Source of the DNA: Candidatus Adlerbacteria bacterium
GTDB lineage: Bacteria; Patescibacteriota; Minisyncoccia; Phycocordibacterales; SBAW01
Direction of reading: 5' to 3'
Assembly (NCBI GenBank): GCA_903900775.1
Contig: CAIUOD010000012.1
Coordinates: 1 to 33,112, forward strand
Length of the DNA: 33,112 nt
A program made the translations under genes and the position numbers. Numbering within the stretch: position 1 is the first letter of the stretch; each line of letters opens with the position of its first letter. The notes under the pieces were generated by a model. It saw nothing but the letters and a program-made list of their open reading frames with translations, had not been told where the DNA came from and did not search any database. Shown here piece after piece: positions 1 through 33,112 of the stretch.

Positions 1-1
1 G

Positions 2-121
2 GTGGCAGAGATCTACCGCTCTATCCACTACTACAATACTGAGCGCATACACTCCGCTCTCAAGATGCCGCCTGCACAATTCGAAAAAACGCACTTACAA
101 ACACTCCGACTCGGTGTCTAA
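2..121 (+). CDS. IS3-family (OrfB/rve integrase core) transposase, C-terminal fragment cut by window edge
   Basis: Frame 2 reads VAEIYRSIHYYNTERIHSALKMPPAQFEKTHLQTLRLGV*, with the YYNTERIHSALKMPPAQF motif typical of the IS3 OrfB C-terminus. Confidence 0.85.
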   Translation: MAEIYRSIHYYNTERIHSALKMPPAQFEKTHLQTLRLGV

Positions 122-124
122 CAA

Positions 125-280
125 ATGGGGTCCTTTACACACTGGGGCTTCTATCCCTGGTATTGGGCGAGCGCTTGGAGTATCCTGCTCTGGCTCATTC
201 TCGCGCCGATCATTATCATGGCTACGCACACCGTGGCCAGTTTCATCCGCCGGCAGAATGAACGCTCTAAAAGAGTGTAG
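125..280 (+). CDS. Possible 51-aa single-TM small protein
   Basis: ATG..TAG ORF MGSFTHWGFYPWYWASAWSILLWLILAPIIIMATHTVASFIRRQNERSKRV; hydrophobic core with a basic tail. Not in the supplied track because of its size. Starts in the likely IS terminal region, so it could be spurious. Confidence 0.4.
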   Translation: MGSFTHWGFYPWYWASAWSILLWLILAPIIIMATHTVASFIRRQNERSKRV

Positions 281-312
281 GTCGAATGTTACCGCCGGCC
301 GATTCCGCAACG

Positions 313-352
313 CCGCCAGATTTCTCGCGAAATCTGGCGGTTTCGTCTTTAT
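313..352 (+). terminator. Rho-independent terminator
   Basis: CGCCAGATTTC-tcg-CGAAATCTGGCG hairpin followed by GTTTCGTCTTTAT. Confidence 0.75.
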
Positions 353-450
353 AAAAAACTTTGACGTCACGCCTGTGCGCCTGTATTGTTTAAACGCATG
401 GCCCGACATGCGGCAGGGGAGAAAGAGGCGCGAAAAAGAAAATTGACAAA

Positions 451-521
451 CGGAGTGTGGTATAGTGGTATTACGTACGCTTCGGGTGCGTAAAACCCGA
501 GTCCGATTCTCGGCACTCCGA
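451..521 (+). tRNA. tRNA-Pro(CGG)
   Basis: CGGAGTG/CACTCCG acceptor (C1:G72), anticodon arm TACGC-TTCGGGT-GCGTA, T arm CCGAG-TCCGATT-CTCGG. Confidence 0.93.
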
Positions 522-542
522 CTGAGTTTTTAGTGCATAATA

Positions 543-590
543 ACCGAGTCCGACCTGCCTGCCGGCGGGCAGGTTCTCGGCACTCCGACA
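543..590 (+). repeat. Duplicate of the tRNA-Pro 3' end interrupted by a 20-bp palindrome
   Basis: CCGAGTCCGA + CCTGCCTGCCGGCGGGCAGG + TTCTCGGCACTCCGAC; the two outer parts equal the contiguous tRNA-Pro 3' sequence at about 497-522. Confidence 0.85.
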
Positions 591-611
591 CGTTAGAGAA
601 TTTTTAAAGCC

Positions 612-1253
612 ATGAACGACAAAGAGCTCGAAGAGACGATTCATTTTATTTACGAGATAGGCAATCTGCGCAAGACCCCTCGCTCGGGTTTTTGGCTATT
701 AGGGACGGGCGAGCAAACGGTTGCCGAACATCTCTATCGCACCGCGATGATTGTCTACGCGCTCGCGCACTTCACCCCCAAGGCGAACAAAGAGCGCTGT
801 ATCTTCATCGCGCTTTCGCACGACATTGCCGAGGGGCGCACCTCCGACCTCAACTATGTGCATCAGCGCTATGGCCGCCTGGCCGAGATGACCGCGTTTG
901 AGGATTTGGCGCAGACGCTGCCCTTCGGCCCCGAGCTACGCGACGCGTTTCTCGAGGAGCAAAAACGCGAGACGCTCGAAGCCAAGCTGGTGAAGGACGC
1001 CGACATCCTCGAGTGGATGGCATCGCTCCGCGACGAAGAATTTAAGGGCAACAGCAAAGCTAAAGAGTGGATCATCATCGCGCAGAAGCGCCTCAAGACG
1101 CCGATTGGCAAAAAGTTTGGCAAACGGCTCATGGCGACCAACCCCGACGCGTGGTGGTTTAACAAATCTGACAAGTGGTTTGTCGGGCGGAATGAGAAAG
1201 ATCGCTCGATGGTTAAGAAAGTAAAAAAGGGGAGACGTGCGCGCGGCAAATAG
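612..1253 (+). CDS. HD-domain hydrolase (YfbR-like 5'-nucleotidase family)
   Basis: HD-type motifs AEHLYR, ALSHDIAE, KDADILEWM; full ORF with ATG. Confidence 0.8.
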   Translation: MNDKELEETIHFIYEIGNLRKTPRSGFWLLGTGEQTVAEHLYRTAMIVYALAHFTPKANKERCIFIALSHDIAEGRTSDLNYVHQRYGRLAEMTAFEDLAQTLPFGPELRDAFLEEQKRETLEAKLVKDADILEWMASLRDEEFKGNSKAKEWIIIAQKRLKTPIGKKFGKRLMATNPDAWWFNKSDKWFVGRNEKDRSMVKKVKKGRRARGK

Positions 1254-1274
1254 TTGGGCTATAGTGTCCGCATA

Positions 1275-1345
1275 GGGCCCATAGTAAAGTGGTATTACGC
1301 GTCATTCGCATTGACGAGGCGGGAGTCCGATTCTCCCTGGGTCCA
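1275..1345 (+). tRNA. tRNA-Ala(CGC)
   Basis: GGGCCCA/TGGGTCC acceptor with G3:U70 alanine identity pair, anticodon arm CGTCA-TTCGCAT-TGACG, T arm GGGAG-TCCGATT-CTCCC. Confidence 0.93.
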
Positions 1346-2843
1346 CTCTGGTAGACAAAGGTGACAGAATTAGCTCTTTCGCCTTGAAAACACTTGATAC
1401 TTCAGGAGTTCCAAATATCTGGCCGTTAAAGACGATACCGGAGGGGAATTGGAACCACTGGAGCTTCGTTTGTGTTGTAATTCCTGACTTTTTCCATACC
1501 GTGCTCGGTCGCTCCAGATACTCTGATGCAAAAGCCACGGCGTCCTCTGGAGACCCCACATCGCTTGTCTGCGTGATGAGGGTTGTCCGTATTTCTGCCT
1601 CCGTCTTTTCTATGCGTGCCAGCTCTCGTTGAAGCACGGCATCACTCAGGACGCCTTTTATATTCTTGTGCACGAGTGCGGTCTGCTCCTCGGCCAGTTC
1701 TTTGAGACGGACTTCTAGTGCGTGAATCTCTTTCTGTTCATCCACGGTAGCGTCGTGGAATTTCTCGCGCACTAAGCGCTTGAGCTTCGCGATGTCAGAG
1801 CTCTCAAAACGATAGGTATCCATCTTAAACGCAAATTGTCGTTGAAGCTCGTCGCGGTCGTAATTCCCCTTTGCGCCATTGAATCGGTAGGAAGGATATT
1901 TCCCTCGGGCAAAACTACCAGTCAGTTTCAATCCGTCTGGATTGAATACAAAGCGTCTCAGCGGGAACTCGGGATTATCCGTCTTGTATTGCGATACTTT
2001 GTGCCCCTTATTCTTAAGAACTCGCTGGGCTTGTGCGAACAGATCGTCACCTACTATAGGTTCGAATGTACCCTTATGATGTTCTCCAAACTTTTCAATC
2101 CAACCCGTATACAGTTCGTTTCGGAGCATCTTGTAGAAATAGCTTTTTGCGACAGGTTCGCCATTCTTTTTTAGCAGTCCTTCTTTGCGCATCATCCGCC
2201 AAACCTCATCGGTTGGATAGGTCGCAGCCGCGACCAATTCAAACGCTCGCTTAACAAGCGGGGACATCTCGCTCGGCGCAATTGTGGCCTTGTCTCCAAC
2301 TCGCACGTTGGCATAGCCAACAGGGGCGGCCCAGACGTAACGTCCAGAGCGTACTGCTTCGAGCATGCCGTTCGAACACCGCTCAGCGCGGACATCGTTA
2401 TCGAACTGTGCAATGTTTGCCATCGTGTTTTCCATAAAGCGTCCTGCGGGATTATTTTCAAAGAATTCGGTAGTGGATTTTATTTCTACACCGTACCGCT
2501 TCAGCAAAATGCGGAGTTGGCTGTAATCGTCGGTATTGCGCGAGAGACGGTCAATTTTATACACAATCACTGCAGAGATTGCGCTTTTCTTTTGGGCACA
2601 AAAACCGAGCATCTTTTGGAGTTGTGTGCGGTCTGCGGTTTTAGCACTTTCGCCGCGCTCGATGAATACCCCGTCCTCGGGTATCACAAAGCCCGCTTTG
2701 TTTGCATACTCTCGGCAGGCTTTCTCTTGAGTTATTAGAGAGTTGCCCTCGTCAGCTTGCTCCATCGTGGAGACGCGCACGTAGATAACAGCTCGCTTGT
2801 TATTTTGCTGTATGTTTGGTTTGTGCATTCCTTTTTTGCTCAA
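1302..2843 (-). CDS. Large serine recombinase / site-specific integrase 1
   Basis: N-terminal resolvase fold AVIYVRVSTMEQADEGNSLITQEKACREYANKAG, ...VYKIDRLSRNTDDY, plus Recombinase domain (APVGYANVR) and coiled coil. C-terminus is encoded antisense through the tRNA-Ala 3' half. Confidence 0.93.
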   Translation of the reverse strand: MSKKGMHKPNIQQNNKRAVIYVRVSTMEQADEGNSLITQEKACREYANKAGFVIPEDGVFIERGESAKTADRTQLQKMLGFCAQKKSAISAVIVYKIDRLSRNTDDYSQLRILLKRYGVEIKSTTEFFENNPAGRFMENTMANIAQFDNDVRAERCSNGMLEAVRSGRYVWAAPVGYANVRVGDKATIAPSEMSPLVKRAFELVAAATYPTDEVWRMMRKEGLLKKNGEPVAKSYFYKMLRNELYTGWIEKFGEHHKGTFEPIVGDDLFAQAQRVLKNKGHKVSQYKTDNPEFPLRRFVFNPDGLKLTGSFARGKYPSYRFNGAKGNYDRDELQRQFAFKMDTYRFESSDIAKLKRLVREKFHDATVDEQKEIHALEVRLKELAEEQTALVHKNIKGVLSDAVLQRELARIEKTEAEIRTTLITQTSDVGSPEDAVAFASEYLERPSTVWKKSGITTQTKLQWFQFPSGIVFNGQIFGTPEVSSVFKAKELILSPLSTRVDPGRIGLPPRQCE

Positions 2844-2964
2844 AATAGGCTTCTACAAGAACTTTTGCGAGATAAGCCAGAGCCTCATCCTCTGAGCTGA
2901 GTATACCCCTGCTCTCAGGGGTCGCAGTTCCCGTGCCTCGTAGTTTTTGTACTCCAGACAGCAT
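2800..2964 (-). CDS. Short ORF upstream of and overlapping integrase 1
   Basis: MLSGVQKLRGTGTATPESRGILSSEDEALAYLAKVLVEAYFEQKRNAQTKHTAK; start lies just after the stop of the 2970..3341 ORF and the ORF overlaps the integrase start by 44 bp, an arrangement suggesting translational coupling. Confidence 0.6.
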   Translation of the reverse strand: MLSGVQKLRGTGTATPESRGILSSEDEALAYLAKVLVEAYFEQKRNAQTKHTAK

Positions 2965-2969
2965 AGGAA

Positions 2970-3236
2970 CTAGACGGCCTTGTTTCCGCCTCGCTGCGGG
3001 TCTTCTAGGGCCTGTTTTCTGCTCTCCACAGGGCAGGAGAGAGCGACAAGGTGTTTGAGAATCGCCCGCTTGTCCCTTCGTTGGTAGTCCTCTCGGTCGA
3101 CCAGCCGATTGAACCAACGATGAATCATGCCAACGCTGAAGCGCTGCTCTCTTATGGCGGCCCCAAAATTAAGAAGGCTACTATGAAATGGGCGTTTCCG
3201 CTGGAAACTATTAAATCTATGTTCAATGCTCCTCAT
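2970..3236 (-). CDS. Hypothetical protein, first ORF of the integrase 1 operon
   Basis: Internal ATG of the 2970..3341 ORF, immediately after the structured leader: MRSIEHRFNSFQRKRPFHSSLLNFGAAIREQRFSVGMIHRWFNRLVDREDYQRRDKRAILKHLVALSCPVESRKQALEDPQRGGNKAV. Confidence 0.5.
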   Translation of the reverse strand: MRSIEHRFNSFQRKRPFHSSLLNFGAAIREQRFSVGMIHRWFNRLVDREDYQRRDKRAILKHLVALSCPVESRKQALEDPQRGGNKAV

Positions 3237-3239
3237 GTG

Positions 3240-3324
3240 AGAAGCCCGCTCCTTCTTGGACAGGTTCTCTACGCCTGGTGGGGCGACCTGTCCAGAAAGC
3301 AACGGGCTTCTGGTGGCGTAGAGA
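3240..3324 (-). promoter_or_regulatory. Extended hairpin with 10-bp pseudoknot in the integrase-operon leader
   Basis: AGAAGCCCG/CGGGCTTCT, CTTTC/GAAGG, TGGACAGGT/ACCTGTCCA nested stems; 10 nt of the apical loop complement TCTCTACGCC located 5' of the hairpin on the minus strand. AAGGAG lies in the 3' arm, upstream of ATG 3236. Confidence 0.65.
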
Positions 3325-3402
3325 TTGTGCCTCTTGTTCAAAAGGAAAAGGCTGCTAGCATCATCTCGCTATAACCAGCCGACTCGGTAACCTATTCGGT
3401 TT

Positions 3403-3906
3403 TTAAAATGAAATCACGACTTCGTCTAATCCCAATTTACGATGGCCAACATCGGATATAATTTTTTTGATATTACCGTGGGCTAAATTTTCATTGAATT
3501 CACTCTGAATGAGAAAATATATTTCTGGCACCTTTTTACCTTGTAGCCGATAACGAAATATAGAGAAGTCGCGTTGCATTTTCCCCCATGTCTTGCGGCG
3601 CCTTGTCTTACGAGATGTATCAGATGGAGAAAATTCTATAGGATTTATATTTCCACCTTCGCACATTAATTCCTCGAACCAATACCTTGGGATATCGTAT
3701 CGCTCAACAATCTTCTCCAAAGCTTTTGAAGTATCAAGACTCAGGATAAGAATATCCGGTCTATCGAGTGTTGGTGCCGCTATATTTTTTTCGAGCTTAC
3801 GACTAAGAAGGATTTGCCAGAGAAGTTCAGATGGCAAACGCACACCGGACACCGAAGCCAATTGATAATCTAAAGATTCCCCCACCAGAGGCATTGTGTG
3901 CATCAT
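3403..3906 (-). CDS. Hypothetical protein with possible C-terminal DNA-binding segment
   Basis: ORF from internal ATG MMHTMPLVGESLDYQLASVSG...; basic stretch TSRKTRRRKTWGKMQRDFSIFRYRLQGKKVPEIYFLIQSEF; divergent from the RNA A operon. Confidence 0.6.
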   Translation of the reverse strand: MMHTMPLVGESLDYQLASVSGVRLPSELLWQILLSRKLEKNIAAPTLDRPDILILSLDTSKALEKIVERYDIPRYWFEELMCEGGNINPIEFSPSDTSRKTRRRKTWGKMQRDFSIFRYRLQGKKVPEIYFLIQSEFNENLAHGNIKKIISDVGHRKLGLDEVVISF

Positions 3907-3928
3907 ACACGACTCGCCGACAGTGTGG

Positions 3929-3934
3929 TATAGT
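3929..3934 (+). promoter_or_regulatory. Putative -10 box of RNA A
   Basis: TATAGT 7 nt before ACAACTGAATA; the same arrangement (TATATT, 8 nt, ACAACTGAATA) precedes RNA B. Confidence 0.6.
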
Positions 3935-3941
3935 ACGAAAG

Positions 3942-4125
3942 ACAACTGAATAAAGGGCCTAACCCGTAGCTTTCTGCGGCAAGGTCGAAAACCGGTAAGA
4001 GGTGGAAAACCCATCTTGTAGGGCTACTCTTACCGGTCTCCGCGGGAAACTGCGGATGGACGGCGGAAGCCGTCACCTACGAGGTGGGCTTTGCGGTTTT
4101 ATGCCAAGCTGCCCCGTATTTAGCA
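3942..4125 (+). ncRNA. Structured RNA A, leader of a secreted-protein operon; same family as RNA B
   Basis: 5' ACAACTGAATA; P1 GGCCT/AGGTC around an inner hairpin; P2 ACCGGTAAGAG/CTCTTACCGGT; P3 TCCGC-GGGAAACT-GCGGA; P4 GACGGC-GGAA-GCCGTC; 3' GGGCTTTGCGGTTTTA hairpin and AGCTGC/GCAGCT hairpin. Confidence 0.75.
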
Positions 4126-4141
4126 GCTAGTAGAAACTAAG

Positions 4142-4804
4142 ATGAAAAAGTATTTAGCGCTCGGGGCGGTACTCGCAGTTTTGATACCTAGCGTAGCGTT
4201 TGCACAAACAACGGGCCTGACCTCGACACAAGTAAATGCCATCATTGGACTTCTTCAAGCATTTGGTGCGGACCAGAGCATTATAAATAATGTTGAGATT
4301 GACCTAGGGTATAGTGGGGGGACTAATACTACTATCGAAGGTACAAATACATCAGCTCAGAACAATCAGACTCAAATATTGAGTCAGTTAAATGAATGGC
4401 AGCAGCAAGAGCAGATTGACCAATCACACCTTACAGTATGGCAAAATGAACTTGCCACCCAGGACACGCAATGGAATTCTTTGTGCGCTGACTTAGGGAA
4501 TAATTCTCAACCCGTTGCTCAAGTGAACAATGGCGGCGGAATGAACCAGGGAGCACTGGGAGGTGCTACCACCGATTATGTCTCCGGCGCAACGGCTGGG
4601 GAAGCCTCTCAACTTGCCCTTCAACAAGCTCAAAATACTCAACAACAGACGGCAGTAAATATCGCCCTTAATACTCAAGCCCTGCAGTGCAGCGGTGTAG
4701 CCCAAGGAATGACTACTGATGGGCAATACATATCTTCCATACAAAACAAAATCACTCAAGACCAAAACGAAATAGACTACTTAGAAACTCTCGAAAACCA
4801 ATAG
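4142..4804 (+). CDS. Secreted protein with signal peptide
   Basis: MKKYLALGAVLAVLIPSVAFAQ signal peptide; LTSTQVNAIIGLLQAFGADQSIINNVEIDL segment; Q/N-rich helical remainder. Confidence 0.85.
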   Translation: MKKYLALGAVLAVLIPSVAFAQTTGLTSTQVNAIIGLLQAFGADQSIINNVEIDLGYSGGTNTTIEGTNTSAQNNQTQILSQLNEWQQQEQIDQSHLTVWQNELATQDTQWNSLCADLGNNSQPVAQVNNGGGMNQGALGGATTDYVSGATAGEASQLALQQAQNTQQQTAVNIALNTQALQCSGVAQGMTTDGQYISSIQNKITQDQNEIDYLETLENQ

Positions 4805-4806
4805 CC

Positions 4807-5175
4807 ATGATTATTCTCAATCTAAGTACTTTGGGCGAGTTGTTATTGATTGTGGCGTTATGTCTGGCTTTCGGCCCAGCTGTATCAGAGCTCCTAGGAA
4901 AACTCGGAGCAAAAGTAATAATAGATTGGATGTTCGGCGGAGAGAATCCAACACCAGCTCAAAGAAAGAATTTCAAAGCAGTGGCAATTGTCTTAGCTTT
5001 GGTCGGGCTATTCTGCTGGCTTATAGGAGACAGCAAGACCAATTACAACGGCCTGTTCATTCTCCTCGGATATATACTTTTCTTTCTGGCCTACATACGC
5101 TATCACCGTTCGAATGGCCATGCCGAACTAAAAAAACAAGAACCGGGGGGTAGTAAACAGACGGAGAATAAATAG
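4807..5175 (+). CDS. Membrane protein (about 3 TM)
   Basis: Hydrophobic segments ELLLIVALCLAFGPAVSELL, AVAIVLALVGLFCWLIG, GLFILLGYILFFLAYI. Confidence 0.75.
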   Translation: MIILNLSTLGELLLIVALCLAFGPAVSELLGKLGAKVIIDWMFGGENPTPAQRKNFKAVAIVLALVGLFCWLIGDSKTNYNGLFILLGYILFFLAYIRYHRSNGHAELKKQEPGGSKQTENK

Positions 5176-5176
5176 C

Positions 5177-5380
5177 ATGGACACTTTAATCGTAATAGGA
5201 ATAATCATAGCCGTAATACTTTACGGTATTTTAAAAGAGACAATAAACAACGGCGACGAAGCATATAATCGGGCGATCAGGGAGAGAAATGAAGCCTTGA
5301 TAAGAAAGCAAGAAAATGAAGGGTATTACGATGAAAGCAGATTTGTAGAAGCGGCGAAAGAGAAGGAGACATTCCTATAA
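5177..5380 (+). CDS. Small membrane-anchored protein
   Basis: N-terminal TM MDTLIVIGIIIAVILYGIL followed by a charged tail; starts 2 nt after the previous stop codon. Confidence 0.7.
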   Translation: MDTLIVIGIIIAVILYGILKETINNGDEAYNRAIRERNEALIRKQENEGYYDESRFVEAAKEKETFL

Positions 5381-5431
5381 CCTGCTCATGGAGCTCAACC
5401 AAGTTAGAGCGCTTTCCCAACGATTATAAAT

Positions 5432-5625
5432 CGCTGTTACTAGCGAGAACTCCGCATCTGTATTCTGACTGTTTTTAGCAGATATTCCCTGTTATTTCCC
5501 TGTTAGCAGGGGACGGGGTTGGCGCTCCCCATAGCTGTTATCGTGCTGTTAGCAGCTATCCTGTTACCAGGAAAGGAACTGATTTGTTTCCGCGCTGTTT
5601 TCCCACTGTTCTCAGCAGGCGCTCC
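5432..5625. repeat. Array of short CTGTTA-loop inverted repeats
   Basis: CGCTGTTACTAGCG, CTGTTTTTAGCAG, CCCTGTTAGCAGGGG, ATAGCTG..CAGCTAT, TCCTGTTACCAGGA, CTGTTCTCAG within about 190 bp. Confidence 0.65.
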
Positions 5626-5652
5626 ATGCAGAGTTCTAATTCATTCTGGTAG

Positions 5653-7326
5653 TCATACACGCGCAAAAGAACCCCACGGTATAGGGCTTTCTTTTTCACC
5701 TTTTAATATCTCTACGAGGCGATTACACTCTAAAGCAAAGGAGTTCCAGAATATAGAACCGCAGTCCACCGAGTCATAGTCAGAGGCCACAAGTTCCTCA
5801 AAAAGCCTTGTGACGCTTAGCTCGTCGCCAGTTCGATAAGCATCTTTTTTATCGTAGGGTAATCTCGCTTCGAAAAGGAAATAAAACAGTCGGTGTTTTT
5901 CTCGGACGTCTACACTTTTCCAAACATCATAAGGACTTTTGAACAATCCCATAACTTTGCCCAGGGCAGTTCGATAAGGCACATCTAGGTCAGCTTTACT
6001 AAGCGGCATTTCGAGCCCATCCAGTTCGTTGGTGGCTTCTTCGATCTGCGATTCGTAAGCTCTTCGGACGGCTTCAGATTGTGCCTGGTGGGCGAGATCA
6101 GCCAATCCAGCTACTTTCTCCTTTAAGACCTTCCTGCGCTGTTCTAGGCGCACTTCTTGCTCTGCTAGGGCTTTTATTTCCTGTCTCCATACCCGCTCAA
6201 AGGCCAACTGAATGACCGGCTCGACTTTTATCTTAAGACGGTTGCGTCTTACGAGAGTTTCGAAATTATCTTCCACGTCTTTTTTGCGAAGGGTCTTATG
6301 GCGCAAAGGGCACCCCTTGCTGTTTTGGCAGTAGTAGTGTGCGTAGGTATGCTTTTTATGCCACGCTCCAGTAAGCGGCTTGTTGCACCCTGGGCAGAGA
6401 AGCAGGCCACGCAAGGGGAAGTCATCAGAAATATCCAGACGTTCCCGTGTGCCGGCAACAGCTTTCTTCATGCGGCCTTGTATGCGCTCAAAAGTCTCGC
6501 AGGAAATAAGAGCCTGATGATGCCCTCTGCGTCTGCTAACTTCCCATGGCAAATACTCAATGTCGCCACAGTAGAATGGGTCTTGCAACATCTCTTTCAC
6601 TCGGTTTAGTGCTCGTTCGGGCGAACAGCTTTTACCCCAAAAGCTACGCTCAACAAAATATTTAGCCACATCAATCTGCCGTAGAAACTTCCCAGAGGCG
6701 AAACCCTCAAGAGCGATGCGGATAACCTCAGCGTCTTTGTTGGGGGTGGCTAGTTTGCCATGAACGGAATCTGACACCATGTCATAGCCTCTTTTGCTAG
6801 AAAAAGCCCAATAGCCACGCTCTAGACGAGCTTTTGTTTTTTGAATAACTTGGCGGCGATTTTGCTTGCGCTCGAGCTGAGCCTGTCCGGCAAAAATTAA
6901 CTCGGCAAACTCTCCCTCTGGGCTATCATCGAAATTATGATTAAGACAACGCAGAATAACATCGCGCCCCCTGAAGGCATCCTTCAACTTGAAGTGAAAA
7001 ATAAAATCGCGAGCGAAGCGCTTTAGATCATCAAAAACCACCACAAATTTTTTTTGAGGATGGGCATCAATATATGCCAGTAGCTCTCGCATAGCCGGTC
7101 GATTCATAAAATCGCCGGCTCCAGTAAAACTGTCCCGAAAGGTAAACAGATAGGGGACGCCGATAGATTGTAAATCCTTTACACAGCGCCCGTCTTGGCT
7201 CTGTAGACCAGAACCCTCAGTTTCCTGCTTTTTACTCGACACACGGGCGTACACAAGTCCCACTCGCCCCTCAAAAGGATTTACTATATCTGCCCGCTGG
7301 TATTTAACGCTTTGACTGTTTTGCAT
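5653..7326 (-). CDS. Large serine recombinase / site-specific integrase 2 with zinc ribbon
   Basis: VGLVYARVSSKKQETEGSGLQSQ..., FDDLKRFARDF, GYDMV; zinc ribbon LRGLLLCPGCNKPLTGAWHKKHTYAHYYCQNSKGC. Confidence 0.93.
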   Translation of the reverse strand: MQNSQSVKYQRADIVNPFEGRVGLVYARVSSKKQETEGSGLQSQDGRCVKDLQSIGVPYLFTFRDSFTGAGDFMNRPAMRELLAYIDAHPQKKFVVVFDDLKRFARDFIFHFKLKDAFRGRDVILRCLNHNFDDSPEGEFAELIFAGQAQLERKQNRRQVIQKTKARLERGYWAFSSKRGYDMVSDSVHGKLATPNKDAEVIRIALEGFASGKFLRQIDVAKYFVERSFWGKSCSPERALNRVKEMLQDPFYCGDIEYLPWEVSRRRGHHQALISCETFERIQGRMKKAVAGTRERLDISDDFPLRGLLLCPGCNKPLTGAWHKKHTYAHYYCQNSKGCPLRHKTLRKKDVEDNFETLVRRNRLKIKVEPVIQLAFERVWRQEIKALAEQEVRLEQRRKVLKEKVAGLADLAHQAQSEAVRRAYESQIEEATNELDGLEMPLSKADLDVPYRTALGKVMGLFKSPYDVWKSVDVREKHRLFYFLFEARLPYDKKDAYRTGDELSVTRLFEELVASDYDSVDCGSIFWNSFALECNRLVEILKGEKESPIPWGSFARV

Positions 7327-7513
7327 AATTTTTAAGCTCTGCTCGTATCACGCTCCTACAGAATGACTCGATGTATTCTAAACGTTGAATGATTTGTTCG
7401 GCCGTGCTCTCGTGATCATTCAACAGTTTTCTGTATTCAACAACCGTGAGTACGCTCTCTCTGGTAGAGAGTATATCAGCGCCCTTCCCGTTAAGTTTTT
7501 GGGCACAAGCCAT
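7304..7513 (-). CDS. Short ORF upstream of and overlapping integrase 2
   Basis: MACAQKLNGKGADILSTRESVLTVVEYRKLLNDHESTAEQIIQRLEYIESFCRSVIRAELKNYAKQSKR; overlaps the integrase start by 23 bp. Confidence 0.65.
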   Translation of the reverse strand: MACAQKLNGKGADILSTRESVLTVVEYRKLLNDHESTAEQIIQRLEYIESFCRSVIRAELKNYAKQSKR

Positions 7514-7557
7514 CTATCCAGAATGGCAGAAGGCACGTTGACAGTTGTTGAGGTTGA

Positions 7558-8232
7558 TTAACCCCTTAAATACGTAGGGTTTATTCGAACCTTTTTGGTA
7601 GTAAACTCGAGAAAATCAGACACCCCAGTCTCAAGAGTCACGGTTTTGTTAACGGCGAGCGCCGCGTCGTAGCACGCATGTTGGGAGATCGTTTCTTCCT
7701 CCCATCCGCCGCCGAACCAGTCTTCAAGTATTTCATCGACATTCCAGTACCGGCTAGGTTCTTTGCTCAAGGTTTTAAGTAACCGGGTAGGATTATTCTC
7801 CGACCCTGTCGTTTTTGATAATTGGACACCAACCTCATCAAATCTAAGCATTCCGGTCTCCGGGTCGAAACTTTTATAAAACCCCGGCCCAAGCGCTTTC
7901 TCAAACTTTTCTAGCGGGAAAAAAGTCAATCCTTTGACATATACTTCGCCACCCTCTCGGTCAATTCTAGGGGGTACTCTTCCCAATACCGCAATACCAG
8001 TAGAGATAGGGTTCTCGTCGCGGGTAGTCCTATAGGCTAGCGAGAGCGCCGTGATTGCTTCCTCGATCTCTTCCACCGCGAGTCTCGATCTAATTGATAA
8101 CTCTCTCAATGACATAGAACCTTGCAAAAAGTTGCGTTGCTTAAAGGCTTCAAAGACGAGCCGAAGATTTTTGCGTTGTTGGTCAGGAAGGGCCACAAAG
8201 AAAGCCCTTAGCGGATCGTTCTGGCTTGCCAT
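7558..8232 (-). CDS. Hypothetical protein, possible HTH regulator
   Basis: Long ORF with an HTH-like N-terminus MSLRELSIRSRLAVEEIEEAITAL; divergent from the RNA B operon. Confidence 0.65.
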   Translation of the reverse strand: MASQNDPLRAFFVALPDQQRKNLRLVFEAFKQRNFLQGSMSLRELSIRSRLAVEEIEEAITALSLAYRTTRDENPISTGIAVLGRVPPRIDREGGEVYVKGLTFFPLEKFEKALGPGFYKSFDPETGMLRFDEVGVQLSKTTGSENNPTRLLKTLSKEPSRYWNVDEILEDWFGGGWEEETISQHACYDAALAVNKTVTLETGVSDFLEFTTKKVRINPTYLRG

Positions 8233-8274
8233 TTATTAACTATACAACGAGCTGTCCGTCTGTCAGGGGCGTGA

Positions 8275-8280
8275 TATATT
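8275..8280 (+). promoter_or_regulatory. Putative -10 box of RNA B
   Basis: TATATT 8 nt before the ACAACTGAATA shared with RNA A. Confidence 0.6.
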
Positions 8281-8288
8281 AGGGCGGT

Positions 8289-8478
8289 ACAACTGAATAT
8301 ACCTGGCCTAAACTAGCGGCTCTAGCCCTAGCATGGCCTTAAATCGACGTGAATATAAACCCCGTTATCAGGGCGTTCACGTCGTTGCATGGGGAAACTC
8401 ATGCAGAGGCCGCAAGGCCTTCCTGGTAGCGGGCTTTGTGTTTTAAAAATACACAAGGCCACTGCCAAATTAGTGGCC
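8289..8478 (+). ncRNA. Structured RNA B, leader of a secreted-protease operon; same family as RNA A
   Basis: 5' ACAACTGAATA; P1 GGCC/GGCC with CCTAAAC..CATGG; P2 CGACGTGAA/TTCACGTCG; P3 TGCATG-GGGAAACT-CATGCA; P4 AGGCC-GCAA-GGCCT; GGGCTTTGTGTTTTA hairpin; final GGCCACT/AGTGGCC hairpin followed by TAATTTTT. Confidence 0.75.
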
Positions 8479-8490
8479 TAATTTTTGTAT

Positions 8491-9900
8491 ATGAAAAACG
8501 GAAAATATATTGTGTCGACGGCCCTTATCGCCTTCGTCCTCGCACCATCAGTAGCATTCGCCTCGTGGTGGAATCCGCTCTCATGGTCATGGACATCATT
8601 TTTGAGCGGCAAGAGTCCGGCAGTACAGCAGGTGCCACCCCCATCTCAGACTCCTCCAACCTCAACAAATCTCAACACTCCATCCGCAGGAGTAGTTGCC
8701 CCTACAGCTACGCCCATTTCTGTAAAAAATACAACGGAGAAACTTGCTCCTCTTTCTAACGCCAAGATCATTGCAAAAGTTAAGCCGGCGATTGTATATA
8801 TCGACGTGGAAGATGGCGACGCGAGTGGGATGATACTGCAATCCGCCGCGACCTACAGCTACATTCTCACTAACGCTCACGTAGTTGTCGGAGTATCGAG
8901 TGCCACGATTACCCTCCAAAGTGGGAAATCAATCAGCGCCACTGTTGTAGGCAGGGACGAAAACACTGACCTCGCCATACTTAAAATCTCCGCTGGCAAT
9001 CTGCCAACAGTAGTTCTGGGCAACTCAGATACTTTGGCGCAAGGAGATAAGGTCTTTGCGCTCGGCTACCCGTTCGGCATCGGTGGGGATGCTGTCTTTA
9101 CTGACGGCATTGTATCGAAGACAAAAGCCAGCACGAGTGCAGGGCAAACATACATCCAAAACACTGCTGAAATACACCCCGGCAACAGCGGTGGTGCGCT
9201 TATCGACCAATATGGACAGGTAGTGGGGGTAACAAGCGCCAGCTACAGCGATCAAAAAGTTCAAGGTGTCACGCTAGGGGAAACTATTAAGTTGGCTATA
9301 CCAATAAACACAGCCAAGGCACTCATTCCTCAACTTGAGAGTGGCCTAAGTGTTGTTGTCCCAGTCGCCACACCTGCACCCACGCAAGCCGCTGCTCCAT
9401 CCACACCAGCTCCCACAGAAGCACAGTGCCAACAGGCGGGACAAGACGCATACGATCAGCACATGGCGTCTGTCGTAGGCATCAGTACTGACGACCCAAC
9501 CGTTCAATCCTTATTGGCCGACATTCAATCGAACGAGGATCGTATCAAATCACAGCATGACAGTTCCGTGGCTCAAATACACGCATCAAATGACCCGCTC
9601 ATAGCAGCGGCAAAGGATAGCGATGCGAAGCTACAGGCATCGTTTCAAACCTCTGCAGCACTAAGTGGAAGACCTGCCTCGGCGGTACAACAGGTACCCC
9701 CGTCTCCCGTAATCGCTCAAATCCAAGCTCAAGAGCAGACACTTATTGCTCAAGCCGACGCGAACTATCGGTCCGCCTATAGCCAATGGGAGGCGCAGAA
9801 ACAAAAAGTCCTTACGGATGTTGAAAACAAAAAGACCGCTGCCGAGTCGGCCGCAAATGCCGCGAAGAAAGGAGCATATGCGGGCTGCATGGCCCAATAA
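8491..9900 (+). CDS. Secreted trypsin-like (HtrA-type) serine protease with C-terminal coiled coil
   Basis: Signal peptide MKNGKYIVSTALIAFVLAPSVAFAS; catalytic motifs TNAHVV (H), DENTDLAILK (D), HPGNSGGAL (S). No PDZ domain seen. Confidence 0.9.
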   Translation: MKNGKYIVSTALIAFVLAPSVAFASWWNPLSWSWTSFLSGKSPAVQQVPPPSQTPPTSTNLNTPSAGVVAPTATPISVKNTTEKLAPLSNAKIIAKVKPAIVYIDVEDGDASGMILQSAATYSYILTNAHVVVGVSSATITLQSGKSISATVVGRDENTDLAILKISAGNLPTVVLGNSDTLAQGDKVFALGYPFGIGGDAVFTDGIVSKTKASTSAGQTYIQNTAEIHPGNSGGALIDQYGQVVGVTSASYSDQKVQGVTLGETIKLAIPINTAKALIPQLESGLSVVVPVATPAPTQAAAPSTPAPTEAQCQQAGQDAYDQHMASVVGISTDDPTVQSLLADIQSNEDRIKSQHDSSVAQIHASNDPLIAAAKDSDAKLQASFQTSAALSGRPASAVQQVPPSPVIAQIQAQEQTLIAQADANYRSAYSQWEAQKQKVLTDVENKKTAAESAANAAKKGAYAGCMAQ

Positions 9901-9906
9901 TCTTTT

Positions 9907-10266
9907 ATGAAAAACTTTCAGAGAAAAGTCGAGTCGGCTACTAAATATGCCGCTATTTGCTTGTACATCTTTGGCGTCCCGATATTTCTATATTTATTCG
10001 CAAAATGGGACCCCTTCGTTGGCTTCGATGAGGCTGGTGATCCAATACTTTTGGGTGCCTGGCCAATAATTCTTGTCTACTGGATATTGATATTTCTGGT
10101 ATACAAATACAACGATGAACGGAAACGCTATAAAGAAAGCTTAGAAAAGCTACTGTTGCTTGATTGTCCTATTTCCGCAGAGGAAAGGAGTGCAATATAC
10201 CGACGCGTACTCGAGGTTCCAAGATGGGAAATCGGCGATGACGGGAGAAGAAAAACATCCATCTAA
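9907..10266 (+). CDS. Membrane protein (2 TM)
   Basis: TM segments YAAICLYIFGVPIFLYLFA and LGAWPIILVYWILIFLVY. Confidence 0.7.
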   Translation: MKNFQRKVESATKYAAICLYIFGVPIFLYLFAKWDPFVGFDEAGDPILLGAWPIILVYWILIFLVYKYNDERKRYKESLEKLLLLDCPISAEERSAIYRRVLEVPRWEIGDDGRRKTSI

Positions 10267-10275
10267 TTATCTTAT

Positions 10276-10767
10276 ATGGAGCGGCAACAAATAATAATGA
10301 ACATGAACGTCCTATTGATTTTACTCGTGGTCGTCGCAGCAACTGTTGTGATGATGCGTATACGTGCGGGACTGAAGCGCCAACGTCATGTATTCAATAT
10401 TCTCCACGCCAAACATTCCTACCCGCACCTTTACGACGAAGATAAAAATGGGGTTGATATAGTGGCCATAGACATCCTTCACCGCGACGGTGTTGCGGAC
10501 GCGAAGGGGAGATGGGATTCTCTTACAGAGTTTCAAAAATATAGCCTGCGCGCATTGGCCATGGCAGAACTGGAGATCCAGCCTCTGGATCATCGGTATT
10601 CGTGGTCCTACAACGAGCATCCCCTCGCAGTACCTGCGGGGATTGAAACGGACGAAGAGCTTTTTGGCCGGGAACACAAAATTGATCCCGAGTTTAAGTA
10701 TACAAAGAGAGCCTGTATTTATTGGGCAAACGAAAAGTCATGGAATATCAGACGTTTTCTGCCCTAA
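10276..10767 (+). CDS. Membrane-anchored hypothetical protein
   Basis: N-terminal TM NVLLILLVVVAATVVMM, soluble remainder; tandem with upstream genes. Confidence 0.65.
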   Translation: MERQQIIMNMNVLLILLVVVAATVVMMRIRAGLKRQRHVFNILHAKHSYPHLYDEDKNGVDIVAIDILHRDGVADAKGRWDSLTEFQKYSLRALAMAELEIQPLDHRYSWSYNEHPLAVPAGIETDEELFGREHKIDPEFKYTKRACIYWANEKSWNIRRFLP

Positions 10768-10958
10768 TGAACATGGAAGACACATTCATCATCTTGGGTA
10801 AGGAGTTAAAGCGGGAGTATTTTCCGCACATTGCAGCCATGTTTGACACCAACAAAGAAAACACCGAGCGGCAGCTCCAGTCCATTGCCGACGCTTGGCA
10901 CAATGGCAGTATCGTGGGCGCAGCGCAGGCCCTAGAGAGCGACTTGGGGCATGATTGA
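10767..10958 (+). CDS. Small hypothetical protein
   Basis: ATG overlaps the upstream stop codon (TAATG): MNMEDTFIILGKELKREYFPHIAAMFDTNKENTERQLQSIADAWHNGSIVGAAQALESDLGHD. Confidence 0.6.
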   Translation: MNMEDTFIILGKELKREYFPHIAAMFDTNKENTERQLQSIADAWHNGSIVGAAQALESDLGHD

Positions 10959-10992
10959 ACTACCCTCCAACTCCGCAGATTTGACCCTCAAA

Positions 10993-11012
10993 TGTCAGTA
11001 TTTGTCAGTATT
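10993..11012. repeat. Perfect 10-bp tandem direct repeat
   Basis: TGTCAGTATT-TGTCAGTATT. Confidence 0.8.
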
Positions 11013-11147
11013 CCAAATATTATCGCACTCAAATCTCATGTTTTCTCAAGTTTATGATGCGAGTGAAGGTGGCCGTGTTGCTCACCCCAGCTCTTGGTTT
11101 CCTGGGAATCCTACGGGTTAGTGGCTTCGCTGCCACCTGACCTCTGG

Positions 11148-11236
11148 TTTTTTTCAGACCTTTTCGTACCTTTTCTGCCCTTTTCATATCTTTTTTCCCA
11201 CCTTTTCTACCAATTTCATACTTTTCCACCTTTTTT
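11148..11236. other. Phased T-tract region (predicted curved DNA)
   Basis: T4-T7 tracts beginning near 11148, 11161, 11171, 11181, 11191, 11203, 11222 and 11231, mostly about 10 bp apart; CCTTTTC repeat units. Confidence 0.6.
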
Positions 11237-11268
11237 ACTTTACATCTGTAAACATCGTGTCTCCCACC

Positions 11269-11490
11269 ATGCAAAATTTCGCCCGTTTTAAACGGCTCTG
11301 TGCGAGGGACTCTCTCCCAGATGGCACAATCCTCGACCTCACCCCTCAACTACGCTCCTGGGGCAATTTAAAACGGCGATTCAGGGTCTTTTATGTCAGC
11401 AGTGGAGAACTAATCGGTAGCTACACGCCTTGTACTAAAACAGAATTGACTTTATTTCTCCCATCTTGTAATACTGCCATAGTTCTTTGA
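11269..11490 (+). CDS. Possible small hypothetical protein
   Basis: ATG-initiated ORF MQNFARFKRLCARDSLPDGTILDLTPQLRSWGNLKRRFRVFYVSSGELIGSYTPCTKTELTLFLPSCNTAIVL. Confidence 0.35.
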   Translation: MQNFARFKRLCARDSLPDGTILDLTPQLRSWGNLKRRFRVFYVSSGELIGSYTPCTKTELTLFLPSCNTAIVL

Positions 11491-11491
11491 T

Positions 11492-11614
11492 GGTTCGCTG
11501 TGGCAGAAAGGGGCTTTGAGGCCGTTTTCTGCTGTGGCGAACCCGAGAGACCCCCTTTTGGGCGCCCTAGCGGGCGAACAAGTTCCTCACTGTCGGGGAA
11601 TAGGGTCTCGCCAC
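11492..11614 (+). promoter_or_regulatory. Structured leader upstream of the 11634 ORF
   Basis: GGTTCGCTGTGGCAGAAA pairs with TTTCTGCTGTGGCGAACC (7 WC + 4 GU + 7 WC); then GAGACCC/GGGTCTC around GCCC-TAGC-GGGC. Confidence 0.55.
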
Positions 11615-11633
11615 AATGAGAAAGGAAGAGGCA

Positions 11634-12005
11634 ATGCCTCGACGTGTTACCCGAGCACAAGACTTGGAGAAACGATACCGGTACTACCTGAACAAGTACG
11701 GGATTCCGTACGATCTGGTAGGACGCCGTGTTGTCATCTTTTGGAACGCGTACTCACCTGGACACGGAACTTCGTTCGTAAGGATGCGAACTGAAGTGGC
11801 AATAAGCTCCACCACTTACACAGATGAGGGGGCCATCTACCTGCAGTTCGCTGACCCGCGTTGCGACATAACGCTGGCCTACCTTGGACGAGGTGTATGG
11901 ACCGGCTATCGATACATCGCTCCAGAGGTGAAGCGTCAGTACGCCAACCTTTCTGATGAGGAAGAGCGCAGGTGCTGCCGTCCTGAAGTCGACATCCGCT
12001 TCTGA
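11634..12005 (+). CDS. Hypothetical protein
   Basis: MPRRVTRAQDLEKRYRYYLNKYGIPYDLVGRRVVIFWNAYSPGHGTSFVRM..., followed by a strong terminator. Confidence 0.6.
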   Translation: MPRRVTRAQDLEKRYRYYLNKYGIPYDLVGRRVVIFWNAYSPGHGTSFVRMRTEVAISSTTYTDEGAIYLQFADPRCDITLAYLGRGVWTGYRYIAPEVKRQYANLSDEEERRCCRPEVDIRF

Positions 12006-12034
12006 ACCGCGCCAAGCTCCGCGTTCCTGAGCCA

Positions 12035-12098
12035 ATCGCCTTGCTGCACAGAGAGACACCTATGTCTTTTCCTGCCAGCAAGGCGATTTTTATTTTTG
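12035..12098 (+). terminator. Rho-independent terminator
   Basis: ATCGCCTTGCTG ... CAGCAAGGCGAT + TTTTTATTTTT. Confidence 0.75.
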
Positions 12099-12162
12099 AA
12101 ATATCTAATATACGTCAAGAGCCGAACTCTTATTGCGTTGAGAGATCTTGAGAGTAGAATAT

Positions 12163-12726
12163 ATGCTGATGCAGAAGGAGCTTCTAAACTCAGCTTATAT
12201 AGACAATACTAACCTCTACAAGGGATTAGAAACTGAGGGCTTCCGTGTGGACTATGTCAAGTTAAGGACTTATTTAACTGAACGGTATGCTGTTAAAACT
12301 GCCTACATTTTTATTGGATTTCTACCAAATAAGGCTGACTTATACCGACGACTTCAAGAGCAAGGGTTTACTCTCATTTTCAAACCGACTGTCCCAAACA
12401 GTACTGGCACTAAAGGAAATTGTGATGGAGAACTTATATTGCAAGCCACTGTAGATTTTTATGAAAAGAAATACACAAAAGCCGTCATAGTAACGAGTGA
12501 TGGTGATTTTGCATGCTTAGTCAATTTTCTTATAGAAAAAGATGCCTTGGATTCAGTTCAAAGTCCTACCTATAAAAAATGCTCAACCCTCCTTACCAGA
12601 AGTAAGGCTCGGATAGTGTTTTTACCAGAAGTCGCAAATTCAGTGAGTAGGCCGCTGACTCAACAAGAGTTAGAAGTCATAAAGATCAAAATTGAGGAGA
12701 AAGAAAAAGCAAAAAATCCCAACTAG
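12163..12726 (+). CDS. NYN-domain (LabA/DUF88, PIN-like) protein
   Basis: AYIDNTNLYKGLETEG, YIFIGFLPNKADLYRRLQEQGF, KGNCDGELILQATVDFYEKKYTKAVIVTSDGDFACLVNFL: acidic residues at NYN/PIN positions. Confidence 0.8.
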   Translation: MLMQKELLNSAYIDNTNLYKGLETEGFRVDYVKLRTYLTERYAVKTAYIFIGFLPNKADLYRRLQEQGFTLIFKPTVPNSTGTKGNCDGELILQATVDFYEKKYTKAVIVTSDGDFACLVNFLIEKDALDSVQSPTYKKCSTLLTRSKARIVFLPEVANSVSRPLTQQELEVIKIKIEEKEKAKNPN

Positions 12727-13005
12727 CTAAAAATGAAAACCCCCCACAGAGGACGGAACCTCTGCAGGGGAGCCTTCGTGGTGATGGCCCTACTATACAT
12801 GAGTCAAGTGAAGATATCAAGAAGCTGTGCACAACCATATATTGGGCTTTAAATAAGGCTTTTATTATTACTAATTTTGTTCTTGTATGTACTTCCACAT
12901 GCACCTTAGCATGCCGATGCACAATATCGACGTTGTCACAGCCTTCGGGCTCGTCCGCAGTCGCTGATCGCCACAAGGTTCACCCATATAGCCTCAAATG
13001 GGACG

Positions 13006-13037
13006 CCCTCACACAATTTGGTGTGAGGGTTTTGCTA
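13006..13037 (+). terminator. Hairpin terminator
   Basis: CCCTCACAC-aatttg-GTGTGAGGG followed by TTTTGCTATTTT. Confidence 0.6.
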
Positions 13038-13039
13038 TT

Positions 13040-13588
13040 TTATATCTTCACATTCGCGGCGACGGCTTGGGCCGAGAGATCGATACTCGTGCTCGCGGCC
13101 GCTGCGAGATTTTTGCGCGCCTCAACTAAAATTGGCACCAGCGAGACTTGCCGCGCCACCGAGCCTTGGGAGGAAGCGTCTTGAAGCAACTGCACTTCAG
13201 CTTTAAGCATCCCCTGGAGTGAGATAGCCAGCGCGGTGGCGCTCTGATAATCCTTCTGGCTTTCTAATTTTTTACCGAGCGCGGTGGCCTCGGCGACATG
13301 CGCATTAAAATTTTGGGTGAGTTGCGATTGTGCCGCCACGCTCAACTTGTTTTCTCGAGCTAACGCTTGGGCTTCGTCGAGCCGCGCCTCGGCTAACTCC
13401 ACATCTACATGCGCTTTGGCCGCGTCGCCCCGCGCGAGGTAGCCTTCTGCGCGCTCGTTGACGCCGATTTTAAAAGGATAAAGCGCGTCGCCCGGGAGCG
13501 CCTTGTTTGCCTCCATCGAAACGCCGCCGCCGAGTACGGCGGCCATGACCAGCGCTATTATCACGAGCGGCATACCATGATTATACAA
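13040..13588 (-). CDS. DUF5667-like membrane-anchored protein
   Basis: N-terminal TM, then LPGDALYPFKIGVNERAEGYLARGDAAKAHVDVELAEARLDEAQAL. Confidence 0.75.
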   Translation of the reverse strand: MYNHGMPLVIIALVMAAVLGGGVSMEANKALPGDALYPFKIGVNERAEGYLARGDAAKAHVDVELAEARLDEAQALARENKLSVAAQSQLTQNFNAHVAEATALGKKLESQKDYQSATALAISLQGMLKAEVQLLQDASSQGSVARQVSLVPILVEARKNLAAAASTSIDLSAQAVAANVKI

Positions 13589-13611
13589 TATTTGTTATAC
13601 TGGGCGCGTTC

Positions 13612-14373
13612 ATGCAAAGCGGCATACACATAGCGCTCGCGGCCGAGCGGTTGGGGAGTGTTTTTGGTTTCCCCATCACCAACACGCTTATCGCGGCGTG
13701 GGCGGTCATGGCGGTGCTCATCATCACAGCGCTCGCCGTGGGGCGCAATCCCAAGCTCATCCCCGGCAAGGTGCAGAACTTCTTCGAGCTCATTTTTGAC
13801 TTCGCGCTCGATTATATGGAGCAAGTGCTCGGGAGCCGCAAGCGCGCAGAGCAATTCTTTCCACTGATTGCGACCATTTTTCTCTTTATCGCACTCTCCA
13901 ACCTCTTTGATTTTTTGCCGTTCTTTGGCAGTTTGATATTTAACAACGGTACCGAGTGGGTGCCGGTCTTCCGCCCCGTCAATACCGACCTCAACGTGAC
14001 CCTCGCGCTTGCCATTATCGCCGTTTTCTCGATCGAGATCAGCGGTATCGTGATTGTCGGTGCTTGGCGCTATGCGGGCAAGTTTTTCAACTTTTCTTCG
14101 CCGCTCAACTTCGTGGTGGGCCTGCTCGAGTTCGTTTCTGAACTCTCGCGTTTCGTCTCGTTCTCCTTCCGTCTCTTTGGAAACATTTTCGCCGGTGAGG
14201 TGTTGCTCGCGGTGGCGGGATTTTTCGTGCCGTACCTCCTGCCCGTGCCGCTCATGGCGTTCGAGACCTTCGTCGGCGTGGTGCAAGCGGCAGTCTTCGC
14301 GATGCTGACGCTCTTCTTTATTAAATTGGCGATTGCACTGCCACATGGTAGTATGGAAGCATCACATTCGTGA
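13612..14373 (+). CDS. atpB: ATP synthase F0 subunit a
   Basis: Conserved ELSRFVSFSFRLFGNIFAGEVLL and FVGVVQAAVFAMLTLFFIKLA; first gene of the atp operon. Confidence 0.95.
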   Translation: MQSGIHIALAAERLGSVFGFPITNTLIAAWAVMAVLIITALAVGRNPKLIPGKVQNFFELIFDFALDYMEQVLGSRKRAEQFFPLIATIFLFIALSNLFDFLPFFGSLIFNNGTEWVPVFRPVNTDLNVTLALAIIAVFSIEISGIVIVGAWRYAGKFFNFSSPLNFVVGLLEFVSELSRFVSFSFRLFGNIFAGEVLLAVAGFFVPYLLPVPLMAFETFVGVVQAAVFAMLTLFFIKLAIALPHGSMEASHS

Positions 14374-14401
14374 GCAATATTAATAGTTAATTGCAGGTTA
14401 G

Positions 14402-14638
<237 letters not shown>

Positions 14639-14656
14639 AGTCTCTTTTGGTCTGGC

Positions 14657-15109
14657 ATGAGTCAACTTCTCGCGGCATTCGGCATCAATTGGTGGCTGCT
14701 CGTCGCCAACCTCATCAACTTCGGCGTCCTCCTATGGGTGTTGTGGTATTTCCTCTATGGGCCGCTCACGCGCATGCTCGATGAGCGGCGCAAGCGGGTG
14801 AGCCAGGGAGTGCTCGATGCCGAGGAGGCCGAGAGGCATCTGCGCGAAGTAGAGGAATCGCGCGTCGGGCTCTTGGCCGAGGCAGGTAAAGAGGCGGATG
14901 CCGTCGTGGCTGATGCGCGCGCCGCAGCGCGCGCCAAAGAGCAGGAGATCCTCGCCGGGGGCAAAGCAGGCGCGGAGCGCCTGCTCGCCGAGGCCAAATC
15001 CGAAGCGGCTGAACTCAAAGTGCGCGCACTCGATGAAAGTAAGCAAGAGGTCGCCAAAATGGTCGTCTTGGGTATAGAGAAACTCGCGCTCGACAAAAAA
15101 ACTTCTTAA
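14657..15109 (+). CDS. atpF: ATP synthase F0 subunit b
   Basis: N-terminal TM FGINWWLLVANLINFGVLLWVLWYFLYGPLTRMLDERR then coiled coil. Confidence 0.93.
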   Translation: MSQLLAAFGINWWLLVANLINFGVLLWVLWYFLYGPLTRMLDERRKRVSQGVLDAEEAERHLREVEESRVGLLAEAGKEADAVVADARAAARAKEQEILAGGKAGAERLLAEAKSEAAELKVRALDESKQEVAKMVVLGIEKLALDKKTS

Positions 15110-15111
15110 GT

Positions 15112-15372
15112 ATGACTATTGCCGAACAATACGCTCGTGCACTTCACTCGTTGGTTGAAAAAAATCCCACGGGCTCAAACGGCTATGTCAAAAATCTCGA
15201 ACAGGCGCTCAAGCGCCGTGGCCACCAAAAGCTCTTGCCGCAGGTTTTTGCTTCGTATCAAACGCTCGAGCTCGCCGCACGCCGCGCCGCAGAGCATCGC
15301 CGCGTCAGCCCATCGGCGGAGCGCACCCGGGTTCTTCTGGAGCTCTATCGGAAACTCATTGCCAACAGCTAA
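15112..15372 (+). CDS. atpH: ATP synthase F1 delta subunit, short (86 aa)
   Basis: IAEQYARALHSLVEKN..., located between atpF and atpA. Confidence 0.8.
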   Translation: MTIAEQYARALHSLVEKNPTGSNGYVKNLEQALKRRGHQKLLPQVFASYQTLELAARRAAEHRRVSPSAERTRVLLELYRKLIANS

Positions 15373-15381
15373 TTTAATCCC

Positions 15382-16941
15382 ATGCAAAATTTCATCGAAC
15401 AATTTAAAAAAGAGATAGAGCACTTCGAGCCGACCCCGCGCGCTAAAGACGCGGGCATCGTGAGCGTTGTCGGCGACGGCGTGGCGCAGATCGAGGGCCT
15501 CGAGGGCGCCGCGATGGGCGAGATGGTCCGCTTTGAGACGGCACATGGCAAAACGCTTGCGAAGGCCGTCGAAAAACCGACCGACGTATTCGGCGTTATT
15601 TTAAATCTTGAAGAGGAGTCCGCACGCGCCATCATTTTGGGCGATACCGAGGCGGTTTCTGAAGGTATGCCGGTCTCTCCCACGGGCGAAATACTTTCTA
15701 TACCGGTAGGTGACGCGCTCTTGGGCCGTGTGGTCTCGCCGCTTGGGGAACCGATTGATGGGCTCGGCGCCATTGCGGCTACCAAACGCAATCCTATCGA
15801 GCGCCAAGCGTGGGGCGTGATGGATCGGCAGTCGGTCTCGGTGCCGCTCCATACCGGCCTTAAAGCTATTGACTCGATGATCCCGATTGGCCGCGGCCAG
15901 CGCGAGCTCATCATCGGCGACCGCTATACCGGCAAGACGACCGTGGCGGTGGACACCATTCTCAACCAAAAGAGCGAGCCGAAGGAGACGCGCCCCATTT
16001 GCATCTATGTCTCGATCGGGCAAAAGGAGAGCAAGACCGCGCGCCTCGTGGCCCAGCTTAAAGCGGCGGGCGCGATGGAGTATACGATTATCGTCGACGC
16101 TGGCGCTTCGGCACCGGCGGCACTGCAATATCTGGCACCGTTTGCCGGCGCGGCTATCGGCGAATTCTTTATGGATGGCGGCCGCGATGCGCTCATTATC
16201 TATGACGACCTCTCCAAACACGCGGTCGCATATCGCGAACTCTCTTTGCTCCTGCGCCGCCCGCCGGGTCGCGAGGCGTATCCGGGCGATGTCTTCTATC
16301 TCCACTCGCGTTTGCTCGAGCGCGCGGCAAAACTTAGCCCCGAGCGCGGTGGTGGCTCGCTCACGGCGCTCCCGATTATCGAGACACAAGAAGGCGATGT
16401 TTCGGGCTATATCCCGACCAACGTTATCTCCATCACCGACGGGCAGATCTTCCTCGAGACCGATCTCTTTAACAAAGGTGTGCGCCCCGCTATCAACGCC
16501 GGCATCTCGGTCTCACGTGTAGGCTCGACCGCTCAAACCAAAGCGATGAAGAAAGTCTCGGGCCGCATTAAACTCGAGTTGGCACAATTCCGCGAGCTCG
16601 AAGCCTTCATGCAATTCGCTCAAGACCTCGACCCGGAGACCAAAAAACGCATCGACTCGGGCCAGCGCATGATGGCGACTCTGCGGCAGAAGAACGGCCG
16701 ACCGCTGCCGTTTGAAAAACAGGCAATCATTATCTATGCGGCGGTCAATGGCTACCTGGCGGATGTCGCGGTCGAACGCGTACCCGAATACGAAGAAAAA
16801 CTCATCGCCTTCCTTGAGAGCAGTGCGCCCAAAGTGGCGAAGGACATCGCGAAGTCGCGAGACATCTCAAAGGAGACGGAGGGAGAACTCAAAGCAGCAC
16901 TCGAAAAATTCCGCGAAACGCACCCAGACCTCTTCGCTTAA
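15382..16941 (+). CDS. atpA: ATP synthase F1 alpha subunit
   Basis: [27 protein letters not shown], conserved throughout. Confidence 0.98.
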
Positions 16942-16951
16942 TACCATCGTC

Positions 16952-17893
16952 ATGGCAGGACTCAAAACGATAAAAACAAAGATTGTTGCGATGAAGAAAT
17001 CGCAGACGGTCACCAAAGCGATGGAGGCGGTCTCTGCCGCTAAAATGCGCAAGAGCCAGCAGACGGCGCTCGGCGGCCGCGCGTATGCGCGCGCGGCCGC
17101 ATCGGTTTTGGCGCGCGTCTCCGGCTCGCGTGAAATGCAGAACCACCCGCTCACGAGAAGCTCCGGCGAGGCTCCGCAAAAAGTCCTCTACATCGTGATA
17201 ACCAGCGACAAAGGCTTGGCCGGCGCGCTCAACTCGGCCGTCTTGCGCAAGGTGCAGAGCGACATCGCCGAAGGGCAAAACAAATCATCGAATTTTGAGG
17301 CGCGCATCATCGCGGTCGGTCGCAAAGCGAACGACTTTTTTGCGGCGCGCGGATTCGCTGTTGAAACTTTTCATCCGAACACTAATCAAATTTCTTCGAG
17401 CACTATCGAGGAGATAGTCCACGAGGCCGCGCGCCGCTTTACCGAGGGCGAGGTGGATGCGGTAAAAATCGCGTATCAAAATTTTATATCTACCTTCGAG
17501 CAGAATCCGACCTTGCACACCATATTCCCGCTCTCGCTCGAAGACCTTGAGCGTGTGGTAGAAGGTATCCTACCCACCAAAGGCGCCTTCAGCATGCAAC
17601 ACACCCCGGCCGTGAGCGCCTCTTCACGCACGACGAGCTACACCATCGAGCCGTCCGAGTCTCAAGTGCTCGAGAATACGCTCCCGCTCCTGGCCTCTAT
17701 TATGGTCTACCACGCGCTCCTCGAATCGCAGGCCTCCGAGCACTCGGCGCGCATGGTGGCGATGAAGTCGGCCTCCGATAAGGCCGAGGAGCGGCAAGGC
17801 GAGCTCACGCTCGAATTTAATAAAGCACGTCAGGCATCCATCACCCGCGAGGTCTCCGAGATCACAGGCGGTATGGAGGCGATGGCGGCATAA
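16952..17893 (+). CDS. atpG: ATP synthase F1 gamma subunit
   Basis: MAGLKTIKTKIVAMKKSQTVTKAMEAVSAAKMRKSQ; internal ATG of the ORF at 16712. Confidence 0.95.
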   Translation: MAGLKTIKTKIVAMKKSQTVTKAMEAVSAAKMRKSQQTALGGRAYARAAASVLARVSGSREMQNHPLTRSSGEAPQKVLYIVITSDKGLAGALNSAVLRKVQSDIAEGQNKSSNFEARIIAVGRKANDFFAARGFAVETFHPNTNQISSSTIEEIVHEAARRFTEGEVDAVKIAYQNFISTFEQNPTLHTIFPLSLEDLERVVEGILPTKGAFSMQHTPAVSASSRTTSYTIEPSESQVLENTLPLLASIMVYHALLESQASEHSARMVAMKSASDKAEERQGELTLEFNKARQASITREVSEITGGMEAMAA

Positions 17894-17899
17894 GCGTAA

Positions 17900-19312
<1,413 letters not shown>

Positions 19313-19315
<3 letters not shown>

Positions 19316-19365
19316 TAAAAGAGGGTTAGACTTGGCCTAGCGGCCCGGAGCGCACTCTTTTATTA
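19313..19365 (+). repeat. Inverted repeat between atpD and atpC
   Basis: TAATAAAAGAG ... CTCTTTTATTA (11 bp perfect), starting at the atpD stop codon. Confidence 0.7.
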
Positions 19366-19381
19366 GTTTGCTGAATGACCT

Positions 19382-19612
19382 ATGCACGTAGTAATCGCAA
19401 AAGTGAATGAGGTCTATTTCGACGGCGAGGCACTCTCGCTCACAGCGCCCGGCGCCGAGGGTGAGCTTACCGTGCTCCCGCATCACGAGTCGCTCATCAC
19501 GACCCTCAAAGCCGGGACCATAACTGTCCGAACCCAAAACGGGTCGCAGACCTTCGAAATCACGGGTGGCGTGCTCGAAGTCCACCCCGACGGCGCGACG
19601 GTGTTGCTGTAA
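19382..19612 (+). CDS. atpC: ATP synthase F1 epsilon subunit, N-terminal domain only (76 aa)
   Basis: MHVVIAKVNEVYFDGEALSLTAPGAEGELTVLPHHESLITTLKAGTITV: beta-sandwich domain; no C-terminal helices. Confidence 0.88.
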   Translation: MHVVIAKVNEVYFDGEALSLTAPGAEGELTVLPHHESLITTLKAGTITVRTQNGSQTFEITGGVLEVHPDGATVLL

Positions 19613-19654
19613 ATTTGGTTTTTGTTTGAAGGGCGCTCCCGTGATATAAATGAC

Positions 19655-19764
19655 ACGGGCCTATATCTTCGGCTTCGCCTTGATATAAACCCTCGCTCGG
19701 GTCACTCGGCCTATACTTCGTATAGGCCCGTCGTTCAGCAAAAATGAAAATAAATTTTCATTTT
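19655..19764. repeat. Inverted repeats upstream of tRNA-Ala(GGC)
   Basis: ACGGGCCTATA (19655) vs TATAGGCCCGT (19721); GGCCTATAC-TTC-GTATAGGCC; AAAATGAAAAT-AA-ATTTTCATTTT (19741-19764). Confidence 0.7.
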
Positions 19765-19777
19765 ATGTTCTTCACTA

Positions 19778-19848
19778 GGGCCTATAGTTCAGCGGTAGAA
19801 CGCGTCCATGGCATGGACGAGGTCGGGGTCCGACTCCCCGTAGGTCCA
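19778..19848 (+). tRNA. tRNA-Ala(GGC)
   Basis: GGGCCTA/TAGGTCC with G3:U70; CGTCC-ATGGCAT-GGACG; CGGGG-TCCGACT-CCCCG. Confidence 0.95.
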
Positions 19849-19880
19849 CAAAAATAATCTCCGCAGGAGATATATTTTTG
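19849..19880 (+). terminator. Terminator hairpin after tRNA-Ala
   Basis: CAAAAATAATCTCC-gca-GGAGATATATTTTTG. Confidence 0.6.
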
Positions 19881-20071
19881 TAGGATGCCGCAGTCCGCTG
19901 CGGCCCCACAAATAGTGTTATTTTTCAACATTCTAAAAATCAGTTAAGAAGAATTTCAGAACTCAGCGGCTCCAAAGTGTTGAACCATTACGAGAGTTTG
20001 ACAACCATATAAATCTCTGCTTGAATCTCTCCTGGAGCTGGAATCTTCCAGCACATGAGGAGTTTCTGGCC

Positions 20072-21403
20072 ATGGACGTTGATATCGCTGACGTTGATCA
20101 GGTGGAAAAGCCTGATATCGAAGTTCACTTCCCCCAGACGGCGGTGGACAACCCGACTGTTCCCCTGCGTTGGTCATTCTCGCCCAAAATGCACGGGCGC
20201 ATGGCCCAATGCCTCGCGACCGGCGACGGCGGCTACGGGCTCCTAATTGTCGCCAAGCTCGAGGGCGACACCGATGGCATCCGGGAAGTCCGTTACGTGA
20301 AGAAACCGGAGCAAGTGTTTTCCTTCGTCACTTTCCCCTGTGCGGGAAAATGGAGCGTCGGTCTCTTCCTTTTCGAACGCTATTGGGAGGGTCATCGGAA
20401 GGACTGGGAAACCCCAGGGGATATCTTGCGGCAAGACCTCGTCGAAAGGTATCTCGGGTGCGATCCGGATAGGACATTCAAGACCTTGTTGCCGAGCCTG
20501 TTCTCCATCAAGGCCGAAACGTTCTCTGAAGGCGCCAATATGCGTGCGCGCTATCGGAGACTGATTGCGGCCCACGTGGTGGGAGTGGAAGTTCCCACGG
20601 GGATTTTCGCCAAGCGACCCTCGCCAAAGGTGCAAGCTTTCGGCAATTACTTCCCCAGGCGGCCACCCGTCGACGAGTGCGCGTTCCGGACACGCTTCAT
20701 CTTGATGTGTTTGTTCGGCTGGGCACCCTACGCGGTCTGCGAGCTTGCCAAGCGTTTGCTCGTTCTGGTTGTTGGCTTCGTTGGTATGTTGTTCCTGGTG
20801 AAGGGTGCACCGGGGATGATGCGGAACGCCTTCCGACCCGCGATCCGGTTTAATCTCGATGCGGCTGACACATTCGAGCTTGATGACCGGAAACATTTCG
20901 TGAGGGTGTCGGCACGCTTCAATGGATGGGGCAACTGGCTCACTCCAGCGGCTTTCATCGTCTATGGCGTAATCTCCTGGCTCGTCTATCTGGCATGGCC
21001 GTTCGTGGCAGGCGCCATCGTGGCCGTGTGGGACTTTCTTTTTTGGAGTGCCACCGCCGTGGCGAGCCGCCCCTGGCTGCTGTACACCATCCTCGGGGTC
21101 TTCGCTCTAGTGGCAATCATCTGGGGAGTCGTAGCCCTTGTCCACCGCGTCAAGGAGAGAAGGCACTCGGAAGCGTACGCGGAAAAGCGCTACCAAAAAG
21201 TACTCGCAGAGCAAGAAGCACAGCGAGCACATGCACTCGACGTCGGACTGCAACAGGCCGAGGTCATTCAAAGCCAGCGAGCTGTTCTTGTCGGCGACCA
21301 AGCCTCTACGACCGTCTCGCTCGAGGCTCTTCCCCCCGAGCTCCAGACATGGGGACTCCGGTTCGCCAGCCTCAAACGGCAGGTGTGCCGGCCGTTCGGT
21401 TGA
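20072..21403 (+). CDS. Membrane hypothetical protein
   Basis: Long ORF (start within 20021..21403), several TM segments in the C-terminal half and a charged tail. Confidence 0.75.
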   Translation: MDVDIADVDQVEKPDIEVHFPQTAVDNPTVPLRWSFSPKMHGRMAQCLATGDGGYGLLIVAKLEGDTDGIREVRYVKKPEQVFSFVTFPCAGKWSVGLFLFERYWEGHRKDWETPGDILRQDLVERYLGCDPDRTFKTLLPSLFSIKAETFSEGANMRARYRRLIAAHVVGVEVPTGIFAKRPSPKVQAFGNYFPRRPPVDECAFRTRFILMCLFGWAPYAVCELAKRLLVLVVGFVGMLFLVKGAPGMMRNAFRPAIRFNLDAADTFELDDRKHFVRVSARFNGWGNWLTPAAFIVYGVISWLVYLAWPFVAGAIVAVWDFLFWSATAVASRPWLLYTILGVFALVAIIWGVVALVHRVKERRHSEAYAEKRYQKVLAEQEAQRAHALDVGLQQAEVIQSQRAVLVGDQASTTVSLEALPPELQTWGLRFASLKRQVCRPFG

Positions 21404-21412
21404 AGTTCACTG

Positions 21413-21444
21413 GGGGCGCTCGCAAGGGCGCCCCACTTCTTTTT
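21413..21444 (+). terminator. Rho-independent terminator
   Basis: GGGGCGC-tcgcaagg-GCGCCCC then ACTTCTTTTT. Confidence 0.8.
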
Positions 21445-21581
21445 ATGGAATCAGAAGCACCGCAAAGCCACCGCAGTGAGCTGAAGGATTTGGTAATAAA
21501 TAAAGCAAATTGAATTTTTATACCCTTGTTGTTTTTGGCAGGTTCACCCTCTCTTTAGGAATCTGCGGTTAAGCTCAAGGG

Positions 21582-21956
21582 ATGATTGAACACACCTCGG
21601 TAACGGTTAGTGATTATAATAAGTCGAAGGAGTTTTACTCGAAGCTTTTGGCGCCGGTGGGCTACCAGCTCACGCGTGACATGCCCGAATATAAAGCAGG
21701 CGGGTTTATGGAGGGTGGCCACACGAGCTTTTGGATTGCGCAGGTGGAGAAAATGGCTCCGACGCATGTGGCCTTTCATGCCGAGAGCAAAGAAGCGGTG
21801 CAAAAGTTTTATGATGCGGGTCTGGCGGCAGGCGGCAAGGATAACGGCAAGCCTGGCTTCCGGCTTAACTACAGCCCGGATTATTACGCGGCGTTCGTCT
21901 ACGACCCCGATGGCAACAATATCGAGGCCTGTTACTTTGGGGAGCGAGCAGAATAA
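21582..21956 (+). CDS. VOC (glyoxalase/dioxygenase) superfamily protein
   Basis: MIEHTSVTVSDYNKSKEFYSKLLAPVGYQ ... DPDGNNIEACYFG. Confidence 0.88.
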   Translation: MIEHTSVTVSDYNKSKEFYSKLLAPVGYQLTRDMPEYKAGGFMEGGHTSFWIAQVEKMAPTHVAFHAESKEAVQKFYDAGLAAGGKDNGKPGFRLNYSPDYYAAFVYDPDGNNIEACYFGERAE

Positions 21957-21977
21957 TTTTCGTGCTACAATTTTTGC

Positions 21978-22880
21978 ATGGTGGTTTCGGCCGCGATGCT
22001 CGAGCTGGTTAATTTATTGCTCTACTGCGCACAGCAGTTGGGCGTGATGCTTGGTGTTGGCGCCGAGACGGTGATACTCATTGCCTATCTCTTTGCCATG
22101 CGCGATGGCTCGCGTGACGAGAAGGAGGAACATTTCGCCCACGCGGTAAAACGGGTGCTTTTTGTGGGCCTGTGGCTCATCATCCTCTCGGGTTTGGCGA
22201 TAACGGCGCTTGAGTTCATGGGCGGGGAGGGCGGCGTTGTCTTTGCTCCAGCCTACCTCTTCAAATGTGTGCTCATTGCGGGAGTACTCCTCCTTTCGCT
22301 CTCGGTGCGCGGCTCGTCTATTCCCGCGGGGCTTTTGGAGGGGATTGCGGGCGGCACGTGGTATGCGCTCTTTGTGGTGCATATTTTAGCGCCGGTCGCG
22401 ACATGGTATACGCTCGTCGTTATTTATGCGCTCGGGCTTGTCGGTTTTATGGCTTGCTGGACGGCGCTGGTGCTCTCTTTGCGCGGCGGCAAAAAGATAA
22501 TTACAATACCTGTACCCGTCGCAAAACCAGTACCAGTACCTGCGCCGATTCTTGCGTCTGCCCCTGCTCCGATTCCTGTCGCCGCTCCGGTCATGATGAC
22601 GGTAGTCGAATCTCAAGTTGGGCCTGCTTTTTTGCCGAACGCGGCACCTAAATTTTCGGTGCCTCCACCGCCTCCGACACCACGGCCACTACCTCCGCCT
22701 CCGGCGCCTTTGATGAGGGCCCCAGCGCCGATTATCACCACGCCGCCGCCAGCCCCGGGGCCGGGCTTTCTCCCGATGCTTGCGGTGGCTACCGCGGGGC
22801 TACCGGCGATGCGGCTCATGCCGCGCTCGGCCGAGGACCTCAAGACCCAACATCGCGCCCCGGCGGTGCGCTTTGGCTAA
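21978..22880 (+). CDS. Membrane protein with proline-rich C-terminal tail
   Basis: About 5 TM segments followed by PVPVAKPVPVPAPILASAPAPIPVAAPV...PPPPPTPRPLPPPPAP. Confidence 0.75.
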   Translation: MVVSAAMLELVNLLLYCAQQLGVMLGVGAETVILIAYLFAMRDGSRDEKEEHFAHAVKRVLFVGLWLIILSGLAITALEFMGGEGGVVFAPAYLFKCVLIAGVLLLSLSVRGSSIPAGLLEGIAGGTWYALFVVHILAPVATWYTLVVIYALGLVGFMACWTALVLSLRGGKKIITIPVPVAKPVPVPAPILASAPAPIPVAAPVMMTVVESQVGPAFLPNAAPKFSVPPPPPTPRPLPPPPAPLMRAPAPIITTPPPAPGPGFLPMLAVATAGLPAMRLMPRSAEDLKTQHRAPAVRFG

Positions 22881-22889
22881 CCTTTGCCC

Positions 22890-23504
22890 ATGAGTTTTTT
22901 TAAAGATCATACAAAAAAGAAGATCTGCATTCTGTTGGCTCACCCCGACCAAGGCGCCACCAATTGTGGCGAGTTGGCACTTCTTTACGAGGCGAGCGCG
23001 CAGGCGGCCGGCCACGAGGTGCGCCGCATAAATTTGGGCGATCTGCACTTCGACCCGATCCTGCATCTGGGCTATAAAACAATCCAAGAGCTTGAGCCCG
23101 ATCTCAAAAACTTTCAGGACACGGTGCGTTGGTGCGAGCATTTGGTCATTTTTTATCCTAACTGGTGGGGGACGATGCCCGCGCTTCTGAAGGGGCTCTT
23201 CGACCGCTCCTGGCTCCCGGGCTTTGCCTTTCGCATGCGCAAACGCAAGGACGGCACGCAAAAATTATTTTGGGATAAACTCTTGCGCGGCAGAACCGCG
23301 CGCGTGGTAGTGCTCTCCGGCACCCACCCACTGCTCATTTGGCTCAATTTTGGCGACTATACCAATGAAATTGGTCGCAGTATTTTATGGTTCGCCGGGT
23401 TTAAAGTAAAATTTTCGCGCATGGGCCCGTCCGAAAAAGCGCCGCAATGGCTTTGGAATACGTGGCGCAGCAGAATCGCGCGCCTGGGTTCGCGCGGCGA
23501 GTAG
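22890..23504 (+). CDS. NAD(P)H dehydrogenase (quinone)/flavodoxin-2-like protein
   Basis: KKICILLAHPDQGATNCGELALLYEASAQAAGHEV, LVIFYPNWWGTMPALLKGLFDRSWLPGFAF. Confidence 0.85.
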   Translation: MSFFKDHTKKKICILLAHPDQGATNCGELALLYEASAQAAGHEVRRINLGDLHFDPILHLGYKTIQELEPDLKNFQDTVRWCEHLVIFYPNWWGTMPALLKGLFDRSWLPGFAFRMRKRKDGTQKLFWDKLLRGRTARVVVLSGTHPLLIWLNFGDYTNEIGRSILWFAGFKVKFSRMGPSEKAPQWLWNTWRSRIARLGSRGE

Positions 23505-23551
23505 CAAAGCTTCTTAACTCATCGTTCACTCTCGGCGTGGTATAAGTTCCC

Positions 23552-25273
23552 ATGAAGAAGTTTTCTGCGGCAGTCTCCGTGTTTGCGCTTTTAGTTGCGC
23601 AATTGGGGGTTGGCGTTCTGCCAGCACAGGCAGCAGTCTCGAGTTGGCAAAAGGGAGCCAGCATCGTGCCTGCCTCAACCACCGACTTTGGTTCGGCTTC
23701 GTTTAATCAATCGTTGCAAAATTTAAAGAATACGGGTGCCAATGCCGTGGCGCTCGTCGTGCCGTACTATCAAAGCAATATCTATTCGACCGATGTGGCC
23801 GCGGGGTGGAACACGCCTACCGACGCTTCGCTCGGGAGTGCTATCGATTATGCGCACTCGCTCGGACTCGCGGTGACACTCAAGATCCACGACGACCCGT
23901 ACACCGGTGACTGGCGCGCGCATATTAACCCGAGCGATCGTACGGGTTGGTTCACGAATTATGGCAGCGCACTCTTGCATGTAGCGAGCATCGGGCAAAC
24001 ACATCATGCCGAGATGATCGTTATCGGCACTGAGATGGTAAGCATGGCCTCATCGCAAATCGACGGGAGCAACACGCAAAATTGGCTAGACCTCATCGGC
24101 AAAATACGCGGCGCCTATAGCGGTAAGCTGACTTACGACGCAAACTCGACCAACAATAATACTGACCCGTTTGAAAACGAAAAAGCGACTATCGGCTTTT
24201 GGTCGGCGCTCGACTATGCCGGGCTTTCGGCTTACTACAATCTCAACACGGGCGCCAACGATGTGGCATCGCTTCAGGTGCAATGGGATTATTGGAATCA
24301 AAACGACATCAAACAGTTTGCCCAGTCGGTCGGCAAGCCGGTTTTGTTTATGGAGGTCGGCTATCGGAGCGTCGACAATGCCCACCAGCAGCCGTGGAAT
24401 TGGCAAAATGGCGGGGGTTACAATCCGACTGAGCAAGCCAACGACTACCAGGCGCTCATGACGTATTGGAATAATTATCCGTATCTCGGCGGCGTGTACT
24501 GGTGGAGTTGGTCGAGTAGCCCGGGGGCGGGCGGCTCGGGAGACACCGGCTATACGCCGCAGAATAAACCGGCTGAGCAGGTGCTCACGCAATGGTTCAC
24601 CAATCCGACGAGCCCCACTAACTCGACACCGACCTTCATGACCAGCGCTTCGGCGCCGGGCGGGCAAGTAGGTGCGGCCACTCCGATCACGGTGACGGTG
24701 CAAAATACCGGCGGCGCGCTGCAAAACAGTATTGTCGATGTTGAAATCTATAACGCGGCGGGCGGCCGCGTTTCCCAGCAATTCTTTAGCGGGCAGAATA
24801 TCGCGAGCAATCAGACCATCACCCTGACCGCCAATCTGACTGCACCCGCCGCGGGCACGTATAGCATCGCGGTCGGCGTCTTCAACAATAATTGGTCGCA
24901 GACGTATTCGTGGAATGGCACCGCTGGCAAAGTTACGATAACCAGCGCGCCTAGCAATCCGCCACCCAGCGGGAATTCGGTAACTGACGTGTGGTGGCCG
25001 GCAAATGGCGCGGCGGTCTCGGGGGTACAGCCGTTTAAAGCGTTGCTCGAAAACACCGCACTCTCTCAATATCAGATGTACTGGCAGGTTGGGGCCGGCC
25101 AATTAAACCCGATGGCCGACAACACGGTCGGCTATCCGCACAAAGAGGTGAGCGTCGACCTTTCTGGGTGGAAGTGGAGCCCAAACAAACAGTACACGAT
25201 AACTTTTGTCAGCAAAGACTCAAGCGGCAACGCGCTCTCGACCAAGAGCGTGCTGATAACGGTGAATAATTAA
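23552..25273 (+). CDS. Secreted glycoside hydrolase, GH113-like TIM barrel with C-terminal beta domains
   Basis: Signal peptide; IVIGTEMVSM and VLFMEVGYRSVDNA as candidate catalytic Glu segments; YWWSWSSSPGAGGSGDTGYTPQNKPAEQVLTQWF. Confidence 0.75.
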   Translation: MKKFSAAVSVFALLVAQLGVGVLPAQAAVSSWQKGASIVPASTTDFGSASFNQSLQNLKNTGANAVALVVPYYQSNIYSTDVAAGWNTPTDASLGSAIDYAHSLGLAVTLKIHDDPYTGDWRAHINPSDRTGWFTNYGSALLHVASIGQTHHAEMIVIGTEMVSMASSQIDGSNTQNWLDLIGKIRGAYSGKLTYDANSTNNNTDPFENEKATIGFWSALDYAGLSAYYNLNTGANDVASLQVQWDYWNQNDIKQFAQSVGKPVLFMEVGYRSVDNAHQQPWNWQNGGGYNPTEQANDYQALMTYWNNYPYLGGVYWWSWSSSPGAGGSGDTGYTPQNKPAEQVLTQWFTNPTSPTNSTPTFMTSASAPGGQVGAATPITVTVQNTGGALQNSIVDVEIYNAAGGRVSQQFFSGQNIASNQTITLTANLTAPAAGTYSIAVGVFNNNWSQTYSWNGTAGKVTITSAPSNPPPSGNSVTDVWWPANGAAVSGVQPFKALLENTALSQYQMYWQVGAGQLNPMADNTVGYPHKEVSVDLSGWKWSPNKQYTITFVSKDSSGNALSTKSVLITVNN

Positions 25274-25299
25274 AAATTGTGCGAAAAATTTTATAGAGA

Positions 25300-25330
25300 A
25301 AAGGCGGGCAGCTTGCGCATGCCCGCCTTT
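25300..25330. terminator. Bidirectional terminator hairpin
   Basis: AAAGGCGGGC-agcttgcgcat-GCCCGCCTTT between convergent genes. Confidence 0.75.
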
Positions 25331-25352
25331 CGAAGCCTCTCGATATTGGCCA

Positions 25353-25835
25353 TCAGCCGCCGGCAGGGACGATGATGACTGTTCTTGGCCTAACCATGCC
25401 ATTGAGGTTGAGCTTGTCGGCCAAGACCTTCCTCGTGCCAGCCACATGCCGGAAGAGAACGGGCAGGGGAGCGCCATTGCCATTCTGCAGGAACATCAGA
25501 AGATCATCGCCCCTGGCTAGAAGGCCGTCCTTCACGGGGGAGTTTTCTTCGTTGACGATGTGGTCGGCCAGGCACTCCAACATCGTGTGGAAGCGTGGCT
25601 GCCTGAAGAAAAACGCCACCACATCGCCCGCGGGCAGTTCAGTCTTCGGAGGCACTTGCCAGATATTCACCAGGCAACGCGGCTTGGCGGTTATCTCTCT
25701 GAGCAGTCCCAGTGACAAGGCGATATCGTTGGGACGGTTGAGTAGGGACGGCCAGCACAGCGGTTCGTAATCCACTCCTACACCGATGAGATAGGGTTCG
25801 GCAAGAGTAGCTTGGGCGTACTGCACGTCTCCCAT
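25353..25835 (-). CDS. Hypothetical protein
   Basis: ORF MGDVQYAQATLAEPYLIGVGVDYEPLCWPSLLNRPNDIALSLGLLREI...; GAGGAGCTCCC just upstream of the ATG. Confidence 0.6.
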   Translation of the reverse strand: MGDVQYAQATLAEPYLIGVGVDYEPLCWPSLLNRPNDIALSLGLLREITAKPRCLVNIWQVPPKTELPAGDVVAFFFRQPRFHTMLECLADHIVNEENSPVKDGLLARGDDLLMFLQNGNGAPLPVLFRHVAGTRKVLADKLNLNGMVRPRTVIIVPAGG

Positions 25836-26029
25836 TGGGAGCTCCTCTCACATTTATTTTGCCACGGAACCGCCGCGACGCGGGTTATGGGGAACTAGTG
25901 AAGCCACCTTCAGTTTTACCGGCAATTATACTCTCCGTCAATTTTAGACCTCTTTTTTATAAAAATTAACCACCACGCCCCATATATCGAACAAAAGACA
26001 GTGGGTAAGTAAGAATAAATGAGTATGCT

Positions 26030-26569
26030 GTGAGTATGAGAATTCAATTAAGATTGGCCGCTATTCTTATCCTTATCTTTGTTTTTAGTTTTTTTGCAGG
26101 CGCTCCAGCGCTGGTGGAGGCACAAGCCGCCGCGCCCTCTTCGGAAGTACCTTCGTCGTTTCAAACAAAACTTTTAGGGATTACTAATAGCGATCGGCTC
26201 GCGCAAGGAGATGCGCTTCTTACCGAAAATTCGCTTCTTACCCTCGCGGCGCAAAAAAAGGCGGATGACATGGTGGCGAAGGGCTACTTTGCGCATTTCT
26301 CGCCGCTCGGAGTGTCGCCTTGGTATTGGATAACTTCGGTTGGGTATGGATATACCCATGCGGGCGAAAATTTAGCCATAAACTTTGACGACCCGACGGC
26401 CGTTGAGGCGGCGTGGATGGCTTCGCCCAAGCATCGCGCTAATATTCTGCGAGGTCTCTACACCGAGATGGGTATCGGTATAGCACACGGGACCTATCAA
26501 GGAGAACCGGTAACTTTCGTTGTTGAACTGTTTGCGACACCTGCCCCAACAAAAACAAACCCCGCATAA
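26030..26569 (+). CDS. Secreted CAP-domain (SCP/PR-1-like) protein
   Basis: Signal peptide; LLGITNSDRLAQGDALLTENSLLTLAAQKKADDMVAKGYFAHFSPLG...YTHAGENLA...AWMASPKHRANILRGLYTEMGIGIAHG. Confidence 0.92.
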   Translation: MSMRIQLRLAAILILIFVFSFFAGAPALVEAQAAAPSSEVPSSFQTKLLGITNSDRLAQGDALLTENSLLTLAAQKKADDMVAKGYFAHFSPLGVSPWYWITSVGYGYTHAGENLAINFDDPTAVEAAWMASPKHRANILRGLYTEMGIGIAHGTYQGEPVTFVVELFATPAPTKTNPA

Positions 26570-26588
26570 ATGCGAGGTTTGTTTCTTT
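26553..26588 (+). terminator. Rho-independent terminator
   Basis: AAACAAACCCCGC-ataaat-GCGAGGTTTGTTTCTTT. Confidence 0.8.
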
Positions 26589-26607
26589 GCGTTGTTACCT
26601 TGGAGAT

Positions 26608-27204
26608 TTACACAAAGCGGCGCTTAGCGTAGTAGCGACGATAGGTGTAGTAACCAGCGGCGGCGAGTACAATTACCAACAGGAGCCATACCCACCACGC
26701 GAGGCCTACGCCGCTATTCGCCACTGCGGCGGTGAGTGGAAGGCCTGCGACGTCGGTTGGGTTGGTGCCGCTGTTAACGGCGAGGGCCGATTGGTCTTGA
26801 GACGACTCGGACCCGTTGGTCAGAGACGTGTTCGAGATGTCGGTCGAGACACCGAGGACTGCGGGGGCTACGCCGCCCGTATTACCTCCGAAGGTAGTGT
26901 TCGTACTTCCGGTGGTTCCAGTCGTGCCGGTAGTGCCACTACCGTTTTGATAGCCGAAGGCGAGCGGGCCGGAGACGGCACCTCCGCCGCCTCCCGAGCT
27001 TCCGCCTCCGCCCGAGCCTCCGCCCGAGTTATTAATCGCGAGAGTGCCCGTGACGGATCCGGTCAAGGTACCGGTCGTGCCCGACTGTGCGGCAACTACT
27101 CCGCTTGAGGAGAGTGTGCCGGTCACCACCGAGGCGGAGGCAATCGCGGCTCCCCACGAGAGCGAGGCGAGGAGTGCGGCGCCAATGATTAGTTTATAGG
27201 TCAT
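26608..27204 (-). CDS. Gly/Ser/Thr-rich surface protein with C-terminal TM and basic tail
   Basis: Signal peptide; GGGSGGGGSSGGGGG linker; C-terminal WWVWLLLVIVLAAAGYYTYRRYYAKRRFV. Confidence 0.75.
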   Translation of the reverse strand: MTYKLIIGAALLASLSWGAAIASASVVTGTLSSSGVVAAQSGTTGTLTGSVTGTLAINNSGGGSGGGGSSGGGGGAVSGPLAFGYQNGSGTTGTTGTTGSTNTTFGGNTGGVAPAVLGVSTDISNTSLTNGSESSQDQSALAVNSGTNPTDVAGLPLTAAVANSGVGLAWWVWLLLVIVLAAAGYYTYRRYYAKRRFV

Positions 27205-27222
27205 AAGAGCAGAAGATGACGA

Positions 27223-28821
27223 TTAGTGAAGCGTCTGAACTCCGTAGCTGGTCGTGTATGAACCATTTGCCGAATTCAGAGGGATTTTGGTCTGCACAAG
27301 GACTTGTACCTGGAGCCCGGCTAGAGTAGAACTCAAGTCTCCGATCATAGCGAGTGCCGGTGTCGAGAAGGTATTCGGCGCAGTGATAGTCACCGGCGTC
27401 GTACTTGCCACTGCCTGCGCAGACGAGATCTGCATGTTGCCCGCGGCCAGTATCGTGTCGGTGCTATTCAACCAGTTCCCAAACTCCATAGAGAGATTGG
27501 TCTCGTTGGTTGGGACCGTAATGTTGAAGAGGTAGCTCCAACCATTCGCGTAGGTGCCGTCGGAGATTGCCGCAGTCTGTACCGGGGTGACCGAGGTCAC
27601 CGCGAGGACACCGGGGCTGTTCGTGACCGTGCCGCCGATGGTGCCGGTCGAAGAGGTCCCCACCGCGGTAGTGAAGTGCATGACCGCGCCAGGATACCAC
27701 GTGCCATCAACAAACGACCACGCCGCAACGTAGTAGGTTGTATTCGGGGCGATATCCGGGATGCCCGTATCCGAGAGGGGTGCCGTGAAGGCCGTGTTTG
27801 CGGTTATCGCGCCGAGGTCATCGGTTGTGTAGACACCAGCCGGCACCACAGGGCTTGTCGTGTCGAAGGTCGCGAGCGAGGCCCAGAACGAGTGCCCCGA
27901 AGCGTCAGCGGGCCCGTTGCGGCCATTGAGCGTTGCGTCAGTTGAGAGCACGCCCGTGGCGGCAAGCGTTGTCACAGAAGGGGTGGTCGGCGCGACGATG
28001 GGATCGCCCGTCATAGTGGAGTTGGTGGCGGTGACGACTTTCCCGTTCGCGAGGGTAACGGTTGCTGTCACGCTGGTCGGGATGAGCGTTTGCCCGTATT
28101 CGGCGGCGCGCACATTGTTCCAATAGCCGTCGGTGGCGTAGTTGAAGGTTCCATAGACATCAAACGGCGAGGAGAAAGAGGTCGCGGTAGGGAAGTCGGT
28201 GCCTAATTTGGTAGTAGCCGTGTTTGTTTGGAGTAGCGTAGTGCCCGAGTAGAGTCGCACTACGACAGAGGTCGCGTCTGCGAGTGTTGCATCGGTGAGG
28301 CCGAAGCCTGCAGTGTACCCATTCACGTTGCTAACATTCATCGTGCCAAAGTCTTGTGCCGCGAGCGCACCAGGTAAGGTGAGCGCACTGGTGACGAAAT
28401 GCATGACGGCGCCTGGGATCCAGGTCCCATCGACATTACTCCACGCCGCCACATAGTACGTGGTGCCGGGTGTCACGGGGAGGATATTGGCGATAGACGA
28501 GAGGGGTGCCATGAAGGCCGCGTCGGCAGCAATGGCACCGAAGTCGGCGGTCGAATACACGCCGGCGGGGATGGTCGGGCTTGAGGTGTCGAAGGTGCTT
28601 GTCGAGATCCAGAACGACGAACCGCTCCCGGCGGTATCGCCGTTAGTGCCGTTGAGTGTTGCGTCGGTCGCCGTCACGCTCGTGGCAGGATCGGTTACCA
28701 CAACCAAGGGCGCGGCGCGCGCCATCAAAGCCGAGATACTTAGTGAGCCGAGCACGAGAGCGAACACGATAAACGCAGGGAGATATTTGTTGACCACAGT
28801 TGAGATTGTCTTTTGCATTGA
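27223..28821 (-). CDS. Secreted protein with two tandem ~95-aa beta-rich repeats
   Basis: Signal peptide; DATLNGTNGDTAGSGSSFWISTSTFDTSSPTIPAGVYSTADFGAIAADAAFMAPL... repeated as DATLNGRNGPADASGHSFWASLATFDTTSPVVPAGVYTTDDLGAITANTAFTAPL.... Confidence 0.8.
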   Translation of the reverse strand, partial: SMQKTISTVVNKYLPAFIVFALVLGSLSISALMARAAPLVVVTDPATSVTATDATLNGTNGDTAGSGSSFWISTSTFDTSSPTIPAGVYSTADFGAIAADAAFMAPLSSIANILPVTPGTTYYVAAWSNVDGTWIPGAVMHFVTSALTLPGALAAQDFGTMNVSNVNGYTAGFGLTDATLADATSVVVRLYSGTTLLQTNTATTKLGTDFPTATSFSSPFDVYGTFNYATDGYWNNVRAAEYGQTLIPTSVTATVTLANGKVVTATNSTMTGDPIVAPTTPSVTTLAATGVLSTDATLNGRNGPADASGHSFWASLATFDTTSPVVPAGVYTTDDLGAITANTAFTAPLSDTGIPDIAPNTTYYVAAWSFVDGTWYPGAVMHFTTAVGTSSTGTIGGTVTNSPGVLAVTSVTPVQTAAISDGTYANGWSYLFNITVPTNETNLSMEFGNWLNSTDTILAAGNMQISSAQAVASTTPVTITAPNTFSTPALAMIGDLSSTLAGLQVQVLVQTKIPLNSANGSYTTSYGVQTLH

Positions 28822-28964
28822 ATAATTACTAGTTAATAACAATTAATAACTCGGCGACCCATTACTGATAGTCCCTCCACCATCGCAGAGGTTGATATCG
28901 AGTGGCATGAGTTTAAGCCCATCACAAACTCACAAAATACTCATGGGAGGTAAAGTAAGGTAGG

Positions 28965-29648
28965 ATGACATTTATGAGGTTATTAATTGTTGAAGACGAA
29001 AGAGATTTTGCGAGAAACCTCAAAAAGCTACTTGAGCTGAAAGGCTTTGCCGTTGATTGGCTCATGGATGGCGAAAAGGCGCTGAATCGCATACGTCTCT
29101 ATCATGCCGACTATGATTGTCTTATCATCGATCTCACGTTGCCGGGTATTGATGGAGTAACGCTCACCAAAAGTTTGCGCGCCGAGAATATCGCCACGCC
29201 GATTATTATCTTGACCGGCCAAAATGCGACCGAGTATAAAGTCGAGCTATTAAACTCTGGCGCCGACGATTATGTCGTCAAACCGTTTTCTTCGGATGAG
29301 CTTATCGCCCGTATAGCTTCTGTCTCGCGGCGCCCGGGCGCGCCGCAGGCGGTCATGCATGCGGTGGGCGATGTTACCATCGACACGGCCGCTCATCGCG
29401 TGCTCGTGAAGGACACCGAGGTTGTGCTAACGCTCAAAGAATATTCCCTGCTCGAGTGTTTTCTCCGTCGGCCGGGCGAAGTCTTTACGCGGGAAGAACT
29501 CTCAAGCCAAGTGTGGGATTTTAATGCCATGACGCTTAGCAATGTATTAGACACGCATATGAAAAATCTACGCAGAAAACTACAAAAGGTCGGCACGGCG
29601 GATCATTTCGAGACGGTCCGTGGGGTTGGATATCGCTACGTGGCCTAA
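28965..29648 (+). CDS. OmpR-family response regulator
   Basis: REC MRLLIVEDERDFARNLKKLLELKGFAVDW...LIIDLTLPGIDG...DDYVVKPF; winged helix ECFLRRPGEVFTREELSSQVWDFNAMTLSNVLDTHMKNLRRKL...VRGVGYRYV. Confidence 0.95.
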   Translation: MTFMRLLIVEDERDFARNLKKLLELKGFAVDWLMDGEKALNRIRLYHADYDCLIIDLTLPGIDGVTLTKSLRAENIATPIIILTGQNATEYKVELLNSGADDYVVKPFSSDELIARIASVSRRPGAPQAVMHAVGDVTIDTAAHRVLVKDTEVVLTLKEYSLLECFLRRPGEVFTREELSSQVWDFNAMTLSNVLDTHMKNLRRKLQKVGTADHFETVRGVGYRYVA

Positions 29649-29654
29649 TTTTAC

Positions 29655-30380
29655 ATGGCCCGTCCCTCTCTTTTCTCCTACCTCAATTTGCGTAAAGTTG
29701 GCACTGATGACGATCGAAAAGAATTTCTCACGATCCTTTCACACGAGCTCCGCAATCCGCTGGCAACGGTAATGACCTCTCTCGAACTTTTAAGATTAGA
29801 AGAGGCGCATACGCCAGACGCGATCGCGCTCCTCAAGCGGATCGAGAAGAATGTCTATGCGATGACCGTCATGCTCGACAGCCTTCTGAATGTTCCCGTC
29901 ACACTCCCAAACGCCGCGTTAGCTCCGACTCTCGAGGCCCTCGTGTTGCCATTGGCTGGCCCCGTGCGGCACAAGGTGACCTTGCGCCGAACCAGACGCA
30001 CCTACTCTATCCTCGTCGTCGACGATAATGAGTTGGTCGCAGTCGCACTCGCGCGTCTTCTTGAGCTTAGAGGCCACACGGTCGCCGTGGCCCACAATGG
30101 GGCCGAGGCCCTACGCAAGGCGCGAGAGCTCCACCCGCAAATTATTTTGCTCGATATTGGTTTGCCCGATATCGACGGGTATGAAGTCGCTCGCGAATTA
30201 AAAGAAGAAAAGGGATTTTCAGCCACGCTCATAGCGCTCACCGGCTATGGCCACGCAGAAGATAAAGAGCGCGCCAGTAAAGCGGGATTTTTTAAACATC
30301 TCACCAAGCCAGTCACTCTTAAAGAAATTGAGATTGTTTTTTCTAAACTCCCTCGGACGCCCCGACCCCCAAGTGTGTAA
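29655..30380 (+). CDS. HisKA-REC hybrid protein lacking a HATPase domain
   Basis: H-box EFLTILSHELRNPLATVMTSLELL; REC YSILVVDDNELVAVALARLL...ILLDIGLPDIDGYEVAREL...ALTGYGHAED...FKHLTKPV. Only about 40 aa lie between the domains, with no N/G boxes. Confidence 0.85.
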   Translation: MARPSLFSYLNLRKVGTDDDRKEFLTILSHELRNPLATVMTSLELLRLEEAHTPDAIALLKRIEKNVYAMTVMLDSLLNVPVTLPNAALAPTLEALVLPLAGPVRHKVTLRRTRRTYSILVVDDNELVAVALARLLELRGHTVAVAHNGAEALRKARELHPQIILLDIGLPDIDGYEVARELKEEKGFSATLIALTGYGHAEDKERASKAGFFKHLTKPVTLKEIEIVFSKLPRTPRPPSV

Positions 30381-31401
30381 TCGATATGGTTGCGCCGGGC
30401 GATGTGTTTTTTCTTTCTACCGTGGCACCCAGCTGATTAACAAGGGATTCGACAATACTCGTCCCTAACCCGTCTTTTTCATTTAAGTCCGTTGTCGGGA
30501 ATCCTATGCCGTCATCAGCGATCGTAAGCCTCCACATTTCGGGCTTCGATTCGAAGGTGACCAGTACTTTGCCAGTGTCTGTGGGGAAGGCGTGTTTTAA
30601 AGCATTGATGGTTAGTTCTGTAGTGAGGAGTCCGAGACTGATAGCGTCATCAGCAGTCACTAAGCCAGAGTCACCTGCGACAGTCAATACTATTGGTTTC
30701 CTGCCGCCTATCATCGATTTAGAAATGCTGTCACAAAGGGTAGTCAGGTAGGTGACCACGGGTATCTTAGAATCTGAAGTCGTAGGATCGAGATTGCGCT
30801 GGACGGTCGCGATGGAGATAATCCGTTCATACGCATCCTCAAGATGAGTACGGCTTTCTTCAGATTTCACACTCCCTGCCTTAAGCAAAATAATGCTCGC
30901 GATCAGTTGTAGACTATTTGCAATGCGATGGCGCATCTCTTTGAGGAGATTATCCTTCTGTGCCATGAGGAGCTCTTTTTCGCGTGTGATTTTTTGGATG
31001 GCTGTTATATCGGTGATTGCAAGGAGTATATTTCGCCTTTTACTATCAAAAATTATCTGACGGGCATTGATGACCATGGTACGCTGGCCCAATCTCTCGA
31101 AACGGTGTTCGACCTCATATTCTTTAACCGTCTTTTTCTCTGGAATGATCTGTTCCAGCAGTACGCGCAGAGCGGGGATATCCCACTCGCCGTTTCCTAG
31201 TTCAAAAAAAATCTTGCCCTGTACCTCTTCATACTCGACATTGAACACGTCATAAAAAGCTCGATTAGCGGCGATCACGCACAATCGCTCATCAAGAATT
31301 ATTATCGGCTCGCGAAGTGTCGCGATAATTGCTTGGGTAAGTTTTGCGTCTAGTCCTTTAACTTCAGATCCAGCGCCTACCCCCCGACGGGGGTTGTTCA
31401 T
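30343..31401 (-). CDS. PAS-domain sensor histidine kinase (HisKA_2/HATPase)
   Basis: PAS ...EPIIILDERLCVIAANRAFYDVFNV; LLKEMRHRIANSLQLIASIILLKAG; TTELTINALKHAF; LTIADDGIGFP; GLGTSIVESLVNQLGATV. Confidence 0.9.
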   Translation of the reverse strand: MNNPRRGVGAGSEVKGLDAKLTQAIIATLREPIIILDERLCVIAANRAFYDVFNVEYEEVQGKIFFELGNGEWDIPALRVLLEQIIPEKKTVKEYEVEHRFERLGQRTMVINARQIIFDSKRRNILLAITDITAIQKITREKELLMAQKDNLLKEMRHRIANSLQLIASIILLKAGSVKSEESRTHLEDAYERIISIATVQRNLDPTTSDSKIPVVTYLTTLCDSISKSMIGGRKPIVLTVAGDSGLVTADDAISLGLLTTELTINALKHAFPTDTGKVLVTFESKPEMWRLTIADDGIGFPTTDLNEKDGLGTSIVESLVNQLGATVERKNTSPGATISITHLGVGASEGV

Positions 31402-31542
31402 AACAACTCATTATACACTACTTTTATGAGAAATACATGAAGGAGGTGTGCATAACCTTTAGGGCTTGAATGCTAGGGCAAAAAAGCAAAAGCCGTCTCC
31501 CGGGCGGCTGATGCGGAAGACGGCAGAAGAGACTTATATGGA

Positions 31543-31782
31543 TTATCGCTCACCACGCCGTTTCTTCTGGGCGACCAAACGGTAGTCGGGATCAATCCAT
31601 GCGTCGGTCAGCATGGCCGCTATCTCGGGCGCGGTCATGTTGCCGAACAGCCTGTGGTATACAGCGTGGATTTTTACATCCGGTCGTACGATATTTTTCC
31701 TTCCTCCTGGGGTTTTCGTCTTGCTCCCCTCATATCCGGGCGGGAAGCGACTTCTCGGGAGCCGGTGATGGCGGTCGTTCAA
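31543..31782 (-). CDS. Small hypothetical protein
   Basis: TTG start preceded by GGAGGGG; MNDRHHRLPRSRFPPGYEGSKTKTPGGRKNIVRPDVKIHAVYHRLFGNMTAPEIAAMLTDAWIDPDYRLVAQKKRRGER. Confidence 0.55.
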   Translation of the reverse strand: MNDRHHRLPRSRFPPGYEGSKTKTPGGRKNIVRPDVKIHAVYHRLFGNMTAPEIAAMLTDAWIDPDYRLVAQKKRRGER

Positions 31783-31797
31783 CTGCCCCTCCGTGAG

Positions 31798-31827
31798 GTT
31801 TAGGTATCAAAAGGAAGCTACCTAAAC
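31798..31827. repeat. Inverted repeat
   Basis: GTTTAGGTA-tcaaaaggaagc-TACCTAAAC. Confidence 0.7.
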
Positions 31828-31891
31828 TGATTGAACGCTTATTAGTGCGCAAGGTCAAAAATTAAAAGGGGATAACGCAGTTGGGGTTCCC

Positions 31892-31945
31892 CTAAAATAG
31901 AAACCGCAGGGAATGGGATTGGACCATTCTACCTGCGGCCGACAC
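31892..31945 (-). CDS. Candidate 17-aa leader peptide
   Basis: AAAGGAGGTGA-cc-GTG TCG GCC GCA GGT AGA ATG GTC CAA TCC CAT TCC CTG CGG TTT CTA TTT TAG; overlaps hairpin CCGCAGG..CCTGCGG. Confidence 0.35.
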   Translation of the reverse strand: MSAAGRMVQSHSLRFLF

Positions 31946-32184
31946 GGTCACCTCCTTTCTGCTGCGGTTTGCAGCGAGTATTTTCTCGTATTGCTTCTCT
32001 TCTCCTACCCACAGTAGGGAGTGGAGGGAAGATTGCGAGCCGCTCGCCCATCTTTGGTGTATTGGGGGCGCCGTATCTCCGGCCCTTTCGGCAACCACCT
32101 TGCCACCGGGTGGAAGAGAGCGGGAAACATCCTCCGCCGGGACCGAAGCCTAAATAAAAATTAACACGATAAAGTGTATGGTGC

Positions 32185-32220
32185 AAAAAAGACCACCCCT
32201 CCGCGGCGAGACGAAGGGGT
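32185..32220 (-). terminator. Minus-strand terminator
   Basis: Minus strand: ACCCCT-tcgtctcgccgcgg-AGGGGT then GGTCTTTTTT. Confidence 0.65.
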
Positions 32221-32246
32221 GAGTGTGCGACCCTGCGGCCGGCCCA

Positions 32247-32423
32247 TCAGTGCCGCCGGCGGAAGGGATGGGATGGAGATTTCGATTGGTTCCTGTCGGC
32301 CCAGGATGATGTCGGGCGGCATCCGCCGACACAGCGTGTATGGTTTTTCCCAATGCGTCGGGAGCAGAGATCACACACGCCTTTCGTCCGGTAACGCCGC
32401 AGACCCCGTTTGCATTTCCGCAT
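32247..32423 (-). CDS. 58-aa Cys-rich (zinc-ribbon-like) small protein
   Basis: GAGAGGAGG SD then ATG: MRKCKRGLRRYRTKGVCDLCSRRIGKNHTRCVGGCRPTSSWADRNQSKSPSHPFRRRH*; CDLC plus CVGGC motif; downstream minus-strand terminator. Below the size cut of the supplied track. Confidence 0.6.
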   Translation of the reverse strand: MRKCKRGLRRYRTKGVCDLCSRRIGKNHTRCVGGCRPTSSWADRNQSKSPSHPFRRRH

Positions 32424-32475
32424 TTGAGCCTCCTCTCAAGCTAATGGCACAGTAGCATGGGTAACTTACCTATAC

Positions 32476-32512
32476 AAAAGAAAACAGCTCCCAAGGCAAA
32501 GCCGAGGGAGCC
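32476..32512 (-). terminator. Minus-strand terminator
   Basis: Minus strand: GGCTCCCTCGGC-ttt-GCCTTGGGAGCT then GTTTTCTTTTG. Confidence 0.7.
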
Positions 32513-32515
32513 GGT

Positions 32516-32687
32516 GGGGCGGTGAGAGCTGGGGATTGAACCGAGCTCTCAAAGAACAGCTGGGTGCGGTATCAGGCGTCTCCAGTACGGTTTAGGCCGT
32601 TGATCTCCGAGCACTGGCACAATCTGGCGGGGCAGACACAATAGAGACTGCCACACCTGCGCTATCGGCTAGACCACACCGCGACGC
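32516..32687 (-). ncRNA. Candidate structured ncRNA with tRNA-like elements
   Basis: Minus strand: GCGGTGT/ATACCGC, CAGGTGT/ACGCCTG, GGCAG/CTGCC, CCAGT..ACGG/CCGT..ACTGG, then GAGAGCT-CGGTTCAATCCCC-AGCTCTC, followed by the terminator. Confidence 0.5.
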
Positions 32688-32819
32688 TCAAGTAAGGAGA
32701 AACGACCTTGGTCGAGTATGTTGCACGTCTGATGACCGCACCCACAAGGACTTTAATGGTTGGGATATATAAAGTCAAGCTGTCTAGCTAAAAACTTCTA
32801 GTTCGGCTACCATGCGGGT

Positions 32820-33112
32820 ATGAACATCTCGGTCGGCATTGTGGGGCTCCCCAACGTGGGGAAGTCGACCCTATTTAACGCGCTTACCAAAAAGAGCGTT
32901 TTGGCGGCCAACTATCCCTTCGCGACCATCGACCCGTCGGTGGGCGTAGTTGCGGTGCCGGACTCTCGACTCGACCAATTAAATGATTTTTCAAAATCGG
33001 CGAAGAAAATCCCGGCCATTGTCGAATTTGTTGATATTGCGGGCCTCGTGCGCGGCGCGGCCGAAGGCGAGGGTTTAGGCAATGCCTTCCTCTCGCATAT
33101 CCGCGAGGTGGA
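32820..33112 (+). CDS. ychF: YchF/OLA1-family GTP/ATP-binding protein (partial)
   Basis: [54 protein letters not shown]...[27 protein letters not shown]. Confidence 0.95.

Follow-up and report, generated by a model that had tools for sequence, protein, structure and literature searches.

A candidate regulatory leader RNA with a covarying pseudoknot upstream of integrase and replication-type operons in Patescibacteria

A structured element at positions 3240-3324 of a 33,112-nucleotide stretch of Candidatus Adlerbacteria DNA (contig CAIUOD010000012.1; the whole stretch is called the window here) is confirmed as a real feature, and it represents what is apparently a new, conserved and undescribed RNA family of Patescibacteria mobile elements. 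We propose that it is a cis-acting leader RNA in which a pseudoknot helix, S1, and the fully closed form of a long hairpin, S2, would compete and so gate translation of the operon that follows, a reading to which we assign a probability of about 0.5. Direct support was obtained for the structure of the RNA strand, the covariation of both helices, the place of the element before mobile-element operons, the terminator-like hairpin upstream of it and its association with LOOT RNA. Patescibacteria are ultra-small bacteria whose mobile elements have been little characterised, and to our knowledge no control of the integrases and replicases of these elements has been described.

Results

A repeat search of the window returned inverted-repeat arms at 3240-3265 and 3286-3311 (26 nt, 85% complementary). 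The minus-strand RNA was predicted to fold at -48.8 kcal/mol (z -6.0), and none of 200 dinucleotide shuffles folded as well; the plus strand of the leader was likewise stable (z -4.3). The parts of the leader, which is single-copy in the genome of the window, and the features around it are collected in Table 1. An earlier reading of the sequence alone had described a stacked hairpin made of three clean helices (23 bp in total). The hairpin is real and lies on the minus strand as claimed, but it is better described as 25 stacked positions on a base of GAAGCCC/GGGCTTC, among which are a single conserved G-G mismatch and a single C-A, with U-G pairs both in the lower and in the middle part of the stem. 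That reading had also noticed that the apical loop holds a perfect complement of an upstream segment, and the two segments do match over all 10 nt (TCTCTACGCC, 3324-3315, with GGCGTAGAGA, 3275-3266). The loop can pair, with covariation among the homologues, with a segment outside its own hairpin, as in an H-type pseudoknot.

Table 1 Features of the leader RNA and its surroundings in the window
Feature	Positions	Strand	Remarks
Leader RNA core, S1a - L1 - S2a - L2 - S1b - S2b	3241-3324	-	84 nt; 69.5 bits with the R3 covariance model, which has the window among its 22 sequences
S1a, 5' strand of pseudoknot helix, TCTCTACGCC	3315-3324	-	Complement of 3266-3275
L1 linker, ACCA	3311-3314	-	4 nt; 0-15 nt in other members, median about 5
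S2a, 5' arm of long hairpin, GAAGCCCGTTGCTTTCTGGACAGGT	3286-3310	-	Repeat search, folding, decomposition, alignment
L2, part of apical loop, CGCCCCACCA	3276-3285	-	Local CGCC/GGCG stem possible in the window sequence
S1b, 3' strand of pseudoknot helix, GGCGTAGAGA	3266-3275	-	Directly abuts S2b
S2b, 3' arm of long hairpin, ACCTGTCCAAGAAGGAGCGGGCTTC	3241-3265	-	Repeat search, folding, decomposition, alignment
ORF1, first operon gene, MRSIEHRF...	2970-3236	-	88 aa; homologues in L080, L083 and L099; no Pfam family
ORF2, small protein, MLSGVQKLRG...	2800-2964	-	54 aa; start inferred; no Pfam family
Large serine recombinase (integrase 1)	1302-2843	-	Pfam Resolvase 1e-31, Recombinase 1e-9
Intrinsic-terminator-like hairpin, GGCTGGTTATAGCGAGATGATGCTAGCAGCC + TTTTCCTTTT	3340-3380	-	Ends 15 nt before S1a
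LOOT RNA (RF03000), divergent	3956-4074	+	632 nt upstream of the leader; 72.4 bits
Second LOOT RNA (RF03000)	8305-8421	+	Rfam scan

Blastn of 99 relatives gave one convincing match, at 71% identity, in a congeneric genome (G027), which keeps both the hairpin and the pseudoknot by compensatory changes, TCCTGACGC/GCGTCAGGA replacing TCTCTACGCC/GGCGTAGAGA, and in which the leader is followed by the ATG of a small ORF and by a serine recombinase. A covariance model built from this match and the window returned further cases within the order, and models of 12 and then 22 sequences widened the set to the class and the phylum. These searches yielded 32 further Patescibacteria loci with the same element and hence a family of at least 33 loci, the 33 members being those that remained, window included, after inspection of the model matches. 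Some of the first matches lay on the strand opposite the RNA, and their orientation was corrected from the position of S1 and of the start codon that follows; candidates L058-L062 and L048 were rejected as ordinary terminators or chance. The prevalence of the leader was low (17 of 397 sampled genomes of the order). Scanning 85,462 species genomes for a single consensus motif produced 21 matches, a result that does not prove absence elsewhere. Six of them also fitted the covariance model and were all from Patescibacteria, including Parcubacteria SURF_41 and SURF_53, Nealsonbacteria, Staskawiczbacteria and Kaiserbacteria (two of the six were identical in sequence to existing members); the other 15, in other groups, were unsupported by the model.

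Viral contigs yielded nothing in a protein-level search for the integrase and no matches in exact-pattern scans, and DNA similarity in plasmid and phage collections yielded nothing credible. When the window and 20 loci were scanned with Rfam 15, only tRNA and LOOT exceeded the gathering threshold, never at the leader, for which the best sub-threshold match was a microRNA model (20.5 of 70 bits); the LOOT model RF03000 did not match the leader at gathering score, and its matches lie beside it. A literature search of incomplete coverage returned no match for such a leader.

Both helices covary. In the 22-sequence alignment 94.2% of the S2 cells were paired and 16 of 22 pairs had changed on both sides, which none of 500 shuffles matched, while sliding the partner by 1-3 columns as a control reduced pairing to 35-54%; these statistics lean towards S2 because the sequences had been found with a model of S2. 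S1 gives independent support, because no model encoded it as paired. It is present in all 33 members, weakly so in a few (L032, L046 and L100), and at nine anchored positions 94% of its cells were paired, compared to 47% when S1b was swapped between members (maximum 62% in 1000 swaps). Double changes were found at all nine positions, and 20 distinct S1a sequences occurred in 22 members. Taken singly, 16 of the 23 members found first had an S1 above the 99th percentile of shuffled loops. In alignment A3, the lower stem keeps a U-G wobble in 18 of 22 sequences, followed by an invariant U-A pair in 22 of 22 (columns 33/88).

The mispairs of S2 identify the strand that folds. Read on the minus strand, G-T outnumbered A-C by 50 to 13 among the members found first and by 74 to 22 over all members; the p value of 1.5e-6 for the former count treats the members as independent, which is only partly true. 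This excess of G·U over A·C points to the strand of the integrase mRNA, i.e. the operon sense. The sequence-only reading had made the same argument from the window, where a pair is G-U on the minus strand and C-A on the plus strand, and the argument proved to be general. The check that it had proposed, a search for homologous leaders with covariation upstream of CPR serine recombinases, is answered by the covariation of the two helices.

The conserved structure lies immediately 5' of genes and in their orientation, as is characteristic of leader RNAs, and it is not specific to serine integrases. Serine recombinases follow it in the window and in L002, L023, L026, L031, L034, L039, L044, L080, L083 and L096-L100; tyrosine recombinases (Pfam match 4e-10), preceded by a small protein that is HTH-like or of another kind, in L027, L028, L030, L032 and L033; and replication-type proteins in L041 (NrS-1-type polymerase domain), L045 (HTH_36) and L101 (Lin1244_N). 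The downstream proteins of L029, L042, L043 and L077, which had no Pfam match or were not scanned, look like replication proteins. Because the first genes belong to several unrelated families, the product of ORF1 is unlikely to be a common regulator.

Small proteins with a helix of the type 'LTDEEA...LR..LY' were seen directly before integrase or replication genes in L023, L030, L031, L039, L041, L045, L046, L047, L056, L079 and L100, and the two that were tested had no Pfam match. The window also encodes a second large serine recombinase (5653-7326, minus strand), preceded by a small ORF (7304-7513, minus strand) similar to the gene that directly follows the leader in L002; the covariance model detected no leader RNA there. 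A tRNA-Ala(CGC) gene (1275-1346, plus strand) and the 3' end of the integrase 1 gene overlap, which suggests tRNA-gene integration by the serine recombinase; no further copy of the 3' end of this tRNA was found within the window.

Upstream of the leader, positions 3340-3380 of the window form a G+C-rich hairpin followed by a T run, at which termination is predicted. Terminator-like hairpins with a T run were found upstream in 26 of the 33 members, compared to 19 of 515 control windows (3.7%), and in most of the 26 the hairpin ends shortly upstream of S1a. The interval from the terminator to S1a mostly offers no room for an ordinary promoter, and none was located there. Of 28 genomes with the leader, 11 had a LOOT RNA in the 2 kb upstream of it, eight of these on the opposite strand; the expected number is 0.19 at a uniform LOOT density, an assumption that ignores clustering in mobile elements.

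The relation of the hairpin to the first start codon varies. An ATG follows the end of S2 by 0-5 nt in 19 of the 33 members, where closure of the hairpin should impede initiation. The distance is 13-34 nt in 12 others, and occlusion of the start codon is thus not universal. Two members had no ATG within the stretch examined. The window has its ATG at 3236-3234, where the sequence-only reading had put it, and AAGGAG is indeed found in the 3' arm, but at a distance of 12 nt from the ATG and without conservation among the members: an SD-like (AGGA-type) sequence was present in the 3' arm of only five of 33 members. Sequestration of the ribosome-binding site, as that reading had proposed, would therefore hold for the window but, given this count and the distant ATGs, is not supported as a rule for the family.

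Discussion

The geometry of the leader is what suggests a switch. S1b and S2b are separated by zero nt in 24 of 33 members, and in a crude distance model a full S2 together with a coaxial S1 was sterically allowed in one of 33 and with a permissive, folded-back S1 in 10 of 33. Given so short an L1, formation of S1 would usually rule out complete closure of S2. The two helices also differ in composition, S1 being nearly pure Watson-Crick (G-U in 7 of 313 compared to 74 of 621 in S2, p 1e-7).

We propose that the long hairpin S2 is the default fold, which ends near the first start codon and should limit the access of ribosomes. As S1a, S2a and S1b are transcribed before S2b, S1 could form first, with S2a in its loop and the start region free, and would then delay or prevent closure of the lower stem beside the start codon. 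The outcome would be a time-limited or factor-dependent window of expression. Regulation in cis, action at the translational level and the use of S1/S2 competition as a switch are the parts of this model that we infer. A regulatory function of the leader, probably in the timing of integrase or replication gene expression, is likely; for the specific translational switch between S1 and S2 the odds are close to even or somewhat short of it.

Two further ideas were abandoned. A local apical stem, P3, in competition with S1 had no covariation support (swap p 0.32). A balance between the stabilities of S1 and the lower stem was significant in the first 23 members (rho 0.60) and was dropped because it was not replicated in 10 new ones (rho -0.20).

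The element might instead act as single- or double-stranded DNA, as an origin, a transfer or recombination site or a protein-bound inverted repeat next to its integrase or replication gene. We regard this as improbable. Its occurrence beside integrases and replication-type genes alike, the variable distance to the ATG and the almost strictly Watson-Crick S1, as expected of inverted copies of a binding site, would fit such a site. The excess of G-T over A-C on one strand would be unexpected of double-stranded DNA, though folded single-stranded DNA would show it; furthermore, serine recombinases, tyrosine recombinases and several replication-type proteins have no known type of site in common, S1b is locked directly against S2b in most members, and the element points into the operon.

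The chances are similarly poor that the leader acts mainly on transcription or RNA stability, be it by attenuation in concert with the terminator upstream, by shielding the RNA from 5' decay or by providing a processing site. The frequent terminator-like hairpin and T run would favour it, but they lie upstream of S1a, so that a transcript stopping there contains no leader. U-rich tails after S2 in several members, and start codons that are not always adjacent, are also in its favour; in many members, the window included, the tail is not U-rich. A metabolite-sensing riboswitch or a ribozyme, which the conserved, complex fold with its pseudoknot might bring to mind, is very unlikely: L1 and L2 vary in length and sequence, no conserved unpaired bases occur in L1, L2 or S1 that could form an aptamer core, the only conserved unpaired or wobble positions are the internal G-G/C-A and the U-G site of S2, and Rfam gave no match.

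Lastly, a chance palindrome, or coding constraint on the N-terminal part of a long ORF that would begin with TTG at 3341, can be dismissed even though this frame is open through the hairpin in the window, since S2 and S1 covary, most members carry in-frame stops inside the leader, and the ORF1 homologues in L080, L083 and L099 (58, 49 and 39% identity) have the same first residue, the alignment beginning with the ATG at 3236 after the hairpin, which excludes a coding N-terminus. Conservation of protein sequence through the hairpin, named by the sequence-only reading as the observation that would count against it, was looked for and is not what the homologues display, and its proposal of a structured, non-coding minus-strand leader of the integrase operon stands.

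Several known systems resemble the proposed leader RNA in part. Metastable leader folds limit translation to nascent or processed RNA in the maturation gene of phage MS2 and in hok/sok-type mRNAs. The type I toxin mRNAs of Helicobacter belong to the same group (e.g. PMC6733600). In the proposed model, as by analogy in these leaders, an early 5' helix would compete against a hairpin of greater stability whose closure blocks the start region. Unlike in MS2 and the toxin mRNAs, the competing helices of the patescibacterial leader share no nucleotides and would compete by linker length; the leader is found in another host phylum and before different genes. The repZ gene of IncI, IncB and IncL plasmids has a pseudoknot near a downstream ribosome-binding site that is countered by an antisense RNA. 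The likeness lies in a hairpin loop that pairs with a distant segment and would, here as a proposal, control a key gene of a mobile replicon, whereas the patescibacterial S1a precedes its hairpin, and the analysis identified no antisense RNA. Integron attC sites are likewise imperfect hairpins beside a recombinase gene, but the leader occurs with serine recombinases and replication-type genes, in single copy upstream of a start codon, and the attC core boxes RYYYAAC/GTTRRRY were absent when the base of S2 was read for them. LOOT RNA, a structured RNA of the same mobile elements, differs from the leader in sequence and structure and is mostly on the opposite strand.

Conclusions

At its broadest, and doubtful at present, our interpretation would be that mobile elements of Patescibacteria use one portable RNA switch for integrases and replication proteins that are unrelated to each other, that its early, strictly complementary helix holds the start region open until the 25-bp hairpin closes, and that, placed behind a terminator and often opposite LOOT, it would form with LOOT a hub of two RNAs timing integration and replication. 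If one leader serves both integrase types, serine and tyrosine, as well as replication-type genes, it would amount to a portable control module and a usable marker for finding mobile elements in Patescibacteria. The orphan LOOT RNA would gain a concrete genetic context, which would make the functions of both RNAs testable.

Follow-up and report, generated by a model that had tools for sequence, protein, structure and literature searches.

Both structured RNAs in the stretch of Candidatus Adlerbacteria DNA analysed here (33,112 nucleotides, contig CAIUOD010000012.1, referred to as the window) are LOOT RNAs, i.e., members of the already catalogued bacterial family RF03000, and comparison with 183 LOOTs with flanks from Patescibacteria genomes suggests that LOOT probably acts in cis, as a 5′ leader with a riboswitch-like mode of action in which two competing folds set the expression of the gene behind it. 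The comparative evidence supports the leader position, a pseudoknot, and alternative pairings; from these we infer switching inside the cell, its control by a ligand or some other signal, and the direction in which it works.

Family Assignment and Relation to Rfam

The Rfam 15 covariance model of LOOT matched RNA A at 3956..4074 (+) with 72.4 bits (E = 6e-12) and RNA B at 8305..8421 (+) with 77.1 bits (E = 4.7e-13), the gathering score of RF03000 being 46.4 bits. Each RNA covers model positions 1-121 of 121 and is thus a full-length match, with P1 to P4 arranged as in the Rfam structure and with the hallmarks of the family, namely P1 with a receptor-like loop, P2, P3 with GAAA, and P4. The original prediction, made from the two window sequences, had described a conserved skeleton whose elements are all present in both RNAs and in the order given (TATAnT, ACAACTGAATA, GGCCTAA(A/C)C opening P1, P2, P3 with GAAA, P4, GGGCTTTG(C/T)G, and a last hairpin). 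It was wrong in calling the family unassigned, and a match to an Rfam family was one of the outcomes that it had itself named as counting against it.

LOOT, reportedly introduced in a 2017 paper by Weinberg, carries the Rfam 15 type “Gene; sRNA.” Since then, Rfam 14 has featured it as an example family (PMC7779021), it has been used to illustrate cross-covariation (PMC7657543), and it is listed among the structures improved with R-scape, with two pairs added in Rfam 15 (PMC11701678). Since the Rfam model stops at P4 (position 8421 in RNA B), it contains neither the 5′ element nor the pseudoknot strand nor the expression platform described below, and it draws the apex of P2 as a local hairpin, where we find a pseudoknot strand. 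The pseudoknot, the platform, and the cis role appear to be new relative to the Rfam entry.

Core Fold, Pseudoknot, and Tetraloop Contact

In an alignment of 108 LOOT matches (alignment A2), 92.7% of the cells of a 40-pair structure pair, compared to 64.7% after shuffling and at most 45.5% when the structure is slid, and both sides change in 38 of the 40 pairs, although these counts favour that structure, its pairs having been identified on this very alignment. They strongly support the earlier claim of a selected, covarying structured RNA. Among the top covarying pairs are those of a pseudoknot of about 13 bp, in which a segment 3′ of P4 covaries with the apical loop of P2. In RNA B coordinates, 8362-8367 pairs with 8427-8432 (standard pairs in 0.95-0.99), a weaker signal joins 8369-8370 to 8424-8425, and the two pseudoknot helices pair in 96.3 and 84.6% of cells respectively. 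Independently of the pair register, a LOOT's own two strands pair at -22.5 kcal/mol, compared to -12.8 kcal/mol for swapped strands (z = -25).

The pseudoknot is predicted in both window RNAs, with 13 bp and 3-6 further pairs. In RNA A, its 5′ strand in the P2 apical loop (4006..4022, +) would pair with 4076..4092 (+), beyond the end of the Rfam model, at a predicted -26.5 kcal/mol. In RNA B, 8354..8373 (+) in the P2 apical loop would pair with 8421..8440 (+) at -25.5 kcal/mol, and the latter strand is also the 5′ arm of an antiterminator-like hairpin; covariation points to the same strands in both RNAs. What was originally drawn as an AAA(A/C)CCC..AGGGC interior in P2 and a separate CCT..GGGCTTTG hairpin is better described as the two strands of one pseudoknot. 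This 3′ hairpin (“P5,” CCUGG..GGG), which we also drew at first, was rejected, with 63% standard pairs versus 88% for the pseudoknot. Taken together, LOOT has the conserved, covarying, aptamer-like fold expected of a riboswitch.

All 103 P3 loops are GAAA, whereas of 108 P4 loops just 41 are GNRA and 12 are UUCG. The P1 loop reads CCUAA(A/C)..(C/U)AUGG with a covarying A-C/C-U exchange. The canonical 11-nt GNRA tetraloop receptor is CCUAAG/UAUGG; LOOT resembles this motif in its P1 loop and in the unvarying GAAA of P3, and departs from it in the P1 sequence, where the exchange of A-C for C-U covaries. It is plausible from these sequences that the GAAA loop of P3 docks in the receptor-like loop of P1. 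The docking of P4 into P1 proposed before was rejected because the P4 loop is too variable, P3 being the more likely docking loop.

Leader Position and 5′ End

Where the flanks allow the comparison, the next ORF is co-oriented with LOOT at 163 of 174 loci (sign test 7e-36) and starts a median of 57 nt downstream of P4, and the upstream gene lies on the opposite strand at 114 of 176 loci. By position, LOOT is thus the 5′ leader of a gene, as a riboswitch would be, which suggests a cis-acting element rather than a free small RNA.

Ahead of the core, the sequence ACAAYUGAAUA is strongly conserved, and a -10-like box lies 4-10 nt upstream of it in 82 of the 103 leaders whose 5′ element the pattern recognises, compared to 32 expected by shuffling. 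This conservation, together with the box, makes ACAAYUGAAUA the likely 5′ end of the transcript, which fits the end predicted earlier at ACAACUGAAUA. In the window, this element is identical in RNA A (3942..3952, +), where it is the probable transcript start, and RNA B (8289..8299, +), as well as strongly conserved in relatives. The -10-like boxes are TATAGT in RNA A (3929..3934, +), which is backed by relatives and was not recovered by a strict promoter scan, and TATATT in RNA B (8275..8280, +). A missing Shine-Dalgarno sequence was rejected as a special LOOT trait (17.8% versus 18.3% in background ORFs).

Expression Platforms

Two kinds of alternative pairing recur between the LOOT core and the start codon. 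The first engages the pseudoknot 3′ strand, i.e., the 20 nt after P4, which pairs with its own downstream segment at -13.9 kcal/mol versus -10.7 kcal/mol when swapped (z = -15; -12.6 with one LOOT per genome; dinucleotide shuffles give p = 3e-17 and GC-matched swaps p = 2e-11). The second engages P2. Ahead of the AUG, 41 of 157 leaders carry the P2 5′ strand in a second copy (AAAWCC and the stem, 11 nt or more, no more than one mismatch), compared to 1.0 expected from swaps; the copies comprise 29 distinct sequences and mostly end 1-6 nt from the AUG. The P2 3′ strand can therefore pair there instead, and its pairing with the pre-AUG sequence gives z = -18.6, or -15.4 with one LOOT per genome, a version that answers the coarsest form of the lineage structure which the swap controls share in part. 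The control pairing of the P2 5′ strand with the same region gives z = +1.5, and the P2 3′ strand gives null results in control windows (coding +0.3, upstream +1.3).

The P2 stem (-19.3 kcal/mol) is about as strong as the copy duplex (-18.7 kcal/mol). Just outside the stem base, 18 differences between copy and P2 gain pairing with the P2 3′ strand and 2 lose it; part of this excess is expected since P2 ends where its own pairing ends, and the predominance of gains speaks against mere duplication. Terminator-like hairpins, most of them rightly placed, occur in 11 of the 157 leaders, RNA B included, compared to 0.6 expected, and the leaders' own sequences show weak hairpin signals in the AUG region (z = -5.9) and around the copy (z = -3.7). 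Counted strictly, 47 of the 157 leaders have the first kind of platform, 41 the second, 12 both, and 81 neither, and the latter may use weaker or other platforms. A platform mutually exclusive with part of the aptamer, as riboswitches have, is thus found in the set as a whole and in RNA B.

In RNA B, an alternative hairpin (8424..8467, +; 8424-8429 with 8462-8467 and 8432-8441 with 8451-8460) is predicted at -23.8 kcal/mol (z = -5.5 versus shuffles). One of its strands is also used by the pseudoknot and the other by a terminator-like hairpin, and it can coexist with neither. The terminator-like hairpin (8456-8479, -14.5 kcal/mol) has an AATTTTT tail (T8482-8486, the whole spanning 8456..8486, +) and is followed by the start codon at 8491. 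As modelled, RNA B is a textbook transcriptional layout of antiterminator-like and terminator hairpins. RNA A has a possible terminal hairpin (AGCUGC/GCAGCU, 6 bp, 4107..4128, +) ahead of the AUG at 4142, and an alternative pairing at -15.0 kcal/mol (rank 0.038); its segment 4075-4141 folds no better than shuffles, and its platform is weakly supported. The final hairpin that had been predicted before the start codon thus holds for RNA B, as an intrinsic-terminator-like hairpin, while the one in RNA A is without a T-run.

Downstream Genes

A hydrophobic N-terminal stretch is found in 66% (107/163) of the LOOT-led proteins versus 19% (295/1548) of the other ORFs in the same loci (p ~6e-34), a background that includes some spurious ORFs because ORFs were called mechanically. 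Methyltransferase hits in Pfam among 150 downstream proteins comprise 9 N6_N4_Mtase, 4 D12, and 1 C5, compared to one such hit among the listed top Pfam families of 132 neighbouring ORFs. Other downstream families are zinc ribbons, staphylococcal nuclease, trypsin-like proteases, superinfection-immunity proteins, and Ltp-like lipoproteins. In the window, RNA A precedes a 220-aa protein (4142..4804, +) without a Pfam match above cut-off, and RNA B a 469-aa trypsin-like (Trypsin_2) protease (8491..9900, +), both with a signal-peptide-like N-terminus. The best reading of these sequences is a regulon of surface, secreted, and DNA-modification genes, the breadth of which suggests a general signal rather than the product of one pathway.

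Distribution and Truncated Copies

The source genome (755,718 bases, 97% complete) has two LOOTs, and neither the Rfam model nor an extended model (R1, at E<=1) detected any in it beyond RNA A and RNA B. LOOT is patchy, being present in 49 of 147 relatives and in 83 of 380 genomes from a phylum-wide sample. A single genome can have as many as seven copies, and no LOOT was found in the 14 control genomes searched. In a genome collection, the exact 5′-end pattern matched mostly by chance, and the 13 loci confirmed as LOOT bear Patescibacteria names (e.g., Taylorbacteria, Kaiserbacteria, Zambryskibacteria, Uhrbacteria, Peregrinibacteria) or just “bacterium.” LOOT as a phage element was rejected: IMG/VR yielded 80 loci by the exact 5′-end pattern, a scan that detects only LOOTs carrying it, with LOOTs found by model in one contig only. 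Contig IMGVR_UViG_3300024999_000712 (L303), with one full and one truncated LOOT, is either viral or a misfiled bacterial contig.

In genomes of ~1 Mb, LOOTs cluster (G495, G257, G396, G195, G474, G022), 11 of 16 same-contig spacings being <20 kb. Contigs C25, C40, and C88 of another genome (G241) start or stop exactly at a LOOT, as expected if near-identical copies broke the assembly.

The extended model also revealed truncated leaders, referred to as mini-LOOTs, that consist of a promoter-like box, an ACAAYUGAAUA-like element, and P1, and then mostly reach an AUG within a few tens of nt (L056:8222-8354; L421:863-1057, 1761-1955, and 2659-2835; L303:433-567; L038:8270-8412). The last of these has P1 with a P2 remnant, and the one in L056 has the P2 5′ sequence directly ahead of the AUG, as if the part between two repeats were missing. 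Across the 20 genomes searched, each mini-LOOT has a full LOOT no more than ~3.3 kb away. The region L421:725-3997 comprises four direct-repeat units (spacings of 898, 898, and 1177 bp) in which a LOOT or mini-LOOT leader is followed by a gene (two identical NYN-like, one BRO-N-like, and one trypsin-like); the first two units may be an assembly duplication. An NYN-like gene in the window (12148-12726, +) resembles the genes behind these mini-LOOTs, and no LOOT or mini-LOOT is detectable in front of it. Two large serine recombinases, at 1302-2843 (-) and 5653-7326 (-), flank RNA A in the window, and the former overlaps a tRNA-Ala gene (1275-1346), as if integrated there; a site duplication was rejected, as the tRNA end does not recur in the window as an exact 18-nt match.

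Proposed Mechanism and Alternatives

We propose that the leader begins at ACAAYUGAAUA and that P1 to P4 and the pseudoknot make one compact fold, probably aided by docking of the P3 GAAA loop in P1. In the competing fold, the pseudoknot 3′ strand would pair with downstream RNA and break the compact fold, and many leaders would also pair their P2 3′ strand with the pre-AUG copy of the P2 5′ strand. Whichever fold wins would decide termination, as in RNA B, or access to the start codon, as in leaders with a copy. RNA B would be OFF in the compact fold, with its terminator free to form, and ON with the alternative hairpin acting as antiterminator. In some leaders, e.g., G016_C2, G084_C8, and G027_C18, the copy lies in the loop of a hairpin that covers the AUG; this hairpin would open once the copy pairs with the P2 3′ strand, so that the compact fold would again be OFF. 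In copy leaders without an AUG hairpin, the copy pairing may instead block the start, with a sign opposite to that of the terminator type. A metabolite, an ion, a protein, or temperature are candidates for what drives the exchange of folds.

LOOT resembles pseudoknotted riboswitches with expression platforms, e.g., the fluoride class (PMC13273304), in having a compact pseudoknotted domain, one strand of which joins the antiterminator/terminator choice, and in covariation that extends into the platform. It is unlike them in its diverse regulon and in the frequent platform where the sequence ahead of the AUG duplicates a strand of an aptamer stem. We offer more tentatively, and would not be surprised to see it fail, the broader proposal of LOOT as a new riboswitch class that is widespread in the Patescibacteria (about one fifth of the sampled genomes) and governs DNA methyltransferases along with surface and secreted proteins, commonly via a start-codon leader copying one aptamer strand to compete for the other; “riboswitch” here describes the apparent mode of action, and class membership awaits a ligand.

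Against a switch stand the diverse downstream genes, which do not point to one metabolite, the filing as sRNA in Rfam, the weak platform of RNA A, the copy leaders without an AUG hairpin, whose sign may be the reverse of that in the terminator type, and the 81 leaders without a strict platform. The gene diversity and these 81 leaders would suit a constitutive structured leader, acting for example in mRNA stability or start-site presentation without signal-dependent switching, in which the alternative pairings are folding intermediates. We consider this rather unlikely, as a balanced competing duplex that tracks P2 through 29 sequences would hardly be kept unused, and as antiterminator/terminator pairs such as that of RNA B argue against it.

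Somewhat less probable still is a trans-acting small RNA with an incidental gene behind it, for which the terminator at 8456-8486 would mark the end of the RNA in RNA B. The Rfam type, this good terminator between RNA B and the start codon, and the several copies per genome are consistent with such an RNA, but co-oriented genes follow at a short, near-fixed distance at nearly all loci, terminator-like hairpins are confined to 11 leaders, and the pre-AUG copies and downstream pairings tie LOOT to the start codon. Finally, the pre-AUG repeat could be a relic of LOOT gain or loss by direct-repeat recombination, LOOT being part of a mobile cassette and not a switch, in line with the mini-LOOTs near full LOOTs, the clustering of copies, and the two recombinases in the window, but this is the least likely of the three, as the copy extends no further than the stem and its AAAWCC flank, differs from P2 outside the stem base mostly by gains of pairing, and no flanking repeat or recombinase common to the loci is established.

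Significance

We file the two RNAs under LOOT, an established family, and attach new features of structure and regulation to it, the more interesting content being what had been drawn as a separate P2 interior and 3′ hairpin, plus the sequence up to the start codon. Ligand searches need the correct full-length construct, orphan riboswitches being known to fail in constructs that are too short (PMC10043782), and the P2-strand copy ahead of the AUG offers a simple, mutable handle on the mechanism. With its 3′ part restored, an RNA catalogued as a truncated “sRNA” becomes a testable regulator. To our knowledge, gene regulation in the Patescibacteria (CPR) is almost unexplored; the genes that LOOT would regulate may, given their frequent hydrophobic N-termini, face the host cell, and they also include DNA methyltransferases.
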